From Cellulophaga algicola DSM 14237 (lineage in GTDB: Bacteria > Bacteroidota > Bacteroidia > Flavobacteriales > Flavobacteriaceae), in the NCBI RefSeq assembly GCF_000186265.1, contig NC_014934.1, positions 3,906,001 through 3,970,000 on the forward strand: a stretch of 64,000 nt of DNA. The letters are read 5' to 3'. The first letter of the stretch is position 1; each line of letters opens with the position of its first letter. Positions 1 through 64,000 of the stretch are shown one piece after another. The notes beneath the pieces are model-generated. The model worked only from the letters and a program-made list of their open reading frames with translations. It made no database searches and was not told the DNA's origin. Position numbers and translations under genes: made by a program.

Positions 1-896
1 ATGATTTCAACCATATCATATTGATCAGATCTTGATTTAGGTAAGATTCCGTAAATGTCTTGAGGATTTTCTTTTGGTTTTTCGGACTTAATTCTATTAT
101 AACCCGCTTTATCAAAATCACCAATCTTACTCATGATATTTTTAATCGTATCTAAAGCATCAGCATCGTCTTTTGACTTATAATCTGTTACCCCACTAAT
201 CTCACAATGAGTTGTGGCACCGCCTAATGTTTCGTTATCAATACTTTCGCCAATAGCAGCTTTTACCAAATAACTTCCCGCTAAAAATATACTCCCGGTT
301 TTGTCTACAATTAAAGCTTCATCACTCATGATAGGTAAGTATGCTCCACCAGCCACACAGCTGCCCATTACAGCAGATATTTGGGTAATTCCCATGCTAC
401 TCATGACTGCGTTATTTCTAAAAATACGCCCGAAATGCTCTTTATCTGGGAAAATTTCATCCTGTAAGGGCAAATAGACGCCAGCACTATCTACTAAATA
501 AATTATGGGAAGTTTATTCTCAATAGCAATTTCTTGAGCTCTTAAATTCTTTTTTGCGGTAATAGGGAACCATGCACCTGCTTTTACAGTAGCATCATTA
601 GCAACAACAATACACTGCTTGCCTTTTACATATCCTATTTTTACGACTACACCACCAGAAGGGCAACCTCCGTGTTCTTTATACATACCGTCGCCGACAA
701 AAGCACCAACCTCTATAGATTCCGCTTTGTCATCTAATAAATAATCAACCCGCTCTCTAGCGGTCATTTTACCTTGAGCATGTTGCTTGTCAATTCGGCT
801 TTTTCCACCACCTAATTTAACAGTAGCTAGTCTTTTCTTTAATGCTGATAAAAGTAATTTATTATGATCTTCGTTTTTATTGAAGTTGATATCCAT
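1..896 (-). CDS. acyl-CoA carboxylase, carboxyltransferase (beta) subunit, partial
   Basis: The minus-strand reading frame starts at the ATG at 896 and runs off the left edge, so the C-terminal part is missing. The visible ~298 residues contain KLGGGKSRIDKQ, GGCPSGGVVVKIGYVKG, VANDATVKAGAWFPIT, YLVDSAGVYLP and MGSCVAGGAYLP. These are the crotonase-fold acyl-CoA and oxyanion-hole segments of biotin-dependent carboxyltransferase beta subunits. The VDSAG and KAGAWFP pattern resembles methylcrotonyl-CoA carboxylase (leucine catabolism), but propionyl-CoA carboxylase cannot be excluded without the C-terminus. It is divergently transcribed from the oxidoreductase at 974. Confidence 0.88.
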   Translation of the reverse strand, partial: MDINFNKNEDHNKLLLSALKKRLATVKLGGGKSRIDKQHAQGKMTARERVDYLLDDKAESIEVGAFVGDGMYKEHGGCPSGGVVVKIGYVKGKQCIVVANDATVKAGAWFPITAKKNLRAQEIAIENKLPIIYLVDSAGVYLPLQDEIFPDKEHFGRIFRNNAVMSSMGITQISAVMGSCVAGGAYLPIMSDEALIVDKTGSIFLAGSYLVKAAIGESIDNETLGGATTHCEISGVTDYKSKDDADALDTIKNIMSKIGDFDKAGYNRIKSEKPKENPQDIYGILPKSRSDQYDMVEI

Positions 897-973
897 AGGT
901 ACTAAAATTTCTTTAATGGGTATAAATATAAGGAGTAATTATTGATTAACTTTGATAATATATAAAGAGATAT

Positions 974-1957
974 ATGAAACAGAAACTACGTTGGGGAATA
1001 GTTGGTTTAGGGAGTATCGCAAATCATTTTGTAAAAGATCTTGCTTTAGTTGAAGCATCTGAATTGGTAGCGGTAGCATCTAGAAATCTTGATAAAGCTC
1101 AAGAATTTTCTAAAACCTATGCCTCTAAATATGCATTTGGTAGTTATGAGGAATTATTTAAATGTACTGAAGTAGATGTTATCTACATTGCCACCCCACA
1201 TTCATTTCATGCCAAAATAGCTATTGATGCTATGTATTACGGAAAGCATATTTTATGTGAAAAACCCTTAGGAGTGAATACTGCTGAAGTAGTTAAAATG
1301 TTTGAAGCTGCTAAAGAAAATAACGTGTTTTTAATGGAAGCCTTATGGAGTCGGTTTAATCCAAGTATTCAAAAAATAACTGAGCTGATTGCAGAGGGTG
1401 TTATTGGGGACATAAAATATGTTCATGCTGATTTTGCTTTTCCAGCATTGCATAGAGATGATGAGAATAGACTTTTAAATCCAAATTTGGCAGGAGGTTC
1501 ACTTTTAGATATAGGTATTTACCCTGTATTTTTAGCGTATTTGTTGTTAGGAAAACCTGATGATATTATGGCGTCTTCTAAGTTTTACAAAACAGGAGTA
1601 GAAATGCAGACGGCTATGATTTTTGATTATCCAGATGCACAAGCTGTTTTATATAGCGGATTAAATTCTAAGTCAGCAATGAAAGCTGAGATTTCAGGAA
1701 CTAAAGGAGCTATTTATATAAATCCAAGATGGCACGAAGCACAAGGTTTTGAGTTGGAACTTAACGAAAAAATTACGAAATTTGATTTACCGACGAAAGG
1801 TAGGGGGTATTATTATGAAATTTTGGAAGTTCAAAATTGTATAGGTAATAAGGAATTAGAAAGTACGTTATGGAATCATGAGGATAGCAGGAGTCTCATT
1901 GGGTTATTAGATAGTATTAGAGCTAAAACAGGAGTTGTTTTTCCTTTTGAAGAATAA
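974..1957 (+). CDS. Gfo/Idh/MocA family NAD(P)-dependent oxidoreductase
   Basis: This 327-residue protein has an N-terminal Rossmann fold with GLGSIA near residue 11. The family motif EKPLGVN lies at about residues 96-102, followed by the alpha/beta C-terminal domain (GGSLLDIGIYP around residue 175). Members oxidise or reduce sugars, inositols or related cyclic alcohols, or act as dimeric dihydrodiol dehydrogenases. The substrate cannot be read from sequence alone. Length is normal for the family. It stands alone, with 76 bp to the divergent carboxylase gene and about 80 bp to the next small gene. Confidence 0.88.
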   Translation: MKQKLRWGIVGLGSIANHFVKDLALVEASELVAVASRNLDKAQEFSKTYASKYAFGSYEELFKCTEVDVIYIATPHSFHAKIAIDAMYYGKHILCEKPLGVNTAEVVKMFEAAKENNVFLMEALWSRFNPSIQKITELIAEGVIGDIKYVHADFAFPALHRDDENRLLNPNLAGGSLLDIGIYPVFLAYLLLGKPDDIMASSKFYKTGVEMQTAMIFDYPDAQAVLYSGLNSKSAMKAEISGTKGAIYINPRWHEAQGFELELNEKITKFDLPTKGRGYYYEILEVQNCIGNKELESTLWNHEDSRSLIGLLDSIRAKTGVVFPFEE

Positions 1958-2036
1958 AACTTAGCGTTTCTAAATAGAAAACTCCTTAAAATAACGATAT
2001 TTGATCCCACCAACGAACTAAAAATTACAAGATATT

Positions 2037-2219
2037 ATGGGAATGAATAAAAACACGGTGCTCGCATGGGCTACTTTTATAATGATTTTTGTAGGATTAT
2101 CTTTAATAGCCTTAGGGGCTTTTAGGTATTACGAAGTTGCAGGGTATGGTTTTGCAGCTGTAGGAATTGGATTTTTAGCAGTTGCTTGGGTTTTTAATGC
2201 CTTGAAAGGAAGAGTTTAA
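2037..2219 (+). CDS. small two-TM membrane protein (CAL67264-like)
   Basis: This 60-residue protein is almost wholly hydrophobic. It has two predicted membrane helices (about residues 8-27 and 34-54) separated by a short FRYYEVAGYG loop, and ends in the basic KGRV. Small proteins of this shape precede ettA in other Flavobacteriaceae, and I recall the family label CAL67264. No function is known. It could equally start at the second Met (2043). The gap to ettA is 46 bp, so co-transcription is likely. Confidence 0.7.
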   Translation: MGMNKNTVLAWATFIMIFVGLSLIALGAFRYYEVAGYGFAAVGIGFLAVAWVFNALKGRV

Positions 2220-2265
2220 ATTTGACCACAAAATAAAGTACAAACAATTAAATATAGTTAATTAC

Positions 2266-3957
2266 ATGTCTGACGATAAGAAAGTAATTTTTTCCATGTC
2301 TGGGGTTACTAAAACCTATAAAACGGCAAATACACCCGTTTTAAAAAATATTTATTTAAGCTTTTTTTACGGAGCTAAAATAGGTATTCTTGGTCTTAAT
2401 GGATCAGGAAAGTCTACACTCCTAAAAATTATAGCAGGAGTTGATAAGAATTTTCAAGGAGATGTGGTTTTCTCTCCGGGCTACCGCGTAGGTTACCTAG
2501 AACAAGAGCCACAATTAGATGAGGATAAAACAGTGCTTGAAATTGTAAAAGAGGGTGTTGCAGATACGGTTGCAATTCTTGATGAATACAACAAGATAAA
2601 TGATATGTTTGGGTTAGAAGAAGTATATTCTGATGCAGATAAGATGGATAAGCTAATGGCGCGTCAAGCCGTGTTGCAAGATGAAATAGATGCCGCAAAT
2701 GCTTGGGAATTAGATACCAAATTAGAAATTGCTATGGATGCTTTACGTACTCCAGATTCTGATAAAAAGATTGGGGTTTTATCTGGAGGAGAGCGTAGGC
2801 GTGTAGCCTTATGCCGTTTGTTATTACAAGAGCCAGAAATATTGTTATTAGATGAACCTACGAACCACTTAGATGCAGAATCTGTACATTGGTTAGAGCA
2901 TCATTTAGCAGCATATAAAGGAACTGTTATTGCCGTAACGCATGATAGATACTTTTTAGATAATGTTGCGGGTTGGATTTTAGAATTAGATAGGGGAGAA
3001 GGTATTCCTTGGAAAGGAAATTATTCTAGCTGGTTAGATCAGAAGTCTAAGCGTATGGCAGATGAAAGTAAGGTTGCTTCCAAACGTCAAAAAACATTAG
3101 AACGCGAGTTAGAGTGGGTACGTCAAGGAGCAAAAGGCCGTCAGACTAAGCAAAAAGCACGTTTAAATAATTACGATAAGTTAATGAGTCAAGACCAAAA
3201 GGTACTTGATGAAAAACTTGAAATTTATATTCCTAATGGTCCACGTTTAGGAACCAATGTTATTGAAGCCGTTGGGGTTAGTAAAGCATACGGAGACAAA
3301 CTTTTATACGAAGATCTTAATTTTAAACTTCCACAAGCAGGTATCGTTGGGGTTATTGGACCAAACGGTGCTGGTAAAACTACCATTTTTAGAATGGTGA
3401 TGGGAGAAGAGAAATCTGATAAGGGAGAATTTGTAGTGGGTGATACTGCTAAAATCGCATATGTAGATCAAAGTCACTCTAACATTGATCCAGAGAAAAC
3501 AATCTGGCAAAACTTTAGTGATGAGCAAGAAATGATCATGATGGGAGGCCGTCAAGTAAATTCTCGCGCATATTTAAGTCGCTTTAACTTTTCAGGAAGT
3601 GAACAAAATAAAAAAGTGAATATGTTGTCTGGGGGGGAACGTAACCGCTTACATTTAGCAATGACCCTAAAAGAAGAAGGGAATGTATTGCTTCTAGATG
3701 AACCTACAAACGATCTTGATGTAAATACATTACGTGCATTAGAAGAAGGTTTAGAGAATTTTGCGGGTTGTGCCGTTGTTATTTCTCACGACCGTTGGTT
3801 CTTAGATCGTATTTGCACCCACATTTTAGCTTTTGAAGGAGATTCTCAAGTATATTTCTTTGAAGGATCATTCTCTGATTATGAAGAGAATAAAAAGAAA
3901 CGTTTGGTTGGCGATTTAATGCCGAAACGTATTAAGTATAAAAAACTAATTCGTTAA
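2266..3957 (+). CDS. ettA: energy-dependent translational throttle protein EttA (ABC-F)
   Basis: This 563-residue soluble ABC-F ATPase has two tandem ABC domains and no membrane segments. The Walker A motifs are GLNGSGKST (residues 43-51) and GPNGAGKTT (about 364-372). The signatures are LSGGERRR and LSGGERNR, and the Walker B motifs end in LLLDEPTNHLD and LLLDEPTNDLD. The linker between the domains is rich in Arg and Lys, as in EttA. The family binds the ribosomal E site and gates the first peptide bond according to the ATP/ADP ratio. Full length, with a strong hairpin terminator immediately downstream. Confidence 0.93.
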   Translation: MSDDKKVIFSMSGVTKTYKTANTPVLKNIYLSFFYGAKIGILGLNGSGKSTLLKIIAGVDKNFQGDVVFSPGYRVGYLEQEPQLDEDKTVLEIVKEGVADTVAILDEYNKINDMFGLEEVYSDADKMDKLMARQAVLQDEIDAANAWELDTKLEIAMDALRTPDSDKKIGVLSGGERRRVALCRLLLQEPEILLLDEPTNHLDAESVHWLEHHLAAYKGTVIAVTHDRYFLDNVAGWILELDRGEGIPWKGNYSSWLDQKSKRMADESKVASKRQKTLERELEWVRQGAKGRQTKQKARLNNYDKLMSQDQKVLDEKLEIYIPNGPRLGTNVIEAVGVSKAYGDKLLYEDLNFKLPQAGIVGVIGPNGAGKTTIFRMVMGEEKSDKGEFVVGDTAKIAYVDQSHSNIDPEKTIWQNFSDEQEMIMMGGRQVNSRAYLSRFNFSGSEQNKKVNMLSGGERNRLHLAMTLKEEGNVLLLDEPTNDLDVNTLRALEEGLENFAGCAVVISHDRWFLDRICTHILAFEGDSQVYFFEGSFSDYEENKKKRLVGDLMPKRIKYKKLIR

Positions 3958-3980
3958 GTACCGAATTGTTTGAATATAGA

Positions 3981-4010
3981 AAAAGGCCTTCCAAATTGGG
4001 AGGCCTTTTT
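3981..4010 (+). terminator. rho-independent terminator after ettA
   Basis: The stem AAAAGGCCT / AGGCCTTTTT closes a short loop and ends in a T-run. It lies 24 bp after the ettA stop. The symmetric A and T tracts mean it could also work for leftward transcription. Confidence 0.85.
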
Positions 4011-4096
4011 ATTTTGATATTTTGTAAACCAGCTAAATAGATTAGAAACAGTAGTTATAATTTAAAAAGCAGATAAAAACAAATGCAATTATTAGT

Positions 4097-4897
4097 TTAA
4101 TAATCCATTTTCGGATACCAATCTAATTGGATCACTTCGATAGTAGGATCTCCTTCATTGACTAATTTCTTAAACTTAGCAACATCACTCACCTCCGGAT
4201 TTCCTCTGTAATGGTAAGGATACACTTGTTTAGGCTTAAATTCTAAAACAGCACTCGCTGCGCTTTCTTCCGTCATTGTATAAGGAAGGTTCATACAAAT
4301 GAAAGCCTTATCAATATCTTTTAAAGCACGCATTTCAGGAATATCTTCGGTATCACCTGAAAAATAAATACGCTCCTCGTCTTTACTTAAAAGGTATCCG
4401 TTACCTCTCCCTTTTGTATGAAATTTTAAAGCTTCCTCACGTAAGTTGTACATTGGTATTGCTTCAATAGTAATACCATTAAAAACTGCCTTTTCCCCAT
4501 TGGCTAAAATTTGCAATTGCGATTTTAGATTTTCAGGTAATTTATCAGCCACTGCTTGTGGTACTATTATTTTAGTTTCAGAAAGATCCAAAGAATCTAG
4601 AGTAACACTATCTAAATGGTCACCGTGTATGTCGGTTATCAATAAAAGATTAGGTTTTTTTTGCTCGGTATATTCACCTGCCCCACCAACAGGATCAATA
4701 TAAATAGTAGTTTCGCCCCATTGCAATACAGCAGAAGCATGTTCAATAGGTGATATAGTGATAACGTCTTCCGTTTTTAGAACTGTTTCGGTTTCAGTGG
4801 GGTAATTTTCGACACCTATTTCTTCTTTTTTATTTTCTTTGCAGCCTATCGCAAAAAATCCTAATAAGCTTAGTGTTACTAACTTTTTCATAAGCAT
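4097..4897 (-). CDS. MBL-fold metallo-hydrolase lipoprotein
   Basis: The protein has 266 residues with a type II signal peptide: a basic start, LLGFFAIGC as lipobox, and a Lys/Glu-rich tail after the Cys. This implies anchoring in the cell envelope. The metallo-beta-lactamase fold is marked by the metal-ligand motif DIHGDHLD near residue 95 and a later FSGDTEDIP Asp/His region, resembling the UlaG-like/L-ascorbate lactonase branch. Substrate unknown. The start may be Met3 (4891). It lies 3 bp downstream of the GNAT gene and probably shares its transcript. Confidence 0.82.
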   Translation of the reverse strand: MLMKKLVTLSLLGFFAIGCKENKKEEIGVENYPTETETVLKTEDVITISPIEHASAVLQWGETTIYIDPVGGAGEYTEQKKPNLLLITDIHGDHLDSVTLDSLDLSETKIIVPQAVADKLPENLKSQLQILANGEKAVFNGITIEAIPMYNLREEALKFHTKGRGNGYLLSKDEERIYFSGDTEDIPEMRALKDIDKAFICMNLPYTMTEESAASAVLEFKPKQVYPYHYRGNPEVSDVAKFKKLVNEGDPTIEVIQLDWYPKMDY

Positions 4898-4900
4898 ACT

Positions 4901-5365
4901 TTATTTTAATTGTAGTTCCATTTTAATATCACTTCTGGCATAAGGTAAATCCGTTTCTAAGGGTACCTCCACAAAGTTATATTTTCTATAAAGGTATAAA
5001 GCGTGTGGAAGTTTAGTACTTGAATACAAAATAATTTTATCCCAATCGCTTTTCTCACCAAACCGTATTGCAAATTTTAATAATTCTTGTCCAATTTTAA
5101 GTCCTTGGTATTTTTCATTAACAGCCATTTTTCCTAATTCAAAACTAGTAGCATTAACTTTAAGGAACGAGAAACAGCCAACGATTTTTCCTTCATACTT
5201 TGCAAAGAAAATATGTCCGTTTTTTTTCAGTATGGTATTTTCGCAATCAGTAAGTAGTTCTTTATCCTTTTCTTCTACATAAAAATATTTTTTTAACCAT
5301 GCTACGTTTAAATCATAAAAATCTTTGGAATGTATTGATTCGTAAGGTATTATACTAACGGCCAT
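4901..5365 (-). CDS. GNAT family N-acetyltransferase
   Basis: The 154-residue protein shows the GNAT core: KYEGKIVGCFSFLKV (beta2-beta4), then MAVNEKYQGLKIGQELL, the acetyl-CoA pyrophosphate-binding R/QxxGxG/A-type loop, and a C-terminal ALYLYRKYNFVEVP. The loop reads QGLKIGQ, a relaxed version of the consensus. The acceptor is unknown. It is the first gene of a two-gene leftward unit with the MBL lipoprotein. Confidence 0.85.
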   Translation of the reverse strand: MAVSIIPYESIHSKDFYDLNVAWLKKYFYVEEKDKELLTDCENTILKKNGHIFFAKYEGKIVGCFSFLKVNATSFELGKMAVNEKYQGLKIGQELLKFAIRFGEKSDWDKIILYSSTKLPHALYLYRKYNFVEVPLETDLPYARSDIKMELQLK

Positions 5366-5518
5366 GTTTTATTTTTTTTATAGGCTTTAAAAATAAGGCA
5401 TTTGTGAACTATTTTTTGCTTAAAAAATCTAAAAATAAGTTTAAAACGTATATATTTCTGATACAAACAAACCCCCTCGTAAGAGGAAAACTAAAAAGAA
5501 CAATTAATTTTTTAAATT

Positions 5519-6406
5519 ATGGCAGAAACAAAAAGTAACAATGGATTAAAAGTTATAGCTGGTCTATTACTAGTATTGTTGGTTGGATTGGTAATTTATA
5601 CCGTGAGTCTTTATAAAGAAAAACAAGACAACACAGACAAGCTTAGCAAAGAAAAAGAATTGGTTGTAGAAGATTTAACAAGTCTACGTTCTGAATATGA
5701 CAAAGCAATTTTAGAAAGTAATGCAACTAATGAAGAGTTAGTAAGCGCAAGAGATAATATCGCAAAATATATTGATTCTGTTAAGACTATGAAACTTGAT
5801 ATTTCTGCTTTAGGGAAATATAGAAGACAAGTGAGTATTCTTACAAAAGAAAGACAACAATTAATTAGAAAAGTTGATTCTTTAACTCGTTCTAATGGTA
5901 GATTGGTAATGGAAAGAGATAGTACATTTACAGAATTAGAAAAACAAACTGTTTTCAACGATTCTTTAGTAGTGCAAAATACACAATTAGCAAATGTTGT
6001 TGAAAGAGGTTCAGCATTAAACATTTCTAAATTAGCGGTAGATGCAGTAAAAGAACGTAATAGTGGAAAATTAGTTTCTACGTCTAGAGCTGGTGCAACA
6101 GATAAATTTAAAGTGTGTTTTACACTTACAAATAACACAATTGCACAAGCTGGTGATAAAGCTTTTTATATTGAAGTTTTAGATCCTCAAGGAAATGTTT
6201 TAGGAGAGAGTTTTACTAAAACTAGTGATTCAGGAGCTTCTGTAACGTATAGTAAAGCAACTTCATTCTATTATGAAAATAAAGCTTTAGATGTTTGTGA
6301 TTACATCAACAAGCCATCAGGAGATTTCCAAAAAGGAAACTACATGGTTAACGTGTATGATAACAAACTTAAATTACTAGGAACAAGTAAGTTCACTTTA
6401 AAATAG
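5519..6406 (+). CDS. single-TM coiled-coil envelope protein
   Basis: The 295 residues comprise a short cytoplasmic N-terminus, one membrane helix (about 10-30), a long heptad-rich coiled coil (about 31-170), and a C-terminal beta-rich domain with FKVCFTLTNNTIAQAG and FYIEVLDPQGNVLGE. Similar proteins occur throughout Flavobacteriia as uncharacterised membrane proteins. I do not recognise a defined function. The architecture suggests an envelope scaffold with an exported sandwich domain. It is followed by a clear terminator, so it is probably monocistronic. Confidence 0.78.
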   Translation: MAETKSNNGLKVIAGLLLVLLVGLVIYTVSLYKEKQDNTDKLSKEKELVVEDLTSLRSEYDKAILESNATNEELVSARDNIAKYIDSVKTMKLDISALGKYRRQVSILTKERQQLIRKVDSLTRSNGRLVMERDSTFTELEKQTVFNDSLVVQNTQLANVVERGSALNISKLAVDAVKERNSGKLVSTSRAGATDKFKVCFTLTNNTIAQAGDKAFYIEVLDPQGNVLGESFTKTSDSGASVTYSKATSFYYENKALDVCDYINKPSGDFQKGNYMVNVYDNKLKLLGTSKFTLK

Positions 6407-6430
6407 TCTTAGACTAACCATTAACAAAAA

Positions 6431-6466
6431 AGGGGTAATCTTTCATTAGATTGCCCCTTTCTTTTT
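6431..6466 (+). terminator. terminator after the coiled-coil protein gene
   Basis: AGGGGTAATC and GATTGCCCCT form a 10-bp stem (one G.T pair) with an 8-nt loop, then CTTTTTT. It is 24 bp after the stop codon at 6406. Confidence 0.85.
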
Positions 6467-6623
6467 TACATGAATCTCTAATTGCCAACCTACACTACAA
6501 AATAGAGATGTAGGTCTTTGTGATTTACTTCCTGATTTTACTTCACAAATTTTAGGAAAAATCACTGAAATATGATGTTTTGGCAGATACCATGAAAATG
6601 TAAACCCTTTCGCCAAAAGATAT

Positions 6624-6920
6624 ATGTATTTAGGAATTCCGTCTAATCAAGGGTATTAGATGCAGGTAAAAAAGTTTCTGAATTACTTAAAATTCCTTTA
6701 GAGCATTTTCATATCAGAGTAGACATTGAAAAAAATTAGGAGTCCTGTGCATCTTACGTGTTAATGCAGATTTAGAGACGCTTAAAAAGAAAAAATAAGT
6801 AGTACTAAGGCCTACGATAAACTTGAAGTAAAGAAGTCATTTACTCAGAATTTTTAAAAGAAGTTTTCATCTCTTTGTTTGAGCAATTGATAGGAAGTAG
6901 AATATCTTAACGGAGTATAA
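6624..6920 (+). pseudogene. decayed coding remnant of unknown origin
   Basis: The 6467-7054 stretch has no open gene. The plus strand, however, gives short protein-like pieces in shifting frames: MYLGIPSNQGY then a stop, VLDAGKKVSELLKIPLEHF with a stop at 6737, LGVLCILRVNADLETLKKKK in the next frame, then VIYSEFLKEVFISLFEQLI. Read together they look like one gene broken by indels and stops. I do not recognise the family. A gene annotation would be wrong here, and chance composition remains possible. Confidence 0.35.
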
Positions 6921-7054
6921 AAATTAGAGTGTAAATAAAATTCATGAAAAAAAATAGAAAATGAAGTTTGTTTACATATTTTAAATAGAGACAATGGATT
7001 TTCGATTAGAAATCCTAAATTTTCAAAGAGATTGGAATTCTTATTTCTATTATA

Positions 7055-7096
7055 AAAAAGACTCTTACTAGAAATTTTTCAGGTAAGAGTCTTTTT
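7055..7096. terminator. bidirectional terminator at the fumC 3' end
   Basis: AAAAAGACTCTTAC and GTAAGAGTCTTTTT form a 14-bp inverted repeat 5 bp beyond the fumC stop. The flanking A and T tracts allow termination in either direction. Confidence 0.8.
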
Positions 7097-7100
7097 AATT

Positions 7101-8498
7101 TTATTTTAAAGTTCCAACCATTTCTTCTGGTTTAACCCATTCATCGTAATCTTCTGCAGTTACATACCCAAGATTAATAGCCTCTACTTTTAGAGTAGTT
7201 CCGTTTTTATGTGCAGTATTTGCAATTTCGGCAGCTTTATAATATCCTATTTTAGTATTTAATGCGGTGACTAGCATCAATGAATTATTAAGTAATTGCT
7301 TAATAACTTCATGATTAGGCTCAATGCCCACAGCACAATTTTCTTCAAAACTTGCACACGCATCTCCAAGAAGTTCTGCAGACTGCAAAATGTTTGCCGC
7401 CATCATAGGTTTAAATACATTTAACTCATAATGTCCTTGAGTACCACCAACGCTAATTGCGACATCATTACCCATAACCTGAGCGCATACCATCGTTAAT
7501 GCCTCACATTGCGTAGGATTAACTTTTCCTGGCATAATTGAACTACCAGGTTCATTCGCTGGAATAATAATTTCGCCAATTCCCGAACGTGGGCCAGAAG
7601 CCATCATTCTAATATCATTAGCAATTTTGTTTAAGGATACCGCTAGTTGTTTTAATGCTCCATGACTTTCTACAATAGCATCATGGGCAGCTAAAGCTTC
7701 AAATTTATTTTCAGCAGTTACAAAAGGTAATCCTGTAAACTCAGCTATAAAATCAGCTACTATAACATCGTAACCTTCAGGAGTGTTTAAACCAGTTCCT
7801 ACGGCTGTTCCTCCAAGAGCAAGTTCTGCTAAGTGAGGTAATGTGTTTTTTAATGCTTTTAATCCGTGATCTAATTGTGATACATACCCAGAGAATTCTT
7901 GTCCTAAAGTTAGGGGAGTAGCATCCATTAAATGGGTACGTCCAATTTTTACAACGTTTTTAAATTCGATCGTTTTTTTGTGTAATGTATCACGTAGCTG
8001 CGTTACTCCAGGAATAGTTACCTCAATAATTTTCTTATATGCAGCAATATGCATTCCTGTTGGAAAAGTGTCATTAGAAGATTGAGATTTGTTTACATCA
8101 TCATTAGGCTGAATTACTTTTTCGCCCGCTCCAATAATTCTGCCAGCAAGCTCCTGTGCTCTATTTGCAATAACCTCATTAACATTCATATTGCTCTGAG
8201 TACCAGAACCAGTCTGCCAAATAACTAAAGGGAATTGGTCATCATGTTTTTTTGCTAGAATTTCATCACAAACTTGGGCGATAAAATCTCTTTTTTCTTC
8301 AGAAAGAACTCCTAACTTATGATTTGCATAGGCTGCAGCTTTTTTTAAGTAAGCAAATCCGTATACAATATCTAATGGCATAGACCCAATTGGCCCTATT
8401 TTAAAATTGTTTCTTGAACGTTCTGTTTGGGCGCCCCAATATTTATCCGATGGAACTTCTACATTACCCATCGTGTCTTTTTCTATTCTAAAACTCAT
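7101..8498 (-). CDS. fumC: class II fumarate hydratase (fumarase C)
   Basis: This is a TCA-cycle cytosolic enzyme interconverting fumarate and L-malate. With the chosen start (ATG at 8498, [11 protein letters not shown]) it has 465 residues, the usual FumC length. It shows [12 protein letters not shown], the TH-containing [16 protein letters not shown], and the fumarase/aspartase signature [15 protein letters not shown] near residue 320. A longer frame opens at 8519, but the promoter element TATCTTTG (8529-8522) would place the transcript start between the two ATGs, so the second start is preferred. Confidence 0.95.
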
Positions 8499-8521
8499 AA
8501 GAAATTTATTAATGTACACTA

Positions 8522-8529
8522 CAAAGATA
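8522..8529 (-). promoter_or_regulatory. fumC promoter -7 element
   Basis: On the minus strand this reads TATCTTTG, an exact TAnnTTTG Bacteroidota -7 element. It lies 23 bp upstream of the preferred fumC ATG. No good -33 TTG is visible at the usual distance. Confidence 0.55.
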
Positions 8530-8614
8530 TTGCATTGTACTTTTTTTTTAGTGTCTCTTGAAAATAATTCTACTTTTTTTTAAAATTGATTTGTACTATT
8601 CATCATTTTCAAAG

Positions 8615-8622
8615 TATCTTTG
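8615..8622 (+). promoter_or_regulatory. promoter -7 element for the 60-aa membrane protein
   Basis: TATCTTTG matches TAnnTTTG, and a TTTG at 8590-8593 lies 21 bp upstream as a candidate -33 box. The element falls inside a longer possible reading frame and so argues for translation from the ATG at 8643. Confidence 0.6.
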
Positions 8623-8642
8623 TAATAATAAAAATTAATATC

Positions 8643-8825
8643 ATGTTTGAATTTGACCAATATTTAGGTTTTTTAGCGTTTTTAACCATTTTGACAATAG
8701 GTTTTTGGATAATGATTTTCCTATTAACTTTTGTAATACCTTACTGGTTAGGAGGAAACCTTATAGAGCTTTATAAAGAAAAGCGTGATGCTAAAAAAGC
8801 AAAGCTGAAAGAAGAAGAGCAATAA
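8643..8825 (+). CDS. small single-TM membrane protein
   Basis: This 60-residue protein has a hydrophobic segment of about 30 residues (about 8-38, FLAFLTILTIGFWIMIFLL) and a highly charged C-terminal tail (KEKRDAKKAKLKEEEQ), a tail-in topology. I do not recognise a family. The ATG at 8643 is chosen because a -7 promoter element at 8615-8622 rules out the upstream TTG. A palindromic terminator follows. Confidence 0.6.
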   Translation: MFEFDQYLGFLAFLTILTIGFWIMIFLLTFVIPYWLGGNLIELYKEKRDAKKAKLKEEEQ

Positions 8826-8870
8826 TAGATTCTATTTTTTTTGTCTAAATTGTTATCTAATAAATAAATA

Positions 8871-8901
8871 TAAAAAAAGAAGCCAATTGGCTTCTTTTTT
8901 G
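8871..8901. terminator. palindromic bidirectional terminator
   Basis: AAAAAAGAAGCC and GGCTTCTTTTTT flank a short AATT centre. It serves the plus-strand 60-aa gene and the minus-strand receptor gene ending at 8922. Confidence 0.85.
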
Positions 8902-8921
8902 TTTCTATAAGGGAACGAAAC

Positions 8922-11399
8922 TTAGAATTCGTCCCCACCATCATCATCATTCCTTTGTTGCCCTTTTTGTTTAGATTTTCCTTTAGGTTGATTAAATCTG
9001 TAAACTAACCCGAGTGTAAATTGTCTTCTTCTCCATTGAAATTCACTTTCTGAAGTAAAAAATTCTGTTTCCGTATAAGATCTTCTTTTTGCAGAGTTAA
9101 AAACATCACTTACATTAAATGATAATGTACCGTTATCACCAAAAACATCCTTACTAAAAGCAAGACTTACAAAGGTTATACTTTTACTTTCTGTTTGTGA
9201 ATTCTCTGAAGGGCCTCTATAGAATACATTAGTTTGCCAATCTATATCTGAGGGTAGTGATACTTTAGAGCTAAATCTAGAAAACCAACTTGTGTTTTTT
9301 GCACCATAATCTACATCGTTAAAGACACCTTCGGTTTCAAATTGGAAAAAGTTGAAACTACCGTTTAAACGTAACCACTTTGTTGGACTGTATAGGATAC
9401 CGGCTTCGGCTCCAATTCTTTGATTGGATGATAGATTAATTGGCAATGACCTTATGATGTTAATACCATCAGAAGTAAGCTCTCCAGTCTCTTCTTGAAT
9501 TCTTTCAAATGAATTAGTTTCTTTCTGGTAATAGATAGAAGAGGTCAATGTTAATTTTTTCCATCTTTTTAAATAACCTAAGTCAAAAGCATTGGCATAA
9601 GCAGGGTCTAAATCTGGATTTCCTTGAAATACGTTTGTTCTACTAGATCTTGAAGGAAACGGATTTATATAACGGCCTCTAGGTCTGTTGATTCTTCTAT
9701 TATATCCTAAAGAAATACTTTCCATTTCACTTAACTCTAAAATTAAATTTACAGTAGGGAAAAGGCCTAAATAGTTCTTATCAAAGTTTAGATCTATCTC
9801 TGATCCTAATACTTCTTGTAATGCAGCTTCATCATATTCAGAAGCTACTTTGCCTTTCAACTGTGTGTTTTCTAATCTTAAGCCTAGTAAAAAAGAGAAT
9901 TTACCATATTTATTACCATATTGAGAATAGAAAGCATTGACATTCTCATCATAACTAAATTTATTCGTCAAATCTAAATTAGTAGTGAATAGGGCTGTAT
10001 TCTGATTTAAAGTGTCTAATTGATAATCAGTTACGCTTTGTTCAAAACTACCACGATAACCAGCTTCAAATTGAGCATCGCCCATAGGCAATACATAATC
10101 TACTTGAAATAAATATTCATTTTCAGTTTCATCTTGATAGATGTTTTCTCTTGCTAATAAATTAGTGTCTGGTATAGTATTGTTTTCTACTATTGTGGTT
10201 AAAATATCTTCTACATCATAGGAGTATTGAAAATCTGAAGTTAATTTATGGCCTTCATCATTAAAGTTGTTAGTGTAGTTTAACGATACCTGATAACTTT
10301 TATCATCTTCACTCTGATCTTCTGTACGAAAGGTTTCATTGGTAACCGTAGTTCCTTCATAGCGTTTACTTTCATTTTCTGTAAGATCTGATTCGTCAGA
10401 AAACCTACCGAAAACGCTAGCCGTTATAGAAGATTTTTCAGTTAAAAAATATTCCATTCCTAAATTAGCATTAAAGGCTTTATCCTTTCTAGTAATGTCT
10501 CTATCTTCAAATATTCTATCATAATCACCACTAGTATACGTATTGTCAAAAAATGCATTACCAGGTGATGTACGGTACGAGTAGCCTAACGTGTTAAATA
10601 GGTTAAATTTGTCTGTTCTTAGATTTAAATTGCTGCTTATTTGACTTGATGTTGGATGACCTATAGTTGTATTTATAGATCCATTAAAGCCTAATGTTTT
10701 TTCTTTTCGTAGAATAATATTTAAAATACCTGCAGTACCCTCGGCATCGTATCTAGCAGAAGGGCTCGTAATTACTTCTACTTTTTCTATAGCATCTGCG
10801 GGTAGTTGGCGTAAAGCATCTGTAGAACCAAAACCTGCCATTGCAGAAGGTTTTCCATTAATTAAAATTCTAACATTTTCGTTTCCTCGTAAACTTATGG
10901 CTCCATCTACATCTACAGTAACAGAGGGAACATTGTTTAATGCATCACTAACATTGGCACCACTTGTGGTAAGATCTTTACCTATATTGTATACTTTTTT
11001 ATCTAAACGAACCTCAACAGTAGTTTTTTCTGCAACCACTTCAATGCCTTCTAATTGAGAAACATCAGGGTTAAGTCGTATCGTACCTAAATTTATAGAC
11101 TTATTCAGGGTTTGATTAGAAAGTCTGTAGGTTTTATAACCTATATATTCTATGCTAACATTATATTTTCCAGGCAGCGTTTCTACTTCATATTTACCTG
11201 TTTCATCTGTAATTCCACCAGTAACCTTACTCGGGTCATCTACACTTTGCAAAACTAGTGTTGCATATTCTAGTGGTTGCCCGGTGTCTTGTTCTACTAC
11301 AATTCCTGTTATTTTTATTGGGTTTTGCTCTTGTGTCCTTTGAGCAGATAGGTTAAATTGTGTGAGTAGTAGTAAGGTAATTGGTAAAAGTAGTTTCAT
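8922..11399 (-). CDS. TonB-receptor-like outer membrane beta-barrel protein
   Basis: The 825 residues comprise a signal peptide (to about residue 20), a carboxypeptidase-regulatory-like beta-sandwich (about 28-110, ITGIVVEQDTGQPLEYATL), a plug domain (about 135-235, with VPSVTVDVDGAISLRGN), and a C-terminal barrel of the OMP_b-brl_3 type ending in a barrel strand plus a charged tail (KGKSKQKGQQRNDDDGGDEF). It lies in the outer membrane. The ligand is unknown, and no SusD-like partner is adjacent. It follows the 154-aa secreted protein gene by 12 bp, so the two form an operon. Confidence 0.88.
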   Translation of the reverse strand: MKLLLPITLLLLTQFNLSAQRTQEQNPIKITGIVVEQDTGQPLEYATLVLQSVDDPSKVTGGITDETGKYEVETLPGKYNVSIEYIGYKTYRLSNQTLNKSINLGTIRLNPDVSQLEGIEVVAEKTTVEVRLDKKVYNIGKDLTTSGANVSDALNNVPSVTVDVDGAISLRGNENVRILINGKPSAMAGFGSTDALRQLPADAIEKVEVITSPSARYDAEGTAGILNIILRKEKTLGFNGSINTTIGHPTSSQISSNLNLRTDKFNLFNTLGYSYRTSPGNAFFDNTYTSGDYDRIFEDRDITRKDKAFNANLGMEYFLTEKSSITASVFGRFSDESDLTENESKRYEGTTVTNETFRTEDQSEDDKSYQVSLNYTNNFNDEGHKLTSDFQYSYDVEDILTTIVENNTIPDTNLLARENIYQDETENEYLFQVDYVLPMGDAQFEAGYRGSFEQSVTDYQLDTLNQNTALFTTNLDLTNKFSYDENVNAFYSQYGNKYGKFSFLLGLRLENTQLKGKVASEYDEAALQEVLGSEIDLNFDKNYLGLFPTVNLILELSEMESISLGYNRRINRPRGRYINPFPSRSSRTNVFQGNPDLDPAYANAFDLGYLKRWKKLTLTSSIYYQKETNSFERIQEETGELTSDGINIIRSLPINLSSNQRIGAEAGILYSPTKWLRLNGSFNFFQFETEGVFNDVDYGAKNTSWFSRFSSKVSLPSDIDWQTNVFYRGPSENSQTESKSITFVSLAFSKDVFGDNGTLSFNVSDVFNSAKRRSYTETEFFTSESEFQWRRRQFTLGLVYRFNQPKGKSKQKGQQRNDDDGGDEF

Positions 11400-11411
11400 G
11401 CTGTTTTTAAA

Positions 11412-11876
11412 TTAATCTTTGTTTTTTCTTTTTTTCTTTTTTTTCTTTTTTGATTTGAATCTTTCTTTTTGCAACTTTTCGAAAGCTTCGTATTTATCTT
11501 CTGGTAATCCTTCTTTTAATTCTTCTTCTTGCTCTTTCACAATTTTTTCCATGGCTTCTCTTGTTTTGTCAGGAGCCAATTTTAAAATTTGTAACTCAAT
11601 TCGCTTTTGAACACTTTTGGTTAAAATTGTTCTAACAATAGCTTCTTCAAAAGGATTTAATCCTACAGATTCAGTTATGTTGGGCATTTCATTATCTACA
11701 ATTTGTTCTGCAGTAAGTGCCTTTGGCTCTTCTTGCGGGGTTTGCGCTTGTGGAATGGAATTTCTTTGTCTTCCGTAACCATTTCCGCTTCTTCCATTAC
11801 CATATTGGGCATTAATTTCTACAGATGATAACACAAGAATTAAAATTGCAATTAAAGATTTTAAATATATTTTCAT
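11412..11876 (-). CDS. secreted protein with poly-Lys C-terminus
   Basis: The 154 residues have a signal peptide (LIAILILVLSSVEINAQ), a Gly/Asn/Arg-rich linker (about 24-45), an alpha-helical Glu/Lys-rich middle, and a C-terminal run of Lys (KSKKKKKKKRKNKD, residues about 141-154). It starts the operon with the beta-barrel receptor. I do not recognise a family. The pairing with the receptor suggests a periplasmic or surface accessory role, which is only inference. Confidence 0.7.
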   Translation of the reverse strand: MKIYLKSLIAILILVLSSVEINAQYGNGRSGNGYGRQRNSIPQAQTPQEEPKALTAEQIVDNEMPNITESVGLNPFEEAIVRTILTKSVQKRIELQILKLAPDKTREAMEKIVKEQEEELKEGLPEDKYEAFEKLQKERFKSKKKKKKKRKNKD

Positions 11877-11923
11877 GGCTAATACTATTATAAGATTATA
11901 AAACTAAATTAAGGTTTAAACGG

Positions 11924-11960
11924 ACTTGGTTAAAAGTTTGTTAAAATGATTTAACCAAGT
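11924..11960. terminator. inverted repeat between arsC-like and secreted-protein genes
   Basis: ACTTGGTTAAA and TTTAACCAAGT form a perfect 11-bp stem with a 15-nt loop, 21 bp past the arsC-like stop. T-tracts are weak, so termination is likely but not certain. Confidence 0.45.
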
Positions 11961-11981
11961 TTTATGCCAAACAACCAAATA

Positions 11982-12323
11982 TTAAATAATTGATTGGATA
12001 TCAGAAGCCGGGCGTCCAATTACCGCTTTTGTACCGTTTACTATAATGGGACGTTCAATTAATTTTGGATGGGCAATCATAGCTTTTATGAGTTCTTTTT
12101 CTGATAATTCCTTGCCTTTATATTCTTCCTTCCAGATTTTTTCATTTTTCCGGACTAAATTAATGGCAGGAATATCTAAAAGATGAATGATTTCGGAAAG
12201 TTCTTTTTCCGTTAGTACATCTTCTAAATACTTTACTACTTTAAACTCCTTACCTGATTTTTCAAGTACCGCTAAACCTTCTCTAGATTTGGAGCATCTT
12301 GGGTTGTGATATATTGTAATCAT
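11982..12323 (-). CDS. arsenate reductase family (ArsC/Spx-like, glutaredoxin fold)
   Basis: The 113-residue thioredoxin-fold protein opens with ITIYHNPRCSKSREGLAVL, placing a single catalytic Cys at residue 9 in the NPRCSKS motif of glutaredoxin-type ArsC. The downstream ERPIIVNGTKAVIGRP contains the cis-Pro segment and conserved Arg. Such proteins reduce arsenate with glutathione or glutaredoxin, but in Bacteroidota many are YffB-like with no proven arsenate activity. No ars operon is nearby. It follows prfB by 30 bp. Confidence 0.85.
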   Translation of the reverse strand: MITIYHNPRCSKSREGLAVLEKSGKEFKVVKYLEDVLTEKELSEIIHLLDIPAINLVRKNEKIWKEEYKGKELSEKELIKAMIAHPKLIERPIIVNGTKAVIGRPASDIQSII

Positions 12324-12353
12324 AATAATTTATTTTAAAAGTTATAGCCTAAT

Positions 12354-13455
12354 TTATTCTTCGTCTCTCTGCCCCATCATCATTAAAAAAGCTTTTAAAA
12401 ACTTATCTATATCGCCATCCATAACGGCATCAACATTACCAGTTTCTGTAGCGGTACGTACATCTTTTACCAGTTTATATGGATGCATCACATAATTTCG
12501 AATTTGAGAACCCCATTCAATTTTCATTTTAGAGGACTCTATTTCCTGGCGGGCTTCCATCTTTTTACGCAATTCAATTTCATAAAGCTGAGATTTAAGC
12601 ATTTTTAATGCCGTAGCTCTATTTTCATGCTGAGAACGTGAATCTGAACAAGAAATCTGAATTCCACTTGGTTTATGCGTAAGTTGAACTTTAGTTTCAA
12701 CCTTATTCACATTTTGTCCACCAGCTCCAGAAGACCTTGCGGTTGTGATATCTATATCTGCAGGATTAATAGCAATCTCTATGCTATCATCTACTAATGG
12801 GTATACATAAACAGAGGCAAATGAGGTATGACGTTTTGCATTGCTATCAAAAGGAGAAATACGAACCAATCGGTGAACTCCATTCTCACCTTTTAACCAT
12901 CCAAAGGAAAACTCACCATCAATTTCTAAGGTTACGGTTTTTATACCGGTAACATCACCTTCTTGATAATTGAGTTCTTTTATTTTGAAGCCCTTTTTTT
13001 CGCTCCACATCATATACATTCGCATGAGCATAGCAGCCCAATCACAACTCTCAGTTCCACCGGCTCCTGCGGTAATTTGTATAATAGCAGGGAGTTCATC
13101 ACCTTCCTCAGAAAGCATGTTTTTGAACTCTAGGTTCTCTATAGTGTCTAGTGTTTTAGTATACTGTTTTTCTACTTCTTCCTCGGTAATAGCACCTTCT
13201 TTTTGAAACTCAATAAGAACTTCCAGGTCATTAGCTAAGGTTTCGGATGTTTTATAGTCATCAACCCACTTTTTTTTAGATTGAATATACTTCATGTGCT
13301 CCTGAGCCTTTTGAGGATTGTCCCAAAAGTCTGGTGCTAATGTTTTTTCTTGTTCATTCTCTATTTCTATAAGCTTGGCATCAACGTCAAAGATACCTCC
13401 TCAACGCACCAAGGCGATCTAAAAGACCTTTGTATAGGTCTGTAGTAATTATCAT
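12354..13455 (-). CDS. prfB: peptide chain release factor 2 (programmed +1 frameshift)
   Basis: RF2 recognises UAA and UGA and triggers peptide release. The gene needs two frames. The first, from the ATG at 13455, encodes 22 codons ending AGG AGG TAT CTT and then the in-frame TGA at 13389-13387. A +1 shift on CTT-TGA-C continues as Asp-Val-Asp and runs to 12354, giving about 366 residues, the normal RF2 length. The anti-stop tripeptide SPF ([15 protein letters not shown]) and the catalytic GGQ ([13 protein letters not shown], near residue 246) are present. Annotating only the ATG at 13295 would lose about 53 residues. Confidence 0.95.
13387..13401 (-). promoter_or_regulatory. prfB: prfB +1 frameshift site with internal Shine-Dalgarno
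   Basis: The minus strand reads AGGAGGTATCTTTGAC. It combines an anti-SD-pairing AGGAGG, a short spacer, the slippery CTT, and the UGA stop followed by C. This is the conserved autoregulatory RF2 signal. Confidence 0.95.
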
Positions 13456-13524
13456 GCTATTCAATTTGAAGCAAAAATAAGTTTCTTTTTACTTGAAAAC
13501 TCTTCTAATCATAAAAAAGATAAT

Positions 13525-14379
13525 TTACTGCTGCTGACTACTAACTTGTACAGAATAATGTGTTCTGTTTTGACCTTGGGTATATACGATGCCTTTTAAA
13601 GGAGAACAGTCTTGGTAGTCTTTACCATGACAGACCTTAATATGGTTAGTACCAACTAATAAATTGTTGGTAGGGTCAAAGCCCACCCAACCAATATTAA
13701 GAATATATACTTCTGCCCAAGCATGCATTTGAGAATCTCCGAAATAGCCATTTCCTTGATGTAAGTACCCAGATACATAGCGAGCGGGTACTTTGTTCGC
13801 TCTAGCAATAGCACAGAATAGGTGTGTAAAATCTTGACAAACACCATGCCTATTCATGATAATGTTATTTAAAGTAGTCTCTACATTGGTTACATTAACT
13901 TTAAAGTAGAGGTGCTCGTAGGTAAAACTATTTAAGTCTTGTACATTTTCAAAAATAGATTTTGCTACATCAAAAGAAAAAATAGCTTCTTTACTTTTGG
14001 GTAAAGAAGTGAAATGAGTACTCCTTAAAAACCGATTGAAGTCTATTTTAAAATCTAGAGAATTTAGTTTTTCATAATCTTGTTCAATAGATGTGAAAAT
14101 TTGAAAATCGAATGGATTTATATCCTTTTTAATTAGTTTAAAGTTTGCTGTAAATTCAATCTCATTAAAGGATTTTTTAGGATTTACGCGTATGGTTTCA
14201 AAACCATAACCATTTATAGAAACTTCATTAGGTGTACCCAAAGAGTTTTTAAATTTAATTTCAATGAATTCTTGATTGTCATTAGTTTCTGGGATAATTA
14301 GAAATTGCCAAAAAGCACTATGCACCAAATTTTCATAGGTGTTTGTAGTGCTATATAGGATACTATATGCTAATGACAT
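13525..14379 (-). CDS. transglutaminase-like protein of the alpha-E / ATP-grasp operon
   Basis: The 284 residues have an N-terminal beta domain and a C-terminal transglutaminase-like core. The catalytic triad is Cys near 179 in HGVCQDFTHLF, His near 219 in MHAWAEVYI, and Asp near 235 in GWVGFDPTNN. No signal peptide is seen. It is the last gene of a leftward three-gene cluster after the ATP-grasp and alpha-E genes. In comparative genomics this trio is a predicted peptide-synthesis or modification system. The actual substrate is unknown. Confidence 0.9.
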   Translation of the reverse strand: MSLAYSILYSTTNTYENLVHSAFWQFLIIPETNDNQEFIEIKFKNSLGTPNEVSINGYGFETIRVNPKKSFNEIEFTANFKLIKKDINPFDFQIFTSIEQDYEKLNSLDFKIDFNRFLRSTHFTSLPKSKEAIFSFDVAKSIFENVQDLNSFTYEHLYFKVNVTNVETTLNNIIMNRHGVCQDFTHLFCAIARANKVPARYVSGYLHQGNGYFGDSQMHAWAEVYILNIGWVGFDPTNNLLVGTNHIKVCHGKDYQDCSPLKGIVYTQGQNRTHYSVQVSSQQQ

Positions 14380-14421
14380 AATTTTAAAAAATTGCTATTA
14401 ATTCTATGTGTTAGAAATAGT

Positions 14422-15369
14422 CTAGTAGTTAAAGAATTCTTTTTCCATTTTTAAACTTATTTCTGTTAGATTAATCAAGATATTCTCTATAAACTCTTGA
14501 ATATTGCATTCTATCTCTTCAATATGCTTGTATTGAATTTCTGATCTTACTTTTCCAATTAAGAATGCTGTTGAATTTTTGTTGTAATTTGTGGTGGTGT
14601 CCAAGACCTTAATATGGTAGTAAACTTGGTTTAAACTATTCATTATAGAACGCGGACAATTAGGATTTAAAATTAAAAATTCTAAAGTAGAAATACTTGT
14701 TGGCGCTTTCTTGTAATGTCTTCTCATCATATCATATGATTCTGCACATTTTAATAAGGTAGTCCATTCAAAGCTTTTACTAAATTTATCGCCATAACTT
14801 CCCTGAGAATTTAGAGCATCTTTGTTTTTAGAATTTATAATTCTAATTACTTGTGTGGCACGTTCCATATTTATGCCTAACATGATAATGGCATACACAG
14901 GGTCGTGGAGTAGGGTGCCTCTAATTTTACCTCTTAAGATATCAGTCATTTCTGTTACATGTAGTGTAAAATCATGCAAGCCATTTTTTACAAATACGTC
15001 TGAATTATAATTTAATGTAAAATGATAAAACTTATTAATTGCCTCGTACAACTCTGTAGAGATTAAATCCCTGGCACTATTGGCATTTTCACGTGCGGAC
15101 TTAATATTATTAATAATGGAATAATGGGTTTGGTGATCTAAGCCTATTTTAAATAAAACATTTTGTTCATTAAGAATTTTACTATCGTCTTCCTCAGGGT
15201 CTCCAACCATAAAAAGCATGGACCGCAATACAAATTGTCTTGATTGTGAAAGTTGATTAGGTGCATCTAAGGATGAAAAGTAATTGACGTTTAAATACCG
15301 AGCGATATGTTCTGAACGTTCAATATAACGACCCATCCAGAATAGATTATTTGCAACTCTTGCTAGCAT
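14422..15369 (-). CDS. alpha-E domain protein
   Basis: The 315-residue all-helical protein opens with MLARVANNLFWMGRYIERSEHIAR, the hallmark N-terminus of the alpha-E family, with conserved Arg and Glu residues. The family has no known catalytic activity. It is nearly always coded beside a circularly permuted ATP-grasp enzyme and a transglutaminase, as here, with a 3-bp gap to the ATP-grasp gene. It may hold the substrate or the peptide product. Confidence 0.92.
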   Translation of the reverse strand: MLARVANNLFWMGRYIERSEHIARYLNVNYFSSLDAPNQLSQSRQFVLRSMLFMVGDPEEDDSKILNEQNVLFKIGLDHQTHYSIINNIKSARENANSARDLISTELYEAINKFYHFTLNYNSDVFVKNGLHDFTLHVTEMTDILRGKIRGTLLHDPVYAIIMLGINMERATQVIRIINSKNKDALNSQGSYGDKFSKSFEWTTLLKCAESYDMMRRHYKKAPTSISTLEFLILNPNCPRSIMNSLNQVYYHIKVLDTTTNYNKNSTAFLIGKVRSEIQYKHIEEIECNIQEFIENILINLTEISLKMEKEFFNY

Positions 15370-15372
15370 ATA

Positions 15373-16839
15373 TTATATAGATTTTAGTACCCAAGTGTCT
15401 TTAGAACCACCGCCTTGAGATGAATTAACAATTAAATTTCCTTTTTGTAGTGCTACGCGTGTTAAACCGCCTTTAAGTACAAACTCTTTGTCTTTGCCCA
15501 AGACCGTAAATGTTCTTAGATCTACATGGCGTTGTTCAAATTTCTCAGAATCATCAATATAGGTAGGATGTACAGATAAAGACATTATAGGTTGCGCTAC
15601 ATATTTTCTTGGACTGGCTAAGATTTCTGCTTTTACAACTTCTATTTCTTCTTTACTAAGTCTGTTTCCTATAGATATGCCATAACCCCCAGCTTCATCA
15701 ACAGGTTTAATGACTAAGTTTCCAATATTTTCTAAAACATACTTTAACTCTTCAGGTCTTGAACAATGGTACGTATGTACGTTACTTAATATAGGCTCTT
15801 CGTCTAAGTAATATTTAATAATTTGCGGCATGTACGTATAAACAGCCTTATCATCTGCAACTCCTGTACCGGGTGCATTTGCTAGGGTTACATTTCCTTT
15901 TTTGTATGCGGCAAATAATCCAGGAACACCAATGGCAGAGTCTGCCTTAAATTCTAAAGGATCTATATACTGGTCATCAATTCTTCTATAGATAATATCT
16001 ACTTTTAAAGGTCCTTTTATAGTTTTCATGTATACAAAATCATTTTCAACAAATAAATCTCGACCTTCTACAAGTTCAACACCCATTGTTTTAGCTAAAT
16101 AGGAATGTTCGTAAAAGGCAGAATTGTACATCCCAGGTGTAATGACTACGCAATTAGGAATGTCTACGCCCTGAGGCTTTACACTTTCTAAAAGGTCTAA
16201 AAGGTTTTCTGCATAATTCGTGACAGAATAGGTTTGGTAATGGTTAAAGACACCAAAGAGTGCACGTTTTAAAGCTGTTCTATTGCAGATTACATAGCTT
16301 ACGCCAGATGGACAACGAATATTATCTTCTAAAACATAATATTTACCATCATTATGTTTTATGACATCAATACCAGAAATATGATTGTAAATACCCCCGG
16401 GAGGATCTATCCCATTCATTTGTTCTAAGTAATTAGCAGAAGAACTTATTAGATCCATCGGGACAATACCATCACGAATAATATTTTTATCATGGTAAAT
16501 GTCCCAAAGAAATAGATTTAAAGCCTTACTTCTTTGTATGGATCCTTTTTCAATAATGTCCCATTCTGTAGCGTCTATTATTCGAGGAAAAAGATCAAAA
16601 GGGAATATTTTCTCCTTAGTTTCTTTATCACCATAGACTTGGAATGTAATTCCTTGATTAAAAAAGGAAGCTTTTGCCTTGGTGTTTAGTTTCACATAAT
16701 CGTCAATTGATTGCTCACCATAAAGGGAAAATAGTTTTTGATAAACTTCTTTAATTTTTCCCTCAGCATCAAAAATTTCATCATACAACTCAGAATCTCT
16801 CTCGTAAGATGAAAATATTTTATTTTCAATATTTGTCAT
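15373..16839 (-). CDS. circularly permuted ATP-grasp enzyme
   Basis: The 488 residues belong to the circularly permuted ATP-grasp type 2 family. Visible pieces include SGIDVIKHNDGKYYVLEDN, the RCPSGVSYVICNR segment, IIYRRIDDQYIDPLEF, and the nucleotide-binding VIKPVDEAGGYGISIG. The fold predicts an ATP-dependent carboxylate-amine ligase, so an amide- or peptide-forming role. It is the first gene of the leftward operon with alpha-E and transglutaminase, and the tight spacing argues for one complex or pathway. Confidence 0.92.
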   Translation of the reverse strand: MTNIENKIFSSYERDSELYDEIFDAEGKIKEVYQKLFSLYGEQSIDDYVKLNTKAKASFFNQGITFQVYGDKETKEKIFPFDLFPRIIDATEWDIIEKGSIQRSKALNLFLWDIYHDKNIIRDGIVPMDLISSSANYLEQMNGIDPPGGIYNHISGIDVIKHNDGKYYVLEDNIRCPSGVSYVICNRTALKRALFGVFNHYQTYSVTNYAENLLDLLESVKPQGVDIPNCVVITPGMYNSAFYEHSYLAKTMGVELVEGRDLFVENDFVYMKTIKGPLKVDIIYRRIDDQYIDPLEFKADSAIGVPGLFAAYKKGNVTLANAPGTGVADDKAVYTYMPQIIKYYLDEEPILSNVHTYHCSRPEELKYVLENIGNLVIKPVDEAGGYGISIGNRLSKEEIEVVKAEILASPRKYVAQPIMSLSVHPTYIDDSEKFEQRHVDLRTFTVLGKDKEFVLKGGLTRVALQKGNLIVNSSQGGGSKDTWVLKSI

Positions 16840-17036
16840 ATAAATAGTGTTTGAGTTAAATTACTGGTTTTTATAGACTTTATTAGCTATAATTAAGCAA
16901 TAATCGGACTATGATTTAATATTTTGCATAATAATTTACTGTGAATTTTGATGATTTGGTTTTTTGTTGCCTTTATAGCACATTTAGAACTAAGTCCATT
17001 GTTTTTTTATAATTTTAAGATCTAAAAATATTGAAA

Positions 17037-19433
17037 ATGAGACCACAGAAAATACCATTATTTTTACTTTTATGTATAGCGTTAACCGCTACAGCCCAGT
17101 TCTCCAAAAAGAGTGCTAGTTTTCAGAAATTTAATGGATTATTTGACTTCTTTTATGATGACCAAAATGATAAAGTCTATATCGCTGTAAATGAATTAGA
17201 TAAAGAATTTCTTTATGTGTACGCATTGAGTAATGGTATTGGTAGTAATGATATTGGTTTAGACCGTGGCCAATTAGGGAATGAACAAGTGGTCTATTTT
17301 AAAAAAGTAGGTAATAAATTATTACTTATTCAACCTAACTTAAAATATAGAGCTTTAACAGATAATGTTTTAGAGAAGAAGTCCGTAGCGCAAGCTTTTG
17401 CTACAGCTGTTTTGTTTGGATTTAAAATTGAAGAAGAAAAGAATGGGAGATATATAATTGATATAACCGACTTTCTAATGCAAGATACTCATGGTGTTGC
17501 AAACAGACTGCAACAAGCAAAACAAGGGTCTTTTAGTTTGGATACTTCTAAAAGTGCTTTTAATTTAGAACGTACTAAAGCCTTTCCTAAAAATATAGAA
17601 TTAGATGTTATCTTAACCTTTAAAGGAGATGACAAAGGAGTAGAATTAAGATCTGTGGCTCCTAATCCTAGTTTAATCACTGTAGCTCAGCATCACTCTT
17701 TTGTTGAATTACCAGATGCTAATTTTAAGAAGAGGATATATGACCCTCGAAGTGGTTCGTATCCTTTTACTTATTATGATTATGCTACACCAATACAAGA
17801 ATCTACTTTAAAACAATTTATTAGAAGACATCGGTTAGAAAAGAAAGACCCACAAGCTGCCATTAGTGAAGCTATTGTGCCTATTGTGTATTATTTAGAT
17901 AATGGTACGCCTGAGCCTGTAAGAAGTGCTTTGCTTGAAGGAGGTAAATGGTGGAATCAAGCCTTTGAAGCAATTGGCTATAAAGATGCATTTCAATTAA
18001 AAATGTTACCTGCAGATGCAGATCCGTTAGATTCTCGGTATAATGTTATTCAATGGGTGCACCGCTCAACAAGAGGGTGGAGTTATGGGAGTAGTATTAC
18101 AGACCCTAGGACGGGTGAAATAATTAAAGGCCATGTGAGCTTAGGTAGCTTGCGTATTAGACAAGATTTCTTAATAGCACAAGCCTTAATGGATAAACCC
18201 TTTGAAGAGCGTGATGATAATTATGAACCTATGCTAGAACTAGCTTTAGCAAGAATACGACAGCTCTCTGCGCATGAAATTGGTCATACCTTAGGATTTG
18301 CACATAATTTTGCGGCTAGTGCAAATAATAACGCATCAGTAATGGACTATCCTCACCCTCAATTTAGTATAAAACGTAGAAAAATTGATTTTTCCGAGGC
18401 GTATGCAAAAGGGATTGGAGCATGGGATAAAGTGACGGTGGCGTATTCGTATTCAGATTTTACAAAAGATAAGAATGAACATAAAGAATTAAATACAATC
18501 CTGAAAGATGCACAAGAAAAAGGTTTAAGATATATTACGGATCAAGATTCTAGACCAAAAGGTATTACAAATGGCTTGAGCCATTTATGGGATAATGGTG
18601 CTAATGCGAGTGAAGAGTTAGAAAAAGTATTAAAAGTTAGGGCCTTAGCTATTGATAATTTTTCTGTGGATAATATAAAAAGAGGAGAAACATATTCCAC
18701 CTTAGAAGATGTTTTTGTGCCACTGTACTTTTTTCACAGATATCAAGTAGAAGCTGCAGCAAAACAAATTGGAGGAATAGATTTTAACTATGCTCTTAAA
18801 GGAGACCAACAAATGGTAGTAGAAACCTTAGATAGTAAGATTCAGAAAGAGGCTTTAAAAATTGTGCTTAAAACTTTAGACGCAGAAGTTATAGCTATAC
18901 CGAAAGAGAAGCTAAGTTTATTTCCTCCTAGAGCTTTTGGGAATTCAAGATCTAGAGAGTCTTTTAAAAGTAAAACAGGTATTGCTTTTGATCCTATTTC
19001 TGCAGCAGAAACTGCAGCAGATCTTACTCTAGAGTTTCTTTTGCACCCAGAAAGAGCGTCGAAATTAATAGAACAAAAAAGTTTAGATGATAAAAATTTA
19101 GGGTTAGAAGACGTGTTAGGCCAAGTAATTAATGCTACTTTTAATACAACCAATAGCGATGCATATCTAACCGAAGTTCAAAAAGCAATTAACTACCGTG
19201 TTTTGTATTATTTGATGAATTTAGCTGCTAATCATGAAGTTCATGGCCAAGTAAATGCTATTGCACGTTTAAAATTGAATGATCTGAAACGTAGATATGA
19301 GAAAGGTTCTGATGCTTTTTCTTTTGAAATAGCGAATAGGATTATACAATTTCAAGAACATCCAGAAATATTCAAGGGTATACCGGTAGCAGAAATCCCT
19401 GACGGTTCTCCTATTGGAATGGCTTGTTATTAA
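17037..19433 (+). CDS. secreted zinc metalloprotease (DUF5117/DUF5118 type)
   Basis: The protein is about 798 residues from the ATG at 17037 (a TTG lies 6 bp upstream), with a signal peptide (IPLFLLLCIALTATAQ). The zinc site is SAHEIGHTLGFAHNF near residue 412, an HExxH in the extended HEIGHTLGxxHN form of metzincin-like M10/M12-type sites found in this Bacteroidota family. The N-terminal half corresponds to the DUF5118 and DUF5117 regions. It is likely periplasmic or surface-exposed. Substrate unknown. It stands alone, with a 190-bp upstream gap. Confidence 0.88.
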   Translation: MRPQKIPLFLLLCIALTATAQFSKKSASFQKFNGLFDFFYDDQNDKVYIAVNELDKEFLYVYALSNGIGSNDIGLDRGQLGNEQVVYFKKVGNKLLLIQPNLKYRALTDNVLEKKSVAQAFATAVLFGFKIEEEKNGRYIIDITDFLMQDTHGVANRLQQAKQGSFSLDTSKSAFNLERTKAFPKNIELDVILTFKGDDKGVELRSVAPNPSLITVAQHHSFVELPDANFKKRIYDPRSGSYPFTYYDYATPIQESTLKQFIRRHRLEKKDPQAAISEAIVPIVYYLDNGTPEPVRSALLEGGKWWNQAFEAIGYKDAFQLKMLPADADPLDSRYNVIQWVHRSTRGWSYGSSITDPRTGEIIKGHVSLGSLRIRQDFLIAQALMDKPFEERDDNYEPMLELALARIRQLSAHEIGHTLGFAHNFAASANNNASVMDYPHPQFSIKRRKIDFSEAYAKGIGAWDKVTVAYSYSDFTKDKNEHKELNTILKDAQEKGLRYITDQDSRPKGITNGLSHLWDNGANASEELEKVLKVRALAIDNFSVDNIKRGETYSTLEDVFVPLYFFHRYQVEAAAKQIGGIDFNYALKGDQQMVVETLDSKIQKEALKIVLKTLDAEVIAIPKEKLSLFPPRAFGNSRSRESFKSKTGIAFDPISAAETAADLTLEFLLHPERASKLIEQKSLDDKNLGLEDVLGQVINATFNTTNSDAYLTEVQKAINYRVLYYLMNLAANHEVHGQVNAIARLKLNDLKRRYEKGSDAFSFEIANRIIQFQEHPEIFKGIPVAEIPDGSPIGMACY

Positions 19434-19521
19434 ATAGGTATTAAAAGAAAGAAGCTTTTAAATTCAAGAAATTGACTTTAATGCGATAAGTTTAATGCAT
19501 CAATCTACTATTATATAATAA

Positions 19522-20544
19522 ATGAAAATAAATTTAATTAGTGATACAGTAACAAAGCCAACTCCAGGAATGCTAAAAGCGATGTTTGCAGCAGAGGTGG
19601 GAGATGATGTATTTAAAGAAGACCCATCGGTAAACGCTTTAGAGAAAAAAGTAGCAGAGTTGTTTCATAAAGACGTTGCGTTATTTTTTCCTAGCGGAAC
19701 TATGGCGAACCAAGCAGCTATAAAATTACATACGCAACCAGCAGATCAATTAATCTGTGATAAATATGCTCATGTTTATAATTATGAAGGAGGCGGAATA
19801 AGTTTTAATAGTGGTGTTTCTTGCAAATTAGTGGATGGAGAAAGAGGAATGATGACAGCCAAACAGGTTGAAGAAGCTATAAACCCACCAGATTTTTACC
19901 ACAGTCCTTTAACCACTTTAGTAAGTATAGAGAATACTACCAATAAAGGGGGTGGCGCTTGTTGGGATTTTGAAGAGCTTAAAAAAATACAAACGGTTTG
20001 TAAGTCAAATCGTTTAGGATACCATTTAGATGGCGCACGCTTATGGAACGCTATGCTGGCTAAAAATGAAACACCACAACAATACGGTGAGCTCTTTGAC
20101 ACCATAAGTGTTTGCTTCAGTAAAGGGCTTGGTTGTCCTGTAGGTTCTGTATTAGTAGGAAACAAAGAAATAATGCAAAAAGCAATCCGGGTTCGTAAGA
20201 TTTTGGGAGGAGGTATGCGTCAGGCTGGATATTTGGCAGCGGCTGCATCGTATGCTTTAGAGCATCATGTAGATAGATTGGCTGAAGATCATAATAAAGC
20301 CCAAGAAATCGGGAAGGTATTGCGGCAACTACTATTTATCAAGAAGGTAGAACCTATTGAAACCAATATTATTATATTTGAAATTAACGAAACACTAGTA
20401 AGTACAGAAAATTTCTTAGAAAAATTGGCAGCAAATAATGTATTTATAATAGGTATGGGCCAAGGTAAATTAAGAATCGTAACCCATTTAGATTATACAG
20501 ATGAAATGCATGTGGCATTTTTATCCATCTTAAAAAAAATATAG
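19522..20544 (+). CDS. ltaE: low-specificity threonine aldolase (PLP-dependent)
   Basis: This 340-residue fold-type I PLP enzyme cleaves L-threonine or allo-threonine to glycine and acetaldehyde. Evidence is the N-terminal INLISDTVTKPTPGML, GDDVFKEDPSVNALE, and the PLP lysine in CFSKGLGCPVGS near residue 200. These match GntG/LtaE aldolases, and the length is normal. The neighbouring YegP-like gene converges on it with a 1-bp gap, so no terminator separates them. Confidence 0.9.
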   Translation: MKINLISDTVTKPTPGMLKAMFAAEVGDDVFKEDPSVNALEKKVAELFHKDVALFFPSGTMANQAAIKLHTQPADQLICDKYAHVYNYEGGGISFNSGVSCKLVDGERGMMTAKQVEEAINPPDFYHSPLTTLVSIENTTNKGGGACWDFEELKKIQTVCKSNRLGYHLDGARLWNAMLAKNETPQQYGELFDTISVCFSKGLGCPVGSVLVGNKEIMQKAIRVRKILGGGMRQAGYLAAAASYALEHHVDRLAEDHNKAQEIGKVLRQLLFIKKVEPIETNIIIFEINETLVSTENFLEKLAANNVFIIGMGQGKLRIVTHLDYTDEMHVAFLSILKKI

Positions 20545-20545
20545 T

Positions 20546-20866
20546 TTACGGTTTTGAAGTGGTATTAGGGGCTACGATGTTTCTAAGGTTCTTAATACCA
20601 TTTTCCATTCCGGCCTCTGAGGTGTATAATATAGAATTTCCTACAACTTTGCCTTGGTCATCCTTTAGCATAAATAAAAACTCGCCTTTATAGTTTGTCT
20701 TTCGTTCAAATAACAATGGTTTGGTAACTAATATATTTAAGGTTGCTGCAACCTGCTCTAAATCATTCTTGTTAGTGTAGGGAATACTTTCTAGTAGCGT
20801 ATTCCCATTAGTACTTTCCAATTTAAACGCGTGATTACCAGATTTATCGGTGAAATATTTAATCAT
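20546..20866 (-). CDS. YegP-like DUF1508 protein
   Basis: The 106-residue protein contains a YegP/DUF1508 repeat: KGEFLFMLKDDQGKVVGNSILYTSEAGMENGI in pieces, plus a more diverged first copy with NHAFKLESTNGNTLLES. DUF1508 proteins are small basic cytoplasmic dimers of unknown function. The convergent arrangement with ltaE leaves no intergenic space. Confidence 0.8.
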   Translation of the reverse strand: MIKYFTDKSGNHAFKLESTNGNTLLESIPYTNKNDLEQVAATLNILVTKPLLFERKTNYKGEFLFMLKDDQGKVVGNSILYTSEAGMENGIKNLRNIVAPNTTSKP

Positions 20867-21037
20867 ATCCTATCCTTTTTTCCTCAAAATACGAAAAAAA
20901 CAGTAAAATACTAAGCTTTATTTTGTAGGAAAATACAGTAATTTATGTTTAGTAGTGCGTTTTGGCGATAAAATGTGTATTTTGACGATAAATTCCTTTT
21001 AGTTTTCTTTAACAAATAGATTTTGATTCAAAGAGAA

Positions 21038-21045
21038 TATATTTG
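21038..21045 (+). promoter_or_regulatory. promoter -7 element of the OmpA gene
   Basis: TATATTTG matches TAnnTTTG, 38 bp before the ATG at 21083. Upstream, TTTTGGCGATAAA and TTTTGACGATAAA form a close direct repeat (about 20959-20993) that could be a regulator site. Confidence 0.5.
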
Positions 21046-21082
21046 CAGTACTAAATATTAACATAACAAAACACATTTTAAA

Positions 21083-22183
21083 ATGAGAAAAATTTTATTT
21101 TTATTGTCAGTTTTTACTGCATCTTTTTCGATGGCACAAGATTTACCTTCTAATCCAGAACCAGGTAAATGTTATGTACGTTGTACAACACCAGATGTTT
21201 ACGTAAATGAAACGGTGACAATTACATTAAAGCCTGCTTATTCAGTTTTAAAAACTGTTCCAGCAACTTTTAAAACTGTAACAGAAAACGTAGAGATTAA
21301 ATCCTCTGGAAAAAAATTAACGGTTGTTCCTGAAAAATGGGGTACAGAAACAATCAGTTATACTTCTAAGCAAGGTGGTAATACCTTAAGTATTTCTCCT
21401 GCATCTTTTACAACAGGATCTGAAACAATTGAAATTAAGCCAGCTTACGCACAATGGGAACTTGGTGCTGCTGCTCCTGATTGTTCTTCTGGTAATCCTG
21501 ATGATTGTAGATATTGGTGTTACAAAGGATATCCTGCAGAATTTACTACGGTATCTACTACAGTATTGTCTACACCTGCCAGTGTTAGTAAAACACCAAT
21601 AGGATCAAAAGATGCTAGCTATACTAAAAGAGTTCTTTTAGAGCAAGCAAAAGTAATTGAAGAAATTATTCCTGCGGAATATAAAAACATTACGAAAACA
21701 ATTATTGATAAAGATGCTTATACCGTAGAAGAAACTATTCCTGCAGTAACAAAAACTGTTTCTAAAGAAGTTTTAAAGGAAAAAGGTGGTTTAACAAGCT
21801 GGAAAGAAGTTGAATGTTCTTTAGTAGAATACCAAGCTTTACCAATAAACTGGAATTCTGGAAGCGCTACTTTAACTTCTGAAGCTAAAAGTATTATAGA
21901 TAACAGATTAATGCCTGTATTAGCTCAAAATCCTGGAGTTAAAGTTGAATTAGCTTCTCATACAGATTCTCAAGGAGCTTCTTCTTCTAATCAAGATCTT
22001 TCTGAAAGAAGAGCAAAAGCTGTTGCAGATTACCTTATCTCTAAAGGAGTTAATTCAAGTCTTTTAGTTGCTAATGGATACGGCGAAACTAAATTATTAA
22101 ATAGATGTAAAGATGGTGTTTCTTGTACTGCAAGAGAGCACGCTGCAAACAGAAGAACTCAGTTTAGATTAATCAATAACTAA
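21083..22183 (+). CDS. OmpA family outer membrane protein with repeat N-terminus
   Basis: The 366 residues have a signal peptide (to about residue 19, MAQ), a repetitive region (about 40-240), and a C-terminal OmpA peptidoglycan-binding domain (about 250-366, with ELASHTDSQG, SERRAKAVADYLISKGV and NRRTQFRL). The repeat region has about five units of the pattern PAxFKTVTxTVxI, each around 30-40 residues. Cysteine pairs (DCSSGNPDDC, CKDGVSC) suggest disulfides. It likely ties the outer membrane to peptidoglycan. Confidence 0.88.
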   Translation: MRKILFLLSVFTASFSMAQDLPSNPEPGKCYVRCTTPDVYVNETVTITLKPAYSVLKTVPATFKTVTENVEIKSSGKKLTVVPEKWGTETISYTSKQGGNTLSISPASFTTGSETIEIKPAYAQWELGAAAPDCSSGNPDDCRYWCYKGYPAEFTTVSTTVLSTPASVSKTPIGSKDASYTKRVLLEQAKVIEEIIPAEYKNITKTIIDKDAYTVEETIPAVTKTVSKEVLKEKGGLTSWKEVECSLVEYQALPINWNSGSATLTSEAKSIIDNRLMPVLAQNPGVKVELASHTDSQGASSSNQDLSERRAKAVADYLISKGVNSSLLVANGYGETKLLNRCKDGVSCTAREHAANRRTQFRLINN

Positions 22184-22212
22184 GTTTTTACTCATACTAA
22201 TAAGTAAGTTAC

Positions 22213-22242
22213 TAAAAGCCCTCTGTTCTCAGGGGGCTTTTT
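22213..22242 (+). terminator. terminator after the OmpA gene
   Basis: AAAAGCCCTCTG and CAGGGGGCTTTTTT form a strong stem with a TTCT loop, 30 bp after the stop. Confidence 0.88.
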
Positions 22243-22535
22243 TAGTAGCTATATGTTTGCGCTGACCTTTAGAAATTAAACGAGTACTGTTAGTGATTAA
22301 AATAATGGGCCTCTCCCTTAGTTTTCTTTGATAGTTTTAAGGTAAGTGGAGCAATGTAATTCTTTTAAGCTCTAGTATTTAGGTGTATTAGTCCTATAGC
22401 TAATGGTAATTTAATGATTACTATTTAAGTTTTATGCGAATAAAGAAGAGAAGTATTAGTTTTTTAGGGCTAGTAGGTTTTACTTGTAAGTACAAAGGAG
22501 CACTTATAAGTAATCTAATAGAACCTATATAAATG
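22243..22535. other. gene-free stretch
   Basis: This stretch lies between the OmpA terminator and the thioredoxin-gene terminator. I see no convincing coding frame, RNA or repeat. Confidence 0.5.
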
Positions 22536-22575
22536 GTAAAAGCCGCATTTTAGATTTCTAAAATGCGGCTTTTAC
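22536..22575. terminator. perfect 19-bp inverted repeat, terminator of the thioredoxin operon
   Basis: The arms at 22536-22554 and 22557-22575 (GTAAAAGCCGCATTTTAGA and its complement) are perfect with a 2-nt loop. It lies 28 bp beyond the stop of the minus-strand thioredoxin gene. Confidence 0.8.
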
Positions 22576-22602
22576 AGGTTTTTTAGTTATTGAATACCTA
22601 CT

Positions 22603-23055
22603 TTATTTATAGTATTTATCTAAAAATTTAGTGTGGTACTGTATTTCACCATTCATGCTATATCCTGACATAGCGCCTAATTCCTTTCCGTTTTCATTAA
22701 TAACCTTTAGCATAGGAACACTTCCTCTTTTGTTATATTTAGAGGCTAATTCTTTATTTTGGGCTAATTGATCTGCACTCAATAAATCTCTATTTCTAGG
22801 GATATCTACATATAATAAAATATATTCTTTAGCATATTCATCAAAAGAAGGAGTTTCAAAAAAGTCTTTCTTCAAGGCGATACATGGTGGGCACCAATCA
22901 CTACCTGTAAAAAAGACAAGTATATTTTTATCTTCTTTTTCTGCTTTTTTAACAGCCGTTTTGTAATCTGTAAGCCAATTTGTTTTTTTCTCTTTTAAAT
23001 CCCCTTGAGCACAAAGTAGTACAGGGAATAAAAGCGCAATCAGTAACTTCTTCAT
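22603..23055 (-). CDS. periplasmic thioredoxin-fold protein
   Basis: The 150 residues have a signal peptide (LLIALLFPVLLCAQ). The redox motif WCPPC (Cys55 and Cys58) in FFTGSDWCPPCIALKK belongs to the Thioredoxin_7/DsbD-gamma-like group rather than classical WCGPC. The cis-Pro appears in GSVPMLKVI. It probably reduces periplasmic disulfides or heme-protein cysteines. It is downstream of the YbaB gene by 14 bp and likely co-transcribed. Confidence 0.85.
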   Translation of the reverse strand: MKKLLIALLFPVLLCAQGDLKEKKTNWLTDYKTAVKKAEKEDKNILVFFTGSDWCPPCIALKKDFFETPSFDEYAKEYILLYVDIPRNRDLLSADQLAQNKELASKYNKRGSVPMLKVINENGKELGAMSGYSMNGEIQYHTKFLDKYYK

Positions 23056-23069
23056 TGGTTTATGTTTAA

Positions 23070-23396
23070 TTATTTAAATAACGAATCCATTCCAGGAATA
23101 TTGGGCATTCCGTCTTTCGCAACGGCAGAAAGTTCTGCTTCATTTACATTGGTAGCTTTTTCAATAGCTTTATTTAGTACTAGTATAAGGTAATCTTCCA
23201 GTTGTTCCTTGTCGGCTAATAATTCGTCATCAATAGAAATTTCTTTAATAACCCTATTCGCATTTAAGGTAACCTTAAGTTTTCCATCAGAAGATTTTTC
23301 ATCTACTAGTATAGTATGCATTCTTTCTTTGGCCACTTTAATTTTTTCTTGGGTTTCTTTTAGCTTACCCATCATGCCCATCATATCTCCAAACAT
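23070..23396 (-). CDS. YbaB/EbfC nucleoid-associated protein
   Basis: This 108-residue protein is of typical YbaB size and pattern: a Met-rich N-terminal helix ([16 protein letters not shown]), a beta-sheet core ([21 protein letters not shown]), and a C-terminal helix ([15 protein letters not shown]). It is a small DNA-binding dimer coating the nucleoid. Unusually, it sits with a thioredoxin gene rather than dnaX-recR, but this is common in Flavobacteriia. Confidence 0.88.
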
Positions 23397-23459
23397 AGTC
23401 GTTGTATTAGTATTTAATCTTCAAAAGTAATAAATTGTGGTGTTAAATTTTTCCATACG

Positions 23460-25598
23460 ATGAGATGTACCCTAAAAAAAGCGTTTATTTTTCTTTTAAG
23501 TATTAGTTTTGCTGCTTCTTGTAAAAGTGATAAAAAAATTATGTCTCAAAATACCGTACCTGTTGCAAAAAAGATGCCGAAATCATTAGAGATTCACGGA
23601 GATACACGAATTGATAATTATTATTGGTTAAATGATAGAGAAGATAAGGAGGTTATTGATTATTTAAATGAAGAAAAAGCCTACTATGAAAAAATGATGG
23701 CGCATACGGTTTCTTTTCAGAATTCTTTGTTTGACGAAATGAAATCTAGAATAAAAGAAGATGATTCTTCTGTACCTTACAAGCAAAATGGATATTGGTA
23801 TTCAACCCGTTATGAAATAGGAAAAGAATATCCTATTTATTCTAGAAAGACAGATACTAACAATGCGGAAGCGATAGAATTGTTTGATTGCAATGTTATG
23901 GCAGAAGGTTTAGACTATTTTAAATTGGGTGGTATTGCGGTTAGTCCTAATAATGAATTAGCAGTTTTTGGAGTTGATGATGTGTCTAGAAGAGAATACA
24001 CTTTAAAGATTAAAAACTTAAATACAGGAGAAATCTATGATGATGTCATTGAAAAAACTACAGGAGGGGCGGTTTGGGCAAATGACAATAAAACGTTTTT
24101 CTATTCTAAGAAAGATCCGATAACCTTACGCTCTGATAAAATTTATAAGCATGTTTTAGGTACACCAACTGTCGATGATGTAATGGTTTACCATGAAGAA
24201 GATGAAACTTACGACTGTTTTGTCTATAAAACAAAATCAAAAAAATATATTATTATTGGATCAACAAGTACGCTTACTTCAGAATATAGGTATATAAAAT
24301 CTGACGCTCCGAATAGTGATTTTACTATTTTTTCTAAAAGAGAACGGGGAGTTGAATATTCATTAGCACATTATAAAGATGATTTTTATATTCTGACGAA
24401 TAAAGATGACGCAACGAATTTCAAATTAATGAAAACGTCGGATACTAAGACCAGCTCAGAAAATTGGGAAGATTTTATTGCACACAGGAGTGATGTGCTT
24501 TTAGAAGATATTGAAATATTTAAAGAATTTTATGTAATTTCTGAACGAGAAAACGGATTAGCTAAAATAAAGATTGTTCGTTGGGATTCTGAAGAGAGTT
24601 ATTTTTTACCCTTTAATGATGAAACCTATACTGCGTATGTAAGTACTAATCCAGATTTTGATACAGAAATACTTCGGTATGGGTATAATTCACTTACCAC
24701 GCCAAGTTCTGTTATCGATTTTAACATGAAGACTAAAGAAAAGGATGTTAAAAAAGAACAAGAAGTATTAGGAGGTAAATTTCAAAAAGAAAATTACACC
24801 TCAGAAAGAATTTGGGCAACAGCAAGAGACGGTGTAAAAATACCAATGTCTGTTGTTTATCATAAAGACACTAAGCTAGATGGCTCTAGTCCTTTACTAC
24901 AATATGGCTATGGTTCTTATGGGTATACCTTAGATCCAAATTTCTCTACGGTTAGATTAAGTTTATTAGACCGTGGCTTTATTTATGTGATAGCGCATGT
25001 TCGTGGAAGCGAATATTTAGGAAGGCAATGGTATGATGAGGGTAAACTTTTAAAAAAACAAAATTCATTTACAGATTTTATAGATTGTTCTAAGTTCTTA
25101 ATAGCAAACCAATACACCAGTCCAGAACATTTATACGCAGAAGGCGGTTCTGCAGGTGGCTTACTTATGGGAGGAATCGTTAATATGGAACCAAATTTGT
25201 ATCATGGCGTTATTGCTGCAGTACCTTTTGTAGATGTTGTAACTACAATGTTAGATGATACCATACCTTTAACGACAGGGGAGTATGATGAATGGGGTAA
25301 TCCAAATGAAAAGGAATATTATGACTATATGAAATCCTATTCTCCTTATGATAATGTACAAGAAATAAAATATCCAAATATGCTGATCACTACGGGGTTG
25401 CACGATTCTCAAGTGCAATATTGGGAACCAGCAAAATGGGTAGCTAAATTAAGAGATATGAAAAAAGATACTAATGTATTACTTTTTGATATTAATATGG
25501 ATGCGGGTCATGGAGGTGCATCTGGACGGTTTGAAGCCTTAAAAGAAGTTGCTAAAGAATACGCTTTTTTAATTGATTTGGAAAAGAAAATCGATTAA
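23460..25598 (+). CDS. S9 family prolyl oligopeptidase-type lipoprotein
   Basis: The 712 residues have a lipoprotein signal (LLSISFAASC), an N-terminal seven-blade propeller and a C-terminal alpha/beta-hydrolase. The catalytic Ser is in GGSAGGLLMGG (about 563), Asp in TTGLHDSQVQYWEPAKW (about 648) and His in DAGHGGASGRFE (about 682). The sequence fits oligopeptidase B / protease II, which cleaves small peptides after basic residues. Export to the envelope is unusual compared with cytosolic PtrB, though common in Bacteroidota. Confidence 0.9.
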   Translation: MRCTLKKAFIFLLSISFAASCKSDKKIMSQNTVPVAKKMPKSLEIHGDTRIDNYYWLNDREDKEVIDYLNEEKAYYEKMMAHTVSFQNSLFDEMKSRIKEDDSSVPYKQNGYWYSTRYEIGKEYPIYSRKTDTNNAEAIELFDCNVMAEGLDYFKLGGIAVSPNNELAVFGVDDVSRREYTLKIKNLNTGEIYDDVIEKTTGGAVWANDNKTFFYSKKDPITLRSDKIYKHVLGTPTVDDVMVYHEEDETYDCFVYKTKSKKYIIIGSTSTLTSEYRYIKSDAPNSDFTIFSKRERGVEYSLAHYKDDFYILTNKDDATNFKLMKTSDTKTSSENWEDFIAHRSDVLLEDIEIFKEFYVISERENGLAKIKIVRWDSEESYFLPFNDETYTAYVSTNPDFDTEILRYGYNSLTTPSSVIDFNMKTKEKDVKKEQEVLGGKFQKENYTSERIWATARDGVKIPMSVVYHKDTKLDGSSPLLQYGYGSYGYTLDPNFSTVRLSLLDRGFIYVIAHVRGSEYLGRQWYDEGKLLKKQNSFTDFIDCSKFLIANQYTSPEHLYAEGGSAGGLLMGGIVNMEPNLYHGVIAAVPFVDVVTTMLDDTIPLTTGEYDEWGNPNEKEYYDYMKSYSPYDNVQEIKYPNMLITTGLHDSQVQYWEPAKWVAKLRDMKKDTNVLLFDINMDAGHGGASGRFEALKEVAKEYAFLIDLEKKID

Positions 25599-25612
25599 TG
25601 AAAAAAATTCAA

Positions 25613-25620
25613 TAAATTTG
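25613..25620 (+). promoter_or_regulatory. -7 element upstream of the cysteine-synthase-like gene
   Basis: TAAATTTG fits TAnnTTTG and lies 68 bp upstream of the ATG at 25688. Confidence 0.45.
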
Positions 25621-25687
25621 TAGCTTATTGTTATGTATATATCATAAAAAACAACCTGACAATAGTTGTATAACTTAGATCCAACAA

Positions 25688-26728
25688 ATGGAAAATAAGA
25701 TAAACGCTCATAATAACGTTTTGGAACTAATAGGTAACACACCTTTAGTTAAATTAAATAGAGTAGCAGAATCATTTACTGGTAATTTTTACGCTAAAGT
25801 AGAAGCTTTTAACCCAGGCCACTCCTCAAAAGATAGAATTGCTAACTTCATTATAGAAGAAGCAGAACATAAAGGTTTACTTAAGCCTGGTAGTACAATC
25901 ATTGAAACAACCTCTGGTAATACGGGTTTTAGTATTGCAATGGTTAGTATTATAAAAGGCTATAAATGTATCTTAGCGGTTAGTTCAAAATCTTCACTAG
26001 ATAAAATAGACATGTTACGCTCTATGGGGGCTGAGGTTTATGTTTGTCCTGCACATGTAGCTCCTGAAGATCCTAGATCTTATTATCAGGTAGCGAAACG
26101 TTTACACGAAGAAACTAAAGATAGTATTTACATTAATCAGTATTTCAACAAATTAAATACGGAAGCGCATTACAGGTCTACCGGTCCAGAAATTTGGAAG
26201 CAAACAAACGGGCAGATTACGCATTTAGTAGCATGTAGTGGTACTGGAGGAACAATCTCTGGAACAGCAGCCTATTTAAAAGAACAGAATCCTAATGTTA
26301 AAATTATAGCTGTGGATGCTTATGGTTCTGTTTTAAAGAAATACCACGAGACAAGAGAATTTGATAGTAAAGAAATTTACCCATACCGAATTGAAGGTTT
26401 AGGTAAAAATTTAATTCCAGATTCTATTGACTTTGATGTAATTGATAAGTTTATAAAAGTAACTGATGAAGAGAGTGCACATTCTGCACGTGAAATATCT
26501 AGAAAAGAAGGTATGTTTGTTGGGTATACCAGTGGTGCAGCTTTACAGGCCATTAAACAATTAGATGCTGAAGGTGAGTTTGATGAAAATAGTAATGTAG
26601 TGGTTATTTTTCCTGATCATGGCTCTCGTTATATGAGTAAAGTATATAGTGATAAATGGATGGCTGATCAAGGTTTTTCAAATGCAATATCTACAGATAA
26701 GATACCAGAAGTACAGTATATAAAATAA
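25688..26728 (+). CDS. PLP-dependent cysteine synthase / CBS-like enzyme
   Basis: This 346-residue fold-type II PLP enzyme has the PLP lysine at residue 48 in [13 protein letters not shown] (not the usual NPxxSVKDR), the substrate loop TTSGNTGFS near residue 80, and the phosphate-binding GTGGTISG. It performs beta-replacement on O-activated serine with sulfide, homocysteine or another nucleophile. It lies 123 bp before an alpha-oxoamine synthase. By that context it could make cysteate (phosphoserine plus sulfite) for sulfonolipids, but ordinary cysteine or cystathionine synthesis is the default. Confidence 0.85.
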
Positions 26729-26750
26729 GATAATTTAATAATATTAATTT

Positions 26751-26780
26751 AAAGCAATGGTTCATTTGAATCATTGCTTT
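26751..26780 (+). terminator. terminator after the cysteine-synthase-like gene
   Basis: AAAGCAATG and CATTGCTTT, extended by TTCA/TGAA, form a hairpin followed by a long T-run. The next gene therefore needs its own promoter. Confidence 0.82.
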
Positions 26781-26820
26781 TTTTTGTATCTATATTTTAT
26801 GAAAACATACTAAAAATCTT

Positions 26821-26828
26821 TACTTTTG
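26821..26828 (+). promoter_or_regulatory. -7 element of the alpha-oxoamine synthase gene
   Basis: TACTTTTG fits TAnnTTTG, 23 bp before the ATG at 26852, just after the terminator of the upstream gene. Confidence 0.5.
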
Positions 26829-26851
26829 CGGTAAATTCAATTTAATTTAGA

Positions 26852-28111
26852 ATGAGAGATTTATTTGAAAGAATAATCGAGAATAAAGGACCATTAGGGA
26901 AATGGGCATCGCAAGCTGAAGGTTATTTTGTATTCCCAAAACTTGAAGGACCTATCTCTAATCGTATGAAATTCCGAGGAAAGGAAGTTCTAACGTGGAG
27001 CATTAACGATTATTTAGGTCTTGCTAATTTACCGGAAATTAAAAAAGTTGACGGAGAAACAGCAGCAGAATATGGAGCTGCATACCCTATGGGTGCGCGT
27101 ATGATGAGTGGTCATACCGATTTTCATGAACAATTAGAGCAAGAACTAGCTACTTTCGTTAGCAAGGAAACCGCTTATCTTTTAAACTTCGGATACCAAG
27201 GTATCATGTCTGCTATAGACGCGTTGGTTGGTAAAGATGATATTATTGTTTACGATGTAGATTCTCATGCTTGTATAATAGATGGTGTTCGTTTACATAT
27301 GGGTAAGCGTTTCACTTTTAAGCATAATGATATTGAGAGCTTAGAGAAAAATCTTGAACGTGCCGTTAAAATGGCAGACCAAACAGGTGGCGGTATCCTT
27401 GTGATTACTGAAGGTGTTTTTGGTATGCGTGGTGAACAAGGTAGGTTAAAAGAGATTGTCGCTTTAAAAGAAAAATACAATTTTAGACTACTTGTAGATG
27501 ACGCACATGGTTTTGGTACCTTAGGTAAAACTGGTGCTGGAGCAGGTGAGGAGCAAGGTGTTCAAGACGGAATTGATGTTTATTTTGCAACTTTCGCAAA
27601 ATCTATGGCCGGTATCGGTGCATTTTTAGCTGCTGATAAAGGAATTATAGATTATTTAAAATACAACTTGCGTTCTCAAATGTTTGCGAAGTCATTACCT
27701 ATGATTTACGTGAAAGGAGCATTAAAACGTTTAGATATGTTACGTACGATGCCACAACTTAAAAATAAGTTATGGGAAAACGTAAATGCATTGCAAGGCG
27801 GACTTAAAGAACGTGGTTTTGATATTGGAACAACAACAAGTTGTGTAACTCCTGTATATTTAAACGGAAGTATTCCTGAGGCAATGGCTTTAGTAAAAGA
27901 TTTACGTGAGAATCATGGTATCTTTTGTTCTATCGTTGTGTATCCAGTAATTCCAAAAGGATTAATATTACTTCGTATGATTCCTACAGCGACCCATACT
28001 TTAGAGGATGTTGCAGTTACTTTAGAGGCTTTCTCTGCAATTAGAGAGCGTTTAGAGAACGGAACTTACAAAAGACTTTCTGCTGCCGTAGCTGCCGCTA
28101 TGGGTGAGTAA
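26852..28111 (+). CDS. alpha-oxoamine synthase (serine palmitoyltransferase / CFAT-like)
   Basis: This 419-residue fold-type I PLP enzyme joins an amino acid to an acyl thioester with loss of CO2. It shows the pattern of KBL/BioF/SPT enzymes: SINDYLGLANLP, GARMMSGHTDFHEQLE, the LVDDAHGFGTLGKTG cofactor Asp/His segment, and the PLP lysine in ATFAKSMAGIGAF near residue 250. In Bacteroidota this group includes serine palmitoyltransferases and the related cysteate acyl-ACP transferase of sulfonolipid synthesis. BioF and Kbl are less likely, as no biotin or threonine genes are nearby. Confidence 0.85.
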   Translation: MRDLFERIIENKGPLGKWASQAEGYFVFPKLEGPISNRMKFRGKEVLTWSINDYLGLANLPEIKKVDGETAAEYGAAYPMGARMMSGHTDFHEQLEQELATFVSKETAYLLNFGYQGIMSAIDALVGKDDIIVYDVDSHACIIDGVRLHMGKRFTFKHNDIESLEKNLERAVKMADQTGGGILVITEGVFGMRGEQGRLKEIVALKEKYNFRLLVDDAHGFGTLGKTGAGAGEEQGVQDGIDVYFATFAKSMAGIGAFLAADKGIIDYLKYNLRSQMFAKSLPMIYVKGALKRLDMLRTMPQLKNKLWENVNALQGGLKERGFDIGTTTSCVTPVYLNGSIPEAMALVKDLRENHGIFCSIVVYPVIPKGLILLRMIPTATHTLEDVAVTLEAFSAIRERLENGTYKRLSAAVAAAMGE

Positions 28112-28132
28112 GAAGGACTACTATAACATATA

Positions 28133-28170
28133 AAAATCCCGAGTGTAATTTAATTACATCTCGGGATTTT
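28133..28170. terminator. bidirectional terminator between convergent genes
   Basis: AAAATCCCGAG and CTCGGGATTTT form a strong stem with inner pairing GTAATT/AATTAC. It ends the synthase transcript and the convergent GNAT transcript. Confidence 0.88.
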
Positions 28171-28191
28171 TTTTATTCTATAACCAAAAGC

Positions 28192-29310
28192 TTATAAATT
28201 TTTTCGGTACGTTCTTCTGCGTTTATAAATTTCAGGATCAAAATTTTTCCATAATTGTTTTATGGCAATATTTTCTTCTAACTCAGGTGTTCGTACACAG
28301 CTTAGAATACCTCTAGCAGTAAAAGTTTCATAATATTCATTAAATATAATAGCAGTAACACCTTTGTTTTGGTAGTCAGGATGCACACCTATTAAATAAA
28401 AGATGACCTCTTTACTTTGTTTTTTTGCTTTTAGTAAATGAAAAATACCTGTTGGAAATAATTTTCCTTTAGATTTTTGTAGTGCTTCCGAAAATGAAGG
28501 CATTACAATGCTAAACGCAACAAGTTTATCATCCTTATCTACTACAAATTTTATATATTCAGGATTAATAAAGCTAATGTATTTTTTCTTAAAATAGGCT
28601 TTTTGTATTTCTGTAATGGGCACAAAAGAGGATAGTGAGGCGTAGGATTCATTAAATAAATCGAACATTTTATCAGCCATAGGCATTACATCCTTTGTTT
28701 TTGTGAAATTTATAGGGCGTAAATTGTATCGTTTTTTAATTAATTCATTTGCTTTCGCATAAAATTTAGGATCAGCATTAGCAAATGGAAATCTGTTTTC
28801 CATGTATTCCTTTTCTTTTGCGAAACCTAAGTTTTCGTAGTGGTTTACATAATAGGCGTGGTTGTACCAGGTAATCATAGTTCCAATTTCTTCAAAACCT
28901 TCCGTAAGTACACCTACTTTATCTAAGTTCGAAAAGCCAACGGGACCTTCCATGTACTCAAGGTTGTTCTTCTTTCCAATTTCTTTTACCTTTTCAATTA
29001 AGGCTTTGGAAACTTCAAGATCATCAATAAAATCAAACCAGCCAAAACGCATTTTAGAAACTTTCTGCTGTTTAATCTCAATCCAATTAACAATTGCGAC
29101 TATGCGGCCTACTATTTCATTGCCCCTATAGGCAAGAAATAAAGTAGCGTCCGCGTCTTTAAAGGCAGGGTTTTTGTCTTTGTCAAAGGAGTCCATTTCA
29201 TCGGCAATGATGGGAGGAACCCAATATGGAGAATCTTTATATAGGGTAAAAGGAAATTTTACAAACTTTTTAATATCTGCTTTTAACTTTACTTCTGAAA
29301 CTGTAATCAT
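28192..29310 (-). CDS. GNAT-like acyltransferase (Bacteroidota family)
   Basis: The 372-residue protein has the family N-terminus FPFTLYKDSPYWVPP and a C-terminal GNAT acyl-CoA site FYLIGVHPDYQNKGVTAIIF near residue 320. No membrane segment is visible. Databases have sometimes mislabelled such proteins as GTP cyclohydrolase. Its convergent position beside the alpha-oxoamine synthase makes an N-acyltransferase step in ceramide- or sulfonolipid-type synthesis conceivable. That is inference from gene context. Confidence 0.7.
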   Translation of the reverse strand: MITVSEVKLKADIKKFVKFPFTLYKDSPYWVPPIIADEMDSFDKDKNPAFKDADATLFLAYRGNEIVGRIVAIVNWIEIKQQKVSKMRFGWFDFIDDLEVSKALIEKVKEIGKKNNLEYMEGPVGFSNLDKVGVLTEGFEEIGTMITWYNHAYYVNHYENLGFAKEKEYMENRFPFANADPKFYAKANELIKKRYNLRPINFTKTKDVMPMADKMFDLFNESYASLSSFVPITEIQKAYFKKKYISFINPEYIKFVVDKDDKLVAFSIVMPSFSEALQKSKGKLFPTGIFHLLKAKKQSKEVIFYLIGVHPDYQNKGVTAIIFNEYYETFTARGILSCVRTPELEENIAIKQLWKNFDPEIYKRRRTYRKNL

Positions 29311-29413
29311 CTGTGCTTTTTAGAAGTATCAATATTAGCACTATTTATCAACATCTTAAAGCAAGAAAGGAAGTTAATGTTTTATAATTTTCAATTTTAA
29401 AAAAAAGAGGTAA

Positions 29414-30469
29414 CTAGAAATCAATAGCGCCATTCTCTCCTTTTTTCTTTTTCTTTTCTGCTTTCTTAAGTTTTTTAAATTGTTTTTTTGTTGGCCCCAA
29501 ATCTACATCTTCTGCACCACCTTCTTTTTTAGACTCTTTGGCTTTCTTTTTCATGTCTTTTTTGCCAATCTGTCCATTTTCGCCTCCTTTTTGCTCGTCA
29601 ATTGGTATAATCTTATCTTGGTGTTTGTCTAAGCGATAGGAAAGCCCAAGGGTGCCAAACATACGGGTAGGAGTGTCTTTAAAGCTTCCTCCGAAAGTAA
29701 TGTCTGCTTGTAAATTTTTAGAGAATAAATGAGCAATACCTGTTCTGTATAAAGCATCTGCATAGCGATCGCTCTTAATTCCTTGTTGTTCTAAGAAAAT
29801 ACTCCATTTAGGGTTTCTAAAAGCATGAGTAAGAGATACAATATAACTCCATTCAGGAAATTCAGAACCAATTCTATCGTATGCAATGTTAGATATAAAA
29901 ACAACTCTTGGAGAAATTTTACTTTGCGTAGCAAGCATTACACGTGGTGTAACAGTACCATCGCCAATATAATAGGGGTTATCCCCTAAATTAAACGTAG
30001 CCCCTGCATAAAGAGATACTGCAGGAAGTAAATTGCGCCATTGAAATTTATGGTTCGCTTTCCAGCTCATTAAATTTGGCTTATTGCGTTCTGGGTTTTT
30101 GAACGGATCATAGATCAAATATTTTAATCCCAATCTGTTTCTAGAAAAATCTGTTATGGATTGATCAGGAGAAGAATTAGAATAGGTAATCTCTTCTTTT
30201 TGATAAGTACCCTCATAAATAAGCTCTAATTTTTCAAATAAAAGACCATAGCGAAGGGCTAGTTCTGTACTTAAAATATTAGAATCAGAACTTAATAACA
30301 CATGGTCTTGTTGTTCGTAACCAATACCAAACTCAGCCTGAATTACATTTTTGCCAACGGCATAAGCGCTAACAGATTGTCCAGGACGGTTAGAATTAAT
30401 CACATCTGTGTATTGTGATGATGCTATTATGGAGTAAAGAAAAATAGTTATTAGTAGAAAATATTTCAT
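29414..30469 (-). CDS. outer membrane beta-barrel (phenol MetA-type transporter-like)
   Basis: The 351 residues have a signal peptide (to SSQ near residue 19). The body of alternating amphipathic strands opens with VINSNRPGQSVSAYAVGKN, the start typical of the MetA-pathway/'transporter' barrel family in Bacteroidota. The C-terminal 60 residues form a highly charged Lys/Glu tail (KKMKKKAKESKKEGG, KKAEKKKKKGENG), probably periplasmic. Function unknown. Confidence 0.75.
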   Translation of the reverse strand: MKYFLLITIFLYSIIASSQYTDVINSNRPGQSVSAYAVGKNVIQAEFGIGYEQQDHVLLSSDSNILSTELALRYGLLFEKLELIYEGTYQKEEITYSNSSPDQSITDFSRNRLGLKYLIYDPFKNPERNKPNLMSWKANHKFQWRNLLPAVSLYAGATFNLGDNPYYIGDGTVTPRVMLATQSKISPRVVFISNIAYDRIGSEFPEWSYIVSLTHAFRNPKWSIFLEQQGIKSDRYADALYRTGIAHLFSKNLQADITFGGSFKDTPTRMFGTLGLSYRLDKHQDKIIPIDEQKGGENGQIGKKDMKKKAKESKKEGGAEDVDLGPTKKQFKKLKKAEKKKKKGENGAIDF

Positions 30470-30553
30470 GATATATAGTTCTGTGACGTACTGTATGCAA
30501 CGGTTTTATTAATATTTTAAGATTTTCATCGCCATAATGCGGATTGATAATTG

Positions 30554-30561
30554 TATTTTTG
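30554..30561 (+). promoter_or_regulatory. -7 element of the DUF4834 gene
   Basis: TATTTTTG fits TAnnTTTG, 21 bp before the ATG at 30582. It lies inside a longer possible frame and supports the shorter start. Confidence 0.45.
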
Positions 30562-30581
30562 ATATTAATTATTTGAACAAT

Positions 30582-30848
30582 ATGGCTTTCTTAAAAACGA
30601 TATTAATCATACTATTAGTATATTATTTATTTAAAATATTAATAAAATTATTTGCGCCTAAAATATTGGGTTATGCGGGTAAAAAAGCGGAACAACATTT
30701 CAGAGAAAAGTTTGAGGGTTTTAACACGCAACAGTCACCGCAAAATAACACCAAACAAGGTGATGTGATTATAGACGACAACACGATTAAAAAATCTAAT
30801 TCTTCAAAAAAAGTTGGAGAATATATAGATTTTGAAGAAATTGATTAA
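30582..30848 (+). CDS. DUF4834-like small membrane protein
   Basis: This 88-residue protein has one N-terminal membrane helix (MAFLKTILIILLVYYLFKIL), then a basic cytoplasmic-type segment (KKAEQHFREKFEGF) and an acidic end (YIDFEEID). It matches the DUF4834 family of Bacteroidota as I recall it. The ATG at 30582 is preferred over 30537 because a -7 promoter element lies between them. It precedes the YfhO gene by 99 bp. Confidence 0.72.
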   Translation: MAFLKTILIILLVYYLFKILIKLFAPKILGYAGKKAEQHFREKFEGFNTQQSPQNNTKQGDVIIDDNTIKKSNSSKKVGEYIDFEEID

Positions 30849-30947
30849 TTTTCCTTTTTTTAACCACCAATCAAAATATAGAAGAGAAGCTCGAGGATTT
30901 TAAGTCTTTGGTTTTAGCTATCTATTTTTTAGAAAACAGAATTATAA

Positions 30948-33380
30948 ATGAAAAGTAATCTTAGGGCTTTTTTAATTCATTTTTTTGCTATTGCCATTTT
31001 TATTTTCGCAGCAATAGCTTTTTTCACACCAGTTTTACAAGGTAAAGTTATTTTTCAGTCAGATATTGCCCAGTATACGGGGATGGCTAAAGAGCAAACT
31101 GATTTTAAAGCGCAAACCGGGGAAGAACCTTATTGGACCAACAGTGCGTTTGGCGGAATGCCAACCTATCAACTAGGAGCACATTATCCCTATAATTTTG
31201 TGAAAAAGGTAGATTTAGCATTGCGCTTTTTACCACGTCCTGCAGATTATTTATTTCTATATCTATTAGGTTTTTATATCTTACTTTGTTGTTTGAAAGT
31301 AGATTACAGGCTAGCTGTTTTAGGCGCTCTGGCTTTTGGTTTTTCTACATATTTGATTATAATTTTGGGTGTAGGGCACAATGCAAAAGCACATGCTATT
31401 GCTTATTTACCAATGCTTTTAGGAGGTATTATTTTAGTTTTTCGAAAACAATATGTTTGGGGATTTATTTTAACAGCTATTGCTATGGCACTTGAAATAA
31501 ATGCGAATCACTATCAAATGACCTATTATTTTATGCTTTTAGTTTTAATACTAGGCATTGTTTATTTAATAGCTGCTATCCGAAAGAAAGAATTGAAACA
31601 TTTATTTACATCGGTAGGTGTTTTATTAATAGCCGTTTTGTTGGGTATTGCTACTAATGCAACTAGTTTAATGGCTACTAAGGAGTATGCTGATTGGAGT
31701 ACACGAGGTAAAAGTAGTTTAACGATTAATCCTGATGGTTCTCCAAAAGAAGATACAGGAGGCCTAGGGAAAGAATATATTACACAATACAGTTATGGTA
31801 TTACCGAATCTTTAAATCTATTTGTTCCTAGGCTTTTTGGAGGTTCAAATTCAGAAGATTTAGGAGAAGATTCTAATGCGTATGATTTTTTAATAGAACG
31901 AAATATCTCTCCTTCACAAGCCTTAGAGTTTAGTAAAGGAATGCCATTATATTGGGGAGATCAGCCAGGAACTTCAGCGCCAGCTTATATTGGCGCGATA
32001 CTTTTCTTCTTATTTTTCTTAGGCTTATTTTTAGTAAAAACGAATAGTAAGTGGTGGCTATTAGGTGGGGTTATTATGTCTTTATTACTTTCTTGGGGAA
32101 AGAATTTTAGTTTCCTTACAGATTTTATGATAGATTATTTTCCATTATACGATAAGTTTAGGGCTGTTTCATCTATCCAAGTTATTCTTGAATTGTGTGT
32201 GCCAATCCTGGCAATACTAGCACTAAACGCATTAATGGACGCTAAAGTTGAAAAATCTAAAAAACTCAATGCCCTTAAAATCAGTTTTTTTATTAGTATT
32301 GGTGTAGGGATATTACTCCTGTTAACCAAAAGTCTATTCCATTTTGAAGGTGCTAGTGATCCGTATTTAGAAAAAAATTATGGGAATGAATTAATGACCA
32401 TGATTCGTTTAGATAGAGAAGCAGTATATACCAATGATACGCTACGTTCTCTGTTGTTTGTCTTTCTAGCGGCTACTTTACTTTGGTTTTTTATTAAAGA
32501 GAAAATAAATAAAAATGTCTTTGTACTTGTTTTAGGCCTTCTGATTCTTTTTGATTTAGTGGGTGTAGCTAAGCGTTATGTTAACGATGATGATTTTGTA
32601 CGTCAACGTGCAATGACTACGCCGTTTCCAAAAACAGAAGTAGATCAATTAATAAAGCAAGATGATGGGGTGTTTAGAGTGTACAACCCAGCAGAAGGTT
32701 TGAATGGGGCAAGCACGTCATACTACCATCAATCTATTGGTGGGTACCATGCTGCTAAGCCTGCAAAAATTCAAGATTTATTTGATTTTTATATTTATAA
32801 AGTTAATTTAAACGTGTTGAATATGCTTAATGTTAAGTATATCATTCAACAAGATGAAAATGGAAGTTTCCCTGCTCAAAATCCTGATGCTAATGGTAAT
32901 GCGTGGTTTATTTCTACCTTAGAGAAAGTGAGCACAAGCTCAGAAGAAATTTTAGCACTAAAAGATTTAGATACCAAGAATAACGCCGTTATCAATAACG
33001 AGAACTATCCTGAGATTACGGAGTTCCAGTATAAAAAAGATTCCTTGGCTATACTAACATTAAAGTCATATCAACCCAATAAAATCTCTTATATTTCTGA
33101 TAATGCAAATAAAGGTTTTGCGGTCTTTTCAGAAATGTATTATGAAAAAGGTTGGAATGCTTATATTGACGGACAGATAAAACCGCATATGTGTGTAGAT
33201 TATGCTTTAAGAGGATTAGTTATACCTGCGGGTAAACACAATATTGTATTTAAGTTTGAGCCTGAAGTAATTAAAAAAGGCTCTACAATTGTGGTCTTAA
33301 GTTCGGGGTTACTAGCTTTACTAGTACTAGCGGCTATAGGTTTTACTTTTTCAAGACCTCGTAAAAAAGAAAAAGAATAA
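30948..33380 (+). CDS. YfhO family membrane protein
   Basis: The 810 residues have about 12 membrane helices over the first ~530 residues and a soluble C-terminal domain, then a final helix near 785-805. The large first loop contains YWTNSAFGGMPTYQLG, typical of YfhO/GT-C-like proteins. YfhO members are linked to glycosylation of lipoteichoic acid or surface polymers in Firmicutes. In Bacteroidota their role is not established. Its stop overlaps the ATG of the next gene (TAATG), tying it to a glycosyltransferase and flippase in one operon. Confidence 0.88.
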   Translation: MKSNLRAFLIHFFAIAIFIFAAIAFFTPVLQGKVIFQSDIAQYTGMAKEQTDFKAQTGEEPYWTNSAFGGMPTYQLGAHYPYNFVKKVDLALRFLPRPADYLFLYLLGFYILLCCLKVDYRLAVLGALAFGFSTYLIIILGVGHNAKAHAIAYLPMLLGGIILVFRKQYVWGFILTAIAMALEINANHYQMTYYFMLLVLILGIVYLIAAIRKKELKHLFTSVGVLLIAVLLGIATNATSLMATKEYADWSTRGKSSLTINPDGSPKEDTGGLGKEYITQYSYGITESLNLFVPRLFGGSNSEDLGEDSNAYDFLIERNISPSQALEFSKGMPLYWGDQPGTSAPAYIGAILFFLFFLGLFLVKTNSKWWLLGGVIMSLLLSWGKNFSFLTDFMIDYFPLYDKFRAVSSIQVILELCVPILAILALNALMDAKVEKSKKLNALKISFFISIGVGILLLLTKSLFHFEGASDPYLEKNYGNELMTMIRLDREAVYTNDTLRSLLFVFLAATLLWFFIKEKINKNVFVLVLGLLILFDLVGVAKRYVNDDDFVRQRAMTTPFPKTEVDQLIKQDDGVFRVYNPAEGLNGASTSYYHQSIGGYHAAKPAKIQDLFDFYIYKVNLNVLNMLNVKYIIQQDENGSFPAQNPDANGNAWFISTLEKVSTSSEEILALKDLDTKNNAVINNENYPEITEFQYKKDSLAILTLKSYQPNKISYISDNANKGFAVFSEMYYEKGWNAYIDGQIKPHMCVDYALRGLVIPAGKHNIVFKFEPEVIKKGSTIVVLSSGLLALLVLAAIGFTFSRPRKKEKE

Positions 33381-34651
33381 TGAAGAAAGTTTTAATTATC
33401 ACGTATTACTGGCCACCTGCAGGAGGGCCAGGCGTACAACGGTGGTTGAAATTTGTGAAGTACCTTAGAGATTTTAATATTGAACCCGTATTATTTATAC
33501 CTAAAAACCCCAATTACCCAATAACAGACGCCGCTTTTTTGAAAGAAATTCCAGAAGGAATCAAAATAATAAAGCAATCTATTTTTGAGCCCTATCAATT
33601 GGCTAGTTTTTTATCTAGTAAAAAAACAAAGCGTATAAGTTCGGGAATTATTCAAACTAAAAATCAATCTTTTTTAGAAAAAATTTTACTCTGGATTAGA
33701 GGGAATTTATTTATTCCTGATGCACGTAAATATTGGATAAAACCTTCTGTGAAGTCCATTACTAAAGTACTTCAAGAAGAAAACATTGAAACAATTATTA
33801 CCACAGGACCTCCGCATAGTATACATCTTATTGGTTTGGCCTTAAAAGAAAGATTAGGAATTACTTGGTTGGCAGATTTCAGAGATCCATGGACCTCTAT
33901 AGGGTACCATAAAAAATTGAAATTAACTAGAGCAGCAAAGAAGAAACATAAATTTTTAGAAAAACGTGTTTTGAATATTGCGGATACAATAGTTGTCACA
34001 AGTCCAACTACGAAAAGAGAATTTGAAGCGCTTACATCGCAACCAATCTCGGTAATCACCAATGGTTTTGATGATCAGCAAATTCAAGAAATTAAGTTAG
34101 ATGCTGCCTTTACTATGGTACATATAGGATCTTTATTGTCTGGAAGAAATCCAGAAAATTTATGGCGTATTCTTTCTGAGTTGCTAGTATCAAATGCTGA
34201 TTTTAAAAAAGTTTTTAAACTTAAATTAATAGGGGTTGTTAGTGAAGATGTCTTAGAAAGTATATACGCTCACCATTTAAAACCATATGTGGATTTGGTG
34301 GGTTATGTTTCTCATAATACCGCTTTACAGGCGCAAAAAAAATCTCAAATTCTGTTATTGACGGAAATAAATTCAAAAGAAACCCAAGGGATTATTCCGG
34401 GAAAACTTTTTGAATACCTAGCAGCAAAGAGGCCTATCTTAGCCATTGGGCCTAAAAACTGGGATGTTTCAGCTATTTTAGAGGATACTAAAGCAGGGAA
34501 AACATTCGATTATACGGAAGATGTTAAGCTAAAAAAATTACTTTTAGAATGGTTTGAGGCGTATAAAACTTCATCTTTAAATATAGCAGCAACAAATATA
34601 AATAAGTATAGTAGGAGGGAACTTACCCGAAAATTAGCAGAACTAATCTAA
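33380..34651 (+). CDS. glycosyltransferase family 4
   Basis: The 423-residue GT-B enzyme has the N-terminus KKVLIITYYWPPAGGPGVQRW with its glycine-rich loop, and the C-terminal donor-binding EINSKETQGIIPGKLFEYLAAKRPILAIG, seen here in pieces with the conserved E-x7-E. It transfers a sugar from an activated donor to a polysaccharide or lipid carrier. It is translationally coupled both to the YfhO gene (TAATG) and to the flippase (TAATG). Confidence 0.9.
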   Translation: MKKVLIITYYWPPAGGPGVQRWLKFVKYLRDFNIEPVLFIPKNPNYPITDAAFLKEIPEGIKIIKQSIFEPYQLASFLSSKKTKRISSGIIQTKNQSFLEKILLWIRGNLFIPDARKYWIKPSVKSITKVLQEENIETIITTGPPHSIHLIGLALKERLGITWLADFRDPWTSIGYHKKLKLTRAAKKKHKFLEKRVLNIADTIVVTSPTTKREFEALTSQPISVITNGFDDQQIQEIKLDAAFTMVHIGSLLSGRNPENLWRILSELLVSNADFKKVFKLKLIGVVSEDVLESIYAHHLKPYVDLVGYVSHNTALQAQKKSQILLLTEINSKETQGIIPGKLFEYLAAKRPILAIGPKNWDVSAILEDTKAGKTFDYTEDVKLKKLLLEWFEAYKTSSLNIAATNINKYSRRELTRKLAELI

Positions 34652-36105
34652 TGGGAATCGTACTTAAACAGTCACTTAACAATACAATAATAACCTATCT
34701 AGGCTTTGCTGTAGGTGCTGTTAATACGTTATTTTTATATACTCGTTTTTTAACAGATGAATATTACGGGCTAGTTGGTGTTATTCTCTCTGCTTCAGCA
34801 GTACTAATGCCTCTATTAGCTTTTGGGGTACCTAATACCTTAGTGAAATACTTCAGTGGCTTTAAAGATAGTACTCATAAAAATGGGTTTTTAACCTTAA
34901 TGTTGGTATTACCGTTATTTTTAATACTACCGGTTGCTCTAATTTCCTATGTAGCTTATGATGCTATTGGTAATTTTTTGGCAAAAGAAAACCCTATAGT
35001 GAAAGGCTATGTTTGGTACATCTTTATCATAGGGATGTCAATGGCTTATTTTGAGATCTTTTATGCTTTGGCCAAAGTGCATATGAAATCTATTTTCGGT
35101 AATTTTTTGAAAGAGGTATTTACACGAATAGGAGTTACCATACTCCTCATAATGGTTTATTTTAATTGGATTTCTGTGGATACTTTTTTAATAAGCTTAG
35201 TAATTCTTTATATTTTGAGAATGCTCATTATGAAATTCTATGCTTATTCATTACAAATGCCAGTCTTAAGTTTCAAGTTTCCAGCGAATACCAAAACCAT
35301 AATTCAATATAGTGCCTTAATCATTTTAGGAGGCTCCGCAGCTGTAGTGTTGCTAGAGGTAGATAAGGTAATGATCAATCAATTTATCAAAATTGAAAAT
35401 GTAGCCTATTATAGTGTAGCTATTTTTATAGCAACGGTAATTTCAGTGCCTTCCAGGGCAATGCATCAAATAGTATACCCTTTAACTGCAGAAATTTTGA
35501 CTAAAAATGATACGGCTAGTTTAAAGAACCTGTATCATAGAAGTGCGTTAACATTATTTATTATTTCGGGTTTACTTTATTTGTTAATTATAGTAAACCT
35601 AGGAGATCTTTATTTGCTTTTATCGGATGATTACAGCAAAGGTTTTTTTGTTGTTTTATTAATAGGATTGGCGAAAGTATATGATGCTATTTTAGGAAAT
35701 AATAATGCCATCTTATACAATTCTGATTATTATAAGATGCTATTAATTCTAGGTGTTTTTTTAGCTATAATAACCATACTATTTAATATGTGGCTTATTC
35801 CCGAATATGAATTAATAGGAGCGGCAATAGCATCATTCTCTGCAATTTTTATATATAATACTTTAAAGATAGTATTTGTAAAGGTTCGTTTTGGAATTCT
35901 TCCTTTTTCTAATGCAATGCTTAAAGTACTACTTGTATTGGTTTTATTAGGAGTTGCTTTTTATTTTATAACAATTCCTTTTCATCCCATACTCAGTATC
36001 AGTATAAAAAGTATACTCATGATAGTATTTTATACTTGGGTTTTATACCGTTTTAAATTATCAGAAGACGTATCGGGAGTACTCCATAAATTCTTTAAAA
36101 AATAA
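34651..36105 (+). CDS. oligosaccharide flippase (Wzx/MATE-like)
   Basis: The 484-residue polytopic membrane protein has about 12-14 helices of the polysaccharide biosynthesis/MVF superfamily. Its N-terminus NTIITYLGFAVGAVNTLFLY and helices with ALIILGGSAAVVLLEVDKVMI match this group. It likely moves an undecaprenyl-linked oligosaccharide across the inner membrane. Last gene of the YfhO-GT4-flippase operon, followed by a strong terminator. Confidence 0.88.
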   Translation: MGIVLKQSLNNTIITYLGFAVGAVNTLFLYTRFLTDEYYGLVGVILSASAVLMPLLAFGVPNTLVKYFSGFKDSTHKNGFLTLMLVLPLFLILPVALISYVAYDAIGNFLAKENPIVKGYVWYIFIIGMSMAYFEIFYALAKVHMKSIFGNFLKEVFTRIGVTILLIMVYFNWISVDTFLISLVILYILRMLIMKFYAYSLQMPVLSFKFPANTKTIIQYSALIILGGSAAVVLLEVDKVMINQFIKIENVAYYSVAIFIATVISVPSRAMHQIVYPLTAEILTKNDTASLKNLYHRSALTLFIISGLLYLLIIVNLGDLYLLLSDDYSKGFFVVLLIGLAKVYDAILGNNNAILYNSDYYKMLLILGVFLAIITILFNMWLIPEYELIGAAIASFSAIFIYNTLKIVFVKVRFGILPFSNAMLKVLLVLVLLGVAFYFITIPFHPILSISIKSILMIVFYTWVLYRFKLSEDVSGVLHKFFKK

Positions 36106-36108
36106 ATA

Positions 36109-36140
36109 AACCCCGCAGTGAATTAATTCACTACGGGGTT
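36109..36140. terminator. bidirectional terminator after the flippase operon
   Basis: AACCCCG and CGGGGTT with inner AGTGAAT/ATTCACT form a long hairpin between the convergent flippase gene and the secreted-protein gene. Confidence 0.85.
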
Positions 36141-36167
36141 AACAACTAACCAACCTAAAAACTATTT

Positions 36168-37391
36168 TTAATTTCTTGATCTACTACTTCTACTAGAAGT
36201 ACTAGTTGATTTTGAACTTCTAGAAGGTGTACTACTCACTTTTCTAGAAGAAGTACTTCTCGTACTCACACTATTTTGTCTTGTAGGAGTACTTTTTGCT
36301 GCTCTTGAAGAAGATGAACTTCTTGAAGACACTCCATTATTTTTAGTAGAGGTAGTTGTTCTTTGCGTATTACTTTTGTTGTTAGAAGGACTTCTATATG
36401 TAGTACTTCTCGTAACCGTCGTAGAACGTGGATTTTTTGTTACACTAACTTCTCTTTTAACATTAGTACCACTTCTAGAGTTTGTATTAGATCTAGAGGC
36501 TACAGTTCTATTTGTATTTTTTGTAGAAGGGCTTCTGTAATCAGACCTTGTATTTCCTTTTCTACTAGAGGCATTAGATCTTGAAGTTACTCCTTTAGAA
36601 TTACTTCTTGTAACAGGTGTTCTGTAATTAGATCTCGTAGTTCCTTTTGACGATCTAGAACTATAGTTTCTAGAATGAGCATCTCTTTGTGCTACTCTTC
36701 TATCATTTTTATAAACTTGAGCTCTTTCATTACGAACTTGGTTATATCTATGTTCTTTACCCACTACAGCATAAGCTCTACGTGTGTTGTAACGGTAAGG
36801 ATTATAATACGTATACCTTACAGCACTATAGTATCTTCTATATGGTCTGTTGTTTACTAAACAGAATCCTACAGATGGTCTAGCAAAATAACTGTGAAAA
36901 GGACGGTAAACATATGATCTATTGTACACGTTAATAAAACCTCTGTAATGATTGTAATTTCCTCTGTTGTCATAAAAAACATACATACCACCTAAACGAG
37001 ATACTCTATTATTGTTGTAGTTAATATCTACACCACCAATTTCAGTTACACGGCCATAATAATCATAATATACAGGTACATTCTCAACTTGAATAATAGC
37101 TCCGTAATCATCATATTGAACATATGGGTTGTAATCATAACCAGAATTAAAAGTGATGTTGGTACGACCAATGTTTACATTTGCATTTACACTAGTTCTA
37201 TCGTCGATATAGAAATCGAATTCACCATCAGGATAAACTGAAAATGTTATCCCGTTTTCAACAAAGATGAATGAGTTATTATTGTTATTGGTATAAGTAT
37301 TGCTTGCTGCAACCTTATTTTCTGTGTTAGCAGCTACAGCACTTGAGGTACTCAAAACTAAAGCTGATAAAAGGAGTATTAATTTTCTCAT
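36168..37391 (-). CDS. secreted Tyr-rich protein with Ser/Arg/Thr-rich tail
   Basis: The 407 residues have a signal peptide (to about residue 20, SAVA). An Asn/Tyr-rich first half (about 40-225) holds repeated short strands such as VPVYYDYYGRVTEIGG. The low-complexity second half (about 230-407) consists almost only of Ser, Arg, Thr, Asn and Lys (TRSNYR, SSRSSKG, TRSTTYR). It is strongly basic. No enzyme motif is seen. It could be an adhesive, matrix-binding or surface structural protein. Function not recognised. Confidence 0.72.
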   Translation of the reverse strand: MRKLILLLSALVLSTSSAVAANTENKVAASNTYTNNNNNSFIFVENGITFSVYPDGEFDFYIDDRTSVNANVNIGRTNITFNSGYDYNPYVQYDDYGAIIQVENVPVYYDYYGRVTEIGGVDINYNNNRVSRLGGMYVFYDNRGNYNHYRGFINVYNRSYVYRPFHSYFARPSVGFCLVNNRPYRRYYSAVRYTYYNPYRYNTRRAYAVVGKEHRYNQVRNERAQVYKNDRRVAQRDAHSRNYSSRSSKGTTRSNYRTPVTRSNSKGVTSRSNASSRKGNTRSDYRSPSTKNTNRTVASRSNTNSRSGTNVKREVSVTKNPRSTTVTRSTTYRSPSNNKSNTQRTTTSTKNNGVSSRSSSSSRAAKSTPTRQNSVSTRSTSSRKVSSTPSRSSKSTSTSSRSSRSRN

Positions 37392-37528
37392 GATATAAGG
37401 TTTTAATAATTCATGAAAGCAACTATTTGCATTCGGTTAGTATATTACAAACAGCGTGCCAAGATTAAAAAAACACTGATTATCAATTCTTTATGAGGTT
37501 TAAGGAATGAATTTCCTTCGTTGTAAAA

Positions 37529-37562
37529 CAAAAAAAACGATGTTAACTTAATAACATCGTCT
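37529..37562 (-). terminator. uvrA terminator
   Basis: On the minus strand ACGATGTTA and TAACATCGT form a stem with loop TTAAGT, then a T-run. It lies 27 bp after the uvrA stop. Confidence 0.8.
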
Positions 37563-37588
37563 TTATTTAACTTTCTAAAAGGTACTAT

Positions 37589-40366
37589 TTATAACTTCTC
37601 TTTTAAATACTTTGCGGTATGAGATACTTTATTTTTTGCTACTTCTTCGGGGGTACCAGCAGCTATAAGTTCGCCTCCTTTTGTTCCACCTTCCATTCCA
37701 AGATCTATAATATAATCAGCACATTTAATTAAATCGATGTTGTGCTCAATCACAACAATAGAATGACCCTTATCAATTAAGGCATTAAATGATTTTAGTA
37801 GTTTTTTGATATCATGAAAATGTAAACCGGTAGTAGGTTCATCAAAAATAAATAAAGCCTTTTCCTTGGTTGTTCCTTTTACTAAAAATGATGCTAATTT
37901 AATTCGTTGAGCTTCTCCACCAGATAGGGTAGAAGAAGATTGTCCTAGCGTTACATAGCCTAAGCCAACGTCTTGTAGCGGCTTTAATTTTCTGAAAATT
38001 TTTGTTTGTTGGTGTTTTTCAAAAAAAGCAAGGGCATCATCAATGGTCATATTTAACAAGTCGTCAATATTGGCCTCTTCAAACTTAACCTCTAAAACTT
38101 CTTTCTTAAAACGTTTACCTTTACAGGTTTCACACTCCAAATGAACATCAGCCATGAACTGCATTTCTACCGTAATTTCTCCCTCTCCTTTACATTTTTC
38201 ACAGCGACCGCCATCTACATTAAACGAAAAATGTTTGGTTTGGTAGTTTCTAAGTTTACTTAGTTTTTGTGCAGCGTAGAGTGCGCGGATATCATCATAA
38301 GCTTTTATATACGTTACAGGATTAGAACGTGAAGATCTACCAATAGGGTTTTGATCTACGAATTCTACATGTTTTATTTCACTGTACTTTCCTTTGACAC
38401 TAGTAAACTGACCTGCTTTTTCTCCATAGCCGCCAATTTCTTTTAATATAATAGGATATAAGATCTTTTTAATCAAAGTACTTTTTCCACTACCGGATAC
38501 TCCTGTAACTACAGTAAGCATATTTAAAGGAAAAGTAACATCTATATTTTTTAAGTTGTTTTCTCTTGCGCCTAGTATTTCAATAAAGTTTTTAGAGGTT
38601 CTTCTTTTTTTAGGAACTTCTATTTCTAGAGTACCATTTAAATAGCCAGCGGTAAGTGAAGATGAATTTAAGATGTCTTTCATAGTACCATGAGCAACCA
38701 CATGGCCCCCTTGTGTACCTGCTTCAGGGCCTATATCAATAATTTCATCGGCAGCTTTCATGATATCTTCATCATGTTCTACAACAATTACGGTATTCCC
38801 TAAATCTCGAAGTGACTTTAAAACATCAATTAAATTTTCTGTATCCTTAGGGTGTAGTCCAATACTAGGTTCATCTAAAATATACATAGACCCCACCAAG
38901 CTGCTACCTAAAGAGGTGGCTAAATTAATTCGTTGGCTTTCTCCACCTGATAAGGAGTTAGATTTTCGGTTTAAAGTTAGATAGGTAAGTCCTACCTTAT
39001 ATAAGAAGCCTAATCTACTTTTAATTTCAATTAATAATCGAGAAGCAATTTTCTTATCGGTTTCATTTAAGCTTATCGTTTCAAAAAAAGCAATTAAATC
39101 TTCTATGGGTTGTTCTACTAAGTCAGAAATAGATTTACCATCTACTTTTACATAGTCAGTTTCTTTTCTTAATCTTCTGCCTTTACAAGTCGTACACCTG
39201 GTTTTACCGCGATACCGCGATAACATAACACGATTCTGAATTTTATAACTCTTTTCTTCTAACGCAGAAAAGAAAGCACTAATCCCCGTAAAATGTTCGT
39301 TTCCGTCCCAAACTAATTGTTTTTGCTTGTCTGTAAGTTGAAACCAAGGTTTGTGTATCGGAAAATCGAATTTATAAGCGCTATTCACTAATTGATCACG
39401 ATACCATCCCATACTATCACCTCGCCAAGGGAATACTCCATTTTCAAAAACAGATAAAGCTGTGTTAGGTACTACTAAATCTTCATCAATACCAATAACA
39501 TCTCCATACCCTTCGCAAGTAGGGCATGCGCCATAAGGATTATTAAAACTAAATAGGTGTACATTAGGTTCTAAGAACTTCATGCCATCTAATTCAAACT
39601 TATTGCTAAACGGGATTTGTTCACCAGTTGTTAAGCTCTCAATAATACAATCTCCTTTGCCTTCAAAAAAAGCGGTATCGACAGCATTTGCTAATCGATT
39701 TAAAAAATCTTCGTCATCCTTAGTTATAATACGATCTACAACTAAGCTAAACTCTTTATCTATTTCTGTAATGGTATCATCAATACGGATTACTTCTCCT
39801 TTATATTTAATACGCGCATAGCCTTGTTGTGAAAAAATCTGTAAAGATTTAAGCGCATCTCTATCTTCTCTTATTTTTATTGGTGCTAATAAAAGGAGCT
39901 TCGTTCCTTCTGGAAATGTTTTTACAAAATTAATAACATCAGTAACGGTATGTTTTTTTACCTCATTACCAGAAATAGGGGAGATAGTTTTTCCTATTCT
40001 CGCATAGACTAGTTTTAAGTAGTCATATATTTCGGTAGTGGTTCCTACGGTAGAACGTGGATTGGTAGAGTTAACTTTTTGCTCAATGGCAATTGCAGGA
40101 GCTATACCTTTTATATAGTCTACTTTAGGTTTATCTAATTTTCCTAAAAACTGACGTGCATAAGACGATAGACTTTCTACATACCTACGTTGTCCTTCTG
40201 CATACAAGGTGTCAAATGCTAAGCTAGATTTTCCTGAACCAGACAAACCAGTAACTACAACGAGCTTATTCCTAGGGATTACAACATCTATATTCTTAAG
40301 ATTGTGCAACCTAGCACCTTTAATTATTATATTTTCTTTAGGATTTACATCTAAAATGCTATTCAT
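37589..40366 (-). CDS. uvrA: excinuclease ABC subunit A (UvrA)
   Basis: This is the DNA damage sensor of nucleotide excision repair. The protein is about 925 residues from the ATG at 40366. It has two ABC ATPase modules ([16 protein letters not shown] and [16 protein letters not shown]), UvrA signatures [14 protein letters not shown] and [13 protein letters not shown], and zinc-finger pairs CPTC/CTTC and CEKC/CETC. A frame opens earlier at 40387, but the -7 element TATCTTTG (40392-40385) overlaps it. The gene is divergent from the first sigma-factor copy, and its 5' end is part of the tandem duplication. Confidence 0.95.
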
Positions 40367-40384
40367 ACATGTATTTATAAAGCA

Positions 40385-40392
40385 CAAAGATA
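40385..40392 (-). promoter_or_regulatory. uvrA promoter -7 element
   Basis: On the minus strand it reads TATCTTTG, an exact TAnnTTTG. It lies 18 bp before the ATG at 40366 and supports that start. Confidence 0.55.
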
Positions 40393-40484
40393 CAATTTGA
40401 GCACTTCAATACCCACAATACACGTTTTAACATCGGAAATATTGCATGTCACAACAATTTTTTTTTAAAAGTATGTAGTTCGTA

Positions 40485-40492
40485 TATATTTG
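40485..40492 (+). promoter_or_regulatory. -7 element of sigma-factor copy 1
   Basis: TATATTTG fits TAnnTTTG. It implies a leader of about 130 nt before the ATG at 40628. The same octamer stands at 41905-41912 in copy 2. Confidence 0.5.
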
Positions 40493-40627
40493 ACATGTAA
40501 TTAATAAGTAACCGCTCATAAAGAAACATTATTCTTTACACATTTTTACACATTTTCGCACAAAAAAAAATCACATCCGTAAGAAGATATGGCCGCCTAA
40601 GTTTAACCAAAAAAAACCGTAATTTGT

Positions 40628-41209
40628 ATGGAACTACAGATTGAAGACTCAGTATTAGTAAAGAATTATATCAACGGAGAAGAAAAAGCTCTAGAGATTT
40701 TAATTAATCGCCACAACCAAAGAATTTCTAGCTTTATTTATTCTAAAGTATTAGATAGAGATATTACAGAAGATATCTTTCAGGATACTTTTATTAAAGT
40801 AATTAAAACCCTGAGAAAAGGATCTTATAGTGAAGAAGGTAAATTCTTACCTTGGGTAATGCGTATTGCGCATAACTTGGTTATAGATCATTTTAGAAAG
40901 AACAAAAGAATGCCAATGTTTGAAGGTAACGATGATTTTAATATCTTTTCTGTAATTGGTGATGATCAATTGAATATAGAAAAACAATTAATCAAAGATC
41001 AGATAGACAACGACTTAAATCTGTTAATAGAGGAATTGCCAGAAGATCAGAAAGAAGTTTTAATGATGCGTATTTATAAGGATATGAGTTTTAAAGAAAT
41101 ATCTGAGAATACGGGAGTTAGTATTAATACAGCTTTAGGTAGAATGCGATATGCGTTAATTAATCTTAGAAAGGTAATTGATAAGAACAATATTGTTTTA
41201 ACTAATTAA
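40628..41209 (+). CDS. ECF-type RNA polymerase sigma factor, copy 1
   Basis: The 193-residue sigma-70 family protein has region 2 (EDIFQDTFIKVIKTLRKG, FLPWVMRIAHNLVIDHFRK) and region 4 (PEDQKEVLMMRIYKDMSF, EISENTGVSINTALGRMRY). No region 1 or 3 is present, so it is ECF-like. No membrane anti-sigma gene follows, only a 47-codon ORF. The protein differs from copy 2 at only five positions (Ile/Val 46, Ala/Ser 81, Asn/Ser 101, Ile/Val 117, Asp/Glu 186 by my count). Target promoters unknown. Confidence 0.92.
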   Translation: MELQIEDSVLVKNYINGEEKALEILINRHNQRISSFIYSKVLDRDITEDIFQDTFIKVIKTLRKGSYSEEGKFLPWVMRIAHNLVIDHFRKNKRMPMFEGNDDFNIFSVIGDDQLNIEKQLIKDQIDNDLNLLIEELPEDQKEVLMMRIYKDMSFKEISENTGVSINTALGRMRYALINLRKVIDKNNIVLTN

Positions 41210-41279
41210 AAGGGGCTATACCAAACCAAACAATAATTCCGTTTTAGTAGCGTTATCTTATCATAACAATACTGTGGAA

Positions 41280-41423
41280 ATGGGAAAAATTTATTCTGAA
41301 AACCAAAATATTAGCAAGTCTAACAAAGCTTGTGCAGCAACTGTACAGTTCCTAATGAATTATTCAAAATCTCTTCATGTTATTACTTATAATAATATGA
41401 AGTTTGAAAATAATTTAAATTAA
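41280..41423 (+). CDS. tiny protein downstream of sigma factor, copy 1
   Basis: The 47-residue frame begins MGKIYSENQNISKSNKACAA and ends KFENNLN. About 30 of 48 aligned positions match the ORF at 42693, including KIYSEN, a single KAC, QFLM, YSK and FENNLN. A 70-bp conserved spacer and a terminator place it on the sigma transcript. No known family. Conservation of frame despite drift suggests a real product, possibly a regulator of the sigma factor. Confidence 0.6.
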   Translation: MGKIYSENQNISKSNKACAATVQFLMNYSKSLHVITYNNMKFENNLN

Positions 41424-41452
41424 AAAGAGTCGCAATTAGCGACTCTTTTTAA
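41423..41452 (+). terminator. terminator of sigma unit copy 1
   Basis: AAAAAGAGTCGC and GCGACTCTTTTT pair around an AATTA loop immediately after the small ORF stop. Confidence 0.88.
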
Positions 41453-41453
41453 T

Positions 41454-41743
41454 TTTTAATAATCTCCGTTTATATGCACCGCCTATAGCTTTTAAGCTTT
41501 AATCTTCATTAGGTGTGTAATGCTTATTTATTAAATAATTTATGCTAGTTATTTAAGTAAAATTTTTATGAAACCTATAGAAGGTAGCTTTAATATCTAA
41601 ATTTTTATTTTTCATTTATATATTTTAAGAAAATATTTGCTATCAAATAAAAGCAGCTAAATTTACTTTAAAAGTTCTAATCGTCATAAAATCATTATAT
41701 TAGCTATTTTGTAAGGTAAAAGTATAGCGAGAAATTCTATGAA
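41454..41743. other. spacer between the duplicated sigma units
   Basis: About 290 bp of very AT-rich DNA without a coding frame or clear structure. It may include decayed sequence from the duplication junction. Confidence 0.5.
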
Positions 41744-41904
41744 TAATTATATTTATTTTAAGAATTACATCTAAAACACCAATCATGCTCGTATGTATAA
41801 CGCACAATACTAAAATATGAGGAGCTCAATTCCTACAAGACACGTTTTAACATCGAAAATATTGCATATCACAACAAACTTTTTTTAGAAGTGACCTTTT
41901 TCTC

Positions 41905-41912
41905 TATATTTG
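41905..41912 (+). promoter_or_regulatory. -7 element of sigma-factor copy 2
   Basis: TATATTTG fits TAnnTTTG and is conserved in position with copy 1 (40485-40492), followed by a leader of about 125 nt. Confidence 0.5.
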
Positions 41913-42040
41913 ATATGTAATTAAAAACCAGTAGCCTATAAAGCAAAATTACTTTTTTAAAAATTTAAGCACACAAAAAGAAAGTTCATATCCATAACAG
42001 GAGGTGGATGCCTAATGTTAACCAAAAAAAAGTAATTTGT

Positions 42041-42622
42041 ATGGAACTACAGATTGAAGACTCAGTATTAGTAAAAAATTATATCAACGGAGAAGAAAAA
42101 GCTCTAGAGATTTTAATTAATCGCCACAACCAAAGAATTTCTAGCTTTATATATTCTAAAGTATTAGATAGAGATGTTACAGAAGACATCTTTCAAGATA
42201 CTTTTATTAAAGTAATTAAAACGCTAAGAAAAGGGTCTTATAGTGAAGAGGGTAAATTTTTGCCTTGGGTAATGCGTATTTCACATAACCTAGTTATAGA
42301 TCATTTTAGAAAGAATAAAAGAATGCCAATGTTTGAAGGCAGTGATGATTTTAATATCTTTTCTGTAATTGGTGATGATCAATTAAATGTTGAAAAACAA
42401 TTGATTAAAGATCAGATAGATAATGACTTAAACCTTTTAATAGAGGAATTACCAGAAGATCAGAAAGAAGTTTTAATGATGCGTATTTATAAAGATATGA
42501 GTTTTAAAGAAATATCTGAGAATACAGGAGTTAGCATTAATACTGCTTTAGGAAGAATGCGATATGCATTAATTAACCTTAGAAAGGTAATAGAAAAGAA
42601 CAATATCGTTTTAACGAATTAA
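42041..42622 (+). CDS. ECF-type RNA polymerase sigma factor, copy 2
   Basis: The 193-residue near-identical paralogue of the gene at 40628 has the same region 2 and region 4 motifs. A frame opens at 42008, but the start aligned with copy 1 is the ATG at 42041 (MELQIEDSVLV). Many differences at DNA level are synonymous, so selection or gene conversion keeps the protein constant. It is followed by its own copy of the tiny ORF. Confidence 0.92.
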   Translation: MELQIEDSVLVKNYINGEEKALEILINRHNQRISSFIYSKVLDRDVTEDIFQDTFIKVIKTLRKGSYSEEGKFLPWVMRISHNLVIDHFRKNKRMPMFEGSDDFNIFSVIGDDQLNVEKQLIKDQIDNDLNLLIEELPEDQKEVLMMRIYKDMSFKEISENTGVSINTALGRMRYALINLRKVIEKNNIVLTN

Positions 42623-42692
42623 TTCGTAGTACACCGAACCAAACAATAATTCCGTTTTAGTAGCGTTATCTTAACATAACAATACTGAACAT

Positions 42693-42839
42693 ATGGAAAA
42701 AATTTACTCTGAGAATAAAAATAAGTGTGAGCTTGCAAAAGCTTGTCCAGAAACTATACAGTTTCTAATGAGTTATTCTAAAGCTTTAGATATTATTACT
42801 TATAAAAATAATATTCAGTTTGAGAATAACTTAAACTAA
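42693..42839 (+). CDS. tiny protein downstream of sigma factor, copy 2
   Basis: The 48-residue frame, MEKIYSENKNKCELAKAC to QFENNLN, is homologous to the ORF at 41280. It keeps the KIYSEN, KAC, TxQFLMxYSK and FENNLN segments and adds one Asn near the end. Two cysteines here (12 and 18) against one in copy 1. No known family. Same placement 70 bp after the sigma gene and before a terminator. Confidence 0.6.
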   Translation: MEKIYSENKNKCELAKACPETIQFLMSYSKALDIITYKNNIQFENNLN

Positions 42840-42843
42840 AACT

Positions 42844-42873
42844 AAAAAGAGCCGCCAACTAGCGGCTCTTTTT
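42844..42873. terminator. terminator of sigma unit copy 2, overlapping the nth 3' end
   Basis: AAAAAGAGCCGC and GCGGCTCTTTTT pair around a short CAACTA loop. The right arm overlaps the last codons of the minus-strand nth gene, so one hairpin serves both. Confidence 0.85.
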
Positions 42874-43521
42874 AGTTTTATAATAGGCGTCTAGCACCGT
42901 TTTTCTGCCTATTGTTTTAGTAATTATATCATCTTCCAAATTCCACCCTCTTGCAGGGGAATATTCACGACCATACCATATAATTTGTAAATGTAGATCG
43001 TTCCAAATTTCTTTTGGAAATAAACGTTTTGCGTCTTTTTCTGTCTGGACAACATTTTTTCCATTGGTAAAGCCCCAACGGTACATTAATCTATGAATAT
43101 GGGTATCTACAGGAAAAGCAGGGATTCCAAAAGCTTGTGATACTACAACGCTAGCTGTTTTGTGGCCAACAGCAGGAAATTCTTCTAGTAATTCTAATTC
43201 TTGAGGTACAATGCCATCATACTTATCGACTAACATTTGTGACAAACCATGAATCCCCTTAGATTTCATTGGAGACAAACCTACAGGTCTTATTATCGCT
43301 CTAATTTCATCAATCGTAAGTTTAATCATATCATACGGATTGTCTGCTTTTGCAAATAGTAAAGGCGTAATTTGATTGACTCTAACATCTGTGCATTGCG
43401 CAGACATTAGAACAGCAATTAGTAGTGTGTATGGATCTTTGTGGTCTAAAGGAACGGGTATCGTTGGGTATAATTCTTTAAGTTTTTGAATTGTGAATGC
43501 TACTTTTTCTGATTTTGTCAT
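42859..43521 (-). CDS. nth: endonuclease III (no iron-sulfur cysteines)
   Basis: This 220-residue base-excision repair DNA glycosylase/AP lyase acts on oxidised pyrimidines. The helix-hairpin-helix with catalytic Lys is EEFPAVGHKTASVVVSQAF (Lys near 121), and the catalytic Asp is in FPVDTHIHRLMYRWG (near 139). The C-terminus YGREYSPARGWNLEDD replaces the usual C-x6-C-x2-C-x5-C cluster motif, so no [4Fe-4S] cluster can form. Otherwise full length. The last codons lie in the terminator hairpin. Confidence 0.9.
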   Translation of the reverse strand: MTKSEKVAFTIQKLKELYPTIPVPLDHKDPYTLLIAVLMSAQCTDVRVNQITPLLFAKADNPYDMIKLTIDEIRAIIRPVGLSPMKSKGIHGLSQMLVDKYDGIVPQELELLEEFPAVGHKTASVVVSQAFGIPAFPVDTHIHRLMYRWGFTNGKNVVQTEKDAKRLFPKEIWNDLHLQIIWYGREYSPARGWNLEDDIITKTIGRKTVLDAYYKTKKSR

Positions 43522-43625
43522 TAGAATAGTTTATAAATCTATTTGCAAAGAGTATTTGTCTACACTAGCAATCAAGATTTCTAATTTGTATTTTTACAAA
43601 AAAACGAATTTAAATAAAAAAAGCT

Positions 43626-44087
43626 ATGCAAACTTTAAAAGTAGGAGATAAGGTTCCTTCATTTTCAGCAAAAGATCAAGATGGAAAAACAATTAATTTA
43701 TCTGATTACGCAGGGAAAAAACTAATTGTATTTTTTTATCCTAAAGCGAGCACGCCTGGTTGTACTGCAGAGGCTTGTAACTTACGTGATAATTACGCGG
43801 AATTACAATCTCAAGGATATGAATTATTAGGGGTAAGCGCCGATTCTGAAAAAAGACAAGCTAATTTTAAAAATAAATACGAATTTCCATTTCCATTATT
43901 GGCAGATGAAGACCATACAGTTATCAATGCTTTTGGAGTTTGGGGACCGAAAAAATTTATGGGAAGAGAATATGATGGTATTCATCGTATGACTTTTGTA
44001 ATAGATGAAAATGGTGCTGTATCAAATGTTGTTGAAAAAGTAAAAACAAAAGATCATGCAGCACAATTATTAGGTGAGTCGTCCTAA
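43626..44087 (+). CDS. bcp: thioredoxin-dependent thiol peroxidase (Bcp/PrxQ)
   Basis: The 153-residue peroxiredoxin reduces hydroperoxides. The peroxidatic Cys46 and resolving Cys51 are in ASTPGCTAEACNLRD, the atypical 2-Cys PrxQ arrangement. The last three residues and the stop (GAG TCG TCC TAA) come from the terminal repeat of the IS3 element inserted at 44075. Without the IS, the frame would end TTA GGA TAA, two residues shorter. The enzyme core is untouched and it should be active. Confidence 0.93.
   Translation: MQTLKVGDKVPSFSAKDQDGKTINLSDYAGKKLIVFFYPKASTPGCTAEACNLRDNYAELQSQGYELLGVSADSEKRQANFKNKYEFPFPLLADEDHTVINAFGVWGPKKFMGREYDGIHRMTFVIDENGAVSNVVEKVKTKDHAAQLLGESS
44072..44074. repeat. 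IS3 element target-site duplication (left copy)
   Basis: AGG here is repeated at 51406-51408, immediately outside both IS ends. Three base pairs is the usual IS3-family duplication. Confidence 0.75.
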
Positions 44088-44100
44088 AATAGGTTGACAG
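44075..44100 (+). repeat. IS3 left terminal inverted repeat
   Basis: It starts TGAGTCGTCCTAAAATAGG and pairs with the complement of 51380-51405 (TGTCCCGTCCTGAAATAAG) with six mismatches over 26 bp. It supplies the bcp stop codon. Confidence 0.75.
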
Positions 44101-44120
44101 TTTTTAAATAATTAATATTA

Positions 44121-44146
44121 AACCAGAGAAGCTAGCTTCTCTGGTT
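44121..44146. terminator. hairpin terminator at the IS3 left end
   Basis: AACCAGAGAAGC and GCTTCTCTGGTT flank TA and are followed by TTTTTT on the plus strand. It ends bcp transcription just inside the IS and overlaps the end of orfB. Confidence 0.82.
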
Positions 44147-44394
44147 TTTTGTTATGTACAAAGTTAGGTGTTTTATATTTTAGACTCAAGTGTGGTCTTT
44201 TGTTGTTATACGTTTTTATTGATTCTGCTATAAGCTTTTTCAACTCTTTGCCAGTGTTACATTTATAGATTAGGAATTCCCCTTTCAATATGCCGTTGAT
44301 TCGTTCTGCCAATGCATTTTGGTAGCAATCATAACCATCTGTCATTGACGGAGTCATATTGCTTAGCCTTAGTTCTTTTTGGTATATGCCGGAG

Positions 44395-44402
44395 CAATAC
44401 TG
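44395..44402. repeat. 8-bp target-site duplication of the Tn3-family transposon (left)
   Basis: CAATACTG is repeated exactly at 50413-50420. The repeat cannot be extended on either side. It is nearly palindromic (its complement is CAGTATTG). Confidence 0.85.
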
Positions 44403-44438
44403 GCCTTATCGGAAAAATGAGAGAAAATGTTCATTAGA
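44403..44438 (+). repeat. Tn3-family left terminal inverted repeat (36 bp)
   Basis: It begins GCCTTATCGGAAAAATGAGA and ends GAAAATGTTCATTAGA. It matches the complement of 50377-50412 with four mismatches (positions 5, 11, 18, 29). The inner GAAAAT...CATTAG resembles the inner half of Tn3-family repeats (GAAAA...TTAAG). The outer end is not the usual GGGG. Confidence 0.88.
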
Positions 44439-44456
44439 TAATAGTTCCATTTACAG

Positions 44457-45095
44457 CTAATCCCAGAGCTTTTCAAAACGCTTACTTACGACTCTTGTAT
44501 AATGAGCGGTATGTTTAGGGTCGCGATGTCCAAGGTAATCCTGTATTAATCGAAGGTCGTATCCTTTGTTGGCCAGATAGAAACCACAAGAGTGTCTCAA
44601 CGTATGTGGATGAACATTTTCCAATTTAGCTGCGGTAGCGATAACATTCACAATATAATTGATTGCCTGCCTTGTCAATGGCAGCCCCCTTTCGTTTACA
44701 AATAGCCAAGGCAGATTATCCTCTCTGGAATTCAGGTATCGTTTAATTGCGCGAAGTTCATCCCCGGAAATAGGATGCTCTACCGAAAGTCCGCTTTTGA
44801 GTCTATTTATCCAAATTCTTGATTCTTTTATGTTAACATCGGATTTTTTGATGGCTATCGCTTCACTAACCCTGAGACCATGCCGGTAAGTCATTAAAAG
44901 TAAAAGGTAGTTCCGTTTTGGATATCGGGTTTTTTTAGAAGCAGCTAAGAGTGATTTGATTTCGGCATCGCTTAAAAAGTCCTTTGGTCTTTCATGGGCA
45001 TTGGTAGTCCTTTTTTTACACTCTTTACATTTCGCCCGTTGGTCATGATTTTTGCATTGTGAATTAGCTCCGTGAAATATAGTCCAAAAAATCAA
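44457..45095 (-). CDS. tyrosine recombinase (TnpI-like resolvase)
   Basis: The 212 residues have the full tyrosine-recombinase set: Arg75 in YRHGLRVSE, Lys100 in RLKSG, His164 and Arg167 in HPHTLRH, His190 in YLGHRD, and Tyr199 in AHYTRV. It is short like FimB-type enzymes. The N-terminus carries three cysteines (C14, C23, C26; CKNHDQRAKCKECK). By position it should resolve cointegrates, as TnpI does in Tn4430. The start lies 2 bp from the putative crossover repeat. A shorter start is not available in frame. Confidence 0.87.
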   Translation of the reverse strand: MIFWTIFHGANSQCKNHDQRAKCKECKKRTTNAHERPKDFLSDAEIKSLLAASKKTRYPKRNYLLLLMTYRHGLRVSEAIAIKKSDVNIKESRIWINRLKSGLSVEHPISGDELRAIKRYLNSREDNLPWLFVNERGLPLTRQAINYIVNVIATAAKLENVHPHTLRHSCGFYLANKGYDLRLIQDYLGHRDPKHTAHYTRVVSKRFEKLWD

Positions 45096-45128
45096 TACTC
45101 TTTACATAATACGGTTTTTGTAAAGAGT
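45020..45128. promoter_or_regulatory. putative resolution (crossover) site of the recombinase
   Basis: The 10-mer ACTCTTTACA occurs at 45020-45029 and 45097-45106, and inverted (TGTAAAGAGT) at 45119-45128. The last two form a perfect inverted repeat around 12 bp (TAATACGGTTTT), the shape of a tyrosine-recombinase core site. The first is a direct accessory copy 77 bp away, inside the recombinase 5' coding region. The layout resembles the core plus accessory repeats of the Tn4430 site. Confidence 0.6.
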
Positions 45129-45170
45129 TCACAGTTTTCCTATATAATCTTAGCAACTATAAATGACTAA

Positions 45171-45201
45171 AAAAGCGAGACAATTTATTTGTCTCGCTTT
45201 A
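45171..45201 (-). terminator. terminator of the transposon cargo genes
   Basis: AAAGCGAGACAAAT-type arm and GTCTCGCTTT pair with a short AT loop. It lies 20 bp after the lipoprotein stop, separating the cargo from the recombinase. Confidence 0.8.
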
Positions 45202-45220
45202 ATATTTCAATTTAATAGAT

Positions 45221-45679
45221 TCAATTACACTCTACGGCTTCCATCAAATCCGATTCCTTGAAAATAAACTCAAGCCCGTAATCCCTTTGGCCTGTCAATT
45301 CTTCCGAATAGTTATCATATTCCTTTATGGAGAAAATTCTATCATTGAAATCTTTTCTGAAATACAAACACTTATCCGTTACAAATTTTACCGCTATCGA
45401 ATCACCTATACTATCTGTAACTGTTTTAAAACTAAATACTGCAGGTACTTCAGATACTGTAGTATTCGTGATGATTTCGCCTCCGTCTTCAATGGTGTAG
45501 TTTCTGATAAGTACATCAAGTCGATTATAGACTTCCATCGAAAGTTGAACGCCGGTCTCATTTTTATAGGTGTAATCTACTGTTTTCAATTCTTCAGTAT
45601 TGGTCGTACAACCCTGTAGAAAAGATAGCATACTACTTCCAAATATTAAAAAGAGCTTCCAAATTATTTTCTGTTCCAT
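45221..45679 (-). CDS. small lipoprotein, transposon cargo
   Basis: The 152 residues have a lipoprotein signal and lipobox LQGC (Cys24), followed by Thr/Asn/Glu. The mature part is acidic and strand-rich (VDYTYKNETGVQLSMEVYNR). No known family. Its start overlaps the end of the HExxH frame by 47 bp, which suggests translational coupling and a joint role. It is probably surface or periplasmic, as a partner, inhibitor or immunity-type factor of the HExxH protein (inference). Confidence 0.7.
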   Translation of the reverse strand: MEQKIIWKLFLIFGSSMLSFLQGCTTNTEELKTVDYTYKNETGVQLSMEVYNRLDVLIRNYTIEDGGEIITNTTVSEVPAVFSFKTVTDSIGDSIAVKFVTDKCLYFRKDFNDRIFSIKEYDNYSEELTGQRDYGLEFIFKESDLMEAVECN

Positions 45680-46397
45680 TTGTATGTTTGTTTTTAATGT
45701 TTATTCTCCAACCATTCCAGTTATCTTGTCCGTCTAAAGCATCTTCAATTTGTCTTATCGAGTATCCCGAGACCTGATCGACCCCTGAGATTCCATCAAT
45801 CATATCCTGAACAACTCCCGTATATTCATTGAAATATGGTGGTTGATAACCAGAATATACCATACGTGTCAACTCCCATTGAACACCTCTGGCCCAACTT
45901 TCCACAACGTAATCGTCCGCACCGTTATATCCGGATCTATCCATGTTCCAATGTGAAGCATGTGCCAATTCATGAATTATCGTGCCATATAAATCCATAG
46001 TATTTCTAGTGGGATTATAAATTCTTATGGCACTATTGATGCCGAAGAACCTACAAGCAGCACAATGACTGCCATTAGTATCACTATTTGTTTCAAAAAC
46101 TGCCCTTAACTTTAACTGGGTTTTTAAGACACCGTTATTAGGAGGCCTTCTCAATCCCTTTATATTATTGTAATAATAGTGATGTGCAGCTCTAAAAATC
46201 GTCGCAAAGAATTCTTGCTCGCCGTTTCTAATATCTATACTCCAACTACCTCTTTTTTTAGGCCCGCCGTAACCTGCGGTATTCAAAAAGCCATCCTTAC
46301 GCACTTCAAATTCATATCTCCCATTCAAAGGAATAATTTGCATCTCTTCTAAATCTTCCATCACATGAATAGTAACCATTTGCATCGGTAAAACCAT
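45633..46397 (-). pseudogene. HExxH metalloprotease-like protein, 3' part (frameshifted)
   Basis: This is the C-terminal part of a protein whose N-terminus lies in the frame 46312-47136. It has a zinc motif HELAH in IIHELAHASHWNMD and a Glu 20 residues after the second His (DDYVVESWARG), a gluzincin-like arrangement. Upstream of GRYEFEVRKDG the frame is not biologically plausible (MVLPMQMVTIHV), so the stated ATG at 46397 is not a real start. Family not recognised. Confidence 0.7.
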
Positions 46398-47136
46398 TAT
46401 GCGTGGTAAACCATCTACGGGCTTTTACACGAAGACCAGCAACTCCGACATAGGTACTTTTTTCATCATCCCATACTTTAATGGTTCCAGAGGGTCTCCA
46501 TTTACTTTTAGCAGATAGCGAGCTACTAATATCCCCCTCACTTAAATTTCCTGTTAATTTTAAAGATTCGTCAACTAGCATTTCAATTGTAACTTTTGAT
46601 GCAAACATACTTTTAGATGTTTCCGTAAAATCTCCATCTTCGTCAGGTATAAATAACTCTTCCAATATTTCATGAGGAACACCCGATGGGAGCTTTTTTC
46701 CTACAGGTAATGCAGCATATTGATAAGTAGGCTGTCCGGACGGTACATCGGGATCGCGATAAAAGTCACCATTCGCTTTAATTTCGTAATCTAAGGGTAT
46801 GTCATAAAGTGCAATAGTCGAATCCATTTTTAAAATAGATAGATGTTCTTCTGATTCGGGCTTAAACTTAACATATAAATGTGTTGCTTTAATAGCTCCA
46901 TTTTTGGAAGCAATACCTTTTCCTTCCAAGTTTTCCCATGCTTTTTTCATGCTAGAAACTGAATACGGATTTTCCATTTTAGACCCTAATTCTGTAACAG
47001 TTGAAGCACTAGCGATGTTATTATCTATCGCTTCGTTTATTTGAAAGGATTCAGCTTCTTCCTTTTCACAGGACAATAGTAAACCGAAGAATAATGTTAA
47101 GATGGAAATGCTTTTTAATGTTTTCAGATGTTTCAT
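46312..47136 (-). pseudogene. HExxH metalloprotease-like lipoprotein, 5' part (frameshifted)
   Basis: The 274-residue frame opens with a lipoprotein signal (LFFGLLLSC, Cys23), has a beta-rich middle, and contains a carboxypeptidase-like segment VGVAGLRVKARRWFTTHNG near residue 235. It ends YSFEWEI then TGA. The shift to YEFEVRKDGFLN in the other frame restores a continuous sequence, needing one base less or two more around 46315-46320. Together about 500 residues. Truly broken, or a sequencing error; the rest of the frame is intact. Confidence 0.72.
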
Positions 47137-47195
47137 TTTAGTTATCTCTAAAGTTAATAATATTTTGAGTGCTTTTTTATGATGCTAATATCCTA

Positions 47196-47203
47196 CAAAT
47201 ATA
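47196..47203 (-). promoter_or_regulatory. promoter -7 element of the transposon cargo
   Basis: On the minus strand it reads TATATTTG (TAnnTTTG), about 60 bp upstream of the lipoprotein ATG at 47136. It shows the cargo uses a Bacteroidota-type promoter. Confidence 0.45.
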
Positions 47204-47290
47204 GTAATACATTAACAAATATTTATGATAAATGTTATGTTTTGAAAATTTAATCTGTTTTAGATAACTTCGCTACGAGAATAAAGAAAT

Positions 47291-50200
47291 ATGCCCTTAA
47301 TAAGTTTACTGAAGGATGATGACATTAAGGAATTTGATTCCCCAACTAGACTTACGGACGAAGAAAGAAATGCTGTCTTTTCCGTTAACGGTATAGAAGG
47401 AATGGAAGGTATGTTCCGTAAGCCCATAATCAAGATCGGCTTTATACTTCAGCGTGGTTATTTTACGATGCAGAAAAAGTTTTTTGTGCCTCATCAGTTT
47501 CACACGGAAGATATCGATTTTGTAGCTAGATTATGTCCCAGGAAAAACAACTTCGATATTTCACTTTACAAGAAACCCACATATATAAAGCACAGGGCTA
47601 TCATACTCGGGTTATACGGCTACAGGTCTTTTGCCGAGGGAAAGAAACTTTTCGAGAACGAGGCCAATGAGCTTGTCAAGACCTCGTTGCGGCCCAAGGA
47701 ACTCTTCAATGCGCTAAACGAGTTTCTGTCAATTAAAAAGATAGAATGTCCCAAGTACTATGTTTTTGCAGGGACAATAGGACATGCCCTGAATTCGTTC
47801 GAGACAGACTTGATATCGGTGCTAAACCGGAATCTAAGTCCACAGCAAAAGGAAATTCTGAACGGGTTGATGGTGTTGTCCTCTCAGGAAGGAGGCATCG
47901 TTGGCAAAGACCCTTATTTGATTACTACTCTAAAAAAACCGGCACAGGCAAGCACCCCAAGAAAAATAAAGGAGAGTTTGTCGGATTTTGAGATAATAGC
48001 CGAACTTCATTCCGATTTTTCTAAAATGGTTGAAAAGACAGGTTTTTCAATGGAACTGCTAAATTATTATGCAGTTTGGATAATCAAGGCCAAGTATGTC
48101 CAATTTGAAAGTATCAGGGACATTGAAAAAAAACGGCTGTACCTAATTGCATTCATTCTCTATCAATACCGTATTCGTCAAGACCTTTTCGTGGACACGT
48201 TCTTACAGGCCATTCAAAAATATCTCAACGATGTGGACAATAGGGTCGTGCATAGTTTTATGGGCGATAATAAAAAAGAGGCATCGAATAAGAACAGGCT
48301 AAACAAATTAAGAGGTATTGTACTGTCCTCAAAAGGGCAATTGGATAAGGTACGTGGGATACTCTTCGATAATCAATATCAAGATTCCGAGAAATTATGC
48401 CTTCTTAGGAATCTGATGGGATATGACCAGGGGCAGTTCCATGATGAGCTTTTGTCGGAAATCACGAAGTTTGAGAATTCCGGTACGCTACAGCTCAAAG
48501 ATGACATGCGATTTCAGGAAATGGAAAAGGGGTACCGAAGAATACACAATAGGGTTGCCGGTATTCTAAGGATATTGGACTTTAATCCTGACACCTCGGA
48601 TTTGAATATACTGAACGCCGTTCAGCACTATCAAAAGACAAAAGGAAAGATAACCTCTAGGGCACCGATGGATTTCATATCCAATAGCGAGCAAAAACGG
48701 ATTTATGCCGATAACGGGAAATTTATCCCATCGATTTACAAGGTAATACTGTTCAAGGAAGTTGCGCATCATATCAAGGCAGGTTCACTTAATCTTAAAT
48801 ATTCCGATAAATACAAATCGATCGATGAATACCTTATTTCTAAGCAACGTTGGGAAACCAATAAAAAGGAACTTATGGAGAGGGCGAATATCGTCGACCT
48901 AGACAATGTTCATAAATTCCTTGAGGACTTAAAAGTTGACCTTCGAAATCAGTACATAAGCACAAACGAAAACATCCCGAACAACAAGCTCCTTAGGTTC
49001 TCTAGGGAAGGAAAACCTATTGTAAAAACGCCTAGAATAGAAGTTGTTGAACAGGGCACGATATCTAACCTTTTTGGCAACGATTCCTTCCTTCCGCTAA
49101 TCACGGTATTATCCGACATTCGGCATTCAACGGATTTTATAGACTCTTTTATGCATTATAGTAAAAGAAGCAATAAGGATGTTCCCCCTGACGCTATGAT
49201 TTATGCGGCCATTATAGCATTAGGTTGTAATATTGGAGTTAGGAAAATGGGGAGAATATCCAAGGGGCTAGGCGCTGACAAGCTTGAATATGCTGTCCGA
49301 TGGCATTTCAGCAAAGAGAACATAGATGATGCCAACCGAAGAATCGTCTCTTTAACCGATAAACTGGCGTTGCCATCCATATTCAAAAAGGACCAAGGAG
49401 CAAAGCATACTTCTAGCGATGGCCAAAAATTCAATGTTGGTGTACCTTCCTTACATGCCACTTATTCATACAAATATTTCGGATTTGGCAAAGGTGTCTC
49501 CGCATATAGTTTTATTGACGAAAAAAGTCGGTTGTTCTATAATACCGTGATTAGTGCCTCCGAAAGGGAAGCCGGCTATGTAATAGACGGTCTGATGCAC
49601 AATGACGGCATGGAAAGCAGTATACACTCGACCGACACACATGGGTATAGTGAAATCGTATTCGGGCTTTGTAATGCCATGGGTATATTTTTTGCCCCTA
49701 GGATAAAGAACTATAAAGACCAGCTGATATATACTTTTAAGGAAAATCCAAGAAAATACTACGAGAAAATGGATTTTAGGATTCTACCCTCCAAAAATAA
49801 ATATATCGATGAGAGCATACTTCTAGGCCAATGGGAGAATATTTTAAGGTTGTTGTGTTCCATTAAATTAAAGGAAACCAAATCTTCCGAAGTACTGAGA
49901 CGGCTGAGTTCCTATTCTAAACAACACCCCCTGTATAAATCCTTAAAAGAAATGGGCAGGATATTTAAAAGCATATTCATATTGCGCTATTTGGATGAAA
50001 GACCTTTGAGACAGGGCATTGAAAAACAATTAAACCGAATAGAGCAATCCCATCAATTTGCAAAAGCCATATTTTTCGGAAATAATCAGGAATTCAAGGT
50101 AGAAACCAAGGAAGAGCAGGAAATTGCCGTTGGTTGTAGGCATTTGATTCAGAATGCAATCGTGTTATGGAACTACCTGTTCATTTCAGAGAAACTTTCT

Positions 50201-50371
50201 GAAATCATAGAAGAAGATGAATATAAGAAAATATTGAATGCGTTTTCGAATAGTTCCATTATGACGTGGCAGCATATAAATCTACACGGCGAATACGATT
50301 TTGAGATTGCGAAAGCGACTACTTTATTCGATTTAGAGAAAATCCTATCGATGGATCTGAATACGGCTTAA
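47291..50371 (+). CDS. tnpA: Tn3-family transposase (TnpA)
   Basis: The 1026-residue transposase has an N-terminal DUF4158-like region and a C-terminal DDE catalytic core. Catalytic Asp is in HTSSDGQKF (near 710), the second Asp in HSTDTHGYSE (near 781), and Glu in QLNRIEQSHQF (near 917), the family pattern. AAIIALGCNIGVRKMG also matches. Its stop is 5 bp before the right terminal repeat, the typical Tn3 layout. Length is normal. There is no truncation, so the element may be mobile. Confidence 0.93.
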   Translation: MPLISLLKDDDIKEFDSPTRLTDEERNAVFSVNGIEGMEGMFRKPIIKIGFILQRGYFTMQKKFFVPHQFHTEDIDFVARLCPRKNNFDISLYKKPTYIKHRAIILGLYGYRSFAEGKKLFENEANELVKTSLRPKELFNALNEFLSIKKIECPKYYVFAGTIGHALNSFETDLISVLNRNLSPQQKEILNGLMVLSSQEGGIVGKDPYLITTLKKPAQASTPRKIKESLSDFEIIAELHSDFSKMVEKTGFSMELLNYYAVWIIKAKYVQFESIRDIEKKRLYLIAFILYQYRIRQDLFVDTFLQAIQKYLNDVDNRVVHSFMGDNKKEASNKNRLNKLRGIVLSSKGQLDKVRGILFDNQYQDSEKLCLLRNLMGYDQGQFHDELLSEITKFENSGTLQLKDDMRFQEMEKGYRRIHNRVAGILRILDFNPDTSDLNILNAVQHYQKTKGKITSRAPMDFISNSEQKRIYADNGKFIPSIYKVILFKEVAHHIKAGSLNLKYSDKYKSIDEYLISKQRWETNKKELMERANIVDLDNVHKFLEDLKVDLRNQYISTNENIPNNKLLRFSREGKPIVKTPRIEVVEQGTISNLFGNDSFLPLITVLSDIRHSTDFIDSFMHYSKRSNKDVPPDAMIYAAIIALGCNIGVRKMGRISKGLGADKLEYAVRWHFSKENIDDANRRIVSLTDKLALPSIFKKDQGAKHTSSDGQKFNVGVPSLHATYSYKYFGFGKGVSAYSFIDEKSRLFYNTVISASEREAGYVIDGLMHNDGMESSIHSTDTHGYSEIVFGLCNAMGIFFAPRIKNYKDQLIYTFKENPRKYYEKMDFRILPSKNKYIDESILLGQWENILRLLCSIKLKETKSSEVLRRLSSYSKQHPLYKSLKEMGRIFKSIFILRYLDERPLRQGIEKQLNRIEQSHQFAKAIFFGNNQEFKVETKEEQEIAVGCRHLIQNAIVLWNYLFISEKLSEIIEEDEYKKILNAFSNSSIMTWQHINLHGEYDFEIAKATTLFDLEKILSMDLNTA

Positions 50372-50376
50372 ATTTC

Positions 50377-50412
50377 TCTAATGGACATTTTCTCCCATTT
50401 TACCGATGAGGC
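50377..50412 (-). repeat. Tn3-family right terminal inverted repeat (36 bp)
   Basis: Reading inward on the minus strand: GCCTCATCGGTAAAATGGGA, then GAAAATGTCCATTAGA. Four mismatches from the left repeat at 44403-44438. Confidence 0.88.
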
Positions 50413-50420
50413 CAATACTG
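50413..50420. repeat. 8-bp target-site duplication (right copy)
   Basis: CAATACTG, identical to 44395-44402. The orfB codons CAG TAT TG(C) run through it. Confidence 0.85.
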
Positions 50421-50951
50421 CAATCCTCTATCGGAATGATGAATTAGATCTTTACTTGTCAATCTATTGTTTTTAGCCATTCTTACTGCTTTTACCACAT
50501 TTTCGGCACTCATATCATCACTAAGGTGATATCCCATTATTTTTCTACTATAGGCATCGGTTACCAAGGATAGATAATGTGTCCGCTCTCTACTTTTGAT
50601 ATATGTAATGTCACTGACGAAGAACTCTTCTGGTCTGGAAACTTTGATTTCTTTCATCAGATTAGGATGTTTTCTAAGCCAATGTTTAGAGTTTGTTGTC
50701 TTGGTGTAATTCTTCCTTGGCCTTATCAGCATCGATTCCGAGCGCAAATATCCAAACAGGGCATCTCTTCCTATTTTTAAATTGTGCTTTGCGAATTCTT
50801 CCTTTAACAGGTAATACAGCTTTCGTGTACCGAGCCGGGGCATATCCTTGCGAACACCTTCAACCAAGTTCTTTACTTTTATAAACTCCTGTTCTCTTTT
50901 TATAATCCGTTTTTCTGCTTGATAGACCGCTTGTCTACTTACCCCAAACAA
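50413..50951 (-). pseudogene. IS3 transposase orfB, N-terminal part
   Basis: It carries HTH_21-like and rve integrase core segments: FVSDITYIKSRE (Asp114), YLSLVTDAYSRKIMGYH, and IHHSDRGLQY (Asp174). The frame then enters the transposon after a TG base pair and stops within a few codons. It continues in frame with 44118-44402 after removal of the inner element. The true translation probably begins by -1 slippage in orfA rather than at this ATG. Confidence 0.9.
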
Positions 50952-50971
50952 TCGACAACAACGAGATAAAC

Positions 50972-51364
50972 TTAATCGTTGTTCTTGTCGGATGCGCTGG
51001 ATTGATTGGGCGAATGCTTTTTTCTGATAGCGGTACCATACTGTTTATCGGAGATGTCAATCATAGTATTGAGAATTTTGTTCCTGAGTTTTTCATCGGA
51101 AAGCTCTCTCTCCAAGCGTTTGATTTTTTGGGCAGGTGTTTCTTTTGATTTTGGCATTTGATGGCGTATTGGTTTAGTCCAATCTAATGTACCATGTTTT
51201 CTCAACCAAACCAAAACAGTACTTCTACCTTGAATACCATAAGCCTTTTGCGCCTGCTTATAAGTCATTTCGCCTTTTTCAACCTGATGGACAACACTTA
51301 ATTTAAAGCCCAAATTATAATCGCGTTGGGTACGCTTGTCTACCGTAATAATTGAATGTTTCAT
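50972..51364 (-). CDS. IS3 transposase orfA (helix-turn-helix protein)
   Basis: The 130 residues have an N-terminal HTH (YNLGFKLSVVHQVEKGEM, AYGIQGRSTVLVWLRKHG) and a C-terminal leucine-zipper-like helix (KETPAQKIKRLERELSDE), the standard IS3 OrfA. Near its end the heptamer A AAA AAG (51023-51017) allows a -1 shift into orfB. OrfA is intact, but the full OrfAB cannot be made because orfB is split. Confidence 0.9.
   Translation of the reverse strand: MKHSIITVDKRTQRDYNLGFKLSVVHQVEKGEMTYKQAQKAYGIQGRSTVLVWLRKHGTLDWTKPIRHQMPKSKETPAQKIKRLERELSDEKLRNKILNTMIDISDKQYGTAIRKKHSPNQSSASDKNND
51017..51023 (-). promoter_or_regulatory. IS3 -1 frameshift heptamer
   Basis: On the minus strand it reads AAAAAAG, following ATC AG in the orfA frame. 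The -1 frame continues KKAFAQSIQRIRQEQ into orfB, the normal IS150-group fusion signal. Confidence 0.75.
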
Positions 51365-51379
51365 AAATAAGTCGATTTT

Positions 51380-51405
51380 GTGTCAACTTATTTCAGGACG
51401 GGACA
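51380..51405 (-). repeat. IS3 right terminal inverted repeat
   Basis: Reading inward it begins TGTCCCGTCCTGAAATAAG. The AGG duplication follows at 51406-51408. Confidence 0.75.
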
Positions 51406-51414
51406 AGGATAAAA

Positions 51415-51448
51415 AATAAGCCCTAAATCAAATGATTTAGGGCTTATT
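51415..51448. terminator. bidirectional terminator, originally between bcp and the 489-aa gene
   Basis: AATAAGCCCTAAATCA and its complement form a perfect 16-bp stem with a 2-nt loop, between the IS end and the stop of the minus-strand gene at 51452. Before the IS insertion it lay directly behind bcp. Confidence 0.85.
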
Positions 51449-51451
51449 ACT

Positions 51452-52921
51452 TTAAGATGATGTTTCATCTTTATTTTCAATCTCTATTTTTTTTCGCTTG
51501 AACAAACTTCTTTTTTTAATAATTTCTGAAATACCTTCAGGCAATACATCTTCCCAACCTTCATCATTATTAATAATTTTCTTTAATACATCTCTAGAAA
51601 ATATATGTAGTACATCAGGGTCGTAATCAATAATATCCATTACTTTGCCATTGTATTTAAAGAACTTGTAAAGTTCTTTCATACGCGGATGTACCTTAAC
51701 ATTATTACTGGTCATAATTTGTCCAGTCTCTTCATTTTTCATTGGGTATAAGTATACCTTCAAATCTTTAAAGAATAATTTACCAAAAGCTTCTAAAATA
51801 CCACCACTTAAATGACGGTAATATTTTTCATCAAAAATATCAACTAGGTTATTTACACCCATTGTTAAACCAATTTTTGCTTTCGTATAATTATTAAAAT
51901 ATTCTACTAACTTGAAATACTCTTGAAATTTAGAAATCATTACGGTATGCCCAAGGGAACATAAAAGTTCTGCCCTGTCCATAAAATCTTGTTCATCTAT
52001 CTCTCCAGAGGCTTTTAAGTTAGAAAGGGTAATTTCGAAAATTACGATCGTATTTTCTTCTTCAACGCTAGTCTCTCTTATAAATATATCGTGAGACTTT
52101 TCTAGCATGTCCATATTTACTTTGGTCACAGGTCTAAAGCTACCACGTAAGGCAAGAATATTTTTCTTATATAAAACAGCTGCTGGTAATAAGTTGTTCC
52201 CGTCAGGACCGAACATTACCGCATCGGTCATGTTATTTTTAATCAGCTGTAAACTCATTAAACGGTTATCTACAGCCTTAAAGTTAGGACCAGAAAAGTT
52301 AATCATATCAACTTCTAATGTATCCTTATCTAAATGGTCGTATAAATATTTAAGAATTTTACGAGGTTGGTCGTGTTTGTAAAAAGCACCGTAAATAAGA
52401 TTAACTCCTAGAATACCAAGTGTTTCTTGTTGCAAACGCGCCTCATTTTGTTTAAAACGAACATGAATTATTATTTCATCATATTCTTTTTGAGTAGGGT
52501 CTAACTGATATCTTATCCCTAACCAGCCGTGCCCTTTATATCTTTTAGAGAAGTCAATAGTGGCTACTGTGTTTGCATAAGAGAAAAATAAACGTTCTGG
52601 GTGTTTTTTTCTACTAATACGATCTTCCATGTTCATCATCTCGTGAGTCAACATTTTTTTCAATCGTGATTGCGTAACGTAACGTCCGTCTTCTTCTATG
52701 CCGTAAATAGCATCACTAAAATCTTTATCATACGCACTCATTGCTTTTGCAATTGTACCAGAGGCACCGCCAGATCTAAAAAAATGTCCAGACGTTTCTT
52801 GACCAGCACCAATTTCTGAAAATGTTCCGTAAATATCTGGATTCAGATTTATACGAAGCGTTTTAGATTTTATTGAGGGGATATTTTCAAATGCAGTATC
52901 CTTTCTTAAAACAGAAGCCAT
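51452..52921 (-). CDS. conserved Bacteroidota protein of unknown function
   Basis: The 489 residues are soluble, with no signal peptide. Conserved-looking stretches are FSEIGAGQETSGHFFRSGGASGT near residue 35, and YLYPMKNEETGQI and PDVLHIFSRDVLKKI near the end. Homologues in Flavobacteriaceae have at times been called nicotinate-nucleotide adenylyltransferase, but I see no HxGH-type motif supporting that. A role cannot be assigned. Divergent from the MBL hydrolase with a shared 66-87 bp promoter region. Confidence 0.72.
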   Translation of the reverse strand: MASVLRKDTAFENIPSIKSKTLRINLNPDIYGTFSEIGAGQETSGHFFRSGGASGTIAKAMSAYDKDFSDAIYGIEEDGRYVTQSRLKKMLTHEMMNMEDRISRKKHPERLFFSYANTVATIDFSKRYKGHGWLGIRYQLDPTQKEYDEIIIHVRFKQNEARLQQETLGILGVNLIYGAFYKHDQPRKILKYLYDHLDKDTLEVDMINFSGPNFKAVDNRLMSLQLIKNNMTDAVMFGPDGNNLLPAAVLYKKNILALRGSFRPVTKVNMDMLEKSHDIFIRETSVEEENTIVIFEITLSNLKASGEIDEQDFMDRAELLCSLGHTVMISKFQEYFKLVEYFNNYTKAKIGLTMGVNNLVDIFDEKYYRHLSGGILEAFGKLFFKDLKVYLYPMKNEETGQIMTSNNVKVHPRMKELYKFFKYNGKVMDIIDYDPDVLHIFSRDVLKKIINNDEGWEDVLPEGISEIIKKRSLFKRKKIEIENKDETSS

Positions 52922-52940
52922 GTAATTTATTTGTTTACAG

Positions 52941-52948
52941 CAAAGTTA
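52941..52948 (-). promoter_or_regulatory. -7 element of the 489-aa gene
   Basis: On the minus strand it reads TAACTTTG (TAnnTTTG), 20 bp before the ATG at 52921. Confidence 0.5.
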
Positions 52949-53008
52949 ACAAGATTGGGCAATCTAATAAATAAATAAGTTATAAATTTGGATAAAATAG
53001 ACAATCAG

Positions 53009-53773
53009 GTGACGATTACATTTTTAGGAACTGGAACTTCGCAAGGAATCCCCGTAATAGGGAGCATACATCCAGTTTGTTTAAGTGAGAACCAGAAAGA
53101 TAAAAGGCTAAGAGTATCCGTGCTTGTATCTTGGGAAAACTTTAATTATGTTATAGATTGTGGTCCAGATTTTAGACAGCAAATGCTGGAAAACCCTATT
53201 GATCAGCTAGATGGTATACTTTTTACACACGAGCATTCTGACCATACTGCAGGTATTGATGATATTAGACCTTTCTTTTTTAAGCAAGGAGATATACCTA
53301 TTTATGCGCATGAGCGTGTAATTAAGTCTCTAAAAATTCGGTTTGATTATATTTTTGCTCATGAAAACCGGTATCCAGGAGCTCCAGCTGTTGAAATTAA
53401 AGAAGTTAGAAATGGAACAACTTTTAAAATTGGCAATTTAAATGTAATTCCTATAGATATTAAACACAACCGATTGCAAGTTTTTGGGTATCGTCTTCAG
53501 GATTTTGCCTATTTAACAGATATTAAAACGATAGAGGAGCAGGAGATAAAAAAACTAAATGGTGTTAAGGTTTTAGTGGTTAGTGCTTTACGTATTGAGC
53601 CACATCATTCTCATTTTAATTTAGCCGAAGCCCTTGCGTTTATCGCTAAAATTAAACCAGAAAAAGCATATTTAACACATGTAAGTCATCTACTAGGTTT
53701 TCATGATGAAGTGCAAAAAACGTTACCCAAAAATGTATATTTGGCTTACGATAATTTAAAAATAACCATCTAA
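53009..53773 (+). CDS. PhnP-like MBL-fold metallo-hydrolase
   Basis: The protein has 254 residues from the GTG at 53009. It opens TITFLGTGTSQGIPVIG, the usual start of this family, and carries the metal motif THEHSDHTAGIDD, plus RIEPHHSHFNLAEAL and LTHVSH. Phosphodiesterase activity on cyclic or nucleotide-type substrates is known for PhnP-type enzymes. A TTG frame opens at 52988 but overlaps a TAAATTTG -7 element (52983-52990), so the GTG is preferred. The next gene follows by 17 bp. Confidence 0.85.
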   Translation: MTITFLGTGTSQGIPVIGSIHPVCLSENQKDKRLRVSVLVSWENFNYVIDCGPDFRQQMLENPIDQLDGILFTHEHSDHTAGIDDIRPFFFKQGDIPIYAHERVIKSLKIRFDYIFAHENRYPGAPAVEIKEVRNGTTFKIGNLNVIPIDIKHNRLQVFGYRLQDFAYLTDIKTIEEQEIKKLNGVKVLVVSALRIEPHHSHFNLAEALAFIAKIKPEKAYLTHVSHLLGFHDEVQKTLPKNVYLAYDNLKITI

Positions 53774-53790
53774 TTTAAAAATTGAACCAA

Positions 53791-54288
53791 ATGAAAAGTA
53801 AAATTTTCTTATACCTATTTCTTTTTGCATCATTGATCGCACTTTATCTTTTTGTGAGTAGTGGTAATATGAATAAAGAAAAAGAAGCAAGAATTACAAG
53901 CTTAAAATCACAAACAGAAAAACTTAACGACTCTATTAGGGAATTACATTTGAAGTTTTTAGAAATGGAATATTTTTCATTAGAAAATAATGATGATGCC
54001 TTTGCTTATTATCAACATTTAAATCTTAAAAATCCTACAGGATATATTACAGATAAATTATTAGAAACTAACGAGAGTAAAGGAGATAATCCATTGGTGC
54101 CTTATGAAGGTATGGAAGGGAACTTTAAAATTAATAAAATAAAGGTTTTAAACCATAAATGGATTGTAGCCGATTTTTCTGATGGTCAATATTGGGGAGA
54201 CCTTATTATAAAATATGAGTTGAAGGATGATTTAGGAGTAGATTTTTCACTGCTAGATCATTTGCTTTATGCAAGAAGTAACGAGTAA
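53791..54288 (+). CDS. single-TM protein of unknown function
   Basis: This 165-residue protein has one N-terminal membrane helix (KIFLYLFLFASLIALYLFV), then a short coiled coil (ITSLKSQTEKLNDSIRELHL) and a globular C-terminal domain with KWIVADFSDGQYWGDLIIKYEL. It was not recognised beyond this. The ATG at 53791 is chosen over a TTG at 53782. It is co-directional with the MBL gene, 17 bp apart, and ends in a strong terminator. Confidence 0.75.
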   Translation: MKSKIFLYLFLFASLIALYLFVSSGNMNKEKEARITSLKSQTEKLNDSIRELHLKFLEMEYFSLENNDDAFAYYQHLNLKNPTGYITDKLLETNESKGDNPLVPYEGMEGNFKINKIKVLNHKWIVADFSDGQYWGDLIIKYELKDDLGVDFSLLDHLLYARSNE

Positions 54289-54295
54289 TATGCTT

Positions 54296-54329
54296 AAAAA
54301 AGCTTCTATAGTTTATAGAAGCTTTTTTT
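54296..54329 (+). terminator. terminator after the single-TM protein gene
   Basis: AAAAAAGCTTCTATA and TATAGAAGCTTTTTT pair around GTT. It separates this unit from the convergent esterase gene. Confidence 0.88.
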
Positions 54330-54336
54330 ATGTTTT

Positions 54337-54990
54337 TTAGTTTTGAGCTAACCATGTTTTAAACGAGTAAAAATTCTGAGGGGCAACACCATGACCTACA
54401 GGAAATTCTTCATAGGTATTTGTTATCCCTAAATGGTCTAAAAATTTAGGAGCTTTAGCTGCCCAGTCTACAGGAATAACTTGATCTACAGATCCATGAG
54501 AAGCATATATCTTTAACGATGAAAAATCGTTTTTTTCATAGCCTTCTTTTATTATATTTTCATTGATATATCCACTAAGCGCAATTACACGACTTACTTT
54601 TTCAGGATAGGATAAGGCTACAGCATAACTTAAAATAGTACCTTGGCTAAAGCCTAGGAGGGTAACATTATTTTGGTCTACGGAATAAGCGGCACAAGCT
54701 TCCGTGATAAAACTAGCAATCTTATCTCTAGATTCAATAGCTTGTTCATCATCACTCCATTTTCCTTTTTCTGCATCAAAATTTATGGCATACCATGCGT
54801 TTCCAGATGGCTGTAAAGGATAAGGAGCGCGCACAGATATTATAAAATAGTCTTCTGGTAATTCGGCAGCAAAAGAGAATAAATCTTCTTCATTACTGCC
54901 ATACCCATGTAGCATAAAAAGCACAGGAGCATTTTTTTCAATAGAAGATGGGCGAATGATATGATATAATGATAATGATTTTGTTTGCAT
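54337..54990 (-). CDS. phospholipase/carboxylesterase family hydrolase
   Basis: The 217-residue alpha/beta hydrolase has the nucleophile elbow LLGFSQGTILSY, the Asp in YASHGSVDQVIPV, and the His in FPVGHGVAPQNF. The HGYGSNEEDLFSFA oxyanion-loop segment is typical of the PF02230 group (small esterases and lysophospholipases). No signal peptide, so cytosolic. Downstream of the Tic20-like genes on the same strand. Confidence 0.88.
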   Translation of the reverse strand: MQTKSLSLYHIIRPSSIEKNAPVLFMLHGYGSNEEDLFSFAAELPEDYFIISVRAPYPLQPSGNAWYAINFDAEKGKWSDDEQAIESRDKIASFITEACAAYSVDQNNVTLLGFSQGTILSYAVALSYPEKVSRVIALSGYINENIIKEGYEKNDFSSLKIYASHGSVDQVIPVDWAAKAPKFLDHLGITNTYEEFPVGHGVAPQNFYSFKTWLAQN

Positions 54991-55014
54991 ATATATGGTG
55001 CTAGATTGTAATAA

Positions 55015-55344
55015 TTATTTAATAAATGTAAACCATTTTTGGTACAGCGGGCCAACAATTGGCATTTCTTGCTTTTTACCGGTTAAAGCCCCAGTAAAAC
55101 CATAACCCCATAGAATTACATAAAATATATATAAGCCATAAAAAGCATAAGCGCCTCCCCATAAGTTAATAAATATAGCAAAAGCTAGAAATGTTAAGTG
55201 CAAGCCGAAGGCTTGTCTGGTGTGATATCTTGCAAAATCATATTGGGGCTCGTTGTTCATACTAACGGCTATGATAGCTCCCACTATCGTAAAGTATGCT
55301 ATGATAGCAGTATTTTTCGCCTGTTTTTCTCGGTTTAATTCCAT
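55015..55344 (-). CDS. DUF4870/Tic20-like membrane protein A
   Basis: The 109-residue protein has three to four hydrophobic helices and the family motif YDFARYHTRQAFGLHL (a His/Gln pair before the second helix). A TAAATTTG -7 element at 55356-55349 on the minus strand puts the transcript start almost at the ATG, so the mRNA may be leaderless. Function unknown. A paralogue follows upstream at 55432. Confidence 0.75.
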   Translation of the reverse strand: MELNREKQAKNTAIIAYFTIVGAIIAVSMNNEPQYDFARYHTRQAFGLHLTFLAFAIFINLWGGAYAFYGLYIFYVILWGYGFTGALTGKKQEMPIVGPLYQKWFTFIK

Positions 55345-55378
55345 GCTTCAAATTTACACCTAGTAAAAGTAATGCGCA

Positions 55379-55413
55379 AAAAAAAATAGGCTCCAAAATG
55401 AAGCCTATTTTTT
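55379..55413. terminator. terminator between the two Tic20-like genes
   Basis: AAAAAAATAGGCT and AGCCTATTTTTT form the stem with a short loop. Since the two genes are both leftward, each has its own transcript. Confidence 0.8.
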
Positions 55414-55431
55414 ATATTTTGTGATAAGGAA

Positions 55432-55752
55432 TTATCCTCCAATAGTTCCAATTACAGGAATAGGCTCTTCTTTCAAGTTGTTTGCGTTCATAGCACCTAA
55501 AATTGCCAAAATTAATGGTATATAGCCTAAATAGGCCAACATTCCAATACTAGTAACAAATACCAAAATATTAACAACTACAGTCAGTATAATCCATAAT
55601 ATCCAAATACGTACAGCTTGACCGACATGAAAAGTTACAAATTCATTTTTTTTATCTCCTTGGTTTGAAAAATAAGCAATTAGTGTTCCAATTAAGGTAA
55701 CATAGCTTATTATAGCCATTGTTTTTCCTGCTTCTTTGGTAGTTTGATCCAT
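55432..55752 (-). CDS. DUF4870/Tic20-like membrane protein B
   Basis: The 106-residue protein has three hydrophobic helices and the motif KKNEFVTFHVGQAVRIW, corresponding to the RYHTRQA site of the neighbour. It is a diverged tandem paralogue of the gene at 55015. The C-terminus EEPIPVIGTIGG resembles the EMPIVGPL end of the other. A TACTTTTG -7 element (55800-55793) lies 41 bp before the ATG. Confidence 0.75.
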   Translation of the reverse strand: MDQTTKEAGKTMAIISYVTLIGTLIAYFSNQGDKKNEFVTFHVGQAVRIWILWIILTVVVNILVFVTSIGMLAYLGYIPLILAILGAMNANNLKEEPIPVIGTIGG

Positions 55753-55792
55753 AATTTTTATTGGTATTTAATGTTTGTTTTTAATACAAACT

Positions 55793-55800
55793 CAAAAGTA
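55793..55800 (-). promoter_or_regulatory. -7 element of Tic20-like gene B
   Basis: Minus-strand TACTTTTG fits TAnnTTTG and lies in the gap between this gene and the dihydroorotase-like gene. Confidence 0.5.
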
Positions 55801-55801
55801 C

Positions 55802-57055
55802 TTATAATAGTATGTTTTTGTCTACTATTATTCCATAAACATTGCCAAGCATCTCTTGTCCTAAAAAAGCGCTATTCTTACTTGTAGCAAATATGTTTTC
55901 TTTTGAGAATTCTTTTTTGCTATCTGGATTGAATAATGTTAAGTTCGCTATTTCTCCTTTAGCTAATTTTGGAGTTTTAATGTTATACCGCTCTCTTCCT
56001 TTTGTAAGTAGTTGTATGGTAGTTTCTATCTCAAAAATTTGATTTAAAGCTCCAAAGGCAGATTCTAAACCAATAGTACCATAAGCAGCATTATCAAACT
56101 CTATAATTTTCTCTTCTACATTTAATGGGGTATGGTCTGATGTTACAAAATCTATAACTCCATCTAGTACTCCTTTAATAAGTGTTCTTGTGTCCTTTTT
56201 GGTGCGTAAAGGGGGCATAACTTTGTAATTGGTATCAAAACCTTCTAAAAGTTCATCAGTAAGTGCAAGATTATGGACTGCAACACTACAAGTAACATCT
56301 AAGCCCTTCCTTTTGGCTGCCGCTATGAGTTTAACAGAATTAGCAGCAGATATCGTAGGGATATGTAATTTCCCTCCAGTATATTCTAATATAGATAGAT
56401 CTCTGGAAATTTGTAATTCCTCGGCTAAAGATGGGATTCCTTTAAGTCCCAGGCGTGTAGAAACTTTCTCTTCATTAACAACCCCTTTCCCAGCAATTTG
56501 AACGTCTAAAGGAAAAGAATAGACTAAAGCGTCAAAACCTTGAGCGTATTGTAGGGCTATTTTTAAAAGGTTAGAATTTTTAGTCGGATTTTTAAAATCT
56601 GAAAATGCAACGGCTCCTGAATGCTGCATATCAAATAATTCAGCGAGAACTTCTCCTTCAGACTTTACTGTTAGGGCTCCTAAAGGATATAATTTTGTTG
56701 GATTATTATCAGCTTTATTTTTTAAAAAGACAATATCAGAACTAGAATCGGGTAGTGGGTTTGTATTCGGATTTAAAACCACATCTGTAAAACCACTTTT
56801 TGCAGCAGTGAATAATCCATTTTCAATGGTTTCACGCTCTTCATGACCAGGTTCGCCAAAACTTACGCTACTATCAAACCAACCAACAGAGACATGTAAA
56901 TTGTCTAATTCGATAATTTTTGTTGATTTTTCCGCATCAATTTTAGGAGCAATTTCAGAGATAATACCGTTCTTAATTAAGATATCTCTTTTTTTTTGGT
57001 GATGTTCTTTATGAGTAACATCTATAATTGTTGCGGCTTTTAAAAGTACGTTCAT
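55802..57055 (-). CDS. dihydroorotase-like amidohydrolase lacking the HxH metal site
   Basis: The 417 residues have the TIM-barrel amidohydrolase fold of multifunctional/class I dihydroorotases: N-terminal beta domain, IENGLFTAAKSGFTDVVLNPNTNP, and VTSDHTPLNVEEK. But the place of the usual DxHxHLREPG is occupied by FDSSVSFGEPGHEERET, so two zinc-binding histidines are missing. This resembles non-catalytic DHO proteins that hold aspartate transcarbamoylase. It may act as such a partner rather than as PyrC. Overlaps the BatA-like gene by 4 bp (ATGA). Confidence 0.82.
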   Translation of the reverse strand: MNVLLKAATIIDVTHKEHHQKKRDILIKNGIISEIAPKIDAEKSTKIIELDNLHVSVGWFDSSVSFGEPGHEERETIENGLFTAAKSGFTDVVLNPNTNPLPDSSSDIVFLKNKADNNPTKLYPLGALTVKSEGEVLAELFDMQHSGAVAFSDFKNPTKNSNLLKIALQYAQGFDALVYSFPLDVQIAGKGVVNEEKVSTRLGLKGIPSLAEELQISRDLSILEYTGGKLHIPTISAANSVKLIAAAKRKGLDVTCSVAVHNLALTDELLEGFDTNYKVMPPLRTKKDTRTLIKGVLDGVIDFVTSDHTPLNVEEKIIEFDNAAYGTIGLESAFGALNQIFEIETTIQLLTKGRERYNIKTPKLAKGEIANLTLFNPDSKKEFSKENIFATSKNSAFLGQEMLGNVYGIIVDKNILL

Positions 57056-58971
57056 TTAAAATATTTTTGAATACCAATTTCAATCAAAGCAAATAGTAGT
57101 GCTAAAATAACAAACCATTTCCAAAGCTCGTTTACGCTATCTTCTTTTTCTAAAGTTTCAAATAAATCTGATATTGATGTTGGTGTATTTATCGCTTTAA
57201 AATTATCTAAATCCCAATAGGTTAGCTTGCTTTCTGTTCTAGGATAGTTAAAACTTAGCTGTTTAAAGGTTTTTTCTTTATTCTTTACGGCAAACAATCC
57301 ATCTTCTAGCGGTACTTCATTGAAAATCAGTACTATTTTATTACTTAAAGATTGCTGTTGGGGTATATATTCATTTTTATCATTTGCAATTTTTAACACA
57401 TCATCCTTCGCTATATGTATTGGTAATGCAATAGAAGTATTTTTACCTACCGTATAATATAAAGTTTCCTGTGCTAAACTTTCTACTCCCATATTGTATA
57501 GGGTAGGAACAATTAAAGGTGAATTTTTAAAGTTAGAAAAATCTGAAGATAAGGGAGAGGTAAACACATAAATTCCTTTTTTACCGATCAAAAATGCTTC
57601 ATTACTAGCATAAGAAAGTATGGAAGGTAGACTAGCTTCTAATTTATAATACGATAAAACGTCAGGATATTGAAAATTATCAATCTTTTTATCAAACACA
57701 TAGGAGTATAGTGGATGATCAAAATTAATGCTTGTAATTTCCTGAATATTATTTATTTTTTGATTCAACCTTACACCAAATTTGGTTAACAGTGAATTGT
57801 AATTAGTTACTAAGATTTTATTATTTGGAATTACTATCAAAGTTCCTCCGTTCTGATTAAATAACTGTAGTGCTTGCATTAAAGCATCAGGGATACGCTC
57901 TATTTCATTTAATACTATGGTATTCTGACTCTCAAGTTGACTATAATTTAATTGAGAAATACTACTTTTTTGGAATTCAAATTCTTCAGAAGTATAAATG
58001 CGTTCTAAATAATTAGTTTGGACGCCATAAATCTCTAATACTTTTATTTTCTCTCGCTTGTTTTTGCTAAAATAAAATTGATTATCATAGCTTAAGCCGC
58101 CATCTTCTATTTGTATTTTACCTAAAATAGATTCATTGTCAGGTAATGAAATTGAAACCTCTGCAGTATTAGAATGTTCAAATGCTGCAGATGTTTTTGC
58201 AATTAATTGAGTATCATTATATACTGATATAGGTTGATTTTCTAAATTATAAGAAGCTGATAATTGAATTTTTAAATTGCTGAGCTCATTTGATGTTGTA
58301 TCATAGAAGACACTGTCAATGGCTATATTTTTATTTTCGGATGGTGTTAATTGGATATAGTATTTAGAAATTTCTTTCGAAGAAATTTCCGTAAATTCTT
58401 CATTCTTTTTTTGGAAATCACTTATAATTACTAAATTTTTAATACTGTTAGAAGAAGTGCTAAAAAGTGATTTAGCTTTTAATTCAAGAGCATTTAGCGG
58501 TAATTGATTTTGAGAAAAATTTAGTGATAATAAATCATTTTGGATGGCTCCAATAGTCGTGTTTATATAGGTGTCGGTATTGGTAAATACACTTAATTTA
58601 GTATTTTTAGGAGCCTTTTTTAAGAGGTCTTGCACTGCTATTTCTAATAAAGAGACATTTCCTTTTTTTGCTTGCATGCTAAAAGAATTATCTATATAAA
58701 TTATAGTTTCCTTACTTTTAAAAGCAGTAGTTTTTGCAAAATAGGGTTGCGCAAATGCTATAATAAGCGCAGTAAAAAGTGCTATTCTTGTTATGAGGAG
58801 GAGCCACTTTTTTAGCGATCTGCTTTTTTGAGATTCGGCAACAACTTTTTGAAGCATTTTTACATTGGTAAATGCTGTTTTTTTAAATCGTCGTAATTGT
58901 AAAAGGTGGATTAATATAGGAATCAGTAGTAAAAATAAGCCCCAAAGTATTTCTGGATGTTTAAAATGCAT
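57052..58971 (-). CDS. BatA-domain membrane protein
   Basis: The 639 residues have the N-terminal BatA domain (about 1-75, MHFKHPEILWGLFLLLIPILI and RRFKKTAFTNVKMLQ), a second helix (about 58-76), a VWA-like periplasmic region with TIIYIDNSFSMQAKKG (a partial DxSxS MIDAS motif), and a C-terminal helix near 618-636. Such proteins belong to Bat-type aerotolerance/stress clusters of Bacteroidota. The gene is translationally coupled to the dihydroorotase-like gene, an arrangement seen in relatives. Confidence 0.85.
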   Translation of the reverse strand: MHFKHPEILWGLFLLLIPILIHLLQLRRFKKTAFTNVKMLQKVVAESQKSRSLKKWLLLITRIALFTALIIAFAQPYFAKTTAFKSKETIIYIDNSFSMQAKKGNVSLLEIAVQDLLKKAPKNTKLSVFTNTDTYINTTIGAIQNDLLSLNFSQNQLPLNALELKAKSLFSTSSNSIKNLVIISDFQKKNEEFTEISSKEISKYYIQLTPSENKNIAIDSVFYDTTSNELSNLKIQLSASYNLENQPISVYNDTQLIAKTSAAFEHSNTAEVSISLPDNESILGKIQIEDGGLSYDNQFYFSKNKREKIKVLEIYGVQTNYLERIYTSEEFEFQKSSISQLNYSQLESQNTIVLNEIERIPDALMQALQLFNQNGGTLIVIPNNKILVTNYNSLLTKFGVRLNQKINNIQEITSINFDHPLYSYVFDKKIDNFQYPDVLSYYKLEASLPSILSYASNEAFLIGKKGIYVFTSPLSSDFSNFKNSPLIVPTLYNMGVESLAQETLYYTVGKNTSIALPIHIAKDDVLKIANDKNEYIPQQQSLSNKIVLIFNEVPLEDGLFAVKNKEKTFKQLSFNYPRTESKLTYWDLDNFKAINTPTSISDLFETLEKEDSVNELWKWFVILALLFALIEIGIQKYFK

Positions 58972-59032
58972 TCCTAATAATTGTTTGACAAATATAATTA
59001 AATAATTGTAGTGCTATCTGTAAAAACGGACT

Positions 59033-59383
59033 TTAATTAAACCAAACGGCATACCCTTTTCTTCGCAATTCTAAAGCTACAAATTCTTCCATTTTTAATC
59101 CTTCTTGTTTTGTTTTTAGAGTAGGTATATGATTGTACAAGCTAGGACGCAAATAACTACCGTATTTTTCTACTATAGAAGAGGATAACTTATGTCCTTT
59201 TTTGTTCCTATACCCCGTTTTGTGTTGTTCTAAACGTTCTTTTGGTGTCTTACTCGTCATGCCAACATATACACACTCTAACACGCCGTTAAACTGCGGA
59301 TTAGCAGCTCTAAATCTCCAGTTTTCTGTAAATACTTTTTTCTGTAATTCTATTACGTATATTCTGTATTCTGTTTTTGCCAT
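59033..59383 (-). CDS. GIY-YIG nuclease-like protein
   Basis: The 116-residue protein has a degenerate GIY-YIG motif in LECVYVGMTSKTPKERLEQH, with YVGMT in place of YIG and the conserved Arg (KERLEQH) following. The N-terminus YRIYVIEL stands for the GIY strand. It could be a structure-specific nuclease or a DNA-binding relative; function not assignable. Single-gene unit with 18 bp to the GT2 gene. Confidence 0.7.
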   Translation of the reverse strand: MAKTEYRIYVIELQKKVFTENWRFRAANPQFNGVLECVYVGMTSKTPKERLEQHKTGYRNKKGHKLSSSIVEKYGSYLRPSLYNHIPTLKTKQEGLKMEEFVALELRRKGYAVWFN

Positions 59384-59400
59384 AGCATTGTTTTATAATT

Positions 59401-60408
59401 TTAGCAGAAAAAATAATAATCTTCGTACGATGTTAAGTGTAGACTTTCTAATAGTGTTTTAATAGCTTTTTGATCTTCTTGGTTAGCTACAGTAATGATT
59501 AATTGTGGATTCTCAATTTCTTTTAAAGCAGTTACACTTTGCATTTCTACCTCATATATATGTTTTCCAATTTTTTTTGTGTTGTTGCAAATCCACCTAA
59601 AATCAATAGCAGCGTTTATAAGTTTTTGGGCCATTGTTTTTCCTTTTTTTCCAGCACCCCATAGTACTATGTTTTTTTTAGGGTTTAATTCGATTTCTTT
59701 AAAGTAGTGAAATTTTAAATCTAAGAATGTATTTTCGGCATAATGATCGCTTGTTCTAGATGTTCTTGTAGAATAATCACGCCATAAATGCAACACTTGG
59801 TCACATGGGATACATTTTAGATGATTTTTGTAAAAACGAAACGCCAAATCATAATCTTCAGGATATACCTCAGAGTTAAACGCTCCACAGCGGTCAAAAT
59901 CAGATTTGTGTACCATCCAACAGGGAGAAGGTATAACGCACTCCTTGTAAATTTCACTAAAATTTTTACCGTCTGCAGTCAAAGAATTCAACCAACTTTC
60001 ATAAACAGCATACCCGTCATTAACACCCGTGGCAGAAAAGTATTTAACCTTACCCACGGCAATGTGGTTTGTGCCGTATTTTTGTAATGATCGTACCATT
60101 ACTTCTAGTCTTGTGGAGCTCATAACATCATCAGCATCCATACGAGTTATAAATGTTCCCTTCGCTTTACGATAGGCTAATTGTAATGCAGAAATAATCC
60201 CGGTTCCTTGATTGGTTAAAACTGTAAACCGATCATCGGTATTTGCTATAATCGTTGCAATTTTCTTGCTACCGTCAGTAGAGGAATCATCTACAGCGAT
60301 TACCTCAAAATTTAGATATGATTGTTGGCTAATGGAAGACAAACATTCTAAAAAGTAGTCTTCTGTATTTTTAAAAGGAATAACAATACTTACTAACGGA
60401 TTTTGCAT
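59401..60408 (-). CDS. glycosyltransferase family 2 with C-terminal Rossmann-like domain
   Basis: The 335 residues have a GT-A domain (about 1-230), with VSIVIPFKNTEDYFLECL, DDSSTDG, and RMDADDVM as DxD metal site. The C-terminal ~95 residues begin NIVLWGAGKKGKTMAQKLI, a nucleotide-binding-like GxGxxG fold, as in sugar acetyltransferase N-terminal domains. It transfers a sugar in surface glycan synthesis. It is 8 bp downstream of the SGNH hydrolase on the same strand. Confidence 0.88.
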   Translation of the reverse strand: MQNPLVSIVIPFKNTEDYFLECLSSISQQSYLNFEVIAVDDSSTDGSKKIATIIANTDDRFTVLTNQGTGIISALQLAYRKAKGTFITRMDADDVMSSTRLEVMVRSLQKYGTNHIAVGKVKYFSATGVNDGYAVYESWLNSLTADGKNFSEIYKECVIPSPCWMVHKSDFDRCGAFNSEVYPEDYDLAFRFYKNHLKCIPCDQVLHLWRDYSTRTSRTSDHYAENTFLDLKFHYFKEIELNPKKNIVLWGAGKKGKTMAQKLINAAIDFRWICNNTKKIGKHIYEVEMQSVTALKEIENPQLIITVANQEDQKAIKTLLESLHLTSYEDYYFFC

Positions 60409-60416
60409 TAAGGGTA

Positions 60417-61109
60417 TTAATTTAATTCTTCCAAGACATTTTTTATAGCATTTAGAACCAACGGCGTCATAATATCATAACCTAGAATTGTAGGGTGTAC
60501 TCCGTCTTCAGAATACATGGCTTTCATTCCTTTTTTATCATCTACCAATGTAGAATAATAATCTAAATAGTAACAATTGTTTTCAGTAGCATATGTTTTA
60601 AGAAAGGTATTCATTTCAATAACACTGTCTGCTGGTTCAATACCCGGTTTCCATGCAAATTTATTGGCGGGAAGAATGGAAGCTATAATGACCTTTATTT
60701 GGTTAGCTTGTGCAAGTTCTACCATGGATTTAAAATTGTCTTGAATCATTTTCAAGGTAGAAGGTCCTGTATTGCCTGCAATATCATTAATGCCTGCTAG
60801 AAGAACAACAGCTTTTGGTTTTAAATCGATCACATCTGCTCTAAAACGCAGTAACATCTGCGGTGTTGTTTGTCCGCTAATTCCCCTATTAATATAAGTA
60901 TTTTCTTTAAATAACGCTGGGTTACCATAGTCTATCCAGCCTTGAGTAATAGAATTACCCATAAAAACCACTCTCTCTTCATGTTCACCAGGTAGTCCTA
61001 AACTGTCGTTTTCTTCTTTAAATCTTTCTAAATTTGGCCAGTCTTGGCTTTGTGCTGTTGCGGTCATAAAGAGTAGTAAACTTGAAATCTTAAGCCAAAA
61101 TTTTTTCAT
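60417..61109 (-). CDS. secreted SGNH/GDSL hydrolase
   Basis: The 230 residues have a signal peptide (SSLLLFMTATAQS). The catalytic Ser is in FMGNSITQGW (block I, GNS), with the Gly in NRGISGQTTPQM (block II), Asn in LLAGINDIAGN (block III), and Asp/His in SEDGVHPTILGYD (block V). It is a periplasmic or surface esterase, possibly a carbohydrate or lysophospholipid esterase. It heads the leftward pair with the GT2 gene. Confidence 0.9.
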   Translation of the reverse strand: MKKFWLKISSLLLFMTATAQSQDWPNLERFKEENDSLGLPGEHEERVVFMGNSITQGWIDYGNPALFKENTYINRGISGQTTPQMLLRFRADVIDLKPKAVVLLAGINDIAGNTGPSTLKMIQDNFKSMVELAQANQIKVIIASILPANKFAWKPGIEPADSVIEMNTFLKTYATENNCYYLDYYSTLVDDKKGMKAMYSEDGVHPTILGYDIMTPLVLNAIKNVLEELN

Positions 61110-61124
61110 AAAGTTAAAAGTAAT

Positions 61125-61565
61125 TTATAAACTGTCTCGTTCCGTAGTATCTAAGGAAAGTTCCTCTATAGCTTTAGCTTTACTAGGTTTTTGCATGGAC
61201 AAATAAAGCATTAATGTTGCGCCAATCGTAAAGTATAGCGTGTAACCATTAGATAGAAATTGTATAAATGCTAAAAATGCAGGCCCTTCTATCAAGGCAT
61301 ATTTTAAAATATTAGCTTTTTGGTAAAGTGCTAATTTTGTGTTTAATGGAGCTGAAGGATTTATAGCAGAGAGCGCTTTAGTGTATAGAAATTTACTCGC
61401 AAAATATCCTAGCATAGCCACAATAGGTACAACGTAAATAAATACATTATTTTCCATGCTAAACTGATTTACAAAACCAGGTCCACTAAAAAATGTAAAA
61501 GCAGCGAATGCTGCCAAACTAAGCACTAGTAGGGTATGTATAATGGTTAATGTTTTAAAACTCAT
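61125..61565 (-). CDS. four-helix membrane protein of unknown function
   Basis: This 146-residue protein has about four hydrophobic helices (TIIHTLLVLSLAAFAAFTFF, VFIYVVPIVAMLGYFAS, FLAFIQFLSNGYTLYF, GATLMLYLSM). An upstream frame begins at 61595 with MVVLNSIKHF, but the more typical start is the ATG at 61565 (MSFKTLTII). Not recognised as a named family. It ends 15 bp before the SGNH hydrolase gene, so the two may share a transcript. Confidence 0.7.
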   Translation of the reverse strand: MSFKTLTIIHTLLVLSLAAFAAFTFFSGPGFVNQFSMENNVFIYVVPIVAMLGYFASKFLYTKALSAINPSAPLNTKLALYQKANILKYALIEGPAFLAFIQFLSNGYTLYFTIGATLMLYLSMQKPSKAKAIEELSLDTTERDSL

Positions 61566-61607
61566 AAAATGTTTTATAGAATTTAAGACTACCAATTTAA
61601 GGTAATT

Positions 61608-61718
61608 TTAGTTCTTGAAAAACCAATACAGTAAAAATAACATTACGACAGATATCGTAGCAGATAATATAGGTATCCAATGCTCTGTAGCTTTATATTT
61701 CTCTAAATTTATTTTCAT
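61608..61718 (-). CDS. small 36-aa membrane peptide
   Basis: A short minus-strand frame begins MKINLEKYKATEHW and ends with a single hydrophobic helix (IPILSATISVVMLFLLYWFFK). It is a candidate small membrane protein, 42 bp upstream of the four-helix protein start. Support is limited to its clean membrane-helix pattern and position. Confidence 0.4.
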   Translation of the reverse strand: MKINLEKYKATEHWIPILSATISVVMLFLLYWFFKN

Positions 61719-62034
61719 TTATTTCTAGAGTCGATTTTTTAAAAATAGATTACTTAAATTTTCAGCACCAAGGCTGTTAAAATCCTTTGGATTTCTTTGC
61801 ATTTAAAGACTTTGTACTAGATGGCATATATGCAGAAAAGCTTATAATAGATTGATTGTCATATAGTTATATTTGTTTTTATAGTTTAATCGGTACAATT
61901 TAGATCTAAAGTATCATTAGGCGTCTATACTACCCAAAAGAATAATTTAGCTTTAAAATTGAATATACGGAATTAAGTATCTGAAAATGAGTGTTTTAAT
62001 TTTACATTAGGCCAATATTAAATTACACTTGAGC

Positions 62035-62058
62035 TAACCTTTATGTAACCTCTTAACC
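62035..62058 (+). promoter_or_regulatory. TAACC direct repeats, possible Pho-box-like site
   Basis: TAACC occurs at 62035-62039, 62046-62050 and 62054-62058. The 11-bp period of the first pair matches PhoB-type direct repeats. It lies about 75-95 bp upstream of the likely transcription start, farther than usual. Confidence 0.35.
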
Positions 62059-62122
62059 TTTTTATAAGAATGGGGTAATAAAAGCAAAATACTGTAGTAA
62101 CATAGCTCTTCAGGTTTATAGA

Positions 62123-62130
62123 TAGTTTTG
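62123..62130 (+). promoter_or_regulatory. -7 element of the PhoX-like gene
   Basis: TAGTTTTG fits TAnnTTTG, 37 bp upstream of the ATG at 62168. Confidence 0.45.
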
Positions 62131-62167
62131 GCAGCGAGAATAAATAACTATAAACTAAAAAAAAATT

Positions 62168-63700
62168 ATGAAAACCTTTAAATCAACTTTTTTAAGTGCC
62201 GTATTGCTTTCTGCAATGGCCTTAACTTTTAACAGCTGTAACCCAGAAGATGGTATAGACGGTACTGATGGTGTTGCCGGTATTGATGGTACTGACGGCG
62301 TTGATGGGATTGATGGCGTAGACGGAATGGATGCTTCGGTTTACTTGGCAAATTCAAAATCACCAAATTTATTTAAAGTAACTAGTGATTTTGTGAATTT
62401 AAAGATGTCTTTAGTATTAACATCTGAAGATATTATTCCTAATTCACCAGATTTCGTCTATGGTTCTTTAGCAGATGGTGCTGGATTATTGGATAACGGA
62501 GATGAAACATTTACATTAATTAACAATATAGAGGGTGATTATTCTATAGCGCGTATCTTATTAAACAAAAACCTGAGACCTTTTCATGGTGAGTATATTT
62601 TAAATGCTGAAGCTACAGCATCAACAGCTATGTGTTCTGGGACTTTAATTACAAATGAAGAACACGGATTTGGACCTTTATATTTATCAGGTGGCGAATG
62701 GGGTGGTGCTTCCAAAGGAGTATTCGTTACAGATCCTGCAAAGAGTGCAGATGCAGCTAGTACAGGAGAAATGTTACCTGCTTTAGGGCAATGGTCTACA
62801 GAAAATGCGGTGCCAATTGGTAAAGATGCTTATGCAGATAAAACAGTCGTATTTATTGGTGATGATCACGCCGATAATAGTGTTCCTTCTGGTCAATTAG
62901 GAATGTATGTGGGTGACAGAGGTGATTTAAGTGGTGGAAAATTATACGGGTTAAAAGTTACCACTTCTGGTGTAGATTTTGAAATGGACATGGAACAAGG
63001 TACTGCGTATGATGTTGAATTTGTAGCACTTGAAGAGAAAGAAATTGATGCCTTGGATGCAGAAGCGAAATCAAAAGGTGTTATGGGCTTTTCTAGATTG
63101 GAAGATATTGATTGGAGAAGAGGTTCTGCAGCGAATCAAAGAGAAATCTATTTTTGTGTTACCGGTCGTTACAGTGCAGATTTAGTAGGTAAAGGATCTA
63201 TTTTAGGTCGTGTTTATAAAGTTGTATTAAATGAAAATGACCCCACTGGTGCAGCAAAAATCACTTGTGTTTTAGATGGTGATATAGTAGGAGGTAAGGC
63301 AGAAGGTTTTCATTCCCCGGATAACATTTTGGTTACTGAAAATTACGCTTACATTCAAGAAGATCCTAACGGATATTTAGATACTGCAGTAAATGGATAT
63401 GCAAAATTATACCAATATAATTTGACAACAGGAGCAATTAAAACAGTTTTAGAATGTGATCAAAATAGAGCTGAAAGCTTGGGTTACGGTTCGGCTGCAA
63501 GTACTTGGGAAATTACAGGTATGATTGATGTTACAGATATCGTGAATAACGGCGAAAACACCTTTTTAGTAATGACTCAAAACCACGGGTGGGAGCCAGC
63601 AGACGGTACCTCTTTTACAGACCCTAAAGCTGTTTCAGATATATCATCAGCAACTAAAGAGGGTTCAATGATGTACATGATTAAAGGTTTAGAGAGATAA
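62168..63700 (+). CDS. PhoX-like (DUF839) lipoprotein with collagen-like repeat
   Basis: The 510 residues have a signal peptide with LTFNSC lipobox. A tandem Gly-x-Asp-Gly/collagen-like stretch (about 28-52: GIDGTDGVAG, GTDGVDGID) follows, then a large beta-propeller-like domain with GFHSPDNILVTENYAYIQED, MCSGTLITNEEH and VTGRYSADLVG. These match the PhoX/DUF839 alkaline phosphatase-like group. The collagen-like repeat may be a spacer from the cell surface. Probably acts outside the outer membrane, releasing phosphate or binding calcium. Confidence 0.75.
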   Translation: MKTFKSTFLSAVLLSAMALTFNSCNPEDGIDGTDGVAGIDGTDGVDGIDGVDGMDASVYLANSKSPNLFKVTSDFVNLKMSLVLTSEDIIPNSPDFVYGSLADGAGLLDNGDETFTLINNIEGDYSIARILLNKNLRPFHGEYILNAEATASTAMCSGTLITNEEHGFGPLYLSGGEWGGASKGVFVTDPAKSADAASTGEMLPALGQWSTENAVPIGKDAYADKTVVFIGDDHADNSVPSGQLGMYVGDRGDLSGGKLYGLKVTTSGVDFEMDMEQGTAYDVEFVALEEKEIDALDAEAKSKGVMGFSRLEDIDWRRGSAANQREIYFCVTGRYSADLVGKGSILGRVYKVVLNENDPTGAAKITCVLDGDIVGGKAEGFHSPDNILVTENYAYIQEDPNGYLDTAVNGYAKLYQYNLTTGAIKTVLECDQNRAESLGYGSAASTWEITGMIDVTDIVNNGENTFLVMTQNHGWEPADGTSFTDPKAVSDISSATKEGSMMYMIKGLER

Positions 63701-63715
63701 TATTGAAGAAATATC

Positions 63716-64000
63716 ATGAATAAAATACTATTTATGAAAGCTAAGACATATACTTTGGGTATATGTCTTTTGCTTTTACTAACAACTGCTTGTAAGAACG
63801 ATAAAAAACCGCTTGTTTTAGTAACTACAGATGATGAAATAACTAAATTTTATACGTCGCACTTAAATAATTGTATTCAGTATCTAGAGGCTATGAAGGG
63901 TGCAAATCAGGCAGAATATAATATTGATTTATATAAAAAAGCGCGATTTAAATTTAAAGCAATTGAACCTATCTTATCCGCAATTGATAAGAATAATTAC
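63716..64000 (+). CDS. partial lipoprotein, possibly cytochrome-c-peroxidase type
   Basis: The frame from the ATG at 63716 (or 63734) runs off the right edge (95 codons seen). A lipoprotein signal has LLLLTTAC, then KNDKK. The helical segment NCIQYLEAMKG then KARFKFKAIEPILSAIDKNN matches the N-terminal helical region that precedes the diheme peroxidase domain in some Bacteroidota cytochrome-c peroxidases. No heme motif is visible yet. It lies 15 bp after the PhoX-like gene and is probably co-transcribed. Confidence 0.6.
   Translation, partial: MNKILFMKAKTYTLGICLLLLLTTACKNDKKPLVLVTTDDEITKFYTSHLNNCIQYLEAMKGANQAEYNIDLYKKARFKFKAIEPILSAIDKNNY

Follow-up and report, generated by a model that had tools for sequence, protein, structure and literature searches.

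Very probably, an IS3-family element from a lineage that targets intrinsic terminators entered between bcp and the convergent gene of Cellulophaga algicola DSM 14237, and a Tn3-family transposon later hit its orfB. The window analyzed here is a stretch of 64,000 nucleotides (NC_014934.1, positions 3,906,001 to 3,970,000), to which all coordinates below refer. The original prediction had described the nested pair; this reading is supported yet incomplete, because the targeting of this IS lineage had been missed.

Nested elements in the tail of bcp

The bcp gene (43626..44087, plus strand) encodes a thioredoxin-dependent peroxiredoxin and now takes its last codons from the IS end. It is not truncated and reads ...LLGESS* in place of ...LLG*. 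As had been predicted, the IS is flanked by two AGG copies, which in the sequence form its 3-bp target duplication (44072..44074 on the left and 51406..51408 on the right), and its ends lie at 44075 (TGAGTCGTCCTA) and 51405 (CAGGACGGGACA). Both parts of the element are on the minus strand. The transposase-distal part (44075..44402) includes the 3' part of orfB (44118-44402) with one CAATACTG copy (44395-44402); the transposase-proximal part (50413..51405) starts with the second copy (50413-50420) and carries the 5' part of orfB, to 50951, as well as orfA (50972-51364). Upstream, the reading frame of orfB continues without a stop into orfA, where an AAAAAAG run is a candidate -1 frameshift site of the A6G type.

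The search of the same genome for other IS copies, suggested in the original prediction, showed that the left 328 bp is present seven times and the 6010-bp insert once. Apart from the window's own copy, six are intact elements of 1313 bp that match both halves of the window, with 0, 0, 0, 0, 1, and 13 differences; 44075..44402 is identical in five of them and differs once in the sixth. All seven copies have a 3-bp duplication and TG...CA terminal repeats. In one intact copy, the insertion point reads CCGGAGCAATACTGCAATCC, an empty site with CAATACTG present once; in the window, the transposon (44403..50412) sits at this point inside orfB. Because the intact copies show this site uninterrupted, the IS came first and the transposon second, an order also borne out by congeners without the IS. 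The proposed in-frame joining of orfB from 539 + 277 nt agrees with the intact gene (L005), which consists of 271 codons plus the stop (816 nt).

Both family assignments hold. The OrfB fragment of the window matches PF00665 (rve/DDE integrase core), and OrfB of the six intact copies exceeds the NF033516 cut-off. The transposon encodes an apparently intact Tn3-family transposase of 1026 amino acids (tnpA, 47291..50371, plus strand), as judged by profile matches to PF01526 (E = 2e-118) and to a second profile (613 bits versus a cut-off of 500).

The empty-site comparison with congeners gave a consistent picture: among 17 bcp loci, 16 were readable, and in all 16 the IS was absent from the ~80 nt past the stop codon. 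Removal of the IS restores bcp ending in TTA GGA TAA within the window's own sequence, as claimed, but in L127 and L129, the closest congeners, the gene ends in TTA GCT TAA instead; the terminator stem that follows is the same and has a different loop. In the window, the G+C core of this hairpin (51420..51443; extended stem about 51416-51447) lies 14 nt from the IS end and folds as DNA at -13.8 kcal/mol (z -7.1). It is presumed to be the terminator of the minus-strand gene beyond it and, before the insertion, also of bcp. That gene (51452..52921) encodes 489 amino acids with no match in Pfam or NCBIfam; it runs in the direction of the IS transposase, toward the terminator and the IS. The hit in the bcp tail looks like a side effect of an IS whose target was the terminator that separates bcp from the convergent gene. 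A further hairpin (44120..44147, inverted match 46-73) is carried by the IS itself, close to the transposase-distal end. Its A-run is on the transposase side and therefore provides a T-run for transcription coming from bcp.

The Tn3-family transposon

Tn3-family elements are characterized by terminal inverted repeats of ~38 bp, a 5-bp target duplication, and a site-specific resolution system. In the window, the transposon ends match at 27 of 30 positions, and the terminal inverted repeats measure ~37 bp by eye. In the proposed joining of orfB, one CAATACTG had been removed together with the transposon. No direct repeat around the transposon is longer than CAATACTG (8 bp), and since its outer bases coincide with the terminal GGCC of the element, the true duplication is at most 8 bp. 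Depending on the choice of ends, it amounts to 8 (GCC..GGC), 6 (GGCC..GGCC), or 5 bp (ends offset by one base). A Sulfitobacter-plasmid relative (L189), the only one of seven relatives compared that gave a readable duplication, has 5 bp, as judged by eye.

The transposon also encodes a tyrosine recombinase (44457..45095, minus strand), presumably its resolvase, for which the best NCBIfam model was a tyrosine-type DNA invertase with a score below the cut-off. Next to it, an inverted repeat, ACTCTTTACATAA-N6-TTTTGTAAAGAGT (45097..45128), may act as the resolution core site, and a further copy of the motif is found at 45020-45030. The cargo (45221..47136, minus strand) comprises a 152-amino acid ORF and two overlapping frames of 254 and 274 amino acids. 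The overlapping frames probably represent a single lipoprotein gene that has undergone a frameshift and encodes an HExxH motif; most of the frames matched in other genomes are 522-661 amino acids long. Searches of the cargo against Pfam and PHROGs returned nothing. Across 397 genomes of the family, TnpA matched nothing but itself at 1e-100; it had partial matches (23-33%) in 7 of 394 other genomes of the phylum at 1e-20, and the best plasmid relatives among the matches listed were near 38%.

Hairpins beside related insertions

We gathered 97 records: the best 80 of 499 confirmed relatives, the six other own copies, 10 from a genome search in which at most two candidates were scored per genome, and the window. 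These represent 83 distinct sites (68 named loci, 8 from the genome search, and 7 own copies). Loci with too little sequence 5' of the match (L068, L072, L076, L084, and L105), no recognizable 5' end (L053, L059, and L085), or no flank (L087, L094, L096, and L102) were left out, as were genome-search loci with one end only or weak matches, L026 included, and duplicates (L018, same site as L049; L019, same site as L048; L016, which repeats an own copy). Further IS3-family elements of the C. algicola genome (L144 and L151-L153), intended as a negative control, were excluded because their ends could not be resolved. Eleven plasmid loci, chosen by eye among 60 listed, were judged separately, outside the 83. 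Most of the many bacteria in which the relatives occur are marine.

At each of the seven own copies, the transposase-proximal end lies 14-16 nt from a hairpin, in the same orientation, and at six of them the hairpin looks like an ordinary terminator. The pattern extends to the whole sample. The transposase-proximal side folded at -8 kcal/mol or better at 77 of the 83 sites (mean -18.1), compared with 14/71 (mean -5.3) for the other side of the IS and 656/2490 (mean -5.9) for random flank windows. A strong hairpin 8-20 nt away was present at 65/83 sites versus 14/3320 controls (Fisher p ~4e-106). Most insertions fall outside the hairpin, whose sequence varies, 13-18 nt past the base of its stem. 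T is present at -13 and -14 in 90% of sites, and at 65 of the 82 sites with an ORF on the hairpin side, the nearest such ORF points at the IS. The exact 3-bp duplication is kept at 54 sites, of which 52 fold at -8 kcal/mol or better, as do 25 of the other 29; in 23 of these 29, the far end was readable. The standard deviation of the distance was 1.6 from the loop center versus 2.2 from the G+C stem base, and we claim no ruler point, since a few stems were mis-picked, the window's own included. Short non-autonomous derivatives (L028, L030, and L041) follow the same placement. At the opposite end of the IS, a tail hairpin at -15 or better was found in 65 of 76 elements versus 98 of 365 internal windows.

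A clear hairpin is missing at six sites (L067, L077, L079, L080, L101, and L111), of which L079 and L101 group together in a tree rooted on one doubtful outgroup. The rule is not seen in six of the 11 plasmid relatives (42-51% orfB identity): L193, L196, and L200 have no hairpin at the expected place, L197 and L198 have a half or split stem, and L194 was not resolved. In addition, the own copy L002, which lies antisense within a coding sequence, interrupts the end of a GNAT-type gene; thus, insertion is not always harmless.

Discussion

We propose that the insertion is targeted to terminators and transcriptionally quiet, with the hairpin itself probably being recognized. The hairpins are predicted from their sequence to terminate transcription, and the placement of the IS likely does the host little harm. 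The joined IS ends would be held by the OrfAB transpososome, which would recognize the hairpin, most likely in the form of folded DNA, and cut a set distance past it; the unequal terminal repeats of the IS would give the fixed orientation. The gene on the hairpin side would retain its terminator, which would also protect the transposase gene against read-through, and the far-side gene would gain the IS-tail hairpin as a replacement. We see an even chance that a broadly distributed IS3 branch uses terminator hairpins of any sequence as a structural target and replaces the displaced terminator by its tail hairpin, remaining neutral on both sides.

A different view is that no targeting takes place, and that insertions arise everywhere, with selection sparing those in harmless 3' intergenic gaps. 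Indeed, 50 of the 83 sites lie between convergent ORFs, as defined by a crude ORF finder (12/83 have no far-side ORF or readable sequence), and terminators are common in such gaps. Nevertheless, we consider this highly improbable, because selection would not fix the distance, which is exactly 14 nt at 30 of 73 sites with a hairpin score of at least 16, and would leave the background fold level of the other flank unexplained. The frequency of the hairpin would also fit a structure that belongs to the element and moves along with it. This idea deserves almost no credence: the stems vary in sequence among sites, the target duplication, where kept, stands between hairpin and IS, and it is refuted at three loci (bcp, fabH-like, and hpf-like), where congeners carry the hairpin without the IS.

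Two further explanations concern what is read at the target. A linear sequence, GGC then a T-run, might be recognized instead of the hairpin, as a position-locked C/G precedes a T-run between -17 and -9. This is unlikely, since the motif G(N)CTTTT without a strong hairpin is frequent in the flanks and practically unused; the motif folds at -12 or better at 55 of 56 IS sites versus 127 of 1161 places elsewhere. Moreover, 27 of the 83 sites do not contain it, and 21 of these still fold at -8 kcal/mol or better. Judging from such usage, a single arm of the hairpin appears to be insufficient, as the motif is hardly ever a target when its pairing arm is missing. It is possible, if rather doubtful, that the site is marked by terminating or paused RNA polymerase (or by the RNA hairpin and hybrid), with the IS inserting into the DNA immediately in front. 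The duplication would then fall a few bases past the expected release point at the T-run end, at least five T in 8 nt are found at 71 of 78 sites, the stems of L050 and L052 need G-U pairs, which are better tolerated in RNA than in DNA, and the nearest hairpin-side ORF reads toward the IS at 65 of the 82 sites having one. However, the remaining 17 read the opposite way, L002 lies antisense within a coding sequence, and T-runs are poor at L017, L057, L104, L110, and L125. The strength of T-runs versus A-runs gave no separation of the two sides (71 and 69 of 78 with at least five).

Recognition of the hairpin, if true, would mean that a DDE transposase uses a generic, structure-like target found in most bacterial genomes. 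It would represent natural safe-harbor integration and a testable system for how a transposase reads DNA secondary structure or termination. Terminator targeting would explain ISs at gene ends such as bcp without gene destruction and would make the insertion sites of such ISs predictable. Terminator-like IS targets are mentioned in reviews; among the open-licence texts on IS targeting that were listed, we found no report of an IS targeting intrinsic terminators. Of the 60 plasmid records listed, the closest one with a named IS carries the label ISSen1 (IS3-like, 49% orfB identity), but where the hairpin would be expected, ISSen1-labeled L197 and its relative L198 have only a half or split stem.

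Group IIC introns insert downstream of Rho-independent terminators, according to two reports (PMC4424553 and PMC3522654). These introns are retroelements that rely on ribozyme-exon pairing and have no DDE transposase. To our knowledge, they also produce no target duplication. In the window, the RT domain was absent from nine scanned proteins (Pfam and NCBIfam), and Rfam gave no match in 43000-53000, the group II ribozyme included.

TnGBS, ISLre2, and ISKra4, which use Mutator-like DDE transposases, target sites 15-17 bp upstream of sigma-A promoters, and their orientation has been attributed to unequal ends (PMC3942029). As in the present lineage, a DDE transposase places them in a defined orientation and at a fixed distance relative to a transcription signal, while the transposase family differs. 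Within the IS3 family, IS1397, ISKpn1, and ISPsy8 insert into REP palindromes, ISPsy8 at a symmetry axis and with a 3-bp duplication, and the transposase is held responsible for the specificity (PMC1525189). The two groups are alike in family, 3-bp duplication (ISPsy8), palindromic targets, and a fixed relation of element to target, but the present lineage enters the DNA outside its target, a terminator-like hairpin whose sequence varies, and not inside a REP.

A Tn3-family transposon within an IS3-family element

The original prediction described an IS3-family element (IS) in the tail of bcp (window 44075-51405), later interrupted by a 6010-bp Tn3-family transposon (44403-50412), and every part of it was borne out. 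The genome (one contig, 4.89 Mb) holds seven copies of the left part of the IS and one of the transposon. Six IS copies are intact, each 1313 bp; four of them show 0 differences from the two IS halves in the window, the other two 1 and 13. Because an intact copy carries CCGGAGCAATACTGCAATCC at the transposon insertion point, the empty site can be read directly, which fixes the order of events as IS first, transposon second. All seven copies are flanked by 3-bp duplications (AGG, AAG, TAT, AGT, TAA, TTT, and AAA). OrfB matches rve and an IS3-family model, the cut-off of which is exceeded by all six intact copies, while the 1026-aa transposon transposase, TnpA, carries a Tn3 DDE domain (PF01526, E = 2e-118) and scores 613 bits against NF033527 (cut-off 500). 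The nested pair is correct and in itself ordinary.

The transposon also encodes a tyrosine recombinase (PF00589), beside whose gene lie three copies of ACTCTTTACA, one at 45020-45030 and two forming an inverted pair at 45097-45128, a candidate resolution site. Its cargo includes two overlapping frames on the minus strand (45633-47136), the first with a lipoprotein-like start and the second containing HELAH, an HExxH motif. The matched frames in other genomes span 522-661 aa, a single 278-aa frame containing a stop being the exception, and the two frames are thus probably a single frame-shifted gene. At 1e-100, TnpA found nothing besides itself among 397 genomes of the family; the best plasmid relatives among the matches listed are ~38% identical. 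The transposon is flanked by an 8-bp repeat, CAATACTG, whose outermost bases coincide with those of the terminal GGCC, and thus the target duplication is 8 bp or less. A relative on the Sulfitobacter plasmid pDFL14-10 (L189) has, by eye, GGGTCT at its ends and ATCTA as a 5-bp duplication.

The IS lineage inserts behind terminator-like hairpins

Aligned right flanks of the seven IS copies share the order IS end, 3-bp duplication, A-run, stem, loop, stem, and T-run, and in six they have the appearance of a textbook terminator. The seventh (L002, G000:C1:3843825-3844152), an intact IS, interrupts a gene for a GNAT-type acetyltransferase in its final codons; the IS's hairpin lies antisense within coding sequence at much the same distance, with 12 standard pairs over 14 stem positions by eye and a DNA fold of -5.5 kcal/mol (z -3.6). 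Most relatives in other genera, with DNA identities of about 71-83%, are alike. The 80 named loci, the best of 499 confirmed relatives, have 54-89% orfB identity and come from Bacteroidota, Gammaproteobacteria, Thalassospira, and a Desulfobulbaceae MAG, most with a hairpin.

From the 97 records, 83 distinct insertions with a recognizable transposase-proximal end and flank were retained. At 77 of the 83, the 46 nt on that side folded at -8 kcal/mol or better (mean -18.1); the other side of the IS did so in 14/71 cases (mean -5.3), and random windows from the same loci in 656/2490 (mean -5.9). Where an exact 3-bp duplication is present, 52 of 54 sites reached this threshold on the transposase-proximal side; among the rest, 25 of 29 did. 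A strong stem 8-20 nt from the IS end was found at 65/83 sites versus 14/3320 random windows (Fisher p about 4e-106, which assumes independence, the sites being distinct but the elements related). Stem distances at the 73 sites with a hairpin score of at least 16 peaked at 14 nt (30 sites), 15 (12), and 17 (11), and T occupied positions -13 and -14 at 90% of sites. Terminator targeting by this lineage is robust in the present data.

Short, internally deleted IS derivatives in other genera (L028, 322 bp; L030, 341 bp; L041, 301 bp) also lie behind terminator-like hairpins.

The hairpins are present at sites lacking the IS

Among 17 congeners with bcp, 16 were readable, and none carried the IS there. 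Two of the three closest (L127 and L129) have the window's stem after the bcp stop codon with a different loop; the terminator predates the IS. Prior hairpins without the IS were also found for two further sites of this genome's own copies. At fabH-like loci, the IS was absent from 17/17 congeners (100 nt shown) and a hairpin was visible by eye in 16. Of 20 hpf-like loci collected, nine were readable, including the genome's own; the three closest (L220-L222) retain a closely similar stem and no insertion.

Hairpin, linear sequence, or transcription

A linear target, GGC plus a T-run, might suffice by itself. It would predict copies at G(N)CTTTT lacking the pairing arm; however, of the 56/83 sites with this motif at the right place, 55 fold at -12 or better, whereas only 127/1161 occurrences elsewhere in the flanks do so. 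The second arm of the hairpin therefore matters. Where the motif is lacking (27 sites), 21 sites still fold at -8 or better. A purely linear target is improbable.

Folded DNA is the more likely signal, and sensing of a terminating polymerase the less likely alternative. The cut falls just past the T-run, stems at L050 and L052 contain G-U pairs, and the neighboring ORF is mostly co-oriented, all of which favor the polymerase, but L002 and the T-poor sites L017, L057, L104, L110, and L125 speak for folded DNA.

Limits of specificity and gene context

A clear hairpin was missing at 6/83 sites. Two of these six, the related copies L079 and L101, group together in the tree; a loss or change of target specificity is possible in this pair. 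Eleven plasmid relatives (42-56% orfB identity, picked from 60 listed) were mixed: a hairpin was present in L190, L191, L192, and L195, weak and T-rich in L199, reduced to a half or split stem in L197 and L198, and absent in L193, L196, and L200, while L194 gave no clear reading. Thus, support for the specificity is strongest in a single branch, beyond which the preference may have weakened or been lost.

With a simple ORF finder applied to the 83 sites, an ORF pointed toward the hairpin at 65 of the 82 with an ORF on that side; 50 sites lay between convergent ORFs, and 12 had no readable far-side ORF. The IS tail itself folded at -15 kcal/mol or better in 65/76 cases versus 98/365 internal windows. 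In seven of eight tails inspected, a strong hairpin is bordered toward the transposase by an A-rich stretch, and transcription coming in from the flank would thus encounter a hairpin plus T-run; the eighth, L122, has no strong hairpin. At bcp, the tail hairpin lies 46-73 nt into the IS and could act as a replacement terminator.

Comparison with known systems

We found no earlier report of an IS targeting terminators in the open-licence literature on IS targeting, which is weak evidence, as the main reviews lie outside that scope. The behavior merits a specialist's attention and is easily testable. The nearest kinds are IS3-family elements targeting REP sequences (PMC1525189), group IIC introns, whose insertion sites lie downstream of terminators (PMC4424553, PMC3522654), and the promoter-targeting TnGBS/ISLre2/ISKra4 elements (PMC3942029). 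On these accounts, the lineage shares its family but not its target with the REP-targeting elements, and resembles group IIC introns in target choice, yet is not such an intron.
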